Source: Thioalkalivibrio sp. ALJ24
Lineage (GTDB): Bacteria; Pseudomonadota; Gammaproteobacteria; Ectothiorhodospirales; Ectothiorhodospiraceae
Length of the DNA: 64,000 nucleotides
NCBI RefSeq assembly: GCF_000377785.1
Contig: NZ_KB898726.1
Coordinates: 89,801 to 153,800 of the forward strand
Direction: 5' to 3'
The notes beneath the pieces are model-generated. The model ran no database searches. It saw only the letters and a list, made by a program, of their open reading frames with translations, and had not been told where the DNA came from. Positions 1-64,000 of this stretch are shown in pieces (position 1 is the stretch's first letter; each line of letters opens with the position of its first letter). The translations under genes were made by a program, and so were the position numbers.

Positions 1-112
1 CCTCCAGCTCGTGTTCGTCGCAGGAGCCTCGCCAGGCCAGGTCCTTGACCAGGCTTGCGGCCTGGAAGATGGCCGCCAGTGCGAGGGTGCGGTTGTGATC
101 GCTGCGCTCCAA
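1..112 (-). CDS. hflD: HflD family protein, N-terminal fragment cut by the window edge
   Basis: The first 112 bases read on the minus strand encode about 37 residues that include [18 protein letters not shown] and GSCDEHELE. These line up with the start of E. coli HflD (LALAGICQSARLVQQLAH, then GHCDADAL). HflD is a peripheral membrane protein known as a lysogenization regulator. The frame is closed by a TGA ten codons upstream, and the only start in between is TTG at 112, with a GGACGG stretch about 8 bases before it. It lies 61 bases downstream of mnmA, the usual mnmA-hflD order in gammaproteobacteria. The rest of the gene is outside the window. Confidence 0.75.
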
Positions 113-173
113 GCCGTGTCCGTCCGGGTATGAGTATCAGGGCTCGCACTATACCGGAAACCGGCCACCGGAC

Positions 174-1295
174 TCATGCCCCGGCGGCCACCGGGGTGTC
201 CGAGGGCAGGGTGCGGCGCGTGGCGATCACCCCCCCGCCGAGACAGGTGCCGTCGTGGTAGAACACTACGGACTGACCGGGTGTCGCCGCGCGTTGGGGC
301 TGATCGAAGACCACCCGGGCGCGTCCGTCTGCCGCAAGGTGGATGCGGCAGTCCTGCAGCGGCTGGCGGTGACGCAGACGTGCCTGCAGGCGCTCGCCAT
401 CGGCAGGCACGCGATGGATCCAGTGCACGGGTTCGGTCATCAGCTCCGGGCTCATCAGCAGCGGATGGGCCGAATCCTGGGCCACGATCAGACGATTCCC
501 CGCGAGGTCCTTGTCGACCACGTACCACGGGGCATCGGCGGCACCCTCGACCCCGCCGATGCCCAGCCCCTGGCGCTGGCCCAGGGTGTAGAACATCAGT
601 CCATGATGCCGCGCGATTGCCCGACCGTCCGGCGTACAGATGTCGCCTTCGCTGCCTTCCAGGTAACGAGCCAGGAATTCGCGAAACGGGCGTTCGCCGA
701 TGAAACAGATGCCGGTGGAATCCTTGCGCGCATGGTTGGGCAGGCCGCGCTCGCGCGCGATCTCGCGCACCCGTTCCTTGGGCAGGTCGCCCAGCGGAAA
801 GCGCGCCGGACGCAGCTGGGCCTGATCCAGGGCGTGCAGGAAATAGGTCTGATCCTTGTTGGCGTCCGCGGCCACCCGCAGTTCACTGTGGTCGGGACCG
901 TGCCAGGCACGGGCGTAGTGCCCCGTGGCGATGGCCTCGCCGCCCAGGGCCTGCGCCTGCTCGAGGAAGGAACGGAACTTGATCTCGCGGTTGCACAGGA
1001 TGTCCGGGTTGGGGGTGCGCCCGGCGCGGTATTCGTGCAGGAACTGCTGGAACACGCGCTGGCGGTAGTCCTCGGCGAAGTTCGCCTTGTGCAGCGGGAT
1101 CTCCAGCGTGGCCGCAACCTCGCGCGCCATCGCGTAGTCGTCCTCGGCCGCACACTGACCGTCCGCGTCGTCGTCTTCCCAGTTCTTCATGAACAGGCCT
1201 TCCACGCGATGGCCCGCCTCCAGCAGGCGGGCGGCGGCCACCGCCGAATCCACGCCGCCGGAAAGGCCCACGATGATGCGTTCGGAGGCTGCCAT
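174..1295 (-). CDS. mnmA: tRNA-specific 2-thiouridylase MnmA
   Basis: MnmA puts sulfur on uridine 34 of the wobble position in Lys, Glu and Gln tRNAs, using sulfur relayed by the Tus proteins. The 373-residue protein has the ATP pyrophosphatase loop SGGVDS at residues 12-17. Its two catalytic cysteines are visible: Cys101 in PDILCNREIKF and Cys197 in STGICFIGERPF. Length is normal for the family. The ATG lies one base past the nudJ stop codon, so the two genes are very likely cotranscribed and translationally coupled, with hflD following. Confidence 0.97.
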   Translation of the reverse strand: MAASERIIVGLSGGVDSAVAAARLLEAGHRVEGLFMKNWEDDDADGQCAAEDDYAMAREVAATLEIPLHKANFAEDYRQRVFQQFLHEYRAGRTPNPDILCNREIKFRSFLEQAQALGGEAIATGHYARAWHGPDHSELRVAADANKDQTYFLHALDQAQLRPARFPLGDLPKERVREIARERGLPNHARKDSTGICFIGERPFREFLARYLEGSEGDICTPDGRAIARHHGLMFYTLGQRQGLGIGGVEGAADAPWYVVDKDLAGNRLIVAQDSAHPLLMSPELMTEPVHWIHRVPADGERLQARLRHRQPLQDCRIHLAADGRARVVFDQPQRAATPGQSVVFYHDGTCLGGGVIATRRTLPSDTPVAAGA

Positions 1296-1296
1296 G

Positions 1297-1773
1297 CTAG
1301 CCGGCGCGCGACGGCGAGGGGAGATTGTCGACCAGTTCGCCGGCGGACTCCAGCGGCAGGCGCAGGCCGGATTCCCAGCGCCGCAGGGTGCGCGCCACCA
1401 GCGGGCTGCGCAGGGGCCAGTCGTTCAGGGCGGTGGCGGCATCCAGCCAGTGATTGGCGAGGATCGCCGGATCACGCTCCGGGGGGCGGGCCGGGGTGGT
1501 CACCGACCCGCTGAACGCCACGCGCAGGATCACGGCACCACCGGCCAGGCGCAGCAGATCGCAGCCCAGCGAGTACTGCGGGGCGAAGTCCAGCGCCGTC
1601 TCCTCGCGGACCTCGCGGCAGACCGCGCCGAGCAGGTCTTCGTCGGGGTCCAGGTGACCGGCCGGCTGGTTGAGCACGCACCGGCCGGCATCCTCTTCCT
1701 CGACGAACAGAAAGCGGCCGCGATCCTCGATCACGGCGGCCACGGTGATATGGCAGCGCAGGCGGTCATTCAT
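1297..1773 (-). CDS. nudJ: Nudix hydrolase, NudJ-type phosphatase
   Basis: A 158-residue Nudix protein. The Nudix box spans about residues 39-61, beginning GHLDPDE and ending REVREETAL, and fits the GX5EX7REUXEE consensus. E. coli NudJ dephosphorylates nucleoside di- and triphosphates and hydroxymethylpyrimidine pyrophosphate. The order nudJ-mnmA-hflD is the E. coli order, which supports the specific name. The start chosen is the ATG at 1773, which begins [14 protein letters not shown]. An upstream in-frame ATG would add 30 residues without family similarity and would run into the icd promoter region. Confidence 0.88.
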
Positions 1774-1820
1774 GCGCGCATGATACCCGCCGCCCGGCGG
1801 CGAAGGCCACGGACGCCATG

Positions 1821-1826
1821 TATAAT
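1821..1826 (+). promoter_or_regulatory. Predicted -10 box for icd
   Basis: A perfect TATAAT lies 48 bases before the icd ATG in the gap between the divergent nudJ and icd genes. No good -35 box is seen about 17 bases upstream, so this is a motif-level call only. Confidence 0.4.
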
Positions 1827-1874
1827 CGGACGCAATCCCAACCCCATCTTCAGCGCGCTGCAAAAGGAGTCTTC

Positions 1875-3137
<1,263 letters not shown>

Positions 3138-3211
3138 AGCCGGACTTCCGGGATATCCGGCGCGGATACTTGGCCGACGCCGGGAACCGATGGATGATGT
3201 CAGGACTCAAC

Positions 3212-3217
3212 TATAAT
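3212..3217 (+). promoter_or_regulatory. Predicted -10 box for clpS
   Basis: A perfect TATAAT sits 46 bases upstream of the clpS ATG in the 125-base gap after icd. The matching -35 is weak. The site suggests that clpS-clpA has its own promoter. Confidence 0.4.
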
Positions 3218-3262
3218 GAACACGCGGTACCGACGGGTACCACGAGTGCGAGCCGGACCAAC

Positions 3263-3589
3263 ATGAGTGACGACAAGCCCCGCAAACCCGATCACGACGA
3301 ATCTGTTGCGGTCGACGAATCGAGGCCGGAACTCAAGCCACCACGGCAGTACAAGGTCGTGTTGAACAACGACGACTACACGCCGATGGAGTTCGTGGTG
3401 GAGGTCCTGGAGACCTTCTTTGGCATGGACCGCGAGAAGGCCACCCGGGTGATGCTGCAGGTGCATACCCGGGGCAAGGGCGTGTGCGGCATCTACACTC
3501 GAGATGTCGCCGAGACCAAGGTGGCCCAGGTGAATGAATACGCCCGGAGTCATCAGCACCCACTGCTATGCTCGATGGAGGAGGCCTGA
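3263..3589 (+). CDS. clpS: ATP-dependent Clp protease adaptor ClpS
   Basis: ClpS recognises N-degron substrates and delivers them to ClpA-ClpP. The 108-residue protein has an acidic flexible N-terminal tail. The folded core starts near [17 protein letters not shown], whose Asn-Asp residues bind the N-terminal residue of the substrate. The ATG at 3263 ([13 protein letters not shown]) is chosen because upstream sequence in this frame lies inside icd. It sits five bases before clpA, the usual clpS-clpA operon. Confidence 0.95.
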
Positions 3590-3594
3590 CCCCC

Positions 3595-5871
3595 ATGCTC
3601 GACAAGGAACTCGAATTCAGTCTGAACCTGGTCTTCAAGGAGGCCCGCGAAAAGCGCCACGAGTTCGTGACCGTGGAACATCTGCTGATGGCCCTGGCAC
3701 AGAACCCCAGTGCGGCCACCGTCCTGCGGGCCTGCGGCGCGGATCTTGACCGGATCCGCGAGGAGCTGGAGGCCTATATCGACGAGAACACCCCGCGCAT
3801 CCCGCCGAACGACACCCGCGAGACCCAGCCCACCCTGGGCTTCCAGCGGGTGCTGCAGCGCGCGGTGTTCCACGTGCAGTCCAGCGGACGCAAGGAGGTC
3901 TCGGGCGCCAACGTGCTGGTGGCGCTGTTCGGCGAGCAGGACAGCCAGGCACTGTACGTACTGGGGCAGCAGAACGTCTCGCGTCTGGACGTGGTCAACT
4001 TCATTTCCCACGGGATCTCCAAGGTGGGGGAAGACGAGCTGGGCCAGATCCATCAGGAGCAGTCCGAGGAGTCCGCGGAGCAGCAGGGCGAGACGGTGGC
4101 CGAAGAAAAGACCAATGCCCTGCAGCTGTACGCCACCAATCTCAACGAGAAGGCGCGCAAGGACGAGATCGACCCGCTGATCGGACGCGATCACGAGATC
4201 GAACGCACCATCCAGATCCTCTGCCGCCGGCGCAAGAACAACCCGCTGCTGGTCGGCGAGGCCGGGGTCGGCAAGACCGCGATCGCCGAGGGGCTGGCAC
4301 GGCGCGTGGTGGACGGCCAGGTGCCGGAGGCGATCGAAGAAGCCACGGTCTATGCCCTGGACCTGGGTGCGCTGGTGGCCGGGACCAAATATCGCGGTGA
4401 TTTCGAGAAGCGCCTGAAGGGCGTGCTGGCGCAGCTGAAGAAGGAACCCGCCGCGGTCCTGTTCATCGACGAGATCCACACCATCATTGGAGCCGGTGCG
4501 GCTTCCGGCGGGGTGATGGACGCCTCCAATCTGATCAAGCCGATGCTCGCCTCCGGCGAGCTCAAGTGCATCGGGTCAACCACCTATCAGGAATATCGCG
4601 GGATCTTCGAGAAGGATCGTGCGCTGGCGCGCCGTTTCCAGAAGATCGAGGTCCCGGAACCCACGGTGGAGGAGACCTACCGTATCCTGCGCGGCCTCAA
4701 GTCCCGCTTCGAAACGCATCACAACGTGCGCTTCACCAAGCCGGCCCTGCAGGCAGCGGCCGAACTGTCGGACCGCTACATCACCGACCGTTTCCTCCCG
4801 GACAAGGCGATCGACCTGATCGACGAGGCCGGGGCCAGCCGTCAGCTGCAGCCGGCGAGTCAGCGCAAGAAGACCATCGGCGTGCAGGACATCGAGAACA
4901 TCGTGGCCAAGATCGCGCGCATCCCGCCGAAATCGGTGTCCAGCACCGACAAGGAGACCCTGCGCAACCTGGAACGCAACCTGAAGATGACGGTGTTCGG
5001 CCAGGACGAGGCGATCGGCACGCTGAGCACCGCCATCAAGATGTCGCGCTCCGGCCTGGGTGACCAGGACAAGCCGATCGGATCGTTCCTGTTTGCCGGA
5101 CCCACCGGGGTCGGCAAGACCGAGGTCACGCGACAGCTGGCCCAGCAGATGGGGATCCACCTGGCGCGCTTCGACATGTCCGAATACATGGAACGCCACA
5201 CGGTCTCGCGGCTGATCGGTGCGCCGCCGGGTTATGTCGGCTACGACGAGGGCGGTCTGCTGACGGATGCCATCCTCAAGCATCCGCATTCGGTGCTGCT
5301 GCTCGACGAGATCGAGAAGGCCCATCCCGACGTGTTCAACGTGCTGCTGCAGGTAATGGATCACGGCACGCTGACCGACACCAACGGGCGGGAAGTGGAT
5401 TTCCGCAACGTGATCCTGGTGATGACCACCAACGCCGGGGCAGAGGCGGCTTCACGTCCGTCGGTGGGTTTCACCCGTCAGGACCATTCGAGCGACGCGA
5501 TGGAGGCCATCAAGCGGACCTTTACCCCGGAATTCCGCAACCGGCTGGATGCGACCATCCAGTTTGGTCCGCTGGACGAGGCGACCATCCTGAACGTGGT
5601 CGACAAGTTCCTCACCCAGCTCCAGGCGCAGCTGGACGAGAAGAAGGTCGCCCTGACGGTGGACTCCGACGCACGGGCCTGGCTGGCCGAACACGGTTAC
5701 GACGCGCAGATGGGTGCGCGGCCCATGGGACGGACCATCCAGGAGCACATCAAGAAGCCGCTGGCGGACGAGCTCCTGTTCGGCAAGCTGGCGCAGGGTG
5801 GCGAAGTGACCGTGCGCCTGGGCGAGGACGGCCTCGAGATGGACATCCACGAACCCGCCGTCTCTTCCTGA
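3595..5871 (+). CDS. clpA: ATP-dependent Clp protease ATP-binding subunit ClpA
   Basis: ClpA is the AAA+ unfoldase that feeds substrates into ClpP. At 758 residues it has the same length as E. coli ClpA. The N-terminal ClpS-binding repeat domain ([20 protein letters not shown]) is followed by two AAA+ modules. Their Walker A motifs are GEAGVGKT at residues 221-228 and GPTGVGKT at 502-509, each with a Walker B (LFIDEIHT and LLLDEIEK). The start is the ATG giving [10 protein letters not shown]; an ATG nine codons upstream overlaps clpS and is not conserved. Confidence 0.97.
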
Positions 5872-5885
5872 TCCGACCGCGAACC

Positions 5886-5911
5886 GGGACACCGCGAGCT
5901 TGTGGTGTCCC
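5886..5911 (+). repeat. Inverted repeat (stem-loop) just after clpA
   Basis: Perfect 8-base arms GGGACACC and GGTGTCCC are separated by a 10-base loop, 14 bases after the clpA stop codon and six bases before the next terminator hairpin. There is no T-run after it, so it is probably a 3' end stabiliser rather than a second terminator. Confidence 0.5.
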
Positions 5912-5916
5912 TCACG

Positions 5917-5951
5917 AAAAAGGCCGGCACCCCTCGGGGCGCCGGCCTTTT
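5917..5951. terminator. Bidirectional intrinsic terminator between clpA and infA
   Basis: An 11-base stem AAAAGGCCGGC paired with GCCGGCCTTTT is extended by CCCC/GGGG past one mismatch. It has A-tracts on the left and T-tracts on the right, so it can end transcription from clpA (plus) and from infA (minus). The two genes converge here. Confidence 0.82.
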
Positions 5952-5976
5952 GCATGCCGGGGAGACTGTGGCGCGC

Positions 5977-6195
5977 TTACTTGTTGCGGTAGACGATGCG
6001 ACCCTTGCTCAGATCGTAGGGCGTCATCTGCACGATGACCTTGTCGCCGCGCAGGATCCGGATATAGTGCTTGCGCATCTTCCCGGAGATGTGCGCGGTG
6101 ATCGTGTGCCCGTTCTCGAGCTCCACCCGGAAGGTGGTGTTGGGGAGCGTCTCGACGACGGTTCCTTCGAGCTCGATTTCGTCTTCCTTCGCCAT
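5977..6195 (-). CDS. infA: Translation initiation factor IF-1
   Basis: IF-1 binds the ribosomal A site during initiation. The 72-residue protein is a single OB-fold: [19 protein letters not shown], then [20 protein letters not shown], ending GRIVYRNK. Length equals that of E. coli IF-1. The start ATG at 6195 is preceded by GAGGAACT; an ATG 16 codons further out is in frame but not conserved. The clpA-infA neighbourhood is typical of gammaproteobacteria. Confidence 0.97.
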
Positions 6196-6228
6196 GCAGT
6201 TCCTCGCGTAATGAATCAGGGTTGCGAC

Positions 6229-6256
6229 ATTATGCGGATGCATGGCAGGAACTCAA
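6229..6256 (-). promoter_or_regulatory. Predicted infA promoter
   Basis: Read on the minus strand, TTGAGT, 16 bases, then CATAAT form a sigma-70-like promoter, with the -10 about 34 bases before the infA ATG. It faces away from the fabD promoter. Confidence 0.5.
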
Positions 6257-6286
6257 GCGGCACCACGCGGAACGTGCGCGCCGTGT

Positions 6287-6315
6287 TTGCCGGAGCGTTC
6301 CTCAACGCCTACACT
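6287..6315 (+). promoter_or_regulatory. Predicted fabD promoter
   Basis: TTGCCG, 17 bases, then TACACT lie 37 bases before the fabD start and match sigma-70 spacing. This would drive the fab genes independently of infA. Confidence 0.5.
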
Positions 6316-6352
6316 ACTGCAGCCTTCCCATCCAGCGAGTATGGATACGAAC

Positions 6353-7297
6353 ATGACAGTTTCCTGGGCAGCCGTCTTTCCGGGACAGGGATCCCAGTCC
6401 GTGGGCATGCTGGCGGACGTCGGCGATGACTTCGCGGTCGTGCGGGACACCTTCCAGGAGGCCTCCGACTGCCTCGATGCCGACCTGTGGAGCCTGGTCC
6501 AGCATGGCCCGGCCGAACAGCTGGACGACACCCGCTGGACCCAGCCGGCCATGCTGGCCGCCGGGGTCGCATGCTGGCGCATGCTGCGCGAGCAGGGCGT
6601 GCCGGACCCGCTGGCCGTCGCCGGTCACAGTCTGGGGGAATACAGCGCGCTGGTGGCCAGCGGCGCCCTGCGGTTCGCGGATGCCGTGCGCCTGGTGGCT
6701 GAACGGGCCCGCGCGATGCAGGACGCGGTACCGGCGGGCGAGGGAGCGATGGCCGCGATCCTGGGTCTGGAGGATGCCGACGTGATCGCCCTGTGCGAGG
6801 CGCAGGCCGACGGCGAGACCCTCGAAGCAGTGAATTTCAACGCGCCGGGACAGGTAGTGATCGCCGGCACGGCCGGGGCCGTGGATCGCGCCGTGTCCGC
6901 GGCTCGCGATGCGGGCGCCAAACGCGCGCTGAAGTTGCCGGTGTCGGTGCCCTCCCACTGTGCGCTGATGCGCCCCGCTGCAGAACGTCTGCAGGCGGCG
7001 CTGGACGCCGCGGAAATCCGGGCCCCGCAGATCCCCGTGTGGCAGAACGCGACCGCGGCGCCGGCGAGCGACGTGGACACCCTGAAGGCCCGTTTGGCGG
7101 AGCAGCTGTACCGGCCGGTCCGCTGGGTGGAAATCGTTCATGGGCTGCGCGATGCCGGCGCCGATCTGCAGGTGGAATGCGGTCCCGGTCGGGTGCTCAC
7201 CGGGCTCGCGAAACGCATCGACCGTTCGATCGTACATCCGGACGTGGCCGACCGGGCGACGCTGGAAGCCGCCCGCGATCGCCTGACCGCGTCCTGA
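6353..7297 (+). CDS. fabD: Malonyl-CoA:ACP transacylase FabD
   Basis: FabD moves malonyl groups from CoA to acyl carrier protein for fatty acid synthesis. The 314-residue protein starts MTVSWAAVFPGQGSQSVGML, as in E. coli FabD. Its nucleophile is Ser93 in GHSLGEYSAL. An ATG four codons upstream (MDTN) is also possible; the chosen start fits the usual FabD N-terminus and has GGA at a fair distance. fabG follows after 34 bases. The usual upstream fab genes (fabH, plsX, rpmF) are not here. Confidence 0.95.
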   Translation: MTVSWAAVFPGQGSQSVGMLADVGDDFAVVRDTFQEASDCLDADLWSLVQHGPAEQLDDTRWTQPAMLAAGVACWRMLREQGVPDPLAVAGHSLGEYSALVASGALRFADAVRLVAERARAMQDAVPAGEGAMAAILGLEDADVIALCEAQADGETLEAVNFNAPGQVVIAGTAGAVDRAVSAARDAGAKRALKLPVSVPSHCALMRPAAERLQAALDAAEIRAPQIPVWQNATAAPASDVDTLKARLAEQLYRPVRWVEIVHGLRDAGADLQVECGPGRVLTGLAKRIDRSIVHPDVADRATLEAARDRLTAS

Positions 7298-7331
7298 TCC
7301 GCGCTCACTCTCAATCGCAAGGAAACCGTTG

Positions 7332-8069
7332 ATGTCGGAACAGCAACGAACCGCTCTGGTCACCGGTGCGAGCCGCGGTATCGGCGCGGCCATTGCCCGT
7401 CGCCTGGCCGAACAGGGTATGCAGGTGATCGGCACCGCCACCAGCGAGGCCGGCGCCGCCCGCATCTCCGAGGCGCTGGCGCCGTGGAACGGCCGTGGCG
7501 TGGCCATGGACGTGACCGACGCCGCTTCGGTCAAGGGCGCCCTGGACGATATCCAGGCCACCGAAGGCGGCATTGAGGTGCTGGTCAACAATGCGGGGAT
7601 TACCCGCGACGCCCTGTTCATGCGGCTGAAGGACGAGGACTGGGATGCGGTGATCGACACCAACCTGACCGCCGCCGCGCGCCTGACCCAGAAGGTCATC
7701 AAGGGCATGATGAAGGCGCGGCGCGGGCGCGTGGTGCTGATCGGCTCGGTGGTCGGCACCGCCGGCAACGCCGGCCAGACCAATTATGCCGCAGCCAAGG
7801 CCGGGCTGGCCGGGTTCGCCCGCTCCCTGGCCCGCGAGGTCGGGGCACGCAACATCACGGTCAATACCGTGGCGCCGGGATTTATCGATACCGACATGAC
7901 GCGGGAGCTGGACGAGGCCACCCGCGAACGCCTGCTGAGCGAGATCCCGCTGGGCCGTCTGGGCGACGCCGAGGAAGTGGCGGCCGCGGTGGGGTTCCTC
8001 GCTTCCGAAGAAGCTGGCTACATTACGGGGGAGACCCTGCACGTGAACGGCGGCATGTTCATGCATTGA
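7332..8069 (+). CDS. fabG: 3-oxoacyl-ACP reductase FabG
   Basis: FabG reduces beta-ketoacyl-ACP with NADPH. The 245-residue short-chain dehydrogenase has the cofactor motif TGASRGIG at 11-18, NNAG at 86-89, and the catalytic set Ser139, Tyr152 and Lys156 (NYAAAK). The start is the ATG at 7332, preceded by AAGGAAA; a TTG immediately before it is in frame but poorly placed. It lies between fabD and acpP. Confidence 0.96.
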   Translation: MSEQQRTALVTGASRGIGAAIARRLAEQGMQVIGTATSEAGAARISEALAPWNGRGVAMDVTDAASVKGALDDIQATEGGIEVLVNNAGITRDALFMRLKDEDWDAVIDTNLTAAARLTQKVIKGMMKARRGRVVLIGSVVGTAGNAGQTNYAAAKAGLAGFARSLAREVGARNITVNTVAPGFIDTDMTRELDEATRERLLSEIPLGRLGDAEEVAAAVGFLASEEAGYITGETLHVNGGMFMH

Positions 8070-8132
8070 TCGGGACCGAGCAGGGTCAACAAACGGCCCG
8101 TCCCGGTTGTGGATCATGGCCGTGCTTTTCAA

Positions 8133-8138
8133 TAGAAT
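8133..8138 (+). promoter_or_regulatory. Possible -10 box for acpP
   Basis: TAGAAT lies 48 bases before the acpP ATG in the 117-base fabG-acpP gap. A TTGTGG upstream is 20 bases away, longer than ideal. A separate acpP promoter would fit the very high ACP levels known in bacteria. Confidence 0.3.
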
Positions 8139-8186
8139 GGCGGAGCTTTACCGGACCCGCCTCATATCCAAGGGGATGTTTCAACC

Positions 8187-8426
8187 ATGAGCAGCATTGA
8201 AGAACGCGTCAAAAAAATCGTTGTCGAGCAGCTGGGAGTCAAGGAAGAGGACGTCACGAACACCGCGGCTTTCGTCGACGATCTGGGCGCGGACTCGCTT
8301 GATACCGTCGAACTCGTGATGGCGCTCGAGGAGGAATTCGAAACGGAGATCCCCGACGAGCAGGCCGAGAAGATCACTACCGTCCAGCAGGCGATCGATT
8401 ACATCAACGAGCACGCCAAGGACTGA
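8187..8426 (+). CDS. acpP: Acyl carrier protein
   Basis: A 79-residue acidic protein that carries growing acyl chains on a phosphopantetheine arm. The attachment site is Ser37 in the conserved [10 protein letters not shown] motif. Length and sequence are those of primary-metabolism ACPs. It sits between fabG and fabF, as in E. coli. A strong stem-loop with a T-run follows the stop codon, so acpP is probably made in excess of fabF. Confidence 0.97.
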
Positions 8427-8448
8427 ACCGGTCCTGATGGAAGGCGAG

Positions 8449-8479
8449 GGGGTCCGCGCCACGCTGCGGGACCCCTTTT
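8449..8479 (+). terminator. Intrinsic terminator or attenuator between acpP and fabF
   Basis: Arms GGGGTCC and GGACCCC enclose a 13-base loop and are followed directly by TTTT. It starts 23 bases after the acpP stop and ends 40 bases before fabF, so partial termination would favour acpP over fabF. Confidence 0.65.
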
Positions 8480-8518
8480 CGTCGTCTGCGTGCAGCCGTC
8501 ATTCGAGGGAGAACATCA

Positions 8519-9757
8519 TTGGCTAAGCGACGTGTTGTGGTCACCGGCCTCGGCATCGTGTCCCCGGTCGGGTCCACCATCGACAAGGCCTGGGACAACA
8601 TCAAGGCCGGGAACAGCGGAATCACGCCCATCGACGTGTTCGATGCCTCGGACATGCCGGTAAAGATCTCCGGTGCGGTCCGGGACTTCGAAGCCAATGA
8701 CTATGTCCCCGTCAAGGACCAGAAAAAGATGGACACCTTCGTCATCTACGGTCTGGCCGCGGGGTTGCAAGCGCTGGATGATTCCGGTCTGTCCGCAGAC
8801 ACTTCGGACCCCGAACGGATCGGAGTCGCGATCGGTTCCGGTATCGGAGGCCTGCCGTACATCGAGCGCTCCTACGGTGCCTATCTCAAGGGTGGTGCCC
8901 GCAAGATCTCGCCGTTCTTCGTCCCCAGCGCCATCATCAACATGGTCTCGGGGAATCTTTCCATCATGCGCGGGCTGGAAGGGCCGAACATCTCGATCGT
9001 ATCCGCCTGCGCGACCGGCACCCACAACATAGGCGATGCGGCGCGCATGATCGCCTACGGTGACGTCGACGCGATGGTCGCGGGCGGGGCTGAGATGGCC
9101 ACCACTCCGCTGGGAATCGGCGGCTTCGCCGCGGCGCGTGCCCTGTCCACGCGCAACGACGATCCCGCACGGGCCTCGCGCCCCTGGGACGCGGACCGCG
9201 ACGGCTTCGTACTCAGCGACGGGGCCGGGGTCATGGTACTCGAGGAGTACGAGCACGCGAAGGCCCGCGGCGCGAAGATCTACTGCGAGATCGCCGGCTT
9301 TGCCTGGAACTCCGATGCCCACCACATGACCCAGCCGGTCGAGGACGGCAGCGGTGCCTCCAAGTGCATGATCCGGGCCATGAAGGATGCGGGCGTGCAG
9401 CCGGAAGAAGTCAGCTACGTGAACGCTCACGGGACCTCGACCCCGGCCGGGGACCTGGCTGAAACCGAAGGGCTCAAGCGGACCTTTGGCGACCATGCGA
9501 AGAAGCTCCTGGTCAATTCCACCAAATCCATGACCGGTCACCTGCTGGGGGCGGCCGGAGGCATCGAGGGCGTGTTCACCGCACTCGCCCTGCGTGACCA
9601 GGTCTCGCCGCCGACGATCAACCTGGAGAACCCGGGCGAGGGCTGTGATCTGGATTACGTGCCCAACGAGGCGCGCGACATGACGGCCCGGGTGGCGCTG
9701 TCCAACTCCTTCGGCTTTGGCGGCACCAACGGAACCTTGGTGTTCCGCGCCATCTGA
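8519..9757 (+). CDS. fabF: 3-oxoacyl-ACP synthase II FabF
   Basis: FabF condenses malonyl-ACP with acyl-ACP during chain elongation. The 412-residue protein begins [18 protein letters not shown], matching E. coli FabF. The catalytic triad is visible: Cys164 in [11 protein letters not shown], His in HGTSTPAGD and His in [12 protein letters not shown]. The start codon is TTG, chosen because conservation begins there and GAGGGAGA lies about 8 bases upstream; no ATG or GTG fits. Confidence 0.95.
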
Positions 9758-9777
9758 TACCGGCCTCGCGCGGGCGC

Positions 9778-11139
9778 ATGGCCGTCGAGAGGCTGCCCTC
9801 CGGGGTCGATCTTGCGACCCTGGCGGGGCGTTTCCCGGAACGTTACCCCCATCTGCTGGAGTCGGCCCTGATTGGACAGGCCCCGGCGCGTTTCTCCATC
9901 CTTTTCGCCTTTCCCGGGCGCACCCTGGACGCCAGCGAGCCCGAATCGCTGCTCGCGGCCCCGGATGTCGATCTGGCGTCACCGCCGCCCGGGTTGCAAC
10001 CGGCGCCCGAACATGCCCATCTGCCGTTCCTCGGCGGCTGGTTCCTGTACGTGGGCTACGAATTCGCCTGGCACCTGGAACCGGCGCTGGGCGAGTTCGC
10101 GCCGGATCCGTGGCTGCCCACGGCGCTCGCGACCCGGTTCCCCGCCGCGGTGATCCATGACCACCATGAAGGCGTGACCTGGTGGGTGGACGCCGAAGGG
10201 GATCCCGCGCGGCGCGAATGCCTGTTCACCGATCTCGCCGGGTTGCGGGAACACCCGCCGAGGGCGCAGCAGGCCCGTGATGGTCTTCTGCCCGGCCTGG
10301 TCCTGCAGGAAGACGATCCGGACTACTACCGGCGGGCCGTGCGGGGCGCGCTGGAATATATCCGGGCCGGCGACACGTTTCAGGCCAATCTGTCGCGGGA
10401 ATGGCACGGACAGGCGCAGTCACCACTGGACACGGCGGAGCTTTACCGGCGCCTGCGCCGCGCCAATGCCGCACCGTTCGCCGCCTGGTTGCGGCTGCCG
10501 GGAGGCGAGGTCATCAGTTCATCGCCGGAACGCCTGGTCTCGGCGCAGGACGGCGTGGCCGAGACCCGGCCGATCGCCGGCACCCGTCGGCGCGATATCG
10601 ACGCGGATGCCGATCGCCGGCTCTCGGGGGAACTGGAGGTCAACCGCAAGGAACGGGCCGAGCACGTGATGCTGGTGGACCTGGAGCGCAACGATCTGGG
10701 CCGGGTCGCGCGTACCGGCAGCGTGCGCGTGTCGGAGCTCATGACCATCGAAAGCTATCGTCGGGTCCATCACATCGTCTCCAGCATCACCGCGCATCTG
10801 CGGCCGGGCACCCCCGCCCGCGAACTGCTGCGTGCGACCTTCCCCGGCGGGACGATCACCGGCTGCCCCAAGATTCGCTCGATGCAGGTGATCCAGGAGC
10901 TGGAGGGGCGGGTACCGCGTGGCGCCTATACCGGCTCCTGCGGCTATGTCAGTGACCATGGGCGGATGGACACCAACATCCTGATCCGGACCCTGGTGGT
11001 GCGGGACCGCGAACTGCGGTTCCGGGCCGGGGCCGGCATCGTGGCCGATTCGGACCCCGATCAGGAACTGGCCGAGACCCGCCACAAGGCCCGTGGCTTG
11101 CTGGATGCGCTGGGAGTCAACGCGGAGCCGCACGGATGA
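9778..11139 (+). CDS. pabB: Aminodeoxychorismate synthase component I
   Basis: PabB converts chorismate and ammonia to 4-amino-4-deoxychorismate on the folate pathway. The 453-residue protein has the chorismate-utilising domain in its C-terminal two thirds, with EVNRKERAEHVMLVDLERND and the PabB-like FPGGTITGCPK. The loop holding Lys274 in E. coli PabB (PIKGT) here reads PIAGT with Ala267, as in anthranilate synthase. Assignment to PabB rests on length, the TITGCPK motif and the 4-base overlap with pabC. Confidence 0.85.
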   Translation: MAVERLPSGVDLATLAGRFPERYPHLLESALIGQAPARFSILFAFPGRTLDASEPESLLAAPDVDLASPPPGLQPAPEHAHLPFLGGWFLYVGYEFAWHLEPALGEFAPDPWLPTALATRFPAAVIHDHHEGVTWWVDAEGDPARRECLFTDLAGLREHPPRAQQARDGLLPGLVLQEDDPDYYRRAVRGALEYIRAGDTFQANLSREWHGQAQSPLDTAELYRRLRRANAAPFAAWLRLPGGEVISSSPERLVSAQDGVAETRPIAGTRRRDIDADADRRLSGELEVNRKERAEHVMLVDLERNDLGRVARTGSVRVSELMTIESYRRVHHIVSSITAHLRPGTPARELLRATFPGGTITGCPKIRSMQVIQELEGRVPRGAYTGSCGYVSDHGRMDTNILIRTLVVRDRELRFRAGAGIVADSDPDQELAETRHKARGLLDALGVNAEPHG

Positions 11140-11942
11140 TCCGGGTGAACGGCGAGCCGCGGGAGCAGGTGACGGCGGATGATCGCGGGCTGTTGCTGGG
11201 CGACGGACTGTTCGAGACCGTGCTGGTGCGCGAAGGTCATGCCTGCCTGTGGCCGTGGCACCGGGCACGCCTGGAGCACGGGCTGGAACGCCTCGGCTTC
11301 CCGACGCAGGATATGGAGGACCTGCGCGCAGAGGTGGAAACGGCAGGCGGCTCCGGGGAGCGGCTGGTGCGTCTGACCCTGACCCGGGGTTCCGGACCGC
11401 GCGGCTATGCCCCGCCAGAACACCCTGCCGTGACCCGGATCGTCAGTACCGGGCCGGCCCTGTCGCGGCCGGCGCCGGACGAGGTCGTTCCGCTGCGGGT
11501 CGGGTTCGCGGACATCCCGGTCAGCGTCAATCCCGCGCTGGCCGGGATCAAGCACCTGGGGCGGCTGGATCATGTTCTGGCACGCATGCACTGGCGCGCC
11601 GGTGAGGACGAGGCGATCCTGCGGGATGCGAACGGGCGGATCACCTGTGCCACCCAGGGCAACCTGTGGCTGCGCGAGGGTATGCAGCTGCTGACGCCGC
11701 CGGTGGAGTCCGCCGGGGTAGCCGGGACCCGGCGGGCCTGGATCCTGGAGCGTGCCATGGAATTCGGCGTCCGTGTGGTCGTCGAATGGCCGTCACTCGA
11801 ACGGCTGCAGGCCGCCGAGGGGTTGTACGTGAGCAACGCGCGACTGGGGCTCATGCCCGCCGTCCCGGGCGAGAACGGGATCATGGCCGACGAGCCGGCG
11901 CCACTGCAGGCGCTCAGGAGGGCATTGCATGAAGCGGATTAG
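11136..11942 (+). CDS. pabC: 4-amino-4-deoxychorismate lyase PabC
   Basis: PabC is a fold-type IV PLP enzyme that releases pyruvate from aminodeoxychorismate to give 4-aminobenzoate. The 268-residue protein has its PLP lysine at Lys139 in AGIKHLGRLDHVLARMH, close to the E. coli PabC sequence. Its ATG overlaps the pabB stop (ATGA) and its 3' end overlaps mltG by 14 bases, so the three are one operon. The pabC-mltG-tmk-holB order is shared with E. coli. Confidence 0.92.
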   Translation: MIRVNGEPREQVTADDRGLLLGDGLFETVLVREGHACLWPWHRARLEHGLERLGFPTQDMEDLRAEVETAGGSGERLVRLTLTRGSGPRGYAPPEHPAVTRIVSTGPALSRPAPDEVVPLRVGFADIPVSVNPALAGIKHLGRLDHVLARMHWRAGEDEAILRDANGRITCATQGNLWLREGMQLLTPPVESAGVAGTRRAWILERAMEFGVRVVVEWPSLERLQAAEGLYVSNARLGLMPAVPGENGIMADEPAPLQALRRALHEAD

Positions 11943-12972
11943 GAAGATCCTGATGGTGACCGGGCTGGCGGGGCTGCTGCTGGCGACGGCCGGGGCACTG
12001 TGGCTGGCGGACTGGTACCGCGGGCAGCTCGAACGGCCGCTGGCGCTGGAGGAGCCGCAGCGCTTCGAGCTGGAATCGGGTACCGGCCTGCGCAGTCTGG
12101 CGCGCGAGTTCGAACGCCGTGGCTGGGTGGAGTCGGCACGGGTGATCGAGGTGTACGCTCGGCGCAAGGGGCTCGCGGGCCGACTGCAGGCCGGCGAGTA
12201 CGCCGTGGATGCCGGGATGACGCCGGCGGATCTGGTGCAGGCCATGGCAAGCGGGGATGTGGTACAGCATCGCCTGACGCTGCCGGAGGGCTGGACCGCG
12301 CGGCACGCGCTGGACGCAGTGCGCAACCACGACGAACTGGAACCGCCGCCGGAGTCGGTGGGCGTGAACAATCTGGTCGAAGTGCTGGGACTGGAGGGAA
12401 TCGAACATCCGGAGGGCTGGTTCCTGCCGGACACCTATTTCTTCGGCTCCGGCACGGATGCGCTGGATGTGCTGCGGCGCGCCCACCGCGCAATGCAGGC
12501 GACGCTGGAGGCAGCCTGGGCCGGACGTGCCGATGACCTGCCGCTGGAGGATCCGTACGAGCTGCTGATCCTGGCCTCCATCGTGGAACGCGAGACCGGC
12601 CGCGGTGACGAACGCGACCGGGTGGCCGCGGTGTTCGTGAACCGCCTGCGCGAGGGGATGCGCCTGCAGACCGACCCCACACTGCTGTACGTGCAGGAGA
12701 CCGGGGTACAGCGGCTGACCGGCGCGGAGCTGGAACGCGACCATCCGTACAACACCTACACGCGTGCCGGGCTCCCGCCGACGCCCATCGCGCTGCCGGG
12801 ACGGGCCGCGATCGAGGCCGCCGCGCGCCCGGCGGACACACGCGACTTCTATTTCGTGTCACGCAACGACGGCAGCCACCATTTTTCCGAGACCTATCGC
12901 GAACACCGCGAGGCGGTGATTCGTTATCAACTGGATGGCGATGCCAGCCGCTACGGCCGGAGGGGACGCTGA
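11929..12972 (+). CDS. mltG: Endolytic transglycosylase MltG
   Basis: MltG cuts nascent glycan strands and ends peptidoglycan chain growth at the inner membrane. The 347-residue protein has one N-terminal membrane anchor (about residues 6-27) and a YceG-like periplasmic domain. The likely catalytic residue is Glu220 in ILASIVERETG, equivalent to Glu218 in E. coli MltG. The NTYTRAGLPPTPI and DFYFVSRNDGSHHFS stretches are typical of the family. It overlaps both neighbours. Confidence 0.94.
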   Translation: MKRIRKILMVTGLAGLLLATAGALWLADWYRGQLERPLALEEPQRFELESGTGLRSLAREFERRGWVESARVIEVYARRKGLAGRLQAGEYAVDAGMTPADLVQAMASGDVVQHRLTLPEGWTARHALDAVRNHDELEPPPESVGVNNLVEVLGLEGIEHPEGWFLPDTYFFGSGTDALDVLRRAHRAMQATLEAAWAGRADDLPLEDPYELLILASIVERETGRGDERDRVAAVFVNRLREGMRLQTDPTLLYVQETGVQRLTGAELERDHPYNTYTRAGLPPTPIALPGRAAIEAAARPADTRDFYFVSRNDGSHHFSETYREHREAVIRYQLDGDASRYGRRGR

Positions 12973-13607
12973 TGCGCGGACGTTTCCTGACCCTGGAGGG
13001 CATCGAGGGCGCGGGCAAATCCACCCAGATGGAGGCCCTGGTCGCGGAGGTGGAGGGCGCCGGCCACCGGGTCCGGACGACTCGCGAGCCCGGTGGCACC
13101 GGTCTCGGGGAACGCCTGCGCGGACTGCTGCTGGACCCGGACCTGCCGCCGATGATCCCGGAGGTCGAGCTACTGCTGATGTTCGCGGCACGCGCGCAGC
13201 ACATCGCCGAGGTCATCGAACCGGCCCTGGATGCCGGAGCGTGGGTGATCAGCGACCGCTTCACGGATGCCAGCTTTGCCTACCAGGGCGGGGGCCGCGG
13301 CCTGGGCGATGCCCGGGTCGCCGCGCTGGAGGCATGGGTCCAGGGCGAGCTGCGCCCGGATCTGGTCATCCTGCTCGACATCGACCCGGAGACGGGCTTG
13401 CAGCGCGCTGTGCAGCGGGGCCGCCGGGACCGCATCGAACGCGAGGCGATGGATTTCTTCCAACGTGCACGCGAGGCCTATCGCCGCCGGGCGGAAGCGG
13501 ATCCGGAGCGTTATCTGCTGGTCGATGCCACCGCCGATCCCGACACGGTGGCACAACGCATCCGCACGGGTCTCGCGCAGCGCGGTTTGACGGGAGCCAT
13601 GTCGTGA
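12972..13607 (+). CDS. tmk: Thymidylate kinase
   Basis: Tmk phosphorylates dTMP to dTDP. The 211-residue protein has the P-loop GIEGAGKST at residues 10-18, the TREPGGT motif near 36-42, the DRF motif in SDRFTDAS, and a GRRDR lid segment. Its ATG shares the last base of the mltG stop codon, and holB starts inside its own stop codon, so translation is probably coupled along the operon. Confidence 0.96.
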   Translation: MRGRFLTLEGIEGAGKSTQMEALVAEVEGAGHRVRTTREPGGTGLGERLRGLLLDPDLPPMIPEVELLLMFAARAQHIAEVIEPALDAGAWVISDRFTDASFAYQGGGRGLGDARVAALEAWVQGELRPDLVILLDIDPETGLQRAVQRGRRDRIEREAMDFFQRAREAYRRRAEADPERYLLVDATADPDTVAQRIRTGLAQRGLTGAMS

Positions 13608-14638
13608 ACACGGCAGCGATGAGCACCGGTCCCGCGCCGTGGCTGCTCGGCCCATGGCAGACGCTGCTGGAGCGGGCGGCGGCGGGCCGGCTCCCCGGCG
13701 GGCTGCTGGTGACCGGGGCCGAAGGAACCGGCAAGGGCTGGCTGGTCACCGCCTTTCTGCAACGGTTGTACTGCGACCGCGCGAGCGGGTTGCAGCCGGC
13801 CTGCGGCGACTGCGGGGGCTGTCGCAGCCTTGCGGGCGGGGTGCATCCGGAAGTGCACGAGGTGATGCCCCCGGAGCCGGGCAAGGAGATCCCGGTGGAT
13901 GCGATCCGCACGGCCAGCGAATTCCTCGGCCTGAGCGGGTCCGCCACGTGGCGTGTACTGCGGCTGCATCCTGCCGAGGCGATGAATGCCAGTGCTGCGA
14001 ATGCGCTGCTCAAGACCCTGGAGGAGCCGCCCTCCGGTGCCCTGGCGATCCTTGAAAGCGCCCGTCCGTCGGCGCTGCCGGCCACGATCCGCAGCCGCTG
14101 CCAGAATCTGCACCTCGCAACCCCGAGCCTGGATCAGGCGCGTGCCTGGCTGGCCGGCATGACGGACGACCCGGGCGCTGTGGAGGCGGCCTGGGCGGCG
14201 GCGCTGGGGCGACCGATGACCGCGGCCGAGCTGCTCGCCGATCCCGATCGCCAGGCCGCCTGGGAACGCGACCGCGATGCCCTGACTGGGCTGTTGCGGG
14301 CGACCGACCTCCATTCGGTGGTACCCGCGCTCATGCGCTGCGACCCGGAAACCCTGGTCCCGCGCTTGCAGGCGCTGCTGCTGTCCGCGCAGCGCTGGCT
14401 GGCCAGTGGGGAGATGGACCGGTTCGGTGCGCAGTTCCCGCGCGAAGACCTGCAGCGCTTCGCGCGCGAGCGGGGAGCCCGTGGCATGGCCTCGCTGGTA
14501 CAGCAGTCCCGCCAGTGGCAGCGGCAGCTGCGTACCACGCTGAACCCGCAATTGCGCATGGAAGACATGGCCGCGGCGATGCTGCCGCTGACCACCCCGC
14601 AGCGGGTGGCGTACGGGGATCGCTCCGGGGCATACTGA
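13604..14638 (+). CDS. holB: DNA polymerase III subunit delta prime
   Basis: Delta prime is part of the clamp loader that opens the beta clamp. The 344-residue protein has a modified Walker A (GAEGTGKG), four zinc-binding cysteines (YCDRASGLQPACGDCGGC) and a sensor region near NALLKTLEEPP. The start is the GTG at 13604, which overlaps the tmk stop as GTGA and has GGGAG about 7 bases upstream. An ATG five codons later lacks a ribosome site. Confidence 0.92.
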   Translation: MNTAAMSTGPAPWLLGPWQTLLERAAAGRLPGGLLVTGAEGTGKGWLVTAFLQRLYCDRASGLQPACGDCGGCRSLAGGVHPEVHEVMPPEPGKEIPVDAIRTASEFLGLSGSATWRVLRLHPAEAMNASAANALLKTLEEPPSGALAILESARPSALPATIRSRCQNLHLATPSLDQARAWLAGMTDDPGAVEAAWAAALGRPMTAAELLADPDRQAAWERDRDALTGLLRATDLHSVVPALMRCDPETLVPRLQALLLSAQRWLASGEMDRFGAQFPREDLQRFARERGARGMASLVQQSRQWQRQLRTTLNPQLRMEDMAAAMLPLTTPQRVAYGDRSGAY

Positions 14639-14677
14639 GCGCCGTCCACAAGACCTTTATCGGAACCGGGAGGGCCC

Positions 14678-15016
14678 ATGGCCGGGCAAGGGATGCTGAC
14701 CTTGGCAATCAAGGAAAAACCCGCGCTGTACGCGGCGTACATGCCCTTTGTAAAAAACGGCGGGCTGTTCATCCCCACCGACAAATCCTACAAGATGGGG
14801 GACCAGGTGTTTCTCCTGCTCTCCCTTCTGGACGATGGCGACCGCCTGCCAACGCCCTGCACGGTCATCTGGATCACGCCGCCGCGGGCCCAGGGCAACC
14901 GTCTGCGCGGGATCGGCGTGCAGTTCAACTCCTCCGACAAGGGTCAGACCCGGCGGCGGATCGAGGATCACCTCGGCGGCATGCTCAACTCGGATCGCAA
15001 GACGCATACCTTCTGA
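14678..15016 (+). CDS. pilZ: PilZ domain protein (type IV pilus assembly)
   Basis: A 112-residue single-domain protein of the PilZ family, with the GGLFIPTDKSYKMGDQVFLLL and GIGVQF segments seen in the PilZ pilus-assembly proteins next to holB in Pseudomonas and relatives. The N-terminal RxxxR c-di-GMP motif is absent, as in the original PilZ, so it probably acts through protein partners (PilB and FimX in other species). The ATG is preceded by GGGAGGG. Confidence 0.87.
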   Translation: MAGQGMLTLAIKEKPALYAAYMPFVKNGGLFIPTDKSYKMGDQVFLLLSLLDDGDRLPTPCTVIWITPPRAQGNRLRGIGVQFNSSDKGQTRRRIEDHLGGMLNSDRKTHTF

Positions 15017-15037
15017 TTCCGGCCCCCGGAGCGGTAG

Positions 15038-16168
15038 TCAGGCGCCCGGCAGAATCTCGCTGAGGTGCTCCACGGCGCGATCCAGGTCCGCCGTGGCGTG
15101 GTAGAAATGCGGCGAGAAGCGGATGCCTCCACCGCGCATGGCGCACAGCACCCCGGCCTCCTGCAGGCGCTTGTAGACCTCCTCAAGAGAGATCCCGTCA
15201 AGCAGGTCGGGGGACGGCCGGAAGGTCAGGATGCCGGCACGACGCTGGCGCGGGCTGAGGATCTCGCAGCCCAGCGAGCGCAGACGGTCTTCCAGGTGCA
15301 GCCAGTGTTCCCGAATCTCTTCATCCACCCGGTCCATGCCGGTCTCCAGCAGCAGCGACAGACTGCCGTGCAGTGCATGGATCCCCAGCATGTTCGGGCT
15401 GCCGGGCTCGAAACGCCGCGCGGTGGGCGAGGGCGCCAGTGACGGATTGTCGAAATCCCCGGCGTGTTCCAGCATGTGCCAGCCGTATTCGTTCAGCGTC
15501 AGCCGATCCCGCGCCTGCGGATCGACGTAGAACAGGCCGATGCCTTCCGGCGCGAGCATCCATTTGTGCGCATCGGCCATCACGAAATCGGCCTGACAGC
15601 CGGGGGCATCAAAGGGCAGGGCGCCGAGATGCTGGATCGCGTCGACGCAGAACAGGACTCCGCGCTTGTGCAGTTCGTTGCCGAGAAACTGCACATCCAG
15701 GCGCAGGCCGGTGTCGTAGCGTACCGCGCTGGTGGAGAGCAGGGCGGTGTCGCCATCACAGGCGCGCAGCAGATCGAGTTCCGGTTCCTCGCCGACCGTG
15801 ACCTCGCGCACTTCCAGGTTGAAACGTTCCGCGGCCGCGTGCCACACCACGCGGTTCGAGGGAAATTCGCCCGCGGGGATCACGATGTTCTGGCCCGCCT
15901 TCCAGGGCAGTCCGAACGCCACCATCGACAGTGCCTCGGACGTGTTCTTCACGAACGCCACGTCCTCCGCCGCCGGGGCTCCGATCAGCTGGCGCGCCAG
16001 TTCGCGTGTAGCCGCGATGGTCTCCAGCCAGCGGCCATAGCCCCGTGACCCGCGATGCAGGTTCTCGCGCGCGAAGGCCTCCACCGCTTCGACGGTACGC
16101 CGGGGCCAGGGCCCGACTGCCGCGTGGTTCAGGTGGATGATGTCGTCGTGGGGAAACTCCGAATTCAT
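15038..16168 (-). CDS. Class V aminotransferase-fold PLP enzyme, function unassigned
   Basis: A 376-residue PLP enzyme of the NifS/isopenicillin-N-epimerase-like class V fold. The PLP lysine is Lys202 in VMADAHKWMLAPEG, and the aspartate that contacts the PLP nitrogen is in LFCVDAIQHLGAL. It starts with the LNHAAVGPWP motif of this group. The catalytic cysteine loop of SufS-type desulfurases is not present; the C-terminal region reads CAMRGGGIRFSPHFYH, so a desulfurase role is unlikely. The ATG at 16168 has AAGGAGGG in front. It diverges from the KamA-family gene across 254 bases. The reaction cannot be named. Confidence 0.82.
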   Translation of the reverse strand: MNSEFPHDDIIHLNHAAVGPWPRRTVEAVEAFARENLHRGSRGYGRWLETIAATRELARQLIGAPAAEDVAFVKNTSEALSMVAFGLPWKAGQNIVIPAGEFPSNRVVWHAAAERFNLEVREVTVGEEPELDLLRACDGDTALLSTSAVRYDTGLRLDVQFLGNELHKRGVLFCVDAIQHLGALPFDAPGCQADFVMADAHKWMLAPEGIGLFYVDPQARDRLTLNEYGWHMLEHAGDFDNPSLAPSPTARRFEPGSPNMLGIHALHGSLSLLLETGMDRVDEEIREHWLHLEDRLRSLGCEILSPRQRRAGILTFRPSPDLLDGISLEEVYKRLQEAGVLCAMRGGGIRFSPHFYHATADLDRAVEHLSEILPGA

Positions 16169-16422
16169 GATGCCCTCCTTGCAAGTAGGGGCGAGGGTAA
16201 CCCAGCGGGCTGGCAAAATGGTAACTTGAGTGGTCGCGGGCCATCCCTTGTTCCCCCGCAAACCGCTTGATAACGTACGCATCGCTGTTTCCCCGATGGG
16301 GCAGCCCTCGCCCCGAAGGCCCGCCGCGCGACCGACCCGGTGCCGGAGCCACCATGATTTCGACGATCGCGACGGCTGAAAGCGGCCATCGCGGACGTTC
16401 CGACCGTCGACAGGAGGTACGG

Positions 16423-17793
16423 ATGAACTCCGTTCTCAAGTTCTACCAGGACCCGGAGGCGGGCTCGATCGAGCCGCGCGAGTTCCAGGTCTACAACGAT
16501 CGCAACCTGGATCGCATCGAGGCCCTGGAGCGTGTCCCCGAAGACATGCGTTTTGACATGCGCGTGGTGGCCAGCGTGCTGCCTTTCCGCGTCAATGAAT
16601 ACGTAATCGACGAATTGATCGATTGGGACAACATCCCGCAGGATCCGATGTTCCAGCTGACCTTCCCGCAGCGGGAGATGCTTTCGCCGGAGGCCTTCGA
16701 GCGAATGGCCGAGCTGCATCGACGGGGTGCCGACCGCAGGGAGATCGCCGCGCTGGCGAAGGAACTGCGCGAGGAGCTGAACCCGCACCCTGCCGGCCAG
16801 ATGGAACTGAACCGCCCCAGCGAGGACGACGGCGAGGTCATCAACGGTCTGCAGCACAAGTATCGCGAGACCCTCCTGTTCTTCCCCAGTCAGGGCCAGA
16901 CCTGCCACTCCTACTGCACGTTCTGCTTCCGCTGGGCGCAGTTCGTGGGCGACAAGGATCTGCGCATCGCCTCCACCGATGCGGGCCTGCTGCATCAGTA
17001 CCTGCGTGAACATCCCGCTATATCGGATCTGCTCATGACCGGCGGGGATCCGATGGTCATGAAAACCAGGAACCTGCGTGGCTATCTGGAGGGTCTGCTG
17101 GAACCCGGACTGGAGCATGTGCAGACCGTGCGGATCGGAACCAAGGCGCTGTCCTTCTGGCCGTACCGTTTCGTGACGGAGGGCGATGCCGATGACCTGC
17201 TGCGGTTGCTGGAACAGCTGGTCGAGGGCGGCAAGCACGTGGCCCTGATGGCGCATTACAACCACCCGAACGAGCTGCGCACCCCGATCGCCCGCGAGGC
17301 GATCCGCCGGGTGCGTGACACCGGCGCCGAGATCCGCGCCCAGGGGCCGCTGCTTCGCCACATCAACGACGACCCGCAGGCCTGGGCCGATCTGTGGCGC
17401 GAGCAGGTGCGCCTCGGGATCATCCCGTACTACATGTTCGTGGAGCGCGACACCGGCGCCCGGCGCTACTTCGAGGTGCCGCTGGCGCGCGCCTGGGAGA
17501 TCTACCGCGAGGCGATGCAGCAGGTATCGGGGCTGGCGCGCACCGCGCGCGGGCCGTCCATGAGCGCCGATCCGGGCAAGGTGGAGATCCAGGGCGTGAC
17601 CGAGATCCACGGGGAGAAGGTCTTCGTGCTGCGCTTCATCCAGGGCCGCAACCCGGACTGGGTGCAGCGCCCGTTCTTCGCCCGTTGCGACGAGAACGCC
17701 ACCTGGCTGAACCAGCTGAAACCGGCTTTCGGCGAGGAGAAGTTCTTCTTCGAGGACGAATTCGAGGCGATGAAGGCCGGCCACGGGGTCTGA
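16423..17793 (+). CDS. KamA-family radical SAM, PLP-dependent aminomutase-like protein
   Basis: A 456-residue relative of lysine 2,3-aminomutase. The radical SAM cluster cysteines are Cys161, Cys165 and Cys168 (CHSYCTFC). Arg170 matches the substrate-carboxylate arginine (Arg134 of the clostridial enzyme), and Lys386 in SADPGK aligns with the PLP lysine Lys337. Of the two aspartates that hold the lysine side-chain amine, Asp293 is kept (Asp316 in LLRHINDD) but Asp330 becomes Ser379. The substrate is therefore probably not lysine. RBS AGGAGGT precedes the ATG; bioA follows three bases after the stop codon. Confidence 0.85.
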   Translation: MNSVLKFYQDPEAGSIEPREFQVYNDRNLDRIEALERVPEDMRFDMRVVASVLPFRVNEYVIDELIDWDNIPQDPMFQLTFPQREMLSPEAFERMAELHRRGADRREIAALAKELREELNPHPAGQMELNRPSEDDGEVINGLQHKYRETLLFFPSQGQTCHSYCTFCFRWAQFVGDKDLRIASTDAGLLHQYLREHPAISDLLMTGGDPMVMKTRNLRGYLEGLLEPGLEHVQTVRIGTKALSFWPYRFVTEGDADDLLRLLEQLVEGGKHVALMAHYNHPNELRTPIAREAIRRVRDTGAEIRAQGPLLRHINDDPQAWADLWREQVRLGIIPYYMFVERDTGARRYFEVPLARAWEIYREAMQQVSGLARTARGPSMSADPGKVEIQGVTEIHGEKVFVLRFIQGRNPDWVQRPFFARCDENATWLNQLKPAFGEEKFFFEDEFEAMKAGHGV

Positions 17794-17796
17794 CCC

Positions 17797-19155
17797 ATGA
17801 GCAACGAAGACGTACGCCGGCGCGACCTGCGGGCCCTGTGGCATCCCTGTACCCAAATGAAGGATTACGGGGAGGAGGGCACGCTGCCCCTGCTGCCGAT
17901 CGAGCGGGGTGAGGGTGTATGGCTGTACGACTTCGACGGCAATCGTTACCTCGACGCGATCAGCTCCTGGTGGGTGAACCTGTTCGGTCACGCCAATCCG
18001 CGCATCAACGACGCGCTCAAGGAGCAGGTCGGCCGCCTGGAGCACGTGATCCTGGCCGGCTGCACCCATGAGCCGGTGGTGGAGCTGAGCGAACGCCTGA
18101 TCGACATCACGCCGGCAGGGCTCGACCGGGTGTTTCTGGCCGACAACGGCTCGGCCGGCGTGGAAGCCGCGCTCAAGATGAGCTTCCACTACTGGCGCAA
18201 TGTCGGCCAGCCGCAGAAGACCCGCTTCATCGGGGTCTCCAACGCCTATCACGGAGAGACCATCGGGGCCCTTTCGGTCAGTGACGTGCCGCTGTACCGG
18301 CACACCTACGAGCCGCTGATGCTGGACGTGATCAATGTCCCGGGGCCCGACTGCTTCCACCGCGAGCCGGGCGAGGACTGCGCCGATGTGGCCCGCCGCC
18401 AGTTCGCGCACATGGAACGGGCCCTGGAACGCCACGCCCACGAAGTGGCTGCGGTCATCATCGAGCCGCTGGTGCAGTGCGCCGGTCACATGCGCATGTT
18501 CGACCCGGAATACCTGCGCCTGCTGCGCGAGGCCTGCGACCGCCATGGCGTGCACCTGATCGCCGACGAGATCGCGGTGGGCTTCGGCCGTACCGGGACC
18601 CTGTTCGCCTGTGAGCAGGGGCCGATCACGCCCGACTTCCTGTGCCTGTCCAAGGGCCTGACCGGCGGTTATCTGCCGATGGCGGCGCTGCTGACCACCG
18701 ATACGGTCTATCAGGCGTTCTACGACGATTACGAAAAGCTCAACATGTTCCTGCACTCGCATTCCTACACCGGGAACCCGCTGGCGTGCAGGGCCGCGCT
18801 GGCGACGCTGGACATCTTCGACTCCGAACCGGTGCTGGAACGCAATCGCGAGCTGGCCGCGCACATTGCACGGCGCCTGGAGCCGCTGAATGATCACCCG
18901 CACGTGGCCGACGTGCGCCAGCACGGCATGATCGCCGCGGTCGAGCTGGTGCAGGACAAGGCCAGCCGGACCCCGTACCCGTGGCAGGAACGGCGGGGTC
19001 TGGATATCTACCGCCACGGTCTGACCCGCGGGGCGCTGCTACGCCCGCTGGGCAACGTTTCCTACCTCATGCCGCCATACGTGATCACCGAGGACCAGAT
19101 CGACTTCCTCGCGGAAGTCATGGCCGAGGGCATCGACATCGCGACCCGCGACTGA
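17797..19155 (+). CDS. bioA: Adenosylmethionine-8-amino-7-oxononanoate aminotransferase
   Basis: BioA makes 7,8-diaminopelargonate in biotin synthesis, normally with S-adenosylmethionine as amino donor. The 452-residue class III aminotransferase starts with the BioA signature LWHPCTQMKDY, has SSWWVNLFGHANP, and carries the PLP lysine Lys286 in LCLSKGLTGGYLP. No other bio gene is nearby. It follows the KamA-family gene by three bases and is probably cotranscribed with it, so a wider substrate role is possible but not shown. Confidence 0.88.
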   Translation: MSNEDVRRRDLRALWHPCTQMKDYGEEGTLPLLPIERGEGVWLYDFDGNRYLDAISSWWVNLFGHANPRINDALKEQVGRLEHVILAGCTHEPVVELSERLIDITPAGLDRVFLADNGSAGVEAALKMSFHYWRNVGQPQKTRFIGVSNAYHGETIGALSVSDVPLYRHTYEPLMLDVINVPGPDCFHREPGEDCADVARRQFAHMERALERHAHEVAAVIIEPLVQCAGHMRMFDPEYLRLLREACDRHGVHLIADEIAVGFGRTGTLFACEQGPITPDFLCLSKGLTGGYLPMAALLTTDTVYQAFYDDYEKLNMFLHSHSYTGNPLACRAALATLDIFDSEPVLERNRELAAHIARRLEPLNDHPHVADVRQHGMIAAVELVQDKASRTPYPWQERRGLDIYRHGLTRGALLRPLGNVSYLMPPYVITEDQIDFLAEVMAEGIDIATRD

Positions 19156-19233
19156 CGACGCGGCGCGCAATCAGCGAATCGCGTCAACGTATCCCGACGT
19201 CAGCCGGTCCGTTCCTCTGCCCATATAACGTCG

Positions 19234-19249
19234 CATAATGAATATTATG
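19234..19249. repeat. AT-rich inverted repeat in the bioA/mtnP gap
   Basis: CATAAT and ATTATG form a perfect 6-base inverted repeat with a 4-base spacer, inside a roughly 30-base AT-rich patch in otherwise GC-rich DNA. It lies between the convergent bioA and MTIP-type genes. It is not a terminator of the usual kind; it could be a protein-binding site. Confidence 0.35.
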
Positions 19250-19297
19250 TTAAATAGTGGAAAGGGGTAAGCATGGGTCCGACACTGGACCGCGACC

Positions 19298-20050
19298 TCA
19301 CCCAATGGTCGCGATCACCCTCGCCAGCAAGCGTTTGACCTGCTCCATCCCCGTTTCCAGATTGCGCGCGATCTCGTCCATGGTGATCTCGCCCTCACTG
19401 CGGCCGGCGGCGCGATTCGCGACCACCGCGCAGGCGGCATAGTTGAGTCCCAGTTCGCGCGCCAGCGCGGTTTCCGGCATCCCGGTCATGCCTACAATGT
19501 CGCAGCCGTCGCGTTCCAGCCGGTCGATCTCCGCGGCGGTCTCCAGGCGCGGCCCCTGGGTGGCACCGTAGGTACCCTGCTCACAAATCGGCAGATCCAG
19601 TTCGTGGGCCGCGTTGAGGATCTTCTGGCGCACCTCCGGGCAATATGGCCAGGTCATGTCCACGTGGGTGACCTCTTCCAGATGCCCGCCCTCAAAATAG
19701 GTGTTCGCGCGCGACCAGGTGTAGTCGATGATCTGGTCCGGAACGGCCAGCCGTCCGGGCTGCATGCATTCGGTGATGCCGCCCACCGCCGCCACCGCGA
19801 TCGCGGTCTCCACGCCGGTATTTTTCAGCGCCCAGATGTTCGCGCGGTAGTTCACCTGATGCGGCGGGATGGTATGGCGCGCCCCGTGGCGCGGGAGAAA
19901 GACGGTCTCGATGCCATTGAGCCGCCCGAACACCAGCGGTCCGGATGGTTCGCCGTACGGCGTATGCATCACCCGCCGATGGGTGATCTCCAGGTCCTTC
20001 AGGCGGGTCAGGCCGGTGCCGCCGATGATCGCCAGTCGGGGGGTACTCAT
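19298..20050 (-). CDS. mtnP: S-methyl-5'-thioinosine phosphorylase (MTIP type)
   Basis: A 250-residue purine nucleoside phosphorylase of the MTAP/PNP fold, with IIGGTGLT at the phosphate loop, FLPRHGARHTIPPHQVNYRAN, and VGMTGMPETALAREL near the substrate site. It resembles the P. aeruginosa enzyme PA3004, which splits methylthioinosine rather than methylthioadenosine, more than classical MtnP. The gene ends a two-gene unit with hpt 11 bases upstream, which would recycle the hypoxanthine released. The mtnP symbol is used broadly; MTIP activity is an inference from family resemblance and context. Confidence 0.85.
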   Translation of the reverse strand: MSTPRLAIIGGTGLTRLKDLEITHRRVMHTPYGEPSGPLVFGRLNGIETVFLPRHGARHTIPPHQVNYRANIWALKNTGVETAIAVAAVGGITECMQPGRLAVPDQIIDYTWSRANTYFEGGHLEEVTHVDMTWPYCPEVRQKILNAAHELDLPICEQGTYGATQGPRLETAAEIDRLERDGCDIVGMTGMPETALARELGLNYAACAVVANRAAGRSEGEITMDEIARNLETGMEQVKRLLARVIATIG

Positions 20051-20061
20051 GCGCGGTTCCC

Positions 20062-20613
20062 TCAGTGGTCGGCCACGGCAAAGATGCCGGGCGCGTTGCG
20101 CAGATAGTCCTGAAAATCCATGCCATAGCCGAACAGGTAGCGGTTCGGCGCTTCCAGTGCGGCATGGTCCACGGTGATCGAGGGGTCCCGCTCGGGGTTG
20201 GCCTTGTCCACCAGCACGATGGTGACGACGCGACGCGCGCCCTGCTCCCGGCAGAAGCCCTGAATGCCGGACAGGGTGATGCCACCGTCGAGGATGTCAT
20301 CCACGATCACCACGGTGCGGCCCTGCATGGACTGGTGCGGCAACGAGAGCCAGTGCAACTGCTCCTCGCCGCGGGTCGCCCCGCGATAGCGGGTGGCGTG
20401 CAGGTAGTCCACCTGCATGGGGAATGACCAGCGGGTCAGCAGCCCGCCCAGCAGGACCACGCCCCCGTTCATCACGCCCAGTACCAGCGGATTCTCGTCC
20501 GCGAGCTCGCGCGCGGTGCGTTCGGCGAGGCGGTCGATGGCGGTTTCCACCGCATCGCGGCTGAACAGACAGTCCGCGTCGCGGAGCGTGGCACGTGCCT
20601 TCTCGGGATTCAT
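20062..20613 (-). CDS. hpt: Hypoxanthine-guanine phosphoribosyltransferase
   Basis: A type I phosphoribosyltransferase that salvages hypoxanthine (and perhaps guanine) with PRPP. The 183-residue protein has the PRPP motif VVIVDDILDGGITL and the VLGVMNGGVVLLG and HATRYRG loops. The start ATG at 20613 follows GGGGGAAC; a longer frame is not conserved. Placement directly before the MTIP-type phosphorylase suggests hypoxanthine from methylthioinosine as a major substrate. Confidence 0.9.
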   Translation of the reverse strand: MNPEKARATLRDADCLFSRDAVETAIDRLAERTARELADENPLVLGVMNGGVVLLGGLLTRWSFPMQVDYLHATRYRGATRGEEQLHWLSLPHQSMQGRTVVIVDDILDGGITLSGIQGFCREQGARRVVTIVLVDKANPERDPSITVDHAALEAPNRYLFGYGMDFQDYLRNAPGIFAVADH

Positions 20614-20684
20614 GCGGTTCCCCCGGTCCATCCGGAAACGGGGCACGGGCCCCGGTCCGCGGGCGAGGCCCGTTGCCCCGCCCC

Positions 20685-20719
20685 GAAAACAGAACCGGCC
20701 GGCACAATGGCCGGCCGGT
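20685..20719 (-). terminator. Intrinsic terminator after the DsrE-family gene
   Basis: Read on the minus strand, ACCGGCCGGC and GCCGGCCGGT form a 10-base stem with a 6-base loop, followed by TCTGTTTT. It lies 25 bases past the DsrE-family stop codon and separates it from hpt. Confidence 0.75.
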
Positions 20720-20744
20720 CATCGACGGATACCGTCGCTTCGCC

Positions 20745-21113
20745 TCAGTAGGTGAAGGTGACGGTGTCGTCGTCCATCGCCTCGGAGATCACGTAGGCGC
20801 CACCCACGGTCTCGTCGATCTCTTCGATCAGGTCGTTGCCCCAGAGGTCCAGGGTCGGCGTGCAGACCTTCATCACGACACCGGCTTCGTGGGCGTCCTT
20901 CATGAAGTCGTAGACGCTCTTGCTGCTGCCTTCCTGCACGAACAGGTTCTCGGCCACGCCCTTCTTGGCCAGTTCACCGGCCCGGCCGGTCATCACGACT
21001 TCGACGTCGTATTCCATGGCGGCGGCCACGGTCGCCTGGAAGAACGGGGCGCCGAGTTCGGACGGATTGTTCGGGTCGGTGTTGACCATGACGATCATGA
21101 GCTTATCGGCCAT
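20745..21113 (-). CDS. DsrE/DsrF-like family protein
   Basis: A 122-residue protein of the DsrE/TusD fold, a family that carries sulfur on a cysteine in sulfur oxidisers and in tRNA thiolation. It has a single cysteine, Cys84 in VVMKVCTPTLDLWG, at the position expected for sulfur transfer in DsrE-type proteins. It stands alone, with its own promoter and terminator, and no dsr, tusA or rhodanese gene is adjacent. Its exact partner cannot be told from the window. Confidence 0.75.
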   Translation of the reverse strand: MADKLMIVMVNTDPNNPSELGAPFFQATVAAAMEYDVEVVMTGRAGELAKKGVAENLFVQEGSSKSVYDFMKDAHEAGVVMKVCTPTLDLWGNDLIEEIDETVGGAYVISEAMDDDTVTFTY

Positions 21114-21143
21114 GACGATTCTCCATCTTTGGGGGATTGAATA

Positions 21144-21172
21144 ACTATATTATTAAGCAGCTCAGTGTCGAA
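21144..21172 (-). promoter_or_regulatory. Predicted promoter of the DsrE-family gene
   Basis: On the minus strand, TTCGAC, 17 bases, then TATAGT lie about 30 bases before the ATG, in an AT-rich patch that stands out from the local composition. The -35 box is a weak match. Confidence 0.42.
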
Positions 21173-21243
21173 CCGGTGGCGCATTATAGGCGGGTCGGAA
21201 GCGCGGCGCCAACGACGCTCACGGCAAAGGGTTGCGAAGGGCT

Positions 21244-22287
21244 TCACGTCCCGCCACTGCCCGCCTTGAGCCAGGCATGCAACTGGGCATGCAGGGCCGT
21301 GCGGTGCTGCCCGTCGTCCGATACCGCACGCGCGTGCATGCGGCGCAGGCGCGCCCGGGTTTCGGCGTCCTGGCGGTAGTCGGCGAGATGATCGAGGATG
21401 ACGTCCGCCTCCTCCGGCCGATTGCAGATCAGGATCATGTCACAGCCGGCCTCCAGCGCCGCGTCGGCCCGCTCCGCGGGCGAACCCATCTGTTCGGCAC
21501 CGGCCATGGCCAGGTCGTCGGAAAAGATTGCGCCCTGAAAGCCGATCCGGCCGCGCAGGATGTCCTGCAGCCAGATGCGCGAGAAGCCGGCCGGTCGGTC
21601 GTCCACCGCGGGATACACCACGTGCGCCGGCATCATGCCCTCGAGATGGCCGGCCAGCGGGCGGAACGCCTCGATGTCGCTGGCCTCGATCTCGGCCAGC
21701 GGGCGCGGATCCTCGGGCACCGCAACGTGCGAATCGGCCGCGACCGCCCCGTGGCCGGGGAAATGCTTGCCCACCGAGGCCATGCCGGCCACCGTCAGGC
21801 CGCGCACGAACGCAAGCCCCAGATCGGCGATCACCGCGGGATCGTAATGAAACGCCCGATCGCCAATCACCTCGCTGATCTCGAGATCGCGGTCGAGGAC
21901 CGGGGCGAAGCTGAAATCGATCCCCACCGCCTGCAGCTCCAGCGCCATCAACTCGCCCGCCCCGCGCGCCAGCTCGCGTGCCCGCGACGGCACCTGATCG
22001 TGCAGGTGCCCGAGGCTGCGCATCGGCGGGAAGCGCGTGAAGCCCTCGCGCAGGCGCTGCACCCGCCCCCCTTCCTGATCCACAGCGATCAGCAGCTCCG
22101 GGCGCAGGCGACGCATGTCCGCGGTCAGAGCCTCGACCTGTTCGGGGCCGGTCACGTTGCGATCGAACAGGATGACCCCGCCGGTCGCGGGGTGTTGCAG
22201 ACGTTCGCGGTCTTCCGCGCTCAGTTCGGGGCCGGTCACGTCGAGTATGACCGGACCGGGCGGACGAGGGTCGGGCTGGTAACGCAT
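21244..22287 (-). CDS. nagZ: Beta-N-acetylhexosaminidase NagZ
   Basis: NagZ removes N-acetylglucosamine from anhydro-muropeptides during peptidoglycan recycling in the cytoplasm. The 347-residue glycoside hydrolase family 3 protein has AVDQEGGRVQRL, the KHFPGHG loop that carries the general acid histidine, and the nucleophile aspartate in IFSDDLAMAGA. Length fits the single-domain NagZ type. In many gammaproteobacteria it lies beside a purine phosphoribosyltransferase and MTIP-like gene, as here. Confidence 0.94.
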   Translation of the reverse strand: MRYQPDPRPPGPVILDVTGPELSAEDRERLQHPATGGVILFDRNVTGPEQVEALTADMRRLRPELLIAVDQEGGRVQRLREGFTRFPPMRSLGHLHDQVPSRARELARGAGELMALELQAVGIDFSFAPVLDRDLEISEVIGDRAFHYDPAVIADLGLAFVRGLTVAGMASVGKHFPGHGAVAADSHVAVPEDPRPLAEIEASDIEAFRPLAGHLEGMMPAHVVYPAVDDRPAGFSRIWLQDILRGRIGFQGAIFSDDLAMAGAEQMGSPAERADAALEAGCDMILICNRPEEADVILDHLADYRQDAETRARLRRMHARAVSDDGQHRTALHAQLHAWLKAGSGGT

Positions 22288-22327
22288 GAAGGGGGCAGTC
22301 CCTTGTCAGAGAGGTGTCAGAGGCGCG

Positions 22328-24376
<2,049 letters not shown>

Positions 24377-24471
24377 ACGCTTATCCTCCGCGTCCGATTT
24401 CAGTATCATTTCGGGCCGCGATGCGGCCGGCCCGCCCGACCGCGCGACCCCATCCACATCGAGGCAGTCCC

Positions 24472-25662
24472 TTGGAAATCCAGCTATCCGACCGCGTGCA
24501 GAGCATCCAGCCCTCCCCCACCCTGGCCGTGACGGCGCTGGCCGCCCGACTGCGGGCCGAAGGCCGCGACATCGTGGGTCTGGGGGCCGGCGAACCGGAC
24601 TTCGATACGCCCGAGCATATCAAGCAGGCGGCGATCGATGCCCTTGCCCGTGGCGATACCAAGTACACTGCCGTGGACGGCACGGCGGGCCTCAAGGACG
24701 CCATCATCCGCAAGTTTGAGCGCGACAACGACCTCACGTTCACTCCCGGCCAGATCCTGGTCTCCTCCGGCGGCAAGCAGAGCATCTTCAACCTCTGCCA
24801 GGCCCTGCTCAACCCCGGCGACGAGGTGATCGTCCCGGCGCCCTACTGGGTCTCCTACCCGGACATCGCCCTGCTGGCCGGCGCCCGCCCCGTCATCGTG
24901 AGCGCCTCGCAGGAACAGGGCTTCAAGTTGCGCCCCGGTGCACTCGAGGAGGCCATCAGCGAACGCACCCGCCTGATCTTCCTCAACAGCCCCTCCAACC
25001 CCACCGGCGCGGCCTACTCGCGCGGTGAACTGGAGGCCCTCGCCGAGGTCCTGCGGCGTCACCCGCAGATCGTCATCGCCACCGACGACATGTACGAACA
25101 CATCCGCTTCGACGAGACCGAGTTCGTCAACATCGTCAACGCCGCACCGGATCTTGCCGAACGCAGCGTCGTGCTCAACGGCGTGTCCAAGGCCTACGCG
25201 ATGACCGGCTGGCGCATCGGCTACGCCGGCGGCCCGGCCGAGCTGATCGGCGCGATGAAGAAGATCCAGTCGCAGAGTACCTCCAACCCCACCTCCATCG
25301 CTCAGGCGGCCGCCGAGGCCGCCCTCAACGGCGACCAGACCTGCGTGCGCCAGATGTGCTCAGCGTTCGGCCAGCGCGCCCGGCACGTGGTGGAAGGCCT
25401 CAACGCCATCGACGGCATCGAATGCCGCATGCCCGACGGGACCTTCTACTGCTTCCCGCGCGTCACCGACTTGATGCAGCGCGCCGGCATCGACAGCGAC
25501 GTGACCCTCGGCGAACGCCTCCTCGACGAGGCCGGTGTTGCCCTCGTTCCCGGCAGCGCGTTCGGGGCCCCGGGGCACCTGCGCGTGTCCTTCGCCACCA
25601 GTCTCGAGATGCTCGACAAGGCACTGGAACGCCTGCGCGAGTTCGCCGCCCGCAGCGCTTGA
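24472..25662 (+). CDS. Class I PLP aminotransferase, aspartate aminotransferase-like
   Basis: A 396-residue aminotransferase of the prokaryotic aspartate/prephenate aminotransferase group. The PLP lysine is Lys240 in [14 protein letters not shown], with [12 protein letters not shown] and the C-terminal arginine in [10 protein letters not shown]. It may transfer amino groups between aspartate and 2-oxoglutarate; prephenate is also possible for this group. The start is TTG at 24472, preceded by GAGGCAG; conservation begins at [15 protein letters not shown]. It diverges from uvrB. The tRNA-Asn promoter begins inside its stop codon. Confidence 0.88.
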
Positions 25663-25687
25663 CGGACCCCGGGTCGGGCTATACGAT
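25659..25687 (+). promoter_or_regulatory. tRNA-Asn promoter
   Basis: TTGACG, exactly 17 bases, then TACGAT, followed by a GC-rich discriminator. The tRNA begins 11 bases after the -10. The -35 overlaps the stop codon of the upstream aminotransferase gene. Confidence 0.7.
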
Positions 25688-25698
25688 ACGCGGCTAAT

Positions 25699-25774
25699 TC
25701 CCCGGTAGCTCAGTCGGTAGAGCGGGTGACTGTTAATCACTAGGTCGGCGGTTCGAGCCCGTCCCGGGGAGCCA
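25699..25774 (+). tRNA. tRNA-Asn (anticodon GTT)
   Basis: A complete 76-base tRNA. The acceptor arm TCCCCGG pairs with CCGGGGA, the D loop is AGTCGGTA, and the anticodon loop CTGTTAA places GTT at 25732-25734. The T arm contains GGTTCGAGCCC, and the terminal CCA is encoded (25772-25774). A terminator follows at once, so it is a single-gene transcript. Confidence 0.97.
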
Positions 25775-25783
25775 GGATTTCTT

Positions 25784-25813
25784 GAGGGCCTGCATGCGTG
25801 CAGGCCCTTTTTT
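25784..25813 (+). terminator. Intrinsic terminator after tRNA-Asn
   Basis: Arms GGGCCTGCA and TGCAGGCCC pair around a 4-base loop and run straight into six or more T residues. It starts 10 bases after the tRNA. Confidence 0.87.
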
Positions 25814-25930
25814 GTGGGCGGAAAGCACCTGTTCAAAGTTGCGATTCACACGGTTGCGGCCAGGCGCATCGGGAGCTCGCCGAAGTGTCGTGGACGCCCG
25901 GGCTGTGGAGCAGTAACCGGCCGACCGGAC

Positions 25931-25953
25931 CTGTTCGCCTGCAAGGCGTCCAC
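25931..25953. repeat. REP-like palindromic element
   Basis: The core CGCCTGCAAGGCG is a perfect palindrome around GCA, flanked by GTT and TCCACC. It shares the 13-base string GTTCGCCTGCAAG with the element at 52010-52033. It lies in the 254-base gap between tRNA-Asn and the Mrp cluster, in which no other gene or clear promoter was seen. Confidence 0.4.
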
Positions 25954-26028
25954 CCCTTCCCGCTGGCACGATCCGGCCCGGGTGGGGGAAACTGGCGGGC
26001 ACTGGCGACTGTGGTGCGGGGATGGAAC

Positions 26029-26559
26029 ATGAACGGATCCGGCGGCGGGCTGCGGGGAAACCGTGCGGGGGTGGCCCGTGCGCGCTGGTCGGGCCGGGTG
26101 CTGCGCCTGACAGGCTACGCCGGGATCTGGTGGATCCTGACCGAAGGCGACCCGGGCGCCTGGTGGTGGGGCCTGCCGGCGATCCTGGCGGCGGCGTGGT
26201 TCAATCCCTTCGCGCCGGGATGGACGAGTGGCTGGCGGATCCGCGGAATCATCGCCTTCGTGCCAGTGTTTCTGTTCTTTTCGCTTCGCAGCGCGCTGGA
26301 TGTGGCCTGGCGCGCGGTGCATCCCCGTTGCCCGCTGGAACCGGCCCTGCTGGATTATCCCTGGGCACTGCCGGAGGGGACCCCGCGCCTGCTGTTCGGC
26401 AATCTTGTGAATCTGATGCCCGGGACACTGTGCGTGCGCATCTCGGAACAGGCGATTACGCTGCATGTGCTGGCCCGTCCCGGCCGTACCCAGGACACCC
26501 TGGAGCGTCTGGAGGGGCATGTGATGAACATGTTTCAGCCGGAAGCGCCCAATGACTGA
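26029..26559 (+). CDS. mrpE: Mrp-type cation/proton antiporter subunit E
   Basis: MrpE is a small membrane subunit of the Mrp Na+/H+ antiporter. The 176-residue protein has two or three hydrophobic segments in its first half (about residues 25-75) and a soluble C-terminal domain. This ends NLVNLMPGTLCVRISEQAITLHVL, the usual MrpE signature of a small domain after the membrane part. The ATG is preceded by GGGGATGGA. It opens a seven-gene run with overlaps at most junctions and overlaps mrpF by 8 bases. Confidence 0.85.
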   Translation: MNGSGGGLRGNRAGVARARWSGRVLRLTGYAGIWWILTEGDPGAWWWGLPAILAAAWFNPFAPGWTSGWRIRGIIAFVPVFLFFSLRSALDVAWRAVHPRCPLEPALLDYPWALPEGTPRLLFGNLVNLMPGTLCVRISEQAITLHVLARPGRTQDTLERLEGHVMNMFQPEAPND

Positions 26560-26839
26560 TCTGTTCCCGCTCCTGATGATCCTTTTGATGCTCAACATCG
26601 TGGTGGGGCTGATGCGGGTGCTGCGCGGGCCGACGGCCGCCGACCGCATGCTGGCCGCGGAAATGTTCGCAACCTCGGCCATCGCCATCGCGCTGCTGCT
26701 GGCGGTGCTGACGCAGCGCGAGGCGCTGGTGGACCTGGCACTGGTGTTTGCACTGCTGTCGGCGCTGGCGGTGGTCACCTTCGTGAACCGTGCCTGGTCC
26801 GGCCGCGTCCGGTCCAGCGACGGGGAGGACCGGCCGTGA
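26552..26839 (+). CDS. mrpF: Mrp-type antiporter subunit F
   Basis: A 95-residue protein with three predicted membrane helices. The signature RVLRGPTAADRMLAAEM between helices one and two is that of MrpF/MnhF. It overlaps mrpE at its start and mrpG at its end (GTGA), which fits co-translation of small stoichiometric subunits. Confidence 0.88.
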   Translation: MTDLFPLLMILLMLNIVVGLMRVLRGPTAADRMLAAEMFATSAIAIALLLAVLTQREALVDLALVFALLSALAVVTFVNRAWSGRVRSSDGEDRP

Positions 26840-27135
26840 GCCTGACGGGCGTGATCGGGGGCATCCTGACGGTGGGCGGCGTGCTCTTCCTGCTGCTGGG
26901 CACACTGGGACTGCTGCGTTTCCCGGATGTGTATACCCGTCTGCACGCCCAGCCCAAGGCCGACAACATCGGGCTGGGCATGATCTGCCTGGGGCTGGGG
27001 GTGTATTCGGGCAGTCTGTCGCTGACCCTGAAACTGCTGCTGGTGTGGCTGCTGATGCTGGTCGCCACGGCGGTGGGGGCGGGTCTGATCGCGCGCGCCG
27101 CCCTGCGCCGCGGCATTCGGCCTTGGGGTCTGTGA
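26836..27135 (+). CDS. mrpG: Mrp-type antiporter subunit G
   Basis: A 99-residue membrane protein with three helices. The motif GLLRFPDVYTRLHAQPKADNIG after helix one is characteristic of MrpG/PhaG. The GTG start overlaps the mrpF stop codon. It ends directly before the next gene, with no gap. Confidence 0.9.
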   Translation: MSLTGVIGGILTVGGVLFLLLGTLGLLRFPDVYTRLHAQPKADNIGLGMICLGLGVYSGSLSLTLKLLLVWLLMLVATAVGAGLIARAALRRGIRPWGL

Positions 27136-28080
27136 ATGGGCGCCCCGGGGCTGGCATTCGACGGGATTCTGGGCGCGGCCCTGCTGTGGACCGCCTGGCA
27201 GGCGATCCACGCGGCGGGGCTGTTCCGCGCGGTGGTCAGTTTCATGGTGTTCGGGTTGCTGATGGCGCTGGCCTGGGTGCGCCTGGAGGCCCCGGACATC
27301 GCTCTGGCCGAGGCGGCGATCGGCGCCGGGATCACCGGTGCGCTGCTGCTGTCCGCGCTGGGGCGGCTGGACTGGGAGGCGGGGCGCGCGACGGATGAGT
27401 GTCTGCGCGGACGCGACCGGGCGTTCTGGGTGCCGACGGGCCTGTTGCTGCTGGCCGGTCTGGGCGGGGCGGCGTGGCTGCTCCCGGCCCCGGGGCTGGG
27501 CGAACCGGTGGCCGCGGAACTCGGGCGCTCCGGGGTGGAAAACCCGGTCACCGCCGTACTGCTTAACTTCCGCGCCTGGGACACGCTGCTGGAGATCGCG
27601 ATCCTGCTGCTGGGCGTGGTCGCGCTGTGGTCGCTGGGCCCCACACCCTGGCCCTCCTCGCCCGAACTGGTGTCGCCCGCCCTGCCGATGCTCGGGCGCG
27701 TGCTGTTCCCGGCATTCGTGCTGGTCTCGGCCTATCTGCTGTGGCGCGGCAGCCACGCGCCGGGAGGCGCCTTCCCGGCGGGCGCGGTCATGGGCGCGGG
27801 CGGGGTGCTGATGCTGATGGCCGGCGCCCGGCCCTGGCTGTCAGGGGACGTACACGGCCCGTGGCGCTGGGCACTCGCGCTGGGGATGGTCGCGATGCTG
27901 GGGGTGGCCTTCGCGGTGATGACCGGGGGACACGGTTTCTTCGAGTATCCGGTCGAGCTGGCCGGGCGGCTGATCCTGCTGCTGGAACTGGCTGCGGGGC
28001 TGTCGATCGCACTGCTGCTGTTCGCGCTGTATCTGGGCGGTGAACCTCCGGCCGACTGGGAAACCCGGAGGCCGGCATGA
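27136..28080 (+). CDS. mrpB: Fused MrpA C-terminal region (DUF4040/MbhE-like) and MrpB
   Basis: A 314-residue membrane protein that joins three parts. Residues about 8-80 are the DUF4040/MbhD-like segment found at the C-terminus of MrpA, with LEAPDIALAEAAIGAG. Residues about 92-175 are the MbhE-like segment with NPVTAVLLNFRAWDTLLE. Residues about 185-305 are MrpB, with RGSHAPGGAFPAGAVMG. No full-length MrpA with a NuoL-like antiporter module is present in this cluster. The ATG directly follows the mrpG stop codon. Confidence 0.85.
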   Translation: MGAPGLAFDGILGAALLWTAWQAIHAAGLFRAVVSFMVFGLLMALAWVRLEAPDIALAEAAIGAGITGALLLSALGRLDWEAGRATDECLRGRDRAFWVPTGLLLLAGLGGAAWLLPAPGLGEPVAAELGRSGVENPVTAVLLNFRAWDTLLEIAILLLGVVALWSLGPTPWPSSPELVSPALPMLGRVLFPAFVLVSAYLLWRGSHAPGGAFPAGAVMGAGGVLMLMAGARPWLSGDVHGPWRWALALGMVAMLGVAFAVMTGGHGFFEYPVELAGRLILLLELAAGLSIALLLFALYLGGEPPADWETRRPA

Positions 28081-28379
28081 CCCTGTACCTGTTGCTGGCC
28101 GTCGCACTGCTGATCATCGGCCTGCACGGGCTGTTCGTCTGTGCGCAGCTGATGCGCAAGATCCTCGCGCTGAATGTCCTGACCACTGCGGTCTTCCTGC
28201 TGCTGGTCGTGCTGGCGCAGGCCGCCGAGGTACTGGATCCCGTGCCTCACGCCATGGTGCTGACGGGCATCGTGGTGACGGTGTCCACCACCGCGGTGGC
28301 CCTGGGCCTGATGGTCCGTCTGCTGGAACGCCGTGGCGGGCCGGTGAGCGGCCGGGACCGGGACTCGCGTAACTCGTGA
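28077..28379 (+). CDS. mrpC: Mrp-type antiporter subunit C
   Basis: A 100-residue, three-helix protein of the NuoK/MrpC family, with LMRKILALNVLTTAVFLLL and HAMVLTGIVVTVSTTAVALGL typical of the group. It overlaps its neighbours at both ends (ATGA and GTGA junctions). Confidence 0.9.
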   Translation: MTLYLLLAVALLIIGLHGLFVCAQLMRKILALNVLTTAVFLLLVVLAQAAEVLDPVPHAMVLTGIVVTVSTTAVALGLMVRLLERRGGPVSGRDRDSRNS

Positions 28380-29848
28380 ATATCACACTGGCCACGGCCT
28401 TGGTGGCGGGACTGCCACTGACGGCGGCGGCCGTCGCCTTCGCGCATCCGCGAGTGGGCCGCATGGCAGCACTGGGAACCGGGTTGCTGCTGTTGCCGGT
28501 TTTGGCAGTGCTGGTCCTGGAAGCCCTGCGTACCGGGCCCTGGCGCCATAACCTGGGGGGCTGGACCGCGCCGCTGGGGATCGGCTGGCAGGTCGATGCC
28601 CTCGCCCTCACCCTGCTCGCACTGACCACGCTGGTGGCGCTGGCCGCGGCGGTCTATCGCGTGGCGGAAGGACGCCTGACCCGAGACAGCCGCTACCGAA
28701 GGTATTTCTGGCCGCTGTGGCTGTTCCTGTGGGGCGGGCTGAATGCGCTGTTCCTGTCCGCCGATCTGTTCAATCTCTACGTGATCCTGGAGATGGTGTC
28801 CCTGGCAGCCGTGGCGCTGATCGCCGCCGCCGGCGGGCCGGCGCTGGCCGCGGCATGGCGCTACTTCCTCGCAACGCTGCTGGGATCCACTCTCTATCTG
28901 CTGGGGGTGGCCCTGCTCTACGGCCAGTACGGCGCGCTGGATGTCTCCCTGCTATCCGGCCGCGCCGAGGAGGAACTGGTCACGCTGGCGGCCGCAGTGA
29001 TGATCACCCTGGGGCTGCTGCTGAAGGGGGCGATCTTCCCGCTGCATTTCTGGCTGCCCCCGGCCCATGGCCGGGCCCATGCGGCGGTCAGCGCGGTGCT
29101 CTCGGCGGTGGTGGTGACCGCGGCGTTCTACCTGCTGCTGCGCCTGTGGTTCGGCCCGTTTGCCGGGATGCTTCCGGGGCTGCCGGCACAGCTGCTGGGC
29201 CTGCTGGGGGCGGCGGCCGTGCTCTGGGGCGGCGTGCTGGCCCTGCTGCAGCGCCATCTGAAGATGGTGATCGCGTATTCGACCGTCTCGCAGCTGGGAT
29301 TCGCCCTGCTGGTGTTTCCGCTGGCCGCCGCCGACGCCCTGCCCGATCAGGCCCACGCGGGCATGCTGATGCTGCTGCTGGCCCATGGCCTGGCCAAGGG
29401 CAGCCTGTTCCTGGCGGCGGGCTGCCTGGCGTGGCAATGGGGCAGCGACCATCTGCGCCGCATCGGCCCGCCGATGGCCGGCGGCAGCCTGCCGGCCTGG
29501 ATCGCGATCGCGCTGGCGGCGGCCAGTCTGGTGGGTCTGCCGCCAAGCGGGGGCTTCGTCGCCAAGTGGTGGCTGCTGGAATCCGCGCTGGCCGCGCGCG
29601 CCTGGCCCTGGGCGGCAGTGATCGTGCTCGGGACGTTCATCACCGCCGGATACCTGTGGCGCATCCTGCGGGATCCATTGCGGGCGACAAGTGTTGACTC
29701 GGCCGTGGTGCCCGCGCAGGGGCCACCGCTACCCATTCCGCTCGCCATGCCCTGGGCCGCACTGCTGCTGGCGCTGGCGGCGATCGCGAGCGGCCTGTTC
29801 GCCACGGCGCTGCGCTCGGCCTTTGCGGCCGGGGGGCTGGCCGGATGA
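28376..29848 (+). CDS. mrpD: Mrp-type antiporter subunit D (proton-conducting subunit)
   Basis: A 490-residue membrane protein of the NuoL/M/N antiporter family with about 14 helices. The key charged residues are present: Glu139 in DLFNLYVILEMV (helix 5) and Lys217 in LLLKGAIFPLHFWLP (helix 7), as in working proton channels of this family. Start is GTG, overlapping the mrpC stop. It is one of two NuoL/M/N-type subunits in this cluster. Confidence 0.9.
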   Translation: MNITLATALVAGLPLTAAAVAFAHPRVGRMAALGTGLLLLPVLAVLVLEALRTGPWRHNLGGWTAPLGIGWQVDALALTLLALTTLVALAAAVYRVAEGRLTRDSRYRRYFWPLWLFLWGGLNALFLSADLFNLYVILEMVSLAAVALIAAAGGPALAAAWRYFLATLLGSTLYLLGVALLYGQYGALDVSLLSGRAEEELVTLAAAVMITLGLLLKGAIFPLHFWLPPAHGRAHAAVSAVLSAVVVTAAFYLLLRLWFGPFAGMLPGLPAQLLGLLGAAAVLWGGVLALLQRHLKMVIAYSTVSQLGFALLVFPLAAADALPDQAHAGMLMLLLAHGLAKGSLFLAAGCLAWQWGSDHLRRIGPPMAGGSLPAWIAIALAAASLVGLPPSGGFVAKWWLLESALAARAWPWAAVIVLGTFITAGYLWRILRDPLRATSVDSAVVPAQGPPLPIPLAMPWAALLLALAAIASGLFATALRSAFAAGGLAG

Positions 29849-31497
29849 ACGCCACGCAGCTCGCACTGCTGCTGGCCGTGCTGGCGCCATGGCTGGCCCT
29901 GACCGCGCTCGCGCTCCCCGCCCTGCGTCGCCGGGCCACCCTCCTGCTGCCGCTGGCGGCCCTGCCGGCGCTCTTGCTGGCCCTCGCAGGCCCCGACCCC
30001 GATGCCGGGATCGTGCTGCCGGGGCTGCTGGATCAGACCCGTCTGGCGCTGGATGGCACCGCCCGTGCCTTTCTGTTGCCCGGCGCGCTGTTGTGGCTGC
30101 TTGCCGGGGCGTACGCCCATCGACACCTGCTGGCACACGCGTTGCGGTTTGCCGTGTTCTGGCTGCTGACCCTGGCCGGCTACCTGCTGCTGGTGCTGGC
30201 GGCGGATCTGCTGACCTTCTATGCCGGCTTCGCGCTGATGACCTTCGCGGCCTACGGTCTGGTCACCCACACCGGATCCGCGACCGCCCTGAGCGCCGGA
30301 CGGCTCTACCTCGGCCTGATGCTGATCGGCGAGGTCGCGCTGTTCACTGCCGTGGCCTGGACCACCATGCTGGCCGGTCCGGGCCATTCGCCGGACCTCG
30401 CCGGGCTGGGTGCGGACATGGAACCGGCCGCCGCCCTCCTGTTCGCGATCGGGTTCGGCCTGAAGCTCGGCGCACCGGGGCTGCATGCCTGGCTGCCCCG
30501 GGCCCACGCGGTGGCGCCGGTGCCGGCCAGCGCGGTACTGAGCGGGGTGATGATCAAGGTCGGCGCCCTGGGGGGCTGGCGGCTGCTGGAGGGTGGTCTT
30601 GAAGTGCCGGGGCACGGCGCCCTGATCCTGACCGCGCTGGGCCTCACTGGCACCTTCTATGCCGTGGCCGCAGGGTTGCGTCAGCCCGAACCCAAGACCA
30701 TCCTCGCCTGGTCCAGCGTCAGTCAGATGGGCCTGATGGTCGCCCTGCTCGGGATGGCCGCAGCCGGGACGTCGGCGGGAGCGCCGCCGGCTGCGGTCTG
30801 GGCGGGTCTGGCGGTGATGCTGGCCCATCACGGTCTGGCCAAGGGTGCATTGTTCCTCGGAACCGGGCTGCTGGCCACGACCGCGGATCGCTTCACCCGG
30901 AGGACTTTGCTGATGGGTCTGGCGCTTGCCGGGGCCGCGCTCGCGGCCGCCCCGCTCTCGGGCGGCGCCCTGACCAAGGCCGCCCTTACGAGCGGAATCC
31001 CCGGCTGGCTGGCGGGGCTGACCGGCACCGCTACCGCCCTGCTGATGCTGCATTTCCTGCAGCGCGCGGCCAGCCGCCCAACAGAGCCAATGACCGGGCA
31101 AAACGGGGACACCGGCGGCACCCGGGGCATGAGTCTCTGGTGGCTGACCCTCACCCCGGGTCTGCTGCTGCCCTGGTGGCTGGCGGATACCTCCCTGCGC
31201 GAATCCGCCCTGACCGCATCGGCCATCGGGGACGGCCTCTGGCCGCTAGTGCTGGCCGGGGTGCTGGCGGGCGGGGCATGGTGGCTGCGATCCCGGTGGC
31301 CAGGGGTCGGCGTGGCCCCGGCGCGGCAATCCCACCCCACCCGAGGCGCGCCGCGCCCCCTGCCCGGTATGGCCCGGCTGGCCCACTGGTGGGCACTGAC
31401 CGAACGCCAGCTGCATCGCTGGCCGGTAATCGGGCGCACGGCTACCACGATGATCCTGCTGCTGGCACTCGCGCTGGTCTTTTCGGCCACCACGTAG
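29845..31497 (+). CDS. Second MrpD/NuoM-like antiporter subunit
   Basis: A 550-residue proton-conducting-family membrane protein that overlaps mrpD by 4 bases. Lys207 (FGLKLGAPGLHAWLP, helix 7) and Lys238 (MIKVG, helix 8) are kept. The helix 5 glutamate is not: DLLTFYAGFALM aligns with DLFNLYVILEMV and puts Ala130 at the glutamate position. It may stand in for the missing N-terminal antiporter module of MrpA. The last 100 residues are less hydrophobic and variable. It closes the operon. Confidence 0.82.
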   Translation: MNATQLALLLAVLAPWLALTALALPALRRRATLLLPLAALPALLLALAGPDPDAGIVLPGLLDQTRLALDGTARAFLLPGALLWLLAGAYAHRHLLAHALRFAVFWLLTLAGYLLLVLAADLLTFYAGFALMTFAAYGLVTHTGSATALSAGRLYLGLMLIGEVALFTAVAWTTMLAGPGHSPDLAGLGADMEPAAALLFAIGFGLKLGAPGLHAWLPRAHAVAPVPASAVLSGVMIKVGALGGWRLLEGGLEVPGHGALILTALGLTGTFYAVAAGLRQPEPKTILAWSSVSQMGLMVALLGMAAAGTSAGAPPAAVWAGLAVMLAHHGLAKGALFLGTGLLATTADRFTRRTLLMGLALAGAALAAAPLSGGALTKAALTSGIPGWLAGLTGTATALLMLHFLQRAASRPTEPMTGQNGDTGGTRGMSLWWLTLTPGLLLPWWLADTSLRESALTASAIGDGLWPLVLAGVLAGGAWWLRSRWPGVGVAPARQSHPTRGAPRPLPGMARLAHWWALTERQLHRWPVIGRTATTMILLLALALVFSATT

Positions 31498-31570
31498 CCG
31501 GTGCGGCCGTATGCCCCGCGTGCCCCCGTCAGGCAGAATGTGGCGAGAGCGAGGCGAAGAAGGCAGGCGC

Positions 31571-32251
31571 ATGAACGAGCAACCGCTGCGTGAGGCCGTG
31601 ATCGAGACGGCGCTGGAAACCAACCGGCGCGGGCTCAATCAGGGGACCTCGGGCAATGTCAGCGTTCGCTGCGGCGAGGGCCTGCTGATCACGCCCTCCG
31701 GTATGGCCTACGAGGATCTGGCGCCAGACGATCTGGTGTACATGGATGCTGACGGTCGCTGGCCGGCACACCAGAAGCCTTCCAGCGAATGGCATTTCCA
31801 CCGCGCGATCCTGCGCGAACGCGATGACATCCATGCCGTGATACATGTGCATTCGGTTTACGCTAGCGTAGTGGCGATCCAGCGGCACGACATCCCGCCG
31901 CTGCATTACATGATCGCGGCGGCCGGCGGGGACTCGATCCGCTGTGCCCCCTATGCCACCTTCGGCACCGAGGCGCTGTCACACAACGCACTGGCGGCGC
32001 TGGACGGGCGCTATGCCTGCTTGCTGGCAAACCACGGGATGATCGCCACCGGGCCGGATCTGGCGCGGGCGTTGTGGCTCACCGAGGAGGTGGAACTGCT
32101 GGCCCGGCAGTACGTACTGAGCCTCTCGCTGGGCGGCCCCACCCTGCTGGACGCCGAGGAAATGCAGCGAGTCCTCGAAGCGTTTCGCCATTACGGTCCG
32201 CGCAGCGGGGCGGCCAGGACCGCCTCCGGGCAGCGACCGGACGCCCCTTGA
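31571..32251 (+). CDS. Class II aldolase, FucA/adducin family
   Basis: A 226-residue zinc aldolase of the L-fuculose-1-phosphate aldolase family. The zinc ligands and the acid residue fall at the same numbers as in E. coli FucA: Glu73 (SSEWHF), His92 and His94 (HVHSVY) and His155 (ANHGM). The phosphate site TSGNVS is also present. No sugar kinase or isomerase gene is adjacent. Family members cleave deoxy-sugar phosphates or act on methylthioribulose-1-phosphate. Since mtnA and an MTIP-type gene are in this window, the last is a candidate role. Confidence 0.83.
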   Translation: MNEQPLREAVIETALETNRRGLNQGTSGNVSVRCGEGLLITPSGMAYEDLAPDDLVYMDADGRWPAHQKPSSEWHFHRAILRERDDIHAVIHVHSVYASVVAIQRHDIPPLHYMIAAAGGDSIRCAPYATFGTEALSHNALAALDGRYACLLANHGMIATGPDLARALWLTEEVELLARQYVLSLSLGGPTLLDAEEMQRVLEAFRHYGPRSGAARTASGQRPDAP

Positions 32252-32285
32252 ATTTGTTTTTACCCCTGCGAGGAGAGATTTCATC

Positions 32286-32606
32286 ATGGCCAGCGGCACC
32301 CGTTTCTCGGTGGGCGAGGTCGTCCACCACGTCAAGTTCGACTACCGCGGCGTCATCGTGGACGTCGATCCGGTCTATAACGGCTCGGACGAATGGTACG
32401 AGACCGTCGCCAAGAGCCGGCCACCCAAGGACCAGCCCTGGTACCACGTACTGGTGGACGGATACAGCCACAGCACCTACGTGGCCGAGCGCCATCTGGA
32501 GAGCGACACCTCGGGCGAACAGATTGAACACCCGGAGCTGGGCAAGTTCTTCGACCGCTTCATGAACGGGCGGTACAGTCGCGAGAACCAGACCCGGACA
32601 CACTGA
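32286..32606 (+). CDS. hspQ: Heat shock protein HspQ
   Basis: A 106-residue HspQ/YccV family protein that binds hemimethylated DNA in vitro and acts as a Lon specificity enhancer in enterics. The conserved [28 protein letters not shown] and YVAERHL segments are present. The ATG is preceded by GAGGAGAG. It lies between the aldolase and ilvD genes, 7 bases from the latter. Confidence 0.9.
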
Positions 32607-32613
32607 GGACACC

Positions 32614-34299
32614 ATGAGCCAGGACAATCGCCGCTCGCGCGCGGTCACCGAAGGTCCGCGCCGCACACCCAATCGAGCCATGCTGCGCGCCGTCGGGTTC
32701 GGCGACGACGACTTCCAGCGTCCGATCGTCGGGATCGCCAACGCGCACAGCACGATCACCCCCTGCAACATGGGCATTGGCCCGCTTGCCGAACGCGCTG
32801 AACAGGCGGTGCGTCAGGGCGGCGGCATGCCCCAGACCTTCGGCACTATCACGATCTCCGACGGCATCTCCATGGGCACGCCGGGGATGAAATACTCGCT
32901 GGTCTCGCGCGAGGTGATCGCCGACGCGATCGAAACGGTGGTCAACGGCCAGAGCATGGACGGCGTGCTGGCCACCGGAGGCTGCGACAAGAACATGCCC
33001 GGGGCGATGATCGCCCTCGCCCGCCTTAACGTGCCGGCGATCTTCGTCTATGGCGGCACGATCAAGCCCGGCCACTACAAGGGCCAGGAACTGACCATCG
33101 TCAGTGCCTTCGAGGCCGTGGGTCAGCACGGCGCCGGTCGACTGTCCGACGAGGATCTGCGCGGGGTGGAACGCAACGCCTGTCCCGGTGCCGGTTCCTG
33201 CGGCGGCATGTACACGGCCAACACCATGTCCTCGGCGTTCGAGGCACTCGGAATGAGCCTGCCGGGATCTTCGACCCAGGCCGCCGAGGACACCGAAAAG
33301 GCTGACTCCGCGGCGCGCTCCGGCGAGGTCCTTCTGGACGCGATCCATGCCGATCGCAAGCCACGCGACATCCTCACGCGACCGGCCTTCGAGAACGCCC
33401 TCGCGGTGGTCATGGCCCTGGGTGGTTCCACCAACGCGGTGCTGCACCTGCTGGCGATTGCGCATGCGGCCGAGGTGCCCCTGGATCTGGACGACGTGGA
33501 ACGGATTCGCCGCCGGACCCCCGTCCTGTGCGATCTCAAGCCCTCCGGTCGTTACGTGACCACCGCCTTCCACCAGGCCGGCGGCACCCCGCTCGTGATG
33601 CGCCTGCTGCTGGATGCCGGCCTCCTGCACGGGGACTGCCTGACGATCACCGGCGAAACCCTGGCTGAAACCCTCCGCGATGCGCCCGCCGCCCCGCCGG
33701 CGGAAGCCGCCGAAATGGTCCGCACCCCGGGCAACCCGATTTATCCCCAGGGCCACCTGGCAATCCTCAAGGGCAGCCTTGCCCCCGAGGGGAGCGTGGC
33801 CAAGGTGACCGGCCTCAAGCGGCGCAGCATTCGCGGGCCCGCCCGGGTCTTCGACTCCGAGGAGGACTGCCTGGACGCGATTCTCGCGGGCTCGATCCGT
33901 GAAGGGGACGTGATCGTCATTCGTCACGAAGGTCCGCGCGGCGGGCCCGGGATGCGCGAGATGCTGGCCCCGACCGCGGCATTGATCGGTGCCGGTCTGG
34001 GTGATGCGGTGGGCCTCGTCACGGACGGACGGTTCTCCGGCGGCACCTACGGGATGGTCGTGGGTCATGTCGCGCCCGAGGCGGCTGCGGGTGGCCCGAT
34101 TGCCCTGGTGGAGGAAGGTGACTCGATCGTGATCGATGCCGACCATAACCAGCTGGATCTCGACATTGCCCCCGGGGAACTGGAACGTCGGCGGGCAGCG
34201 TGGCATGCCCCGGAGCCGCCGGTGGCCCGCGGGGTGCTCGGCAAATACGCGCGCACGGTGGGCTCGGCCAGCCGCGGTGCCGTCACCGACGACTTCTGA
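32614..34299 (+). CDS. ilvD: Dihydroxy-acid dehydratase
   Basis: IlvD dehydrates dihydroxy acids in valine, leucine and isoleucine synthesis with an iron-sulfur cluster. The 561-residue protein has its cluster cysteines at Cys51 (TPCNMGI), Cys124 (GGCDKNMPG) and Cys196 in [16 protein letters not shown]. Length fits the shorter [2Fe-2S] group of plants, cyanobacteria and actinobacteria better than the longer enteric [4Fe-4S] type (about 615). No other ilv gene is nearby. Confidence 0.95.
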
Positions 34300-34321
34300 A
34301 TCGGTCCGGCATACCCTCCAC

Positions 34322-35008
34322 ATGACACACCCCGATCCGCGTTCGCCGCGCTTCAGCATGATGCCCCCGGTGATCGGCTTTCTGCTGGTCACCAACGTCC
34401 TGCTGTTCCTGGCACTGCCCGCGCTGGGCAACTGGCTGATGGCGCATTTCGCGCTGTGGCCGATCGGCACCCCTTCCACCATGATCCAGGACGGCTCCAT
34501 GGTGCGGGTACCTGATTTCCAGCTGTGGCAGCTGGTGACCTACGGTTTCCTGCACGGTGGCCCGCTCCACCTGTTCGTGAACATGTTCGTGGTGTGGATG
34601 CTGGGGGTGCAGGTCGAGAACGCGTGGGGGTCGCGGATGTTCGCGACCTACTTCCTGATCTGCGTGATCGGCGCCGGGCTGGTGCAGCTGGTGGTCACCG
34701 CAGGCGGCAACGGGGATGCGATCTACCCCACGGTGGGGGCCTCAGGCGGGGTCTTCGGGGTCCTGCTGGCGTTCGGGATGATGTTCCCCAACCAGCGCCT
34801 GTTCCTGATCTTCCTGCCGATCCCGATCAAGGCCAAGTATTTCGTGATCGGCTACGGCATCCTGGAGCTGTATCTGGGGGTGTCCGGGACCATGTCGGGG
34901 ATCGCCCATTTCGCCCACCTGGGCGGCATGGTGGTGGGTCTATTGATGATTCAGTACTGGCGCGGGCGCTTGCCGATCCGCCCCCGCCACCGCAGGCTGT
35001 GGTGGTAA
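34322..35008 (+). CDS. Rhomboid family intramembrane serine protease
   Basis: A 228-residue six-helix membrane protein. The catalytic serine is Ser141 in the GASGGVFGVL motif and the paired histidine is His199 in AHFAHLGG. The HLFVNMFVVWMLG segment in helix 2 carries the conserved asparagine. It has no extra domains. The ATG at 34322 opens MTHPDPRSPRF; longer frames run into ilvD. It converges on galU with an 18-base gap. Confidence 0.9.
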   Translation: MTHPDPRSPRFSMMPPVIGFLLVTNVLLFLALPALGNWLMAHFALWPIGTPSTMIQDGSMVRVPDFQLWQLVTYGFLHGGPLHLFVNMFVVWMLGVQVENAWGSRMFATYFLICVIGAGLVQLVVTAGGNGDAIYPTVGASGGVFGVLLAFGMMFPNQRLFLIFLPIPIKAKYFVIGYGILELYLGVSGTMSGIAHFAHLGGMVVGLLMIQYWRGRLPIRPRHRRLWW

Positions 35009-35026
35009 CCGCCGGGCCTGGACGCG

Positions 35027-35914
35027 TCAGGCATCCTTCCGCGTGCGCAGGTATTCGCGGAAATCGTCTTTCAGTTCGGGGTGGTTGAGAGCAAACTCCA
35101 CCGTCGCCTCGAGATAGCCCAGCTTGCTGCCGCAATCGAAGCGCCGCCCGGAGAACTCCCAGGCCGTGACCCGCTCTTCCTGCCGCAGGCGGTCGATCGC
35201 ATCGGTCAGCTGGATCTCCCCGCCCGCCCCCGGCTCCTGCTCTTCCAGCAACTCGAAGATCCGCGGCGTCAGGACATAGCGCCCGACCACCGCCACGTTC
35301 GACGGGGCCGTCGCCGGATCCGGCTTCTCCACGATGCCCTTCACGTCCCAGCTGCGTGGCCCGGTACGGTCCGGGTCGATGATCCCGTACTGATGCGTAC
35401 GCTCCTCGGGGACCTCTTCCACGCCCAGCACACTGCACTGGTGCTGGTCGAACTGCGCCACCATCTGCGCGGTGGCACCGCCGTCCACGGCCTCGATCAG
35501 GTCATCGGCGAGGATCACCGCGAACGGCTCGTCGCGCACCACCGGACGCGCGCAGGCGACGGCGTGCCCCAGGCCCAGGGCTTCGGCCTGACGAACATAG
35601 ACGCAGGTGACGCGGGGAGGCACGATATTGCGGATCTGCTCCAGCAGCTCGGTCTTGCCCCGTTCCTCGAGTTCGCTTTCGAGCTCGTAGGCCTTGTCGA
35701 AATGGTCCGGGATGGAGCGCTTGTTGCGGCCGGTCACGAACACCAGGGTATCGACCCCCGCCGCCACCGCCTCTTCGGCCGCATACTGGATCAGCGGCTT
35801 GTCCACTACCGGCAGCATCTCTTTCGGGTTGGCCTTGGTCGCCGGCAGGAAACGGGTCCCCATGCCGGCCACCGGAAATACTGCGGTACGAATGCGCTTC
35901 TTGTTGTCGCTCAT
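35027..35914 (-). CDS. galU: UTP-glucose-1-phosphate uridylyltransferase
   Basis: GalU makes UDP-glucose for cell-surface and storage sugars. The 295-residue protein has the nucleotide-binding signature [19 protein letters not shown], followed by [18 protein letters not shown]. The ATG at 35914 has GAGGACAC in front; an upstream frame extension is not conserved. It is the last gene of the long minus-strand run and has a hairpin in its leader. Confidence 0.94.
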
Positions 35915-35932
35915 GTGTCCTCCGGGCCTTGA

Positions 35933-35959
35933 GGCGGTCCGCACCGATCGCGGACCGCC
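35933..35959 (-). repeat. Inverted repeat between comEA and galU
   Basis: Perfect 9-base arms GGCGGTCCG and CGGACCGCC with a 9-base loop lie 13 bases after the comEA stop and 18 bases before the galU ATG. There is no T-run on the minus strand, so it may be a weak terminator or a structured galU leader. Confidence 0.5.
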
Positions 35960-35972
35960 CCGGCCTCCCTCC

Positions 35973-36266
35973 CTATTCCAGTTCGATCCGATTCAGATTC
36001 ATCTCCACCGTGCGTTCGCCGATGCCCGAGACCTCGGTGAGCGCCTGCACGGACGCAAACTCACCGTGTTCCTCGCGATGCTCCACGATCGCCCGGGCCG
36101 TCACTTCACCGATGTTGGTCAGGGCCATCAGCTCCTCCGCAGCCGCCGAGTTGATGTTGACCATCGTCGTTTGTTCGGCCGCGGCCGGCAGGGCCAGGGT
36201 CAGGCCCAGCGCCGCTGCGGGCAGCAGCACACGGGTGGGACGCAGCATGGATGCAATACGGATCAT
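35973..36266 (-). CDS. ComEA-like helix-hairpin-helix DNA-binding protein
   Basis: A 97-residue exported protein: an N-terminal signal peptide ends near LALPAAAEQ, followed by two helix-hairpin-helix motifs ([19 protein letters not shown] and [12 protein letters not shown]). Such small ComEA-type proteins bind incoming DNA in the periplasm in naturally competent gammaproteobacteria. The start ATG at 36266 follows AAGGAGGT at ideal spacing. It is 59 bases upstream of galU. A comEC gene is present at 52120-54450. Confidence 0.85.
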
Positions 36267-36325
36267 GGTGAACCTCCTTGTCATTTCAATGGTGACGGAC
36301 GTAATCCCTACGCCCACCCCGGATC

Positions 36326-37078
36326 CTAGCCCGATCCCTCCGACGGGGAAACCCCCTCCATCCTCGCGACAATGGTGCGCATCGCCTGCGTCGGGTCGGC
36401 AGCCCGCGTGATCGGGCGACCCACCACGATCGCGCTGGCCCCCGCCCGGAGGGCCCGCTCCGGTGTCATCACCCGTTTCTGATCATCCCCTCCGTCGGTC
36501 TCCAGGCGAATGCCCGGCGTCACGAGTCGAGGCTGCGGCCCCAGTTCGCCACGCAGCATCTCCGCCTCGCGCGCCGAACAGACCAGCCCGTCCAGCCCCG
36601 CCTGCTGCACCGCAAGACGCCCCAGGCGCCGCACCTGACCATCCGGGGAATCCTGCACCCCGGTCTCCTCCAGCGTGTTCTGGTCACTGGAGGTCAGCAC
36701 GGTGACGGCCAGCAGTGCGGTGCGTTCGTTCGTCTCGCGCACGGCATCATGCGCGGCGCGCATCATCGCCAGCCCCCCGCTGGCATGCAGATTCACCAGC
36801 CACACGTCCATGCGTGCGGCCGCGCGGCAGGCAGCGGCCACGGTGTTGGGGATGTCGTGGAACTTGAGATCCAGGAAAACGCGGAACCCCAGTGCATGCA
36901 GGCGTTCGACCAGACCCGGACCCGCCACCACGAACAGCTCGAATCCCACCTTGACCGCGCATTGCGCCGGATCCAGTTCGCGCGCAAAGGCCAGCGCGGC
37001 ATCGCCGGAATCGAAGTCCAGGGCCACGATCAGACGTGGCTCCGGGGCCTGACGGGTATCGTCGATGGGGCGTTGCAT
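36326..37078 (-). CDS. pyrF: Orotidine-5'-phosphate decarboxylase
   Basis: PyrF makes UMP from OMP. The 250-residue TIM-barrel protein has the catalytic [12 protein letters not shown] motif with Lys72, plus VTVLTSSDQ and the phosphate loop [12 protein letters not shown]. Its ATG immediately follows the lapB stop codon, as in E. coli where lapA, lapB and pyrF are linked. Confidence 0.95.
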
Positions 37079-38305
37079 TCAGGCGTTCTCCTCGCGAATG
37101 AGGGCCGATTCGGCATCCTCTGTGGTCTGATCGATGTCGAAATCCAGCCCGCGCAGGGTATCCCAGCGGCGGCAGCTTGGGCACTGCCAGACATGCCCGC
37201 GCCCCTGATAGCCGCAGTTGGTGCACTGATAGAGATGCTGGCCGCGCAGCTGATCCGACAGGGCCTTCTCGAAGGCGGTGAACTCGCTGACGTAGCTTTG
37301 CACTGCGGGCAGGACCTTCATCCAGCGCACCGCCTCCAGAAGGCCGGAGGTGGGTACCGGTCGCTGCGCCAGGATCGCCCCGAGTTCGTTCAGCGCCCGG
37401 TCCATGCGCCCGGTACGCCGGTACAGCCGCATCAGGGCGATGCGCGCCATGGTCACGGCATGATCTTCGGCCAGGCGGGACAGTATCCGTTCAAGCTGCT
37501 CCAGCCGATGATCGCCAGGCAATTGCTGATGCAGCCGTTCCAGCCGTGGCACCAGCAGAGGCGCCAGCCGCGGGGTGCGGGCGACGGCGTCGGCCCCGTA
37601 ATCGATGGCCTCACGGATACGACCTTCGTGCGCGGCGACCTCGGATTTCAGAAGCAGGGCGCGCGACAGTCCCGGGACCAGGGCCTCGGCCTGCGCCGCA
37701 CGATCCGACGCCTCGGCGACATCATCGCGCTCCAGTGCTTCGGTGGCGAGTTCGCAGTGATAGTGCGCGACCCGCAGCGGTTCCTGCGGCGAGCCTTCGG
37801 CTCGCAGACGATTGCCAACCTCGATCGCCTTTTCCCATTCCCGCTGCGTCTCGTAGACGTGGCGCAGGCCTTCCAGCGCGATCGGGGCCTGGCTGGACGA
37901 GCCCATCAGCTCGCGGAAGACACCCTCGGCACGGTCCAGAACGCCCGCCTGGAGGAAGTCCTGTCCCAGCTCGCACAGCGCCTGGGCCCGTTGCCCGTCG
38001 GTCAGAGCCGGGCGCGCGACCAGATTCTGGTGGATGCGGATCGCCCGTTCCACCTCGCCCCGCCGCCGGAACAGGCGCCCGAGTATCACGTGGGTCTCGA
38101 AGGTCTCGTGATCGACCTCCACCATCTCGATAAAGGTCTGCAGGGCGTCGTCGGTACGATCGTCCAGCAGATAGCGCACCCCCTGGAGATAACGATCCAG
38201 GGCCGGCTCACGGGTCTCTTCTTCTTCGGGGATGCCGCGTCGCGCGGCCCACCACCCACTGGCAGCAGCGACCGGCAACAGCAGCCAGAACCAGTCCTCA
38301 ATCAT
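37079..38305 (-). CDS. lapB: Lipopolysaccharide assembly protein LapB
   Basis: LapB (YciM) is an inner-membrane protein that controls LpxC turnover and LPS assembly. The 408-residue protein has an N-terminal membrane anchor (about residues 5-20), a run of TPR helices, and a C-terminal rubredoxin-type metal site with cysteines in CTNCGYQG and CPSCRRWDTL. It lies 6 bases after lapA. Length is slightly above E. coli LapB (389). Confidence 0.94.
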   Translation of the reverse strand: MIEDWFWLLLPVAAASGWWAARRGIPEEEETREPALDRYLQGVRYLLDDRTDDALQTFIEMVEVDHETFETHVILGRLFRRRGEVERAIRIHQNLVARPALTDGQRAQALCELGQDFLQAGVLDRAEGVFRELMGSSSQAPIALEGLRHVYETQREWEKAIEVGNRLRAEGSPQEPLRVAHYHCELATEALERDDVAEASDRAAQAEALVPGLSRALLLKSEVAAHEGRIREAIDYGADAVARTPRLAPLLVPRLERLHQQLPGDHRLEQLERILSRLAEDHAVTMARIALMRLYRRTGRMDRALNELGAILAQRPVPTSGLLEAVRWMKVLPAVQSYVSEFTAFEKALSDQLRGQHLYQCTNCGYQGRGHVWQCPSCRRWDTLRGLDFDIDQTTEDAESALIREENA

Positions 38306-38311
38306 TCCGGT

Positions 38312-38629
38312 TCAGTAGAAGTCCCGCATGGGTGCGGTCCGCATCTGTTCGACCTCGACGCGCAGCGAACGATTCTCTTCGCGCAACCGATCAATCTTTT
38401 GCTGAAGCCGCCGCAGGCGCAGCATGAAGATCAGTGCCGCCAGGAGCACGCCCATCAGGGCGCTGATACCCAGCAGCACAATCAGGGGGGCCTCGATCGT
38501 GAGGCCAGGAAGATGAAGGGTGGCGGCGCCCTCGTTGAACACCACCAGGATCCCGACCATGGAAGACACCACGATCAGGATCGTGAATGCGACCCAGTGC
38601 CGCAGCCGGGACTTTCCGCGCTCGGCCAT
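38312..38629 (-). CDS. lapA: LapA family inner-membrane protein
   Basis: A 105-residue protein with two membrane helices (about residues 12-32 and 47-70) and a C-terminal coiled coil (LRRLQQKIDRLREENRSLR). It is the usual partner gene of lapB, in the order ihfB-lapA-lapB-pyrF seen in gammaproteobacteria. Confidence 0.88.
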   Translation of the reverse strand: MAERGKSRLRHWVAFTILIVVSSMVGILVVFNEGAATLHLPGLTIEAPLIVLLGISALMGVLLAALIFMLRLRRLQQKIDRLREENRSLRVEVEQMRTAPMRDFY

Positions 38630-38644
38630 ATGGTCGCCTCCGCC

Positions 38645-38941
38645 TCAGGATTCCCGCTCTGCGCCGTCGTTGACGCGTTCCCGCAGTTCCTTGCCGGGCT
38701 TGAAGTGGGGGACGTACTTGCCGGGCAGGGCCACGCCCTCACCGGTCTTCGGATTGCGCCCCATGCGCGGCGGACGAAAATGCAGCGCAAAACTGCCGAA
38801 ACCCCGTATCTCCACCCGTTCCCCGCTCGCCAGAGCCTGGCTCATCCGCTCCAGCAGCGCCTTGACGCTCAGTTCCACGTCACGCGGCGGCAGGTGCGGC
38901 GACTTGCGGGCAAGACTTTCGATCAATTCCGATTTGGTCAT
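38645..38941 (-). CDS. ihfB: Integration host factor subunit beta
   Basis: IHF-beta pairs with IHF-alpha to bend DNA sharply. The 98-residue protein has the HU/IHF fold with [14 protein letters not shown] at the start and [23 protein letters not shown] carrying the intercalating proline. It follows rpsA after a terminator, so it is probably transcribed partly on its own. Confidence 0.96.
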
Positions 38942-38971
38942 CTGGCACTCGCGGACAGGGGGTGAAAAGAC

Positions 38972-39012
38972 AAAAAAAGGCCCGCACCCGCAGCGAATCC
39001 GCGGATGCGGGC
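38972..39012 (-). terminator. Intrinsic terminator after rpsA
   Basis: On the minus strand GCCCGCATCCGC pairs with GCGGGTGCGGGC with one mismatch around a 9-base loop, then CC and seven T residues. It sits 13 bases past the rpsA stop codon and 30 bases before ihfB. Confidence 0.82.
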
Positions 39013-39025
39013 GATGGAACGGGGC

Positions 39026-40696
39026 TTAGTCGTTCTTGCCCATCTGTTCCTTCAGCAGATCGCCCAACGAAGTGGTGGCACCGCCACCCTGCCCGTACTC
39101 GGACACGGCTTCGGCCTCCTCGGCGCGGTCCTTGGCCTTGATCGACAGGCTGATCGCGCGGGTCTTCTTGTCCACGCCCATGAACTTGGCCTCGACCTCG
39201 TCGCCCACGTTGAGCACGGTGCGCGCGTCTTCCACGCGATCCTGCGAGATGTCGGCGGCCCGCAGAATGCCGTCGATGCCGTCGGCCAGCTCGATCACCG
39301 CGGCCTTGGCGTCGACCTCCTTGACCGTGCCCTTCACGATGCTGCCCTTGCTGTGCTCGGCCACGAAGTTGGCGAACGGGTCGCGGTCCAGCTGCTTCAG
39401 GCCCAGGGAGATGCGCTCGCGCTCCGGATCCACGGACAGGACCACGGCCTCGACCTCGTCACCCTTCTTGAAGTTGCGGATGGCCTCTTCGCCCGACTCG
39501 CTCCAGGACAGATCCGACAGGTGGATCAGGCCGTCGATGCCGCCTTCCAGGCCCACGAACACGCCGAAATCGGTGATCGACTTGATCTGGCCACGGACCT
39601 TCTCGCCACGGTTGTGGTTGGCGGCGAAGTCGTCCCACGGGTTGGACTGGCACTGCTTCATGCCCAGCGAGATGCGGCGGCGCTCTTCGTCCAAGTCCAG
39701 GATCATCACCTCGACCTCGTCGCCGATGGCCACGACCTTGCCCGGGTTCACGTTCTTGTTGGTCCAGTCCATTTCGGAGACGTGCACCAGACCTTCCACG
39801 CCGTCTTCGATCTCGACGAAGCAGCCGTAGTCGGTGATGTTGGTGACCTTGCCGAAGATGCGGGTGCCGGTCGGGTAACGGCGGGTGATGTTCTCCCACG
39901 GATCCTCGCCCAGCTGCTTCAGGCCCAGCGAGACACGCATGCGCTCGCGGTCGAACTTGAGCACCTTGACTTCGACTTCCTGGCCGATTTCAACGACATC
40001 GGACGGATGCTTGACGCGCTTCCAGGCCATGTCGGTGATGTGCAGCAGGCCGTCGATGCCGCCCAGATCCAGGAACGCACCGTAGTCGGTCAGGTTCTTG
40101 ACGATACCCTTCACGACCGCGCCTTCCTGCAGGTTCTTCAGCAGTTCTTCGCGCTCGGCGCTGTATTCCTGCTCGACCACGGCGCGGCGCGAGACAACGA
40201 CGTTGTTGCGGCGGCGATCCAGCTTGATCAGCTTGAATTCCAGTTCCTTGCCTTCCAGATACGCGGTATCGCGCACCGGACGGACATCCACGAGTGAACC
40301 TGGCAGGAACGCACGGATGTCGCCCAGTTCGACGGTGTAGCCGCCCTTGACCTTGCCGGAAATCTTGCCGGTGACGTATTCCTCGTCTTCCATCGCCCGT
40401 TCGAGGCGATCCCAGGCCTTGGCACGCTTGGCCTTCTCGCGAGACATGCGGGTCTCGCCGAAGCCGTCTTCCGGGGTTTCCAGGGCAACTTCCACGACAT
40501 CGCCGACGGCGACCTCCAGTTCCCCTTCGTCGTTCATGAACTGCTCGGTGGGGATGACCCCCTCGGACTTCAGGCCCGCGTTCACCACGACGACTTCCGG
40601 GTTCACCTCAATGACGGTGGCACTGAGGATGGCACCCGGCTGCATCTGGGTGTAGGCCATGCTCTCTTCGAGCAGTTGCGCGAAACTTTCACTCAT
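39026..40696 (-). CDS. rpsA: 30S ribosomal protein S1
   Basis: S1 brings mRNA to the 30S subunit. The 556-residue protein has six S1 RNA-binding repeats, seen from recurring motifs such as [42 protein letters not shown] and [21 protein letters not shown]. Length equals the E. coli protein (557). The leader is AT-rich and has only a weak purine box (CAGG) about 11 bases before the ATG. This is also known for E. coli rpsA, which represses its own translation. Confidence 0.97.
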
Positions 40697-40740
40697 GGAT
40701 TTAAAAACCTGTTAAATTAAATGCGGTTACAGAAAGTTCC

Positions 40741-40754
40741 TGAAACCGGTTTCA
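40741..40754. repeat. 14-base palindrome at the end of cmk
   Basis: TGAAACCGGTTTCA is a perfect palindrome whose left side on the minus strand is the cmk stop codon. It starts the 55-base cmk-rpsA gap and may be a short hairpin or a binding site ahead of rpsA. Confidence 0.35.
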
Positions 40755-41477
40755 AGTGTTTTCGATCCCGCTGCCCGGGGTTTCGTCGGCAGGGGGGCGG
40801 TCTTCCGGGAGTACGTCCCGGAGGCGCTCCAGGATGAGATCGACCACGGTGACGATGTCCAGATCCGTCGTATCCAGGACCCAGGCATCCTCGGCCGGCT
40901 TGAGCGGCGCCACACTGCGTTCGCGGTCGCGGCGGTCGCGTTCTTCCATCTCTTCCCGAAGGTCGTCAAGGTTAGCACTAAGTCCTTGTTCCAGCAACTG
41001 CAGTTGACGCCGGCGCGCGCGCTCCGCGGCGCTGGCGTCGAGGAAGATCTTGAGGTCCGCGTCGGGAAACACCACGGTACCCATGTCGCGGCCGTCGGCG
41101 ACCAGCCCCGGCGGTACCGCGAAATCGCGCTGGCGCTGCAGCAGCGCGTTGCGCACCGCCGGTATCGCGGCGGCGCGCGAGGCATCGTTGCCCGCCTGTT
41201 CGGTGCGCAGGGCCTCGTTTACCACTTCGCCATCCAGCAGCGTGGTGACGCGGGTCGCGTCGCGATCCACCTCGAAGCGTACGTCCAGGGCCTCGGCCAG
41301 GGCCGGCACGGCCGCGGCGTCATCGGGTTCCACGCCCTGCTTACGGGCGGCCAGACCGACCAGGCGATACAGCGCGCCGCTGTCCAGCAGGTGCCAGCCC
41401 ATGGCCGCGGCGATCCGCATGCAGACCGTGCCCTTGCCGGCACCGCCCGGCCCGTCGATCGTCAGTACCGGGGTCAT
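40752..41477 (-). CDS. cmk: Cytidylate kinase
   Basis: Cmk phosphorylates CMP and dCMP. The 241-residue protein begins MTPVLTIDGPGGAGKGT with the P-loop at residues 9-17, then LLDSGALYRLV and the VADGRDMGTVVFPDAD segment that binds the base. Its ATG overlaps the aroA stop codon by 4 bases. The aroA-cmk-rpsA-ihfB order is standard in gammaproteobacteria. Confidence 0.96.
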   Translation of the reverse strand: MTPVLTIDGPGGAGKGTVCMRIAAAMGWHLLDSGALYRLVGLAARKQGVEPDDAAAVPALAEALDVRFEVDRDATRVTTLLDGEVVNEALRTEQAGNDASRAAAIPAVRNALLQRQRDFAVPPGLVADGRDMGTVVFPDADLKIFLDASAAERARRRQLQLLEQGLSANLDDLREEMEERDRRDRERSVAPLKPAEDAWVLDTTDLDIVTVVDLILERLRDVLPEDRPPADETPGSGIENT

Positions 41478-42778
41478 CGGGCCTCCAGCTGCAGTCCGTT
41501 CTGCCGTGCGAGGTCGGCGAAATCGGGGAACGAGGTCGCTACGTTACGGCAGTCGTGAATGGTGACGGGTGCATCGGCGCGCAGCCCCGCCATGGCGAAG
41601 GCCATCGCGATGCGATGATCCCCGTGACTCTGGATCTCGCCGCCATGGAAGCCGTCGCCTCCCTGGATGCGGATCCCGTCGGGGCGTACCTCGCATTCGA
41701 CGCCCAGCGCCTGGAGGCCGTCGGCCATCACCTGGATGCGGTCGCTCTCCTTGACCCGCAGCTCCTCGGCCCCGGTCAGAACGGTCTCGCCGTGGGCGCA
41801 GGCGGCCGCGATGAAGATCGCCGGAAACTCGTCGATCGCCAGCGGCACCAGATCCTCCGGGATCTCGATGCCGCGCAGTTCGTGCGAAAGCACCTCGACA
41901 TCGGCCACCGGCTCGCCACTGACCTCGCGCAGGTCCAGCAGACGGATATCCGCGCCCATGCGGCGCAGGATCTCGATCACGCCGGTCCGGGTCGGATTGA
42001 CCCCCACATGCCGCAGGACCACGTGGGAACCCGGGGCGATGGACGCGCCCACCATGAAGAAGGCCGCCGACGAGATGTCCGCCGGGACGTCCACGCGCCC
42101 GCCGTTCAGCTGTCCGCCGCCCGCCACGCAGGCCGTGGCCCCGTCGCGCTCCACCTGCAGGCCGAAGCCCTCCAGCATGCGCTCGGTGTGGTCGCGCGTG
42201 GGTGCAGGTTCGGTCACGCAGGTCTGTCCCTCGGCCCACAGGCCGGCCAGCAGCAGTGCGGACTTGACCTGGGCGGAGGCCACCTCCAGCGCGTATTGCG
42301 TGCCCTGCAGCGGCTGCCCGCCGCGCACCCGCAGGGGCGGGGTGCCACCCTCGGCGGTGTCGATCCGCGCACCCATGCGCGCGAGCGGCTCGGTCACCCG
42401 GCGCATCGGCCGGCGGGACAGCGACGCATCGCCGGTCAGTTCGCTGTCGAATGCCTGGCCCGCGAGCACCCCGCACAGCAGGCGCATCGCGGTACCCGAG
42501 TTGCCCATGTCCAGCGGGCCCTCCGGGGCGCGCAGCCCGTGCATGCCGACGCCCTCGATGACCACCTCGCCGGGGCCTTCGCGACGAATGGGAACCCCCA
42601 TCGCGCGGAACGCCTCCAGGGTCGCCAGGCAGTCCTCGCCTTCGAGAAAGCCGGTCACGTGGGTCGTGCCCTCGGCCAGCGCCCCCAGCATGATCGCCCG
42701 ATGCGAGATCGACTTGTCGCCGGCCACGCGCAGGGTCCCGCTGAGGACGCCACCGGGTTGAACGGTCAGGGTATCCAT
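41474..42778 (-). CDS. aroA: 3-phosphoshikimate 1-carboxyvinyltransferase (EPSP synthase)
   Basis: AroA joins shikimate-3-phosphate and phosphoenolpyruvate, the sixth shikimate step and the glyphosate target. The 434-residue protein has the AGDKSISHRAIML active-site start, LDMGNSGTAMRLL and the RVKESDRI loop. The ATG at 42778 (MDTLTVQPGG) is preceded by GGATACC and lies 4 bases past the tyrA stop; a longer frame would overlap tyrA. Confidence 0.95.
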   Translation of the reverse strand: MDTLTVQPGGVLSGTLRVAGDKSISHRAIMLGALAEGTTHVTGFLEGEDCLATLEAFRAMGVPIRREGPGEVVIEGVGMHGLRAPEGPLDMGNSGTAMRLLCGVLAGQAFDSELTGDASLSRRPMRRVTEPLARMGARIDTAEGGTPPLRVRGGQPLQGTQYALEVASAQVKSALLLAGLWAEGQTCVTEPAPTRDHTERMLEGFGLQVERDGATACVAGGGQLNGGRVDVPADISSAAFFMVGASIAPGSHVVLRHVGVNPTRTGVIEILRRMGADIRLLDLREVSGEPVADVEVLSHELRGIEIPEDLVPLAIDEFPAIFIAAACAHGETVLTGAEELRVKESDRIQVMADGLQALGVECEVRPDGIRIQGGDGFHGGEIQSHGDHRIAMAFAMAGLRADAPVTIHDCRNVATSFPDFADLARQNGLQLEAR

Positions 42779-42782
42779 GGGT

Positions 42783-43664
42783 TCAGGTATCCAGTTGAGC
42801 TCTGGCGGGATCACAGAAACGATCCCTCGTGGTCTTGGCATGGGTGAATTCGCGTTCCAGGGCCTGTGCATCGCCCTGTTCGATCGCCCGGCGCAGGGCC
42901 TCCAGATCGGTCTGATAGCGCTCGATCACCTCCAGGATCGCCGGGCCGTTGGCGAGACAAATGTCGCGCCAGACCACCGGGTCGCTGGACGCGATACGGG
43001 TGAAGTCACGAAAGCCGCCGGCGGCATAATGAAAGATCTCGTCGCGGTCGCTCATCTTCGACAGCGAGGCCACCAGCGAGAATGCCAGCACATGCGGCAG
43101 ATGGCTGGTCGCGGCCAGCACGTGATCGTGGTGCGCCGGCGTCATGAACTCCACGCGCGCGCCGGTGGCCTGCCACATCTCCGTAACCCGGTTGGTGGCC
43201 ATCACGCTGGTGGCATCCGCTGGCGTCAGGATCACCAGCCGTTCGCGAAACAGCGAGGGAAAGGCCGCCGCCACCCCGCTCTGCTCGGTGCCGGCAATCG
43301 GGTGGCCGGGCACGAACTGCCGCGGCACCTCGCCGATGCCCCGCGTCAGCGCGTCCAGCACCGCCTGCTTGCTGCTTCCCACATCGGTCAGCGGCGCATC
43401 CTCCGGCCAGACATCGGCGAGCGACGCGGCCAGACCCTCCATCGCCCCCAGCGGCACGGCCAGCACCCCCATGTCCGCGCCGCAGGCGGCCTCGGCCGGA
43501 TCGGTGGTCCATTCGTCGATCACGCCCAGCTGCTCGGCCTCGCGCAGGTTGTCGGCGTTGCGCGAGCAGCCGACGATGCGCCCGACCACCCCGGCCTCGC
43601 GCAGGGCCAGGGCCAGCGACCCGCCGATCAGGCCCACCCCGAAGATGACCAGCCGGTCAATCAC
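42783..43664 (-). CDS. tyrA: Prephenate/arogenate dehydrogenase
   Basis: This enzyme oxidises prephenate (or arogenate) on the way to tyrosine. The 293-residue protein starts with the nucleotide-binding motif FGVGLIGGSLALAL, then has DVGSSKQAVLDAL and the catalytic-histidine segment GHPIAGTEQSGV. There is no chorismate mutase domain, unlike enteric TyrA; that activity is in PheA here. It overlaps hisC by 4 bases. Confidence 0.93.
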   Translation of the reverse strand: MIDRLVIFGVGLIGGSLALALREAGVVGRIVGCSRNADNLREAEQLGVIDEWTTDPAEAACGADMGVLAVPLGAMEGLAASLADVWPEDAPLTDVGSSKQAVLDALTRGIGEVPRQFVPGHPIAGTEQSGVAAAFPSLFRERLVILTPADATSVMATNRVTEMWQATGARVEFMTPAHHDHVLAATSHLPHVLAFSLVASLSKMSDRDEIFHYAAGGFRDFTRIASSDPVVWRDICLANGPAILEVIERYQTDLEALRRAIEQGDAQALEREFTHAKTTRDRFCDPARAQLDT

Positions 43665-44812
43665 GCCAGCGCCTCGCGCAGGGCCGCCAGGAAGCGGTCG
43701 TTGTCCTCCGTGGTGGAAACCGTCACCCGCAGGTGGCGCGGCAGGCCATAGTTCTCCACCGGGCGGGCGATCACGCCCTGGCGTTGCAGCCGGTCATGCA
43801 CCGCATGGACGTCCGTTCCGGTATCGAAGGTGACGAAATTGCCGACCGACGGGATCACCCGCAGGCCCATGGCTCTCAGCTCCCGGTCCAGCTGCACCAG
43901 ACCCTCGCGGTTGACCGCCACCGAGCGCCGGATATGCGCCTCGTCCTGCAAGGCCGCCAGACCGGCCGCCTGGGCTACGGCATTCGTGTTGAACGGCTGG
44001 CGCACGCGGTTGAGCATGTCGGCCACCGGCGCCGAACTCACCGCATAGCCCAGACGCAGCCCGGCCAGCCCCTGGATCTTGGAAAAGGTCCGGGTCACGA
44101 CGACGTTGGGGTAGCGTTCCAGCCAGTGCGTGGCATCCGGATAGCCGTCTTCTTCCACGTACTCGGCGTAGGCCTCGTCGATCACCACCAGGGTCTGCGG
44201 CGGCATCGCCGCGACGAAGGCCTCCAGTGCCTGTGCATCCACCCAGGTGCCGGTCGGATTGTTGGGGTTCGCCACGAACACCACCGCGGTGTCGTCATCC
44301 ACCCGGGCGCGCATCGCGTCCAGGTCATGGCCGAACGGCTGGCGGGCATCATCCGCTGCCAGGGCCGGCACCACGCGCGCCTCGGCCCCGGTGGCCTGCG
44401 TCACCAGCGGATAAACCGCGAAGGCATGGGCCGAAAATACCGAGGCCCGCCCCGGCGCCAGCCAGGTCCGCGCGATTAGCTCCAGCACCTCGTTGGAGCC
44501 ATTGCCCAGGGTGATCTGTGCCGGATCCACGCCGTGTCGGGCGGCCAGGGCCGCCTTCAGCTCGAACCCGTTGCCGTCGGGATAAACATGGGCCTCGCCC
44601 AGCATGTTCCGTGCGGCCTCCACCGCACGCGGCGAAGGCCCCAGCGGGTTCTCGTTGGACGCGAGCTTGGTCGCCTCGCGGATGCCCAGCTCGCGCTCCA
44701 GTTCGGCCACCGGCTTGCCCGGCTGATAGGGCTGCAGCCCCTGCACGCCGGATACGGCCCGGTCCGCCGGACCCGCAGCGCTGGCCGGAGTTACGGAAGG
44801 ATTGGTTGCCAT
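43661..44812 (-). CDS. hisC: Histidinol-phosphate/aromatic aminotransferase
   Basis: A 383-residue class I PLP enzyme of the HisC family, with SNENPLGPSP, NPNNPTGTWV and the PLP lysine in RTFSKIQGLAGLRLGY. Its place between pheA and tyrA suggests that it mainly aminates phenylpyruvate and hydroxyphenylpyruvate (or prephenate), as proposed for the second HisC copies in pseudomonads. A role in histidine synthesis remains possible. Confidence 0.9.
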   Translation of the reverse strand: MATNPSVTPASAAGPADRAVSGVQGLQPYQPGKPVAELERELGIREATKLASNENPLGPSPRAVEAARNMLGEAHVYPDGNGFELKAALAARHGVDPAQITLGNGSNEVLELIARTWLAPGRASVFSAHAFAVYPLVTQATGAEARVVPALAADDARQPFGHDLDAMRARVDDDTAVVFVANPNNPTGTWVDAQALEAFVAAMPPQTLVVIDEAYAEYVEEDGYPDATHWLERYPNVVVTRTFSKIQGLAGLRLGYAVSSAPVADMLNRVRQPFNTNAVAQAAGLAALQDEAHIRRSVAVNREGLVQLDRELRAMGLRVIPSVGNFVTFDTGTDVHAVHDRLQRQGVIARPVENYGLPRHLRVTVSTTEDNDRFLAALREALA

Positions 44813-44822
44813 GGATGCCTCT

Positions 44823-45908
44823 TCAGGTTGCGGCGCGGGGATAACTGCCCAGGACCTTCACTGTGTCGGCGGTCTCTCTCAGCTGCTCCAGACACCCGGC
44901 GATTTCCGGGTCTTCCTGGTGCCCGAGGAGATCGAGGAAGAAAACATAGGTCCACTGCACACAGCGCGAGGGGCGCGATTCGATGCGCGTGAGGCTGATG
45001 CCGGCCTCCGCGATCGGTTTCAGCAGCGCATACAGCGACCCCGGCCGGTTGGCCGTGCTCAGCATGATCGAGGTCCGGTCCTCCCCGCTGGGCCCCGCGG
45101 CCGTGGTGCCGATGATCATGAAGCGCGTGGTGTTGTCCGCGCGGTCTTCCACGTGCTCCACCTGGATCGGCACCTCGAAATGCTCCGCAGCCACCCGCGA
45201 CGCGATCGCGGCCACGCTGGCATCGCCGGACGCCAGTTCCGCCGCACGCGCGTTGCTGGCCACCGGATGACGCTCGGCGTCCGGCAGCCAGGTGTCCAGC
45301 CATTCGCGGCACTGCGCCAGCGCCTGGGTATGGGCCAGCACCCGGCGGATGCTGCCGAGCTCGCCAGTATGCGAAAGCAGGTGGTGGTGCACCGGCATCA
45401 CGACCTCGCCGCAGATCTGCAGCGACGAGTCCATGAAGCAGTCCACCGTATGAGTCACTACCCCTTCGGAGCTGTTTTCGATGGGAACCACACCAAACTG
45501 CGCGCGCCCGGTCTCCACCGCACCGAACACGGCGTCGATGGAGGCCAGCGGCGTGGTCGTGACCGCATGACCGAAATGCTTGCGCGCGGCCAGATGGGTA
45601 AAGGTCCCCTCCGGTCCAAGATAGGCCACCGTCAGCGGATGCTCCAGGGCCAGGCATTCGGACATGATCTCGCGGAACAGCCGCACCACCACATCGTCGT
45701 CCAGCGGCCCCGGGTTCTCCGCCCGAACCCTGCGCAGGATCTCGGCCTCGCGCTCCGGCCGATAGAAGACAGGCTCTTCCCCGTTCTCGCGCTTGACTCG
45801 TGCGACCGACTCGGCGCAGCGCGCCCGCTCGCTCAGCAGGGCGAGCAGTTCCCCGTCAATGGCATCGATCCGCGCGCGCAGCGACGCGAGGGACTCCCCT
45901 TCGCTCAC
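44823..45908 (-). CDS. pheA: Bifunctional chorismate mutase/prephenate dehydratase (P-protein)
   Basis: This 361-residue protein makes phenylpyruvate from chorismate. Residues about 1-90 form the AroQ chorismate mutase helix bundle (LRARIDAIDGELLALLSERA). The prephenate dehydratase domain follows from VAYLGPEGTFTHLAA, with VPIENSSEGVVTHT. The C-terminal ACT domain includes LTRIESRPSR, the phenylalanine-binding motif, so feedback inhibition is expected. It starts 3 bases after the serA stop codon. Confidence 0.95.
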   Translation of the reverse strand: MSEGESLASLRARIDAIDGELLALLSERARCAESVARVKRENGEEPVFYRPEREAEILRRVRAENPGPLDDDVVVRLFREIMSECLALEHPLTVAYLGPEGTFTHLAARKHFGHAVTTTPLASIDAVFGAVETGRAQFGVVPIENSSEGVVTHTVDCFMDSSLQICGEVVMPVHHHLLSHTGELGSIRRVLAHTQALAQCREWLDTWLPDAERHPVASNARAAELASGDASVAAIASRVAAEHFEVPIQVEHVEDRADNTTRFMIIGTTAAGPSGEDRTSIMLSTANRPGSLYALLKPIAEAGISLTRIESRPSRCVQWTYVFFLDLLGHQEDPEIAGCLEQLRETADTVKVLGSYPRAAT

Positions 45909-45911
45909 GGC

Positions 45912-47075
45912 CTAGAGCACCCGCGCCCGCAGTACACCATCGATGCGATACAGCGCATCCAGCGTGGTCGAACTGGGGTGCCCGTCCACGTCGAGCATGG
46001 TGTAGGCGATCTCACCTCGCGAATCGTTCATCAGATGGAGGATATTGATGTCCGATTCACCGATCACGTGCGAGATCTGCGCCACCCGGTCCGGCAGGTT
46101 GCGGTTGACCACCGCAATGCGTGCCTGGCCCTTGCGCTCCAGCACCAGAGTCGGCAGGTTCACCGAATTGACGACGTTGCCGTTCTCCAGATAGTCGCGC
46201 AGCTGGTCCGCGATCATCACCGCGCAGTTCTCTTCCGACTCGGTGGTCGAGGCCCCCAGATGCGGCAGCGTGATCACCCGCGGATGATCCAGCAGCCCCG
46301 GTACCGGGAAGTCGGTCACGTACGCGTGCAGATGTCCCTCGTTCAGGGCCTCGCCTACCGCGTCGTCGTCCACGATCCCGTCACGGGCCATGTTCAGCAC
46401 CATCGCACCGGGGCTCATCGAACGGATGCGTTCGGCGTTCACCAGGTTCTGCGTGTTCTCCGTCAGCGGGACATGCACGGTCACCGCATCGGCGCCTTCC
46501 AGCGCCGCATCCACCGAACGCGCCCGCTCGATGTCCGAGGCCATCTGCCAGGCACTCTCGACCGTGATCTTGGGATCGAAGCCGACCACCTCCATGCCCA
46601 TCGACCGGGCGGCGTTGGCGACCTTGACCCCGATCGCGCCCAGCCCGAGCACGGCCAGCCGCCGCCCGGGCAGTTCGAAGCCGCTGAAGCGTTTCTTGCC
46701 CTGCTCCACCGCCTCGGTGAAGCTGGAGTCGTCCGGGTCCAGCGACTGCACGTAACCTGCGGCCGGCACCAGGTTGCGCGCCCCCAGCAGCAGCCCCGCG
46801 ATCACCAGCTCCTTGACCGCGTTGGCGTTGGCCCCGGGGGCATTGAACACCGCAACCCCGCGCTCGGTAAGATCCTGCACCGGGATGTTGTTCACCCCGC
46901 TGCCGGCGCGCCCGACGGCCAGCACCGAATCCGGGATGGTCTCACCGTGCAGGTCATGCGAGCGCAGCATGATGGCATCCGGGTCTTCCAGACCCGAGGC
47001 GACCTCGTAACTGTCGCGCGGGAAGCGTTCCAGCCCGCGCAGGGCGATATTGTTATAGGTCTTGACGCGGTACAT
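45912..47075 (-). CDS. serA: Phosphoglycerate dehydrogenase
   Basis: SerA starts serine synthesis by oxidising 3-phosphoglycerate. The 387-residue protein has a Rossmann signature (AVLGLGAIGVKVANAA), the catalytic HLGASTTESEEN segment and a C-terminal ACT-like domain after NRNLPDRVAQI. The ATG at 47075 follows AAAAGGAGG at five bases; a GTG just upstream is too close to that site. It sits between serC and pheA, so both early serine steps are in one operon. Confidence 0.93.
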   Translation of the reverse strand: MYRVKTYNNIALRGLERFPRDSYEVASGLEDPDAIMLRSHDLHGETIPDSVLAVGRAGSGVNNIPVQDLTERGVAVFNAPGANANAVKELVIAGLLLGARNLVPAAGYVQSLDPDDSSFTEAVEQGKKRFSGFELPGRRLAVLGLGAIGVKVANAARSMGMEVVGFDPKITVESAWQMASDIERARSVDAALEGADAVTVHVPLTENTQNLVNAERIRSMSPGAMVLNMARDGIVDDDAVGEALNEGHLHAYVTDFPVPGLLDHPRVITLPHLGASTTESEENCAVMIADQLRDYLENGNVVNSVNLPTLVLERKGQARIAVVNRNLPDRVAQISHVIGESDINILHLMNDSRGEIAYTMLDVDGHPSSTTLDALYRIDGVLRARVL

Positions 47076-47088
47076 CACGACCTCCTTT

Positions 47089-48167
47089 TCAGGCGTGGCG
47101 TTCCTCGAAGTCCGCCATGAATTCGATCAGGGCGTCGACGGCCTCTTCCGGCACCGCGTTGTAGATGCTGGCACGCATGCCGCCCACCGAACGGTGTCCC
47201 TTCAGCGAGGACAGGCCGGCGGCCTCGGCCTCCTTCAGGAACGGACCGTCCAGCGCATCGTCGGCCAGGATGAACGGCACGTTCATCCACGAACGCGCGC
47301 TCGGATCGACCGGATTGCGGTAGAACGCGGAGTTGTCGATGAAGCGATAGAGCTTCTCCGCCTTGCGCTGGTTGATCTCGGCCATCTTCTCCAGACCGCC
47401 CTGCTCCAGCAGCCATTCGAACACCAGCCCGGCGAAGTACCAGCCGAAGGTCGGCGGGGTGTTGTACATCGAGTCGTTGTCGGCCTGCAGCTTCCAGTCC
47501 AGCACGGCGGGCACCGCGCTCTTCTCGCGATCCAGCAGATCCTTGCGCACGATGACGACGGTCACACCTGCCGGGCCGATGTTCTTCTGCGCTCCGGCGT
47601 AGATCACGCCGAACTTCGACACGTCGATCGGCCGCGACAGGATGGTGGAAGACATGTCCGCGACCAGCGGCTTGTCGCCCACGTCGGGAACCTCGTGGAA
47701 TTCCACCCCGCCGATGGTCTCGTTCGGGGTGTAGTGCACATAGGCGGCGTTCGGATCGAGTTTCCAGGTCGAGCGCTCGGGAATGGAGGCATAGCCATCG
47801 GCCTGCGAACTGGCGACGATGTTCACCGGACCGATTTTCTGCGCCTCCTTGATGGCCTTGCCCGACCAGGCGCCGGTGTCGATGTAGTCCATCGGCTGGC
47901 CGCCGGTCTGCAGGTTCATCGGGATCGCGGAGAACTGGCCGGTGGCCCCGCCCTGCAGGAACAGCACCGCGTAATCGTCGGGGATACCCATCAGCTTGCG
48001 CAGATCGGCCTCGGCCTTTTCCGCTACTTCCATGAAGGGCTTGCCGCGATGGCTCATCTCCATCACCGACATGCCGGCACCGTGGAAGTCCAGCATCTCG
48101 TCGCGGGCCCGTTCCAGCACCGCCTGCGGCAGTGCCGCCGGACCCGCGCTGAAGTTCCAGATTCGGC

Positions 48168-48171
<4 letters not shown>
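47089..48171 (-). CDS. serC: Phosphoserine aminotransferase
   Basis: SerC converts 3-phosphohydroxypyruvate to phosphoserine and also serves pyridoxine synthesis. The 360-residue class V enzyme starts [11 protein letters not shown], has [17 protein letters not shown], and carries the PLP lysine in [16 protein letters not shown]. It overlaps the gyrA stop by 4 bases. Confidence 0.96.
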
Positions 48172-50810
<2,639 letters not shown>

Positions 50811-50845
50811 CGATGGGTCACGCCGTCCGTTAGAACAAGCCCGCG

Positions 50846-50854
50846 ATCATAGCA
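50846..50854 (-). promoter_or_regulatory. Extended -10 promoter element of gyrA
   Basis: On the minus strand TG-C-TATGAT forms an extended -10 box about 35 bases before the gyrA ATG. The -35 region is poor, as is usual for extended -10 promoters. Confidence 0.42.
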
Positions 50855-50887
50855 TATCCACCCGCCGGAGAGGCCCCTCCGGAAGGC

Positions 50888-51976
50888 TCACGATCCGGCG
50901 CGGATCCCCGCCGTTCCGGTGTTGGTGCCGCCCTCCGGCCGCCACGCCGCAAGGCGCTCGGTATCGGGGTTTTCGACCACCCCGCGCTCCGTCACGATGG
51001 CGTCGATCAGCCCGGCCGGGGTCACGTCGAAAGCAGGGTTGTAGGCCCCGGCACCGGCGGCGGCCACCGCCTGCCCGCCCAGAGTCAGGACCTCGGCCGC
51101 GTCGCGCTCCTCGATCGGGATGGCGTCGCCGGCGGGGGTCGCGAAATCGATGGTTGCCACGGGGGCCGCGACCATGAAACGCACGCCATGGGCGCGTGCC
51201 ATCAGCGCCAGGCCATAGGTGCCGATCTTGTTCGCGGTGTCGCCGTTCGCGGCGATGCGGTCCGCACCCACCACCACCCAGCTCACTGCGCCGCTCTGCA
51301 GCAGCCGGGCCGCGGCACCCTCGCACAGCAGCGTGACCGGGATCCCGTCATGCACCAGTTCCCACGCCGTCAGGCGACTGCCCTGCAGCCAGGGACGGGT
51401 CTCGTCCGCGTACACCCCGGTGATCCGGCCGCGATCCCACGCCGCCCGGATCACCCCCAGCGCGGTCCCGTAGCCTCCGGTCGCCAGCGAGCCGGTATTG
51501 CAGTGGGTCAGCACCGCCCGTCCCGGTTCGATCAGGGCGGCGCCATGCGCGCCCAGATCGCGATTGCCGGCGATGTCGGCCTCCAGCATCGCCCGCGCGG
51601 CGTCGCGTGTGGTCTCCAGCGCCGCGTGCGCATCCGCGGCGGCGTCCACCCGCGCCTGCATGCGATCCAGAGCCCAGAACAGATTCACGGCCGTGGGGCG
51701 CGACGCCCGCAGGGTGGCGATATCCGCGGCCACGCGCTCGCGCCAGTCCCCGGCCTCCAGCGCCTGCCGGCAGGCCAGCACCACCCCGAACGCCGCGGTA
51801 ATGCCAATGGCCGGGGCCCCGCGCACCACCATGGCCCGGATCGCCTCGGCCACTGCCGGGGCATCGTCCAGCGGCAGAAAGGTCTCCTCGTCCGGCAGCC
51901 GGCGCTGATCCAGCAGCCACAGGCGGTCATCGGTGAAACGGACGGGACGGATGGTGTCGGAGGCAAACGGATTCAT
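50888..51976 (-). CDS. mtnA: Methylthioribose-1-phosphate isomerase
   Basis: MtnA isomerises methylthioribose-1-phosphate to methylthioribulose-1-phosphate in methylthioadenosine salvage. The 362-residue protein has the catalytic cysteine Cys159 in [18 protein letters not shown] and Asp239 in [20 protein letters not shown], plus [13 protein letters not shown] near the start. It lies next to gyrA, as in Pseudomonas. A REP-like palindrome is in its upstream gap; no clear promoter was found. Confidence 0.94.
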
Positions 51977-52009
51977 CCGCGCAGTCTATCGCGGACAGCG
52001 GCGGGCGGG

Positions 52010-52033
52010 GTAGGAACCTGCTTGCAGGCGAAC
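52010..52033. repeat. REP-like palindromic element upstream of mtnA
   Basis: GTAGGAACCTGCTTGCAGGCGAAC contains the palindrome CCTGCTTGCAGG with a GTAGGA head and a GCGAA tail, the form of repetitive extragenic palindromes known in Pseudomonas and relatives. It shares 13 bases with the element at 25931-25953. Confidence 0.5.
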
Positions 52034-52119
52034 CGGGGGCCCGTGGTGGCCGCTCTCGATCCCCCCGAACCGACTGGCCGGTTTTGCGCACCATCCACAC
52101 AACATCCCCTGACCGGGGT

Positions 52120-54450
52120 TCAGGGCTCCCGATCCGACGTTGTCGCGGGCGGTATGTCCCAGAAGCGCCGACGTTCGAGCCGGTAGCCGTCGCCGGCCTC
52201 CCAGCCCCGGCCGGCTCGCAACTCCAGTGCCCCGTGGCGGCCCGTGGCGCGGATCGCCCACGGCAGATCCGAACCCTCTGGCGCGCCCGATTTGGCCGCC
52301 TCGCCGCCCCCATGCGACAGGGCCCCGGCCAGCCACAGCACGGGGGCGTCGCTGGCCTGCAGCAGCGCCATTTCCCGTGGGTCGCCGCCGCCCGTCGCCA
52401 CCACCAGCCGCGCGGCCAGGTCTTCCTCCGCTGCCCCGTGCAGAAGGACCGCCTCGCCCAGCCCGCGCAGCGAACCGGCGAGCAGTATGGCCCCGTCAGC
52501 GGTGTCCACCCGCAGCACACAGCTGGCCGCGCGGCTTGCGTCCCAGCCCCTCGGGGGATGCAGAAGCCGGAAATCCACGCCATCCCGGTGCCACTGTTTC
52601 CCCGCACGACACACGCGCGAACGGGCCGCGGATGAAGCGATCTCGCCGCCGCGATGCCACACCTCCCCGACCGGCACCGCGGCTTCATCCTCCAGTACCT
52701 CCAGGGCCGCATCCGGCGAGCCATGCGACAAGATCAGCCGGTCGACCCGCCCCGGGCCTCGCTCGCGCAGCACCGGCAGCACCGCAGCACGCCATTCGCC
52801 GGCCCGAGCCTGCCCGTGGACCACAACCTCGGAGCGGGTCTCCAGCAGCACCACCGGCTGGTCCCCGGTATCCAGCAGACGCAGGCGCAGCTCGCCATGG
52901 GCCAGATCCGGTCGCAGTGGGAGCCACAGCGGCACAAGCGCCAGCAGGACCCAGGGCGCAAGCCGCCGGCGCTGCGGCAGAAGCAGCAGGAGCACGGCCA
53001 CCCCCGCCAGCAATGCGGCGGCCAGCGGGACGCCGTGCTGCTCCACCGCGCCCGGCCACTGCGCCATGCTCTGCAGCACCCCGACCAGCAGGGCCAGCAG
53101 CCGGTCGCCCAGCCACAGGAACGGCACCCCAAGCGGGGCCCACAGGAACATCAATCCCGCACCGGTCAGCAGGGAGGGCAGCACCAGGAACGAGATCACC
53201 GGCACGGCCACCAGGTTGGCCACAGGTGCCACCCATGCCCCCAGCTGGAACCACGCGAGCGCCAGCGGCAGCATCGCCAGTGCCAGCAGCACCTGGATAG
53301 TGACCCCCTCGCGCCACCCCGGACGTCCCTGACGCCCCTGGATCAGCGCCAGGATCACTGCGACTGCACCAAAAGAAAACCAGAAGCCCGGAGCCAGAAC
53401 GCTCGGCGGGTGCCAGAACAGGATCAGGACCGCCGCCAGCAACAGTGCCCGCCATGGCGTGCCAGCGCGCCCCAGCAGCACGGCCGCCAGCACCACGAAC
53501 AGCATCAGCAGGGCCCGTTGGGTGGGGATACTGAAACCGGCCAGCGCGGCATATCCGAGTGCCGCACTCGCGGCCGCCACCGAGCCCAGCAGGCGGCGCG
53601 GACAATGTTCGCGCAGGCCCGGCAGGTAACGCCACGCGACCCCGGCCAGCAGGGCCGCAAAACCCGCCACCAGACCGACGTGCAGGCCGGAGATGGCCAT
53701 CAGATGATTGGTGCCGGTATGCAGGAAGGCGGTCCATTCCTCGTCGGTCATCGCGCTGCGCTCCCCGATGACCAGCGCCTGTACCAGCCCCGGGTGGCGC
53801 AGTTCCGGGCCCTGCTCGTGCAGGCGTTCACGGACCGCATCGCGCCGCTGGTGCAGCATCCCGCGCAGGGTGTCCGGCAGCTCCGCATCCTCCAGCCGCT
53901 GCAGATCGCCGGCGGAGATATTCAGGCGACCATGCAGTCCCTCGCGGTAGAACCAGGCGGCACGATCAAACCCGGCGGGATTGGCGCGACCGTCCGGCGG
54001 CCGCAGGCGCCCGCGCAACTGCAGCGCCGCACCGGGCCCGATATCCGGACGTGCAGGATAGACCGTCACCTGCAGCTCGCGGCGCGGCGCCCCTTCCGTG
54101 CGCAGGCGAAACCGGGAGCTGCGCTCGCCATGGCGCGGGAGATCCACCACACGCCCACGGAGTTCGGCCGCCTTCAGCGGGGCCTCGACGGCTCGTTCTA
54201 GCCAGAACGACCCCTGCAGGGACCCCGCCCCGACCCCTGCCAGCACCCCGGCGAAAACGCCCGTCAGCAACAGCAGTCCCGCCCGGGCCCGCGAATCGTG
54301 TCCATCCCCGCGAGATCGCAGCCACCACAGGGCCAGCACAGCGGCCGACAGTGCCCCGAACGCGGCGACAATGGCCCAGATCGACGGCTGCACTGCACTG
54401 CGGTGCAGCAGCCAGAGACCCGCCACGAAACCGATGGCCGGAGGGATCAC
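52120..54450 (-). CDS. comEC: ComEC/Rec2 family DNA uptake channel with degenerate C-terminal domain
   Basis: ComEC carries single-stranded DNA across the inner membrane in transformation. The 776-residue protein has an N-terminal DUF4131 region, then the competence channel with TNHLMAISGLHVGLVAGF (about 248-265) and many helices to about 515. A metallo-beta-lactamase-like domain ends it. Its metal motifs are lost: DVGQGDA reads DTGDQP (527-532), the HxxxDH motif reads SHGSPDAA (575-582), and the GD motif reads LAGSL (657-661). DNA transport may remain while nuclease activity should be absent. Confidence 0.9.
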   Translation of the reverse strand: MIPPAIGFVAGLWLLHRSAVQPSIWAIVAAFGALSAAVLALWWLRSRGDGHDSRARAGLLLLTGVFAGVLAGVGAGSLQGSFWLERAVEAPLKAAELRGRVVDLPRHGERSSRFRLRTEGAPRRELQVTVYPARPDIGPGAALQLRGRLRPPDGRANPAGFDRAAWFYREGLHGRLNISAGDLQRLEDAELPDTLRGMLHQRRDAVRERLHEQGPELRHPGLVQALVIGERSAMTDEEWTAFLHTGTNHLMAISGLHVGLVAGFAALLAGVAWRYLPGLREHCPRRLLGSVAAASAALGYAALAGFSIPTQRALLMLFVVLAAVLLGRAGTPWRALLLAAVLILFWHPPSVLAPGFWFSFGAVAVILALIQGRQGRPGWREGVTIQVLLALAMLPLALAWFQLGAWVAPVANLVAVPVISFLVLPSLLTGAGLMFLWAPLGVPFLWLGDRLLALLVGVLQSMAQWPGAVEQHGVPLAAALLAGVAVLLLLLPQRRRLAPWVLLALVPLWLPLRPDLAHGELRLRLLDTGDQPVVLLETRSEVVVHGQARAGEWRAAVLPVLRERGPGRVDRLILSHGSPDAALEVLEDEAAVPVGEVWHRGGEIASSAARSRVCRAGKQWHRDGVDFRLLHPPRGWDASRAASCVLRVDTADGAILLAGSLRGLGEAVLLHGAAEEDLAARLVVATGGGDPREMALLQASDAPVLWLAGALSHGGGEAAKSGAPEGSDLPWAIRATGRHGALELRAGRGWEAGDGYRLERRRFWDIPPATTSDREP

Positions 54451-54545
54451 AGTCCCTCCACCATTGTCTGAACTCCGACTGGCCGGTACCGTCCCCGTGA
54501 CCGGTCACCGGATCCGCAACCGGGATATCCAGCGCAGCCGAGAAC

Positions 54546-55232
54546 ATGGCCCGACACATCATCAAGAAGCTGTTCCCCGGCATGGACCGCCTGCGGGGGC
54601 ATCGTGCCCTCGCGCCGCTGGGGCCGCGCCTGCGCTCGCCCGATCTGTGGCATCTCAACCGCCGCTCCGTGGCCGGTGCTTTCGCCGTGGGGCTGTTCGT
54701 GGCCTTCCTGCCACTGCCCATGCAGATGCTGATTGCCGGTGCCATCGCCATCCTGGTCCGGGTCAACCTGCCGATCTCGGTCCTCCTGGTGTGGATCTCC
54801 AACCCGGTGACCATGCCCCCCATGTTGTATACGGCCTATAGCTTGGGCCGCAAGCTGCTGGACGAGGAACCGCGCGAATTCAGCACCGAGGTAACCTGGG
54901 AGTGGTTCGCCACCGAGATGCTGACCGTGTGGAAGCCGCTGGTGACCGGTTCACTGGTCCTGGGCGTGGCGGCAGGCCTGGCCGGCTATCTGCTGGTGCG
55001 GGGCCTGTGGCGCCTGAACGTGATCCAGCGGGTCCGCCACCGGCGAATCCTCGCCCGCCGACGGCGTGAACGCGAGGCGGAACTGCGCGAGGTGTTCGCC
55101 GAACGCCTGTCGGGATCCGGGGAGTCTGGCAACGGGGACGGCCCCGCGGAGGCCGGCGAGGAAAACGCCCGCCCGTCGGGGACAGACCCGCGCAAACCGG
55201 ACCGCGACAGCGGGCCCCGCTCGCGGCGCTAG
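54546..55232 (+). CDS. DUF2062 domain membrane protein
   Basis: A 228-residue protein of unknown function. The DUF2062 domain covers about residues 30-170, with SVAGAFAVGLFVAFLPLPMQ and ISNPVTMPPMLYTAYSLG, and two or three membrane helices. The last 60 residues are charged and low in complexity. It diverges from comEC across 95 bases and converges on lolD with a 3-base gap. This family is often found beside comEC and lol genes in gammaproteobacteria; no activity is known. Confidence 0.82.
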   Translation: MARHIIKKLFPGMDRLRGHRALAPLGPRLRSPDLWHLNRRSVAGAFAVGLFVAFLPLPMQMLIAGAIAILVRVNLPISVLLVWISNPVTMPPMLYTAYSLGRKLLDEEPREFSTEVTWEWFATEMLTVWKPLVTGSLVLGVAAGLAGYLLVRGLWRLNVIQRVRHRRILARRRREREAELREVFAERLSGSGESGNGDGPAEAGEENARPSGTDPRKPDRDSGPRSRR

Positions 55233-55235
55233 GCC

Positions 55236-55949
55236 CTATCCCGCGCCCTCTGGATCCGGGCCCTGCAGGCTTCCCCGGGTCAGCTCCACCGAGCGATCGA
55301 GCTGCGCGGCCAGCGTGGTGTCATGGGTTACCAGCGCCAGCGCGGTGCCGGTGGAGCGGTTCATCTCCCGCAGCAGGGCAAAGACGTGCTGAGCGCGCTC
55401 CTGATCGAGATTCCCCGTCGGTTCGTCGGCCAGGATGGCCGAGGGGCGGGTTACCAGCGCACGGGCAATCGCAACGCGCTGGCGCTCGCCCCCCGACAGC
55501 TCCGCCGGCTTGTGCTCGGTGCGATCTCCCAGCCCGACCTGATCCAGCCAGTGCAGCGCCTCGCGGCGCGCCTGCGCTGCCGGCGTACGGCGGATGAACA
55601 GCGGCATGGCCACGTTTTCCGCCGCAGTCAGTTCGGGCAGCAGGTGGTGGAACTGATACACGAACCCGAGATGACGGTTGCGCAGCCGCCCGCGCCGCGC
55701 CTCGCTCATGCCCGACCAGGCAGTCCCCAGCAGGCGCACCTCGCCGGCGGTGGGCCGGTCCAGCCCGCCCAGCAGGTGCAGCAGGGTGCTCTTGCCGCTC
55801 CCGGATGCCCCGATGATCGCCACCTGATCACCGGGGTCGAGGGTAAAGTCCACCCCGCCCAGCACGGTGACATCCAGCTTGCCGTCACGGAACCGGCGCT
55901 CCAGACCCCGGGCCTCCAGCACCGGCAGATGCGGGTCGCGATCAGTCAT
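55236..55949 (-). CDS. lolD: Lipoprotein-releasing ABC transporter ATPase LolD
   Basis: LolD powers release of outer-membrane lipoproteins from the inner membrane. The 237-residue ATPase has Walker [10 protein letters not shown], the ABC signature LSGGERQR, Walker [12 protein letters not shown] and the switch histidine in LVTHDTTLA. The LolD motif region [22 protein letters not shown], which contacts the permease, is present. It overlaps the permease gene by 8 bases. Confidence 0.94.
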
Positions 55950-57192
55950 GACGCAGGGCCTCCGCCGGCTGGATGCGGGCCGCCCGCCAGGCCGGGAACA
56001 GGGTCGCCAGAATGGTCAGCAGGAACGCCACGCCGCCCACGCGCATCACGTCCGCCGGATCCAGCTCGGAGGGCAGATCGCTGATGTAGTACACATCCGC
56101 AGACAGGAACTCGACACCGGTCGCCTGTTCGATAAACGGCACCAGCACGTCGATGTTGAGGGCCAGTGTCACCCCGGCCGCGGTCCCCAGCAGGATCCCG
56201 AGCACGCCGATTACCATGCCCTGCACCACGAAAACCGCCATGATCCCGGAAGGCGACATGCCCAGGGTTCGCAGGATCGCGATGTCGCCCTGCTTGTCGG
56301 TCACCAGCATGATCAGCGTCGACACGATGTTGAACGCGGCCACCGCCACGATCAGCGAGAGGATAATGAACATCATGATCTTCTCGATCTGGATCGCGCG
56401 GAACAGGTTCGCGTGCTGGCGGGTCCAGTCGGAGATGAAATAGGCGCCATTCAGCTCGCGCGACAGATCCTGCGAGATCCGCCCGGCCTGCATCATGTCG
56501 TCCACCCGCAGGCGCAGCCCGGAGATGTCCTCCCCGGTCTGGAACACCGCTCGGGCATCCTCCAGATGGATGAAGGCTGTACCACGGTCGTACTCGTACA
56601 TCCCGACCTCGAACAGTCCGATGACCTCGAAGCGCCGCATGCGCGGCATCACCCCGGCGGGCGACACACTGGCCTGCGGCGCCATCAGGATCAACGACTC
56701 GCCGACCCGGACCTGCAGCTCGGCCGCCAGCTCGCGCCCGAGGATGATGCCGTAGCCCCCGGCCTCCAGCTGTTCCAGGGACCCTTCCTTGACGTGCTCG
56801 CCGATGGGAGCGACATCCAGTTCCAGTTCGGGTTCCACCCCGCGGATCATGCCGCCGGAGATGCGGTTGCGGGCACTGAGCATCGCTTCGCGCTGTATGT
56901 AAGGCGCCGCAGCGAGCACGCGTTCATCGGCCTCGAGCACGCGCTCCTTCACGTTTTCCCAGTCCGACAGGGCACGCCGGCTTTCCTCCAGGGTCGCATG
57001 CGATGCCATGCCCAGGATGCGCTCGCGCAGCTCCTTTTCGAAGCCGTTCATCACGGACAGCACGACGATGAGCGCCATGACCCCCAGCATCAGCCCGAGG
57101 ATGGACACCACCGAAATGAAGGAAATGAAATGGTTGCGACGCTTCGCGCGGGTGTAGCGCAGACCGATCGCGACGGACAGGGGACGGAACAT
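55942..57192 (-). CDS. lolC: Lipoprotein-releasing ABC transporter permease, LolC/LolE type
   Basis: A 416-residue MacB/FtsX-fold permease with four membrane helices and a large periplasmic domain. The start [22 protein letters not shown] and [34 protein letters not shown] match LolC/LolE. Only this one permease gene accompanies lolD, so the transporter may be a homodimer of the LolF kind described in some bacteria. The lolC symbol marks family only. An upstream ATG at 57228 is also in frame; the chosen start fits LolC length. Confidence 0.88.
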
Positions 57193-57356
57193 CCGGAAAG
57201 AATGCCAGAACTGCGACCGTCCGCCCATCCCCGCACGCGGAATCGGGTTCGATGCGCCGGAGCCGGCCGGGACAGATGCACAACGCGGCGTATTTCCCTA
57301 CTATGAGTGCATGCCAATCCGGCCCCTAGCCCGGGCTTCATACGCGAACGGAGAAC

Positions 57357-57698
57357 ATGGCCATGCCAGGGAAACGCGTTGCCTCCCGATCCACGACTCG
57401 CCGCGCGGCCGGGATGCTGGCCGCCCTCGCCATCGTTGGCGGCGCGGGGTTTGCCGGCACTGCCCAGGCAGACATCCTGCGGCTCGATGACGGTTCGTTC
57501 ACCGTCAAGGAACGCGAAAGCGTCCCTGCCCGCGGTCAGACCAAGGACACGGTGAGAAGTCGCTACGGCGACCCCGAAACCCGTCACCCGACCGTCGGCG
57601 AACCACCGATCACCCGCTGGGACTACGAAGACTTCTCGGTGGTGTTCGAGGATCGCTGGGTGATCCACACCATCGTGCACGCCGACCGCAACGACTGA
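57357..57698 (+). CDS. Small exported protein of unknown function
   Basis: A 113-residue protein with an N-terminal signal peptide that ends near AGTAQADI. The mature part is about 75 residues, with RSRYGDPETRHPTVGEPPITRWDY and FEDRWVIHTIVHAD. Similar short periplasmic proteins with the GEPPITRWxY pattern are known as uncharacterised proteins in pseudomonads. A second ATG at 57363 has better spacing from GGAG and may be the true start. No function can be assigned. aguA begins 10 bases after its stop. Confidence 0.75.
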   Translation: MAMPGKRVASRSTTRRAAGMLAALAIVGGAGFAGTAQADILRLDDGSFTVKERESVPARGQTKDTVRSRYGDPETRHPTVGEPPITRWDYEDFSVVFEDRWVIHTIVHADRND

Positions 57699-57708
57699 AG
57701 CCCGAACC

Positions 57709-58788
57709 TTGGCCGAGCCCCGCACGCAACACCGCCGCCTCCCGGCGGAATGGGAACCCCATGCCGGCATCCAGCTGACCTGGCCCCACGACGCCAGCGA
57801 CTGGGCCGACACTCTCGACGTCGTCGAGCCGGTGTTTGCCCGCCTGGCGGCGCTGATCAGCCAGTACCAACCGGTACTGATCGTCGCGCGGGATCCCGAT
57901 CACATCGAGTCGTTCTCCGGTCTGCTGGTGGAGGCCGGTATCCGCAGCGATCGCCTGTGGTTCGCTCTGGCCCCCTCGGACGATACCTGGGCGCGGGATC
58001 ACGGGCCGATCACCGTATTGGAGCCGGACGGACCGCGTCTGCTGGATTTCACTTTCAACGGCTGGGGCGGCAAATATGCGGCGGACAGTGACAACGCCAT
58101 CACCCGGGCGCTGGCCGCACAGGGGGTGTTCGGCGCGGCACCGGTGGAATCGGTTCCAATGGTGCTGGAGGGCGGCAGCATCGAATCCGACGGTGCCGGC
58201 ACCCTGCTGGTGACCCGCTCCTGCCTGCTCCATCCCGGGCGCAACCCGGACCTCGACGCGAACGCCATCGAGGCCGAGTTCCGGAGACATCTGGGAGCCG
58301 AGCGGGTGCTGTGGCTGGAGCACGGGCGACTCGAGGGTGACGACACCGACGGCCACATCGACACCCTCGCCCGTTTCTGCGGCCCCGACACCATCGCCTA
58401 CCAGCAATGCGACGACCCGGCGGACCCGCACTACGCGGAACTTGCCGCGATGGAACGCGAACTCGCCGCGCTGCGCCAGCCCTCGGGCGAACCCTATCAC
58501 CTGGTTCCGCTCCCCTGGCCCCGGCCTCTGCTGGACGGCGAACAACGCCTGCCGGCCACCTACGCCAACTTCGTCATCCTCAACGGCGCGGTGATCCTCC
58601 CGGCCCACGGCGACGCCGCGGACGACATCGCCCGCGAACGCCTGGCCGGGGCCTTTCCCGGACGCGACATCGTGACGCTGGACGCACGCCCGGTGCTGCG
58701 TCAGGGTGGGAGTCTGCACTGCCTGACCATGCAATACCCGCGGGGCGCCCTGGGCATCCCCGAGGAAGAGGACCCGCTCCACGCATGA
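57709..58788 (+). CDS. aguA: Agmatine deiminase
   Basis: AguA hydrolyses agmatine to N-carbamoylputrescine. The 359-residue pentein-fold enzyme has RLPAEWEPHAGIQLTWPH at the start, WARDHGPITVL, the histidine in EGDDTDGHIDTLARF, and the catalytic cysteine Cys338 in GGSLHCLTMQ. The start is TTG, chosen because no ATG or GTG fits the conserved N-terminus; the ribosome site (GAAG) is weak. Its stop overlaps the aguB ATG. Confidence 0.92.
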   Translation: MAEPRTQHRRLPAEWEPHAGIQLTWPHDASDWADTLDVVEPVFARLAALISQYQPVLIVARDPDHIESFSGLLVEAGIRSDRLWFALAPSDDTWARDHGPITVLEPDGPRLLDFTFNGWGGKYAADSDNAITRALAAQGVFGAAPVESVPMVLEGGSIESDGAGTLLVTRSCLLHPGRNPDLDANAIEAEFRRHLGAERVLWLEHGRLEGDDTDGHIDTLARFCGPDTIAYQQCDDPADPHYAELAAMERELAALRQPSGEPYHLVPLPWPRPLLDGEQRLPATYANFVILNGAVILPAHGDAADDIARERLAGAFPGRDIVTLDARPVLRQGGSLHCLTMQYPRGALGIPEEEDPLHA

Positions 58789-59705
58789 ACCTCGCCCGTC
58801 CCCCCGAGCACCGGGTACCCCTGCAGGCTGCGCTGGTCCAGCACCGCGATGCCGGTGACGTCGAGGCCAACCTGCAGGCCAGCGACACCGCGGTGGCCGA
58901 AGCCGCGGCGGCCGGCGCGCGTCTGGTGATACTGGCCGAGCTGCACACCGGCCCGTACTTCTGCCAGACGGAAGATGCCGCGACCTTCGACCGGGCCGAA
59001 CCGATCCCCGGCCCCTCCACCCGTCGTCTGGGCGAGATCGCGCGGCGGCACGGCGTCGTCCTGGTGGGTTCGCTGTTCGAACGCCGCGCCCCCGGGCTCT
59101 ACCACAACACCGCCGTGGTGCTGGAGAGCGACGGACGTCTGGTCGGCACCTATCGCAAGATGCATATCCCCGACGATCCGGGCTACTACGAGAAGTTCTA
59201 CTTCACTCCCGGGGATACCGGTTTCGTTCCGGTGGACACCTCGGTCGGCCGGCTGGGCGTGCTCGTCTGCTGGGACCAGTGGTATCCCGAGGCGGCGCGG
59301 ATCATGGCCCTGTCCGGGGCCGAGGTGCTGATCTACCCCACCGCCATCGGCTGGGATCCGGAGGACACTGCGGACGAGCGCGAACGCCAGCGCGAGGCCT
59401 GGATCACGGTGCAGCGCGGTCACGCGGTGGCCAACGGCCTGCCACTGGTGGCCTGTAACCGGATCGGCCACGAACGCGACCCCTCGGGCGTGTCCGCCGG
59501 GGCCCACTTCTGGGGCAGCAGTTTCGTCGCCGGGCCGCAGGGCGAATTCCTCGCCCGCGCCAGCGACCGGACCGCGGAGGTGCTGGGGTTCACCCTGGAC
59601 ATCGCACGGGTGGATACCGTCCGGCGCATGTGGCCCTTCCTGCGTGACCGACGGATCGACGCCTACGATCCGATCCTGAAGCGCTACATCGACCCGGAAG
59701 CATAA
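58785..59705 (+). CDS. aguB: N-carbamoylputrescine amidase
   Basis: AguB converts N-carbamoylputrescine to putrescine, CO2 and ammonia. The 306-residue nitrilase-fold protein has the catalytic triad Glu52 (LAELHTGPYFCQ), Lys125 (YRKMHIPDDPGYYEKFYF) and Cys162 (VCWDQWYPEAAR). The ATGA overlap with aguA shows a two-gene unit for putrescine synthesis from agmatine. Confidence 0.94.
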   Translation: MNLARPPEHRVPLQAALVQHRDAGDVEANLQASDTAVAEAAAAGARLVILAELHTGPYFCQTEDAATFDRAEPIPGPSTRRLGEIARRHGVVLVGSLFERRAPGLYHNTAVVLESDGRLVGTYRKMHIPDDPGYYEKFYFTPGDTGFVPVDTSVGRLGVLVCWDQWYPEAARIMALSGAEVLIYPTAIGWDPEDTADERERQREAWITVQRGHAVANGLPLVACNRIGHERDPSGVSAGAHFWGSSFVAGPQGEFLARASDRTAEVLGFTLDIARVDTVRRMWPFLRDRRIDAYDPILKRYIDPEA

Positions 59706-59717
59706 GCGCAGAACCCG

Positions 59718-59723
59718 TATAAT
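59718..59723 (+). promoter_or_regulatory. Predicted -10 box for mfd
   Basis: A perfect TATAAT lies 33 bases before the mfd ATG in the 51-base gap after aguB. No clear -35 is present. Confidence 0.4.
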
Positions 59724-59756
59724 GCCGCGTCCGCCATTCCGGAAGCTTCACATCGC

Positions 59757-62700
59757 ATGTCCGAAGAATCGCGCAACCCCCTGAATCCCGGCCGCATCCC
59801 CCGCACGGGCTTCGAGACGTGGAGCGGCCTCGGTGCCAGCGCCAGCAGCCTTGCGCTGGCGCGCGCCGCGCAGGATTTCCCGCACCCGCTGCTGGTGATC
59901 ACCGAGTCCAACGAAGCCGCGGATCAGTGGGAAGAGGAATGGTCGTTCTTCACCGCCGGGCAGGACATCCCGCTGCTGCGCCTGCCCGACTGGGAGACCC
60001 TGCCCTTCGACGTGTTCTCGCCCCACGAGGACATCATCTCCGAGCGCCTGCGCACGCTGTATCGCCTGCCAGGGCTGGAGCGCGGGATCATCCTGATGCC
60101 GGTGGCCACGCTGATGCAGCGCCTGCCGCCGCGCCAGTGGCTCACCGAACAGGGCATCGCCCTGCACCGCGGGCAACGGCTCGACCGCATGCAGCTGCGC
60201 GAGGACCTCGCGCGGGCCGGCTACAACGCGGTGCAGCAGGTCATCAGCCATGGCGAATTCGCGGTGCGCGGCGAGATCCTCGACCTGTTCCCCATGGGCG
60301 CCGAGCGGCCGGTGCGCATCGAGTTCCTCGATGACGAGATCGACTCGCTGCGGCATTTCGATCCGGAATCCCAGCGTTCCACCGAGACCACCGACGCGCT
60401 GGAGATCCTGCCCAGCCACGAATTCCCGCTGCACGAAGAGGCCATCCGCAGCTTCCGCAACCGTTACCGCACCCGCTTCGAGGGTGACCCCGGCAGCCAC
60501 CCGATCTATCGCGACATCTCCGAGGGGCTGGTGCCCCCGGGCATCGAATCCTATCTGCCGCTGTTCTTCGACGGCCTCGATACGGTCTTCGACTACTGCC
60601 CGCAGGCGCGCGTGGCGCAGGTGGGCGACATCGCGGGCGCGGCGGGCCAGTTCGCCGACGAGGTATTCCAGCGCTACGACCAGCTGCGCCATCAGGTCGA
60701 GCGCCCGCTGCTGCCGCCGGACGAACTCTACCTGAACCCCGAGGCCCTGGCCGCGGCCCTGGGGGACACCTCGGGACTGGCCCTGGGGGCGAACCCCGCG
60801 CCACTGCCCGCGGGACGCGGCCGCAACGTCCCGTTCGTCTGCGAAGCGCCGCCCGAAATGGCGCTGGAGCCTGCCCGCGAGGCGCCCGCGCGGCGGCTGC
60901 AGGAGGTCATGCAGCGGCGTCCGCGACTGCTGGTGACCACCGAGTCGGCCGGGCGCCGCGAGGCCCTGCTCACCCTGCTGCGCGACCACGACGTCGATCA
61001 CCACGCGGTGGACGGCTGGGCGGATTTCCTCGCCGCCGATCCCGGACTGTACGTAACCGTGGGCACCCTGGCCGAGGGCTTCGCCCTGCCGGACGATCGC
61101 ATCGTGGTGCCGGAGGCAGCCCTGATGGGCGAACGCGCACGCCAGACGCGGCGGCGCACGCGCCCCACCCGTGATGCCGACGCGGTGATCCAGAACCTCT
61201 CGGACCTGACCGTCGGCGCACCGGTGGTGCACGAGGAACAGGGCGTGGGTCGCTATCTGGGCCTGCAGACCATGGAGATCAATGGTCAGCCCTCCGAATT
61301 CCTGACCCTCGAGTATGCCGACGGCGCAAAGCTCTACGTGCCGGTCTCCTCGCTGCACCTGATCAGCCGCTATGCCGGGGCCGACGCCGACCATGCCCCG
61401 CTGCACCGCCTCGGCAGCGAGCAATGGAGCAAGGCCCGGCGCAAGGCCGCGGAGAAGGCGCGCGACGTGGCCGCGGAGCTGCTGGACATCCATGCCCGCC
61501 GGGCCGCGACGCAGGGCACGGTGTTCGAGACCGAGACCCCCGAATATCACGCCTTCGCCGCCGGCTTCCCGTTCGAGGAGACCCTCGACCAGCAGCAGGC
61601 CATCGACGCGGTACTTTCCGACATGGCCGCGGACCAGCCGATGGACCGGGTGATCTGCGGCGACGTGGGCTTCGGCAAGACCGAAGTGGCGATGCGTGCG
61701 GCCTTTGTCGCGGTGCAGAACCACCGGCAGGTGGTGGTGCTGGTGCCCACTACCCTGCTCGCGCAGCAGCACCACCAGAACTTCATCGACCGCTTTGCCG
61801 ACTGGCCGGTGCAGATCGAATCGCTGTCGCGGTTCCGCTCGGCCAAACAGCAGGAAGCGGTGCTCGAGGGCCTGCGCGAAGGGAAGGTCGACATCGTCAT
61901 CGGTACCCACAAGCTGCTGCAGAAGGATCTGAAGATCGACAACCTCGGCCTGGTGATCGTCGACGAGGAGCAGCGCTTCGGCGTGCGCCACAAGGAGGCC
62001 CTCAAGAAGCTGCGCGCGCAGGTGGACATGCTGACCATGACCGCCACCCCGATCCCGCGCACGCTCAACATGGCGCTGGCCGGGCTGCGCGACCTGTCGG
62101 TCATCACCACCCCGCCGCGCGAGCGCCTCGCGGTGAAGACCTTCGTCAACGAATGGAACGACGCGGTCATCCAGGAGGCCTGCCTGCGCGAGATCCGGCG
62201 TGGCGGACAGGTGTATTTCGTGCACAACGAGGTCAACACCATCGACCGTACCGCTGAACAGGTACGCGAACTGCTGCCCGGCGCGCGGGTGGGCGTGGCG
62301 CATGGCCAGATGCGCGAGAGCGAGCTGGAACAGGTGATGCTCGACTTCTATCACCGCCGCTACAACATCCTGGTCTGCTCCACCATCATCGAGACCGGGA
62401 TCGACGTACCCACCGCCAATACCATCGTGATGAACCGCGCCGACAAGCTGGGCCTGGCGCAGATGCACCAGCTGCGCGGTCGCGTCGGCCGCTCGCATCA
62501 TCGCGCCTACGCCTACCTGATCACGCCGCCATGGAAGAGCCTCAGCGCGGACGCGAAGAAGCGCCTGGAGGCGATCGCCTCGCTGGAAGACCTGGGAGTC
62601 GGCTTTACGCTGGCTTCACACGATCTGGAGATCCGCGGCGCCGGCGAGCTGCTGGGTGACGAGCAGAGCGGGCAGATCACCGAGGTCGGCTTCAACATGT

Positions 62701-63227
62701 ACAACGAGCTGCTCAACCGCGCGGTCAGCGCCCTGCGCTCCGGCAAGATGCCCGAACTGGAGGCGCCGGAACCCGGCGGCACGGAGGTCGAGCTGGGCCT
62801 GCCGGCGCTGCTACCGGACGATTACGTGCCCGACGTGCACACCCGCCTGATCCTGTACAAGCGCATCAGCAACGCCGAATCCGCGGACGCCCTGCGCGAT
62901 CTGGAGGTCGAGCTGGTCGATCGCTTTGGTCTGCTGCCGGACCCGGCGCGCACCCTGTTCGCGGCGGCACGCCTGCGCCTGCGGCTGACGCCGCTGGGCA
63001 TACGCAAACTGGAGATGGGCCCGGCCGGTGGGCGGATGGTGTTCGGGTCGGAGCCCGATCTGGACATCGGGGCACTGATCGAACTGGTACAGTCGGATCC
63101 GCAGGGGTATCGTCTGGAAGGCCAGAAGGCCTTCCATTTCCACGGCAGCATGGAAACCCTGGAGGCCCGCACCGAGGCGGTACACCGCCTGCTGAACACC
63201 CTCAGCCGCAACCAGGAGGCGGCCTGA
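59757..63227 (+). CDS. mfd: Transcription-repair coupling factor Mfd
   Basis: Mfd removes RNA polymerase stalled at DNA lesions and recruits UvrA. The 1156-residue protein has the UvrB-like N-terminal domain, an RNA polymerase-interacting domain (VHEEQGVGRYLGLQ), and a RecG-like translocase. The translocase has Walker A GDVGFGKT at 635-642 and Walker B VIVDEEQRFGVRHKE. The TRG and C-terminal domains follow. The length is normal (E. coli 1148). Confidence 0.97.
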   Translation: MSEESRNPLNPGRIPRTGFETWSGLGASASSLALARAAQDFPHPLLVITESNEAADQWEEEWSFFTAGQDIPLLRLPDWETLPFDVFSPHEDIISERLRTLYRLPGLERGIILMPVATLMQRLPPRQWLTEQGIALHRGQRLDRMQLREDLARAGYNAVQQVISHGEFAVRGEILDLFPMGAERPVRIEFLDDEIDSLRHFDPESQRSTETTDALEILPSHEFPLHEEAIRSFRNRYRTRFEGDPGSHPIYRDISEGLVPPGIESYLPLFFDGLDTVFDYCPQARVAQVGDIAGAAGQFADEVFQRYDQLRHQVERPLLPPDELYLNPEALAAALGDTSGLALGANPAPLPAGRGRNVPFVCEAPPEMALEPAREAPARRLQEVMQRRPRLLVTTESAGRREALLTLLRDHDVDHHAVDGWADFLAADPGLYVTVGTLAEGFALPDDRIVVPEAALMGERARQTRRRTRPTRDADAVIQNLSDLTVGAPVVHEEQGVGRYLGLQTMEINGQPSEFLTLEYADGAKLYVPVSSLHLISRYAGADADHAPLHRLGSEQWSKARRKAAEKARDVAAELLDIHARRAATQGTVFETETPEYHAFAAGFPFEETLDQQQAIDAVLSDMAADQPMDRVICGDVGFGKTEVAMRAAFVAVQNHRQVVVLVPTTLLAQQHHQNFIDRFADWPVQIESLSRFRSAKQQEAVLEGLREGKVDIVIGTHKLLQKDLKIDNLGLVIVDEEQRFGVRHKEALKKLRAQVDMLTMTATPIPRTLNMALAGLRDLSVITTPPRERLAVKTFVNEWNDAVIQEACLREIRRGGQVYFVHNEVNTIDRTAEQVRELLPGARVGVAHGQMRESELEQVMLDFYHRRYNILVCSTIIETGIDVPTANTIVMNRADKLGLAQMHQLRGRVGRSHHRAYAYLITPPWKSLSADAKKRLEAIASLEDLGVGFTLASHDLEIRGAGELLGDEQSGQITEVGFNMYNELLNRAVSALRSGKMPELEAPEPGGTEVELGLPALLPDDYVPDVHTRLILYKRISNAESADALRDLEVELVDRFGLLPDPARTLFAAARLRLRLTPLGIRKLEMGPAGGRMVFGSEPDLDIGALIELVQSDPQGYRLEGQKAFHFHGSMETLEARTEAVHRLLNTLSRNQEAA

Positions 63228-63902
63228 ATGTCACGCAACCCTTCCGAAGCCGCATCCGCACCCCGCAACCCGCGTCGCCGGCAGCTGCTCGGGGCGATGG
63301 TCACCCTCCCCTGGTTGTTCCCGGCCGTCGCGGGGGCTCAGGTCGGGCGCGATTACCGCGTCGAACTGGTGATCTTCCAGCATCTCACCGACGAAAGCCG
63401 GCGGCTGCTGGAGACCAGCGGGCGAGCCCTGCAGCCCTCTCCCGGCTCCGGCCCCATCGGCGAGGGGACCTACCGCAGCTCGCGCCGCGGCTTCGAACTC
63501 GGCAACGTGGTCCGGCGCATCGAGGATGATTCCGAGAGCCGACTGATCGCGCGTCTGGCCTGGGATCAGCGCGGCCGGGACTACGCCACCACGCCGTGGC
63601 TGACGGTGCGCGAGGGGGGCAGCCTGGATCGCCGTACCCCGCTGCACGACGACCGCGGTCCGGCGGCCCCCGTCCCGCTGGAACGCGGCGAGGAGCGCCG
63701 CGAGCTGGAAGGTCGCCTGCGGGTCTGGGTCGGCCGGTTCCTGCATCTGGAAACCGACTTGATCTTCCATGGTGAGCCGGACGGCGAGTCGGCGGTCGCG
63801 GTTCGCGGGCGCCAGCGGATGAACTCGGGCGACGACCTGTTCTATCTCGACCACCCGGTGGTGGGCATGATCGCCCGCGTCACCCGCATCGACGACAGCT
63901 GA
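63228..63902 (+). CDS. csiV: CsiV family protein
   Basis: A 224-residue exported protein of the CsiV family, named for a peptidoglycan-binding activator of PBP1A in Acinetobacter. It starts directly after the mfd stop codon, its usual place in gammaproteobacteria. The N-terminus has RRRQLLGAM before a hydrophobic stretch ending AVAGAQ, which looks like a twin-arginine signal. The mature part begins YRVELVIFQHL and ends with LFYLDHPVVGMIARVTRI, both typical of the family. Confidence 0.82.
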   Translation: MSRNPSEAASAPRNPRRRQLLGAMVTLPWLFPAVAGAQVGRDYRVELVIFQHLTDESRRLLETSGRALQPSPGSGPIGEGTYRSSRRGFELGNVVRRIEDDSESRLIARLAWDQRGRDYATTPWLTVREGGSLDRRTPLHDDRGPAAPVPLERGEERRELEGRLRVWVGRFLHLETDLIFHGEPDGESAVAVRGRQRMNSGDDLFYLDHPVVGMIARVTRIDDS

Positions 63903-63908
63903 CCGCCT

Positions 63909-64000
63909 TCAGCGCCACTGCGGCTGCGACTCCAGGTTCAGCAGCTGCTGCGTCACGATCGCCCCGAGATCCTCCAGGAGCAGCTGGATCGGGGTACGTC
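63909..64000 (-). CDS. C-terminal end of a minus-strand gene, function unknown
   Basis: Read on the minus strand, an open frame enters at the window edge and ends with TGA at 63909-63911. It gives 29 residues, including LLLEDLGAIVTQQLL and ending ESQPQWR. It would converge on csiV with a 6-base gap, a spacing common in this region. The stretch is too short to name a family. Confidence 0.4.
   Translation of the reverse strand, partial: RTPIQLLLEDLGAIVTQQLLNLESQPQWR

Follow-up and report, generated by a model that had tools for sequence, protein, structure and literature searches.

The gene at positions 16423-17793 of the analysed DNA stretch (64,000 nucleotides of Thioalkalivibrio sp. ALJ24, in the following called the window) encodes a protein, P0001, that is probably a SAM- and PLP-dependent 2,3-aminomutase converting L-glutamate to beta-glutamate (3-aminoglutarate), as judged from its sequence and by analogy with related systems, and that differs in type from the clostridial enzyme. 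Glutamate is favoured because of the arginine-containing substrate pocket, the position of the protein in a clade of its own beside other enzymes with an arginine at position 293, the occurrence of a relative (L116) in a gene cluster of the macrolactam type, and the TAXI receptor encoded next to the relatives in Halomonadaceae. The neighbouring genes in the window, bioA and a class-V aminotransferase gene, say nothing on glutamate.

Gene, family and fold

The reading frame of the gene is intact and comprises, upon translation, 456 codons and a stop codon. The gene and its flanks show the following features:

15038..16282, minus strand: divergent class-V aminotransferase-like gene, start uncertain (PF00266, E 1.3e-46)
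16412..16417, plus strand: AGGAGG, resembling a ribosome-binding site, ahead of the ATG at 16423 (sequence reading)
16423..17793, plus strand: KamA-superfamily radical SAM/PLP aminomutase P0001, 456 aa (open frame, TIGR00238, PDB 2a5h, AlphaFold2 model)
17797..19155, plus strand: bioA, 7,8-diaminopelargonate synthase (NF005443, 833 bits, cut-off 729)

Since bioA begins 3 bases past the stop codon of the aminomutase gene, the two genes are possibly co-transcribed. A scan of 16100-19400 for promoters and terminators yielded none of either, and no Na+ or other riboswitch was found at 15900-17900, where a single match was at chance level. No RNA gene other than that of tRNA-Asn (GTT) at 25699-25774 was detected in the window.

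Among 29 loci of relatives, of which some are clipped by contig ends or short flanks, bioA lies beside the aminomutase gene in 21 and the class-V aminotransferase gene, which stands upstream of P0001 in the window, is present in 24. Within the best 80 of at least 581 loci, bioA adjoins the aminomutase gene only in L032, L033 and L034, and the class-V aminotransferase cluster occurs only in L032, L033 and L044. The latter neighbour is kept in this lineage only. As a clue to function bioA was rejected, since it is the sole bioA of the genome (single match above the cut-off of TIGR00508) and is rarely found beside the gene beyond the close lineage.

P0001 belongs to the KamA superfamily, as had been proposed in the initial annotation: it comprises the CxxxCxxC motif, the PLP lysine and the fold of lysine 2,3-aminomutase (LAM). 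It matches the KamA family model TIGR00238 with an E of 2.4e-42 and 145.1 bits, which is below the cut-off of 199.2, so that it represents a relative outside the curated subfamily and is not filed under this model. The scores against the models for lysine 2,3-aminomutase (AblA, TIGR03820; 122.8 bits, cut-off 525.4), AblA_like_2 (118.2 bits, cut-off 396.25), EpmB (TIGR03821; 100.1 bits, cut-off 369.3), clostridial glutamate 2,3-aminomutase (TIGR04368; 92.7 bits, cut-off 650) and arginine aminomutase (88.2 bits, cut-off 600) place P0001 under all curated NCBIfam cut-offs of the models it matches. One further match to P0001 is present in this genome, namely its EpmB.

The sole sequence relative of solved structure at E <= 0.001 was LAM 2a5h (HMMER, E 6e-21). 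The AlphaFold2 model of P0001, which was built from 34 sequences, showed a mean pLDDT of 84.4 and a pTM of 0.86; it is weak at residues 1-13, 169-176 and 454-456. By blocks, the pLDDT amounts to a mean of 68 for residues 341-350, which include Arg342, and to 57/48 for residues 161-180, which comprise the cluster loop and Arg170. The model aligned with 2a5h over 336 residues at a Z of 30.8, an rmsd of 3.6 and 22% identity (VIA-align, model range 14-449), and the second-best structure match reached a Z of 13.8.

Substrate pocket and conservation

The residues of the active site were placed in register with LAM as follows:

16903..16926, plus strand: Cys161-x3-Cys165-x2-Cys168, [4Fe-4S] cluster motif, aligned with LAM C125/C129/C132
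16930..16932, plus strand: Arg170 codon, LAM Arg134 (HMMER and 40-sequence alignment)
17368..17370, plus strand: Asp316 codon, LAM Asp267 (HMMER alignment)
17446..17448, plus strand: Arg342 codon, LAM Asp293 (HMMER, profile and 40-sequence MAFFT alignments)
17539..17550, plus strand: Arg373 to Arg376 codons, the two arginines corresponding to LAM Val324 and Phe327 (40-sequence alignment)
17557..17559, plus strand: Ser379 codon, LAM Asp330 (EpmB/2a5h-based register and 40-sequence alignment)
17578..17580, plus strand: Lys386 codon, LAM Lys337, the PLP lysine (EpmB/2a5h-based register and 40-sequence alignment)

HMMER pairs residue 333 of P0001 with residue 284 of the 2a5h chain and hence Arg342 with Asp293. 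The offset in numbering remains constant at 49 from Pro335/Pro286 through Lys386/Lys337, where the C-terminal part of the 2a5h chain was read off the alignment of EpmB to 2a5h. For LAM, we take Arg134 to bind the alpha-carboxylate, Asp293 and Asp330 to bind the epsilon-amine, and Lys337 to be the PLP lysine; the clostridial glutamate 2,3-aminomutase presumably has Lys at position 293 and Asn at position 330.

In agreement with the initial annotation, the cluster cysteines, Arg170 and Lys386 are in register with their counterparts in LAM, and Ser379 takes the place of Asp330, no Asp being found at this position in the alignments. A different result was obtained for Asp316, which had been regarded as a retained amine-binding aspartate. 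This residue pairs with LAM Asp267 within an 'ND' motif that is also present in the EpmB of this genome, and it varies in the family (D in 73 of the 80 genome loci and in all 10 plasmid loci, N, K, A or R in the remaining 7 genome loci). Its equation with Asp293 was rejected as a wrong register, and the true partner of Asp293 is Arg342. As read from the alignments, both amine-binding aspartates of LAM are absent in P0001. The proposed change of the pocket is thus real, but more radical than had been described: the arginine at position 293 and the invariance of Arg342, Arg373 and Arg376 point to a charge reversal and not to a half-lysine pocket. Of the view that the protein is neither the lysine nor the glutamate type, the first part holds, and by sequence P0001 is also not of the clostridial glutamate type; the conclusion that it is not glutamate-specific is unsupported, because it rested on the mis-registered Asp316. 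Arg342 together with a neutral residue at 330 is the same kind of combination, a cation and a neutral residue, as the Lys and Asn assumed for the clostridial type.

A comparison of the pocket positions in the 40-sequence MAFFT alignment showed D293/D330 for LAM, six near relatives of it (L164-L169) and the rows L174 and L175, and D293/E330 for nine EpmB-type rows. Row L173 carries E293 and A330, but is aligned with gaps nearby, so that position 330 was left unread there. Position 330 is also gapped in the Met293 pair L170 and L171 and in L125, L132 and L133, which carry Arg293 outside the P0001 family. In all 16 rows of the P0001 family, R293 is accompanied by R324 and R327, and position 330 is S, V or I. 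The pair L170 and L171 (G323, G326) is KamA-like with Lys324 and Lys327 beside Met293 and represents another unnamed pocket type.

P0001 shares with LAM (KamA/AblA) the fold, the radical SAM motif, the arginine of position 134 and the PLP lysine, but differs from it by Arg for Asp293, Ser for Asp330, the low score against TIGR03820 and a separate clade. EpmB, which acts in the beta-lysylation of EF-P, belongs to the same superfamily, but in 9 of the 10 rows of its tree group Asp293 is retained together with Glu330 instead of Arg and Ser, L175 having Asp330. With the clostridial glutamate 2,3-aminomutase, P0001 probably has the reaction in common, and both combine a basic residue at 293 with a neutral one at 330; the residues themselves are Arg and Ser rather than Lys and Asn. 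Since the D293/D330 enzymes L164-L169 reach 354 to 383 bits on TIGR04368 compared to 92.7 for P0001, the clostridial type is nearer to LAM than the P0001 family. None of 398 genomes exceeded the cut-off of TIGR04368.

The conservation of the pocket was determined in the best 80 of at least 581 genome stretches, all of them at least 67% identical to P0001, and in 10 aligned plasmid loci of 50-58% identity, with 49 plasmid records matched. Among the plasmid loci, L115 and L185 stem from two strains of the same species, and L184, a Nocardia copy broken into two pieces, was excluded from the counts. The three cluster cysteines, Arg170, Arg342, Asp343, Arg373, Arg376 and Lys386 showed no variation in any of the 80 genome and 10 plasmid loci. 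Position 379 was S in all 80 genome loci, and V in six and S in four of the plasmid loci. As the 80 loci are the nearest of at least 581, the invariance holds for near relatives and for ten members at 50-58% identity.

In a tree of 51 proteins (midpoint root, long branches), the 27 rows of the P0001 family were split off by one branch with a support of 100/100, at the end of a long branch with 2.6 changes per column. The phylogeny that the initial annotation had suggested as a check reveals an own clade apart from all Asp293 rows. Together with an enzyme of Paenibacillus and two of rhizobia, which comprise Arg293, the family forms one side of a branch supported by 99/90, and every Asp293 row, the Met293 pair and the Glu293 row are located on the opposite side.

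At least 581 stretches of a species-level genome collection encode a relative of P0001 (tblastn, E <= 1e-3). Such relatives are carried by 29 of 276 evenly drawn Gammaproteobacteria (E <= 1e-80) and, at E < 1e-100, by 18 of 29 congeneric genomes and by all 7 genomes from other genera of the same family; one of the 11 genomes of the genus that lack the gene is just 80% complete. The nearest carriers include Halomonas, Marinobacter, Azoarcus, Thauera, Nitrosomonas, Lysobacteraceae and Binatia. Of the 19 plasmid records that match best, 13 call the gene lysine 2,3-aminomutase. Altogether, the subfamily is widespread, real and intact, and it is probably misnamed. Among the open-access papers listed by the literature search, none dealt with its proteobacterial members.

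Gene context of the relatives

Of the plasmid copies, L112-L116, L182, L183, L185 and the broken L184 carry annotation, and L117 and L118 are bare. The aminomutase of Streptomyces NBC_00334 (L116) is 51.6% identical to P0001, comprises the same set of Arg342, Arg373, Arg376 and Lys386 and falls inside the 100/100 clade. Its gene is located in a type I PKS cluster and adjoins the gene of a PLP aminotransferase-fold protein; two AMP-binding proteins, a stand-alone carrier protein, an ACP S-malonyltransferase and a proline-iminopeptidase-like hydrolase are encoded there as well. According to the account of macrolactam biosynthesis in PMC11284099, such a gene set is that of macrolactams with beta-amino acid starters, and by analogy the NBC_00334 locus looks like a macrolactam starter set. 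For incednine, the same account gives beta-glutamate as an intermediate and IdnL3 as its decarboxylase, and the disruption of idnL4 confirmed the part of this gene (PMC11284099). The same pair of genes is reported for the pretilactam cluster, consisting of the aminotransferase plmJ (419 aa) and plmK (450 aa), the latter being listed as a glutamate 2,3-aminomutase and having a 'lysine 2,3-aminomutase' as its nearest record (gene list in PMC6631532). Like pairs are described for several 3-aminobutyrate macrolactams, for which the feeding results partly disagree, as for example for salinilactam A (cases treated in PMC9230918).

Based on the gene set, we infer that L116 is a counterpart of IdnL4, the presumed producer of beta-glutamate in incednine biosynthesis, and use it as a stand-in for this enzyme. 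The likeness of P0001 to the IdnL4 type (incednine; plmK of pretilactam) results from L116, which belongs to the same clade and lies in a cluster of the macrolactam type. Contrary to the IdnL4 type, P0001 comprises Ser instead of Val at 379 and adjoins no PKS gene and no candidate for an IdnL3-like decarboxylase of the aminotransferase fold, but bioA and the class-V aminotransferase gene.

A PLP aminotransferase-fold gene directly adjoins two of the annotated plasmid copies, those of Streptomyces NBC_00334 and Amycolatopsis AA4, and these share 50% protein identity over 414 residues. In Amycolatopsis AA4, a gene of the Glu/Leu/Phe/Val-dehydrogenase type lies near the aminomutase gene. Three Binatota loci encode proteins 34-35% identical to those aminotransferases at a distance of a few kb, with another gene between where shown. 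In the incomplete gene tables of L112, L114, L115, L182 and L185 (actinomycetes and Burkholderiales), no adjoining aminotransferase is present.

Further surroundings were observed on other plasmids. In Streptomyces cellulosae (L183, 1-11329), the family member is preceded by an NRPS, a PLP aminotransferase at a distance of about 6 kb, a type III PKS and three genes of the enoyl-CoA-hydratase type. On the Rhodococcus plasmid pDK3 (L114, 10001-19988), it adjoins cupin, luciferase-like monooxygenase, SidA-type monooxygenase, class I tRNA-ligase-family, ATP-grasp and GNAT genes. Plasmids of Rhizobium etli (L132, 3818-10894) and Sinorhizobium meliloti (L133, 472-8215) carry a different KamA-like gene with Arg293, Lys324 and Lys327. 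Nearby lie an ectoine synthase gene (L132), ectB and an aspartate-semialdehyde dehydrogenase gene (L133) and, in both, genes of the biotin-carboxylase-subunit family; this region might represent a biosynthetic cluster that is so far unstudied.

Among the 80 genome loci, no neighbours common to many lineages were found by eye. Instead, there are lineage blocks: the Halomonadaceae have a TAXI-TRAP set, the Rhodocyclales carboxylase genes and Marinobacter a pyruvate-dehydrogenase-like gene. In addition, two or three loci at a time share single neighbours, such as regulators or the citrate-synthase-like gene of L082 and L090. In the Rhodocyclales loci L059, L062, L073 and L100, the genes upstream of the aminomutase gene resemble acyl-CoA carboxylase subunits (by eye).

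The best 80 of at least 581 loci comprise 16 with Halomonas, Billgrantia or Litchfieldella in their titles. All but one of these 16 have a gene for a TAXI solute receptor next downstream of the aminomutase gene, and it is followed by a fused TRAP permease in 14 and a universal stress protein (Usp) in 13 of the 15. The loci are close kin, so they do not represent 15 independent cases. In the exception, L045, the upstream gene is of the type usual in Marinobacter. The Pfam and NCBIfam names of the set were checked on one locus, L061, whose receptor has 8s4j as its best solved relative (E 6e-114). In the part of PMC11574862 on VcGluP, this receptor of V. cholerae is described as glutamate-specific; the paper contains the code 8S4J, and the residue names of VcGluP fit the 8s4j chain with an offset of 28. 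Mapping by hand showed that of the six mutated ligand residues of VcGluP, L061 keeps Y45, S75, Q93, E125 and Y200, while M201 is changed to V; D157 corresponds to Q. This match is only mildly specific, because 78% of TAXI sequences have Y45 and 54% have Q93 (PMC11574862).

Substrate and cellular role

In LAM, a 5'-deoxyadenosyl radical derived from SAM acts on the external aldimine of the substrate with PLP, and the amino group migrates through a cyclic radical. By analogy, the [4Fe-4S] cluster on Cys161, Cys165 and Cys168 of P0001 would cleave SAM to this radical, and the substrate would be bound as external aldimine of the PLP that is held by Lys386 in the resting enzyme. Arg170 would hold the alpha-carboxylate while the amino group moves from C2 to C3 via the cyclic radical. 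Arg342 and Ser379 in place of Asp293 and Asp330 of LAM, with Arg373 and Arg376 near in sequence, would suit a distal carboxylate.

The records named lysine 2,3-aminomutase, the position of LAM as best solved relative and GNAT acetyltransferase genes in the flanks of two actinomycete members would be in line with lysine as substrate, the change in the pocket being tolerated and beta-lysine or N-acetyl-beta-lysine being formed. This is hardly credible, as both amine-binding aspartates are replaced, one of them by an arginine that is invariant in 90 aligned loci, and lysine was rejected as likely substrate also in view of the AblA score far below its cut-off. Furthermore, EpmB, which likewise uses lysine, retains two acids, and inspection of the 80 genome loci by eye revealed no acetyltransferase-like cluster that recurs next to the aminomutase gene. 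It is nearly as improbable that P0001 keeps the fold but catalyses another radical SAM/PLP reaction than the 2,3-amino shift. While the long branch and the scores below all family cut-offs could be explained in this way, the cluster, PLP and carboxylate residues are invariant in the aligned loci, and the likely counterpart idnL4 is required for a beta-amino acid.

More weight is due to a different amino acid whose tail is anionic or polar, for example 2-aminoadipate or a cluster-specific one, and to a difference in substrate between proteobacterial and actinomycete members, but this is still unlikely. Such differences within the family may be reflected by position 330, which is Ser in the 80 genome loci and Val in 6 of the 10 plasmid members, and members of the family are found in biosynthetic clusters of several different kinds. 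On the other hand, the only type of member with pathway evidence points to glutamate, and the receptor in Halomonadaceae resembles a glutamate-specific one. Aspartate is unlikely, because its 2,3-shift merely gives aspartate back. Altogether, the conversion of L-glutamate to beta-glutamate remains the reading that we prefer.

A function of the product as osmolyte of this host would concern its role and not the chemistry; such a role is possible, but doubtful. Many of the 80 nearest carriers are named as halophiles, e.g. Halomonas and Marinobacter, and the receptor-bearing Halomonadaceae loci comprise the TRAP importer and the Usp protein described above. Contrary to this, Azoarcus, Thauera, Nitrosomonas and Lysobacteraceae, which are mostly not salt-adapted, are also among the nearest carriers, as is Binatia. 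The aminomutase gene is absent from the 11 genomes of the same genus mentioned before, and no riboswitch was found at 15900-17900. In 276 Gammaproteobacteria (39 carriers of ectoine synthase, 29 of the aminomutase), ectoine synthase was present in 7 of 29 aminomutase carriers and 32 of 247 non-carriers, which is no significant association (Fisher p = 0.15, kinship ignored and the genome set of both searches assumed to be identical). Beta-glutamate is an osmolyte of methanogens and was detected in Nocardiopsis halophila according to the review PMC1224877, which also states that early NMR excluded a glutamate aminomutase as its source in methanogens. The eam genes are sometimes controlled by Na+ riboswitches, as mentioned in PMC9337991. 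In Moorella, the glutamate 2,3-aminomutase gene was raised by blue light, and beta-glutamate was suggested as a protectant (statement in PMC7835215).

Within proteobacteria, the product of the P0001 family may be a solute, which in Halomonadaceae may be recaptured by the neighbouring transporter, and in some actinomycetes it would feed the starter units of antibiotics. As a tentative and rather doubtful proposal, hundreds of proteobacteria together with Binatota and actinomycetes might possess a second family of glutamate 2,3-aminomutases, misnamed lysine 2,3-aminomutase, whose pocket was reversed apart from the clostridial one. Many halophiles would then contain an unrecognised pool of beta-glutamate, which a dedicated TAXI-TRAP importer would recapture in Halomonadaceae. 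With at least 581 stretches encoding a relative and the name lysine 2,3-aminomutase in 13 of 19 plasmid records, models that rely on this name would expect beta-lysine in cases in which beta-glutamate is the likelier product.
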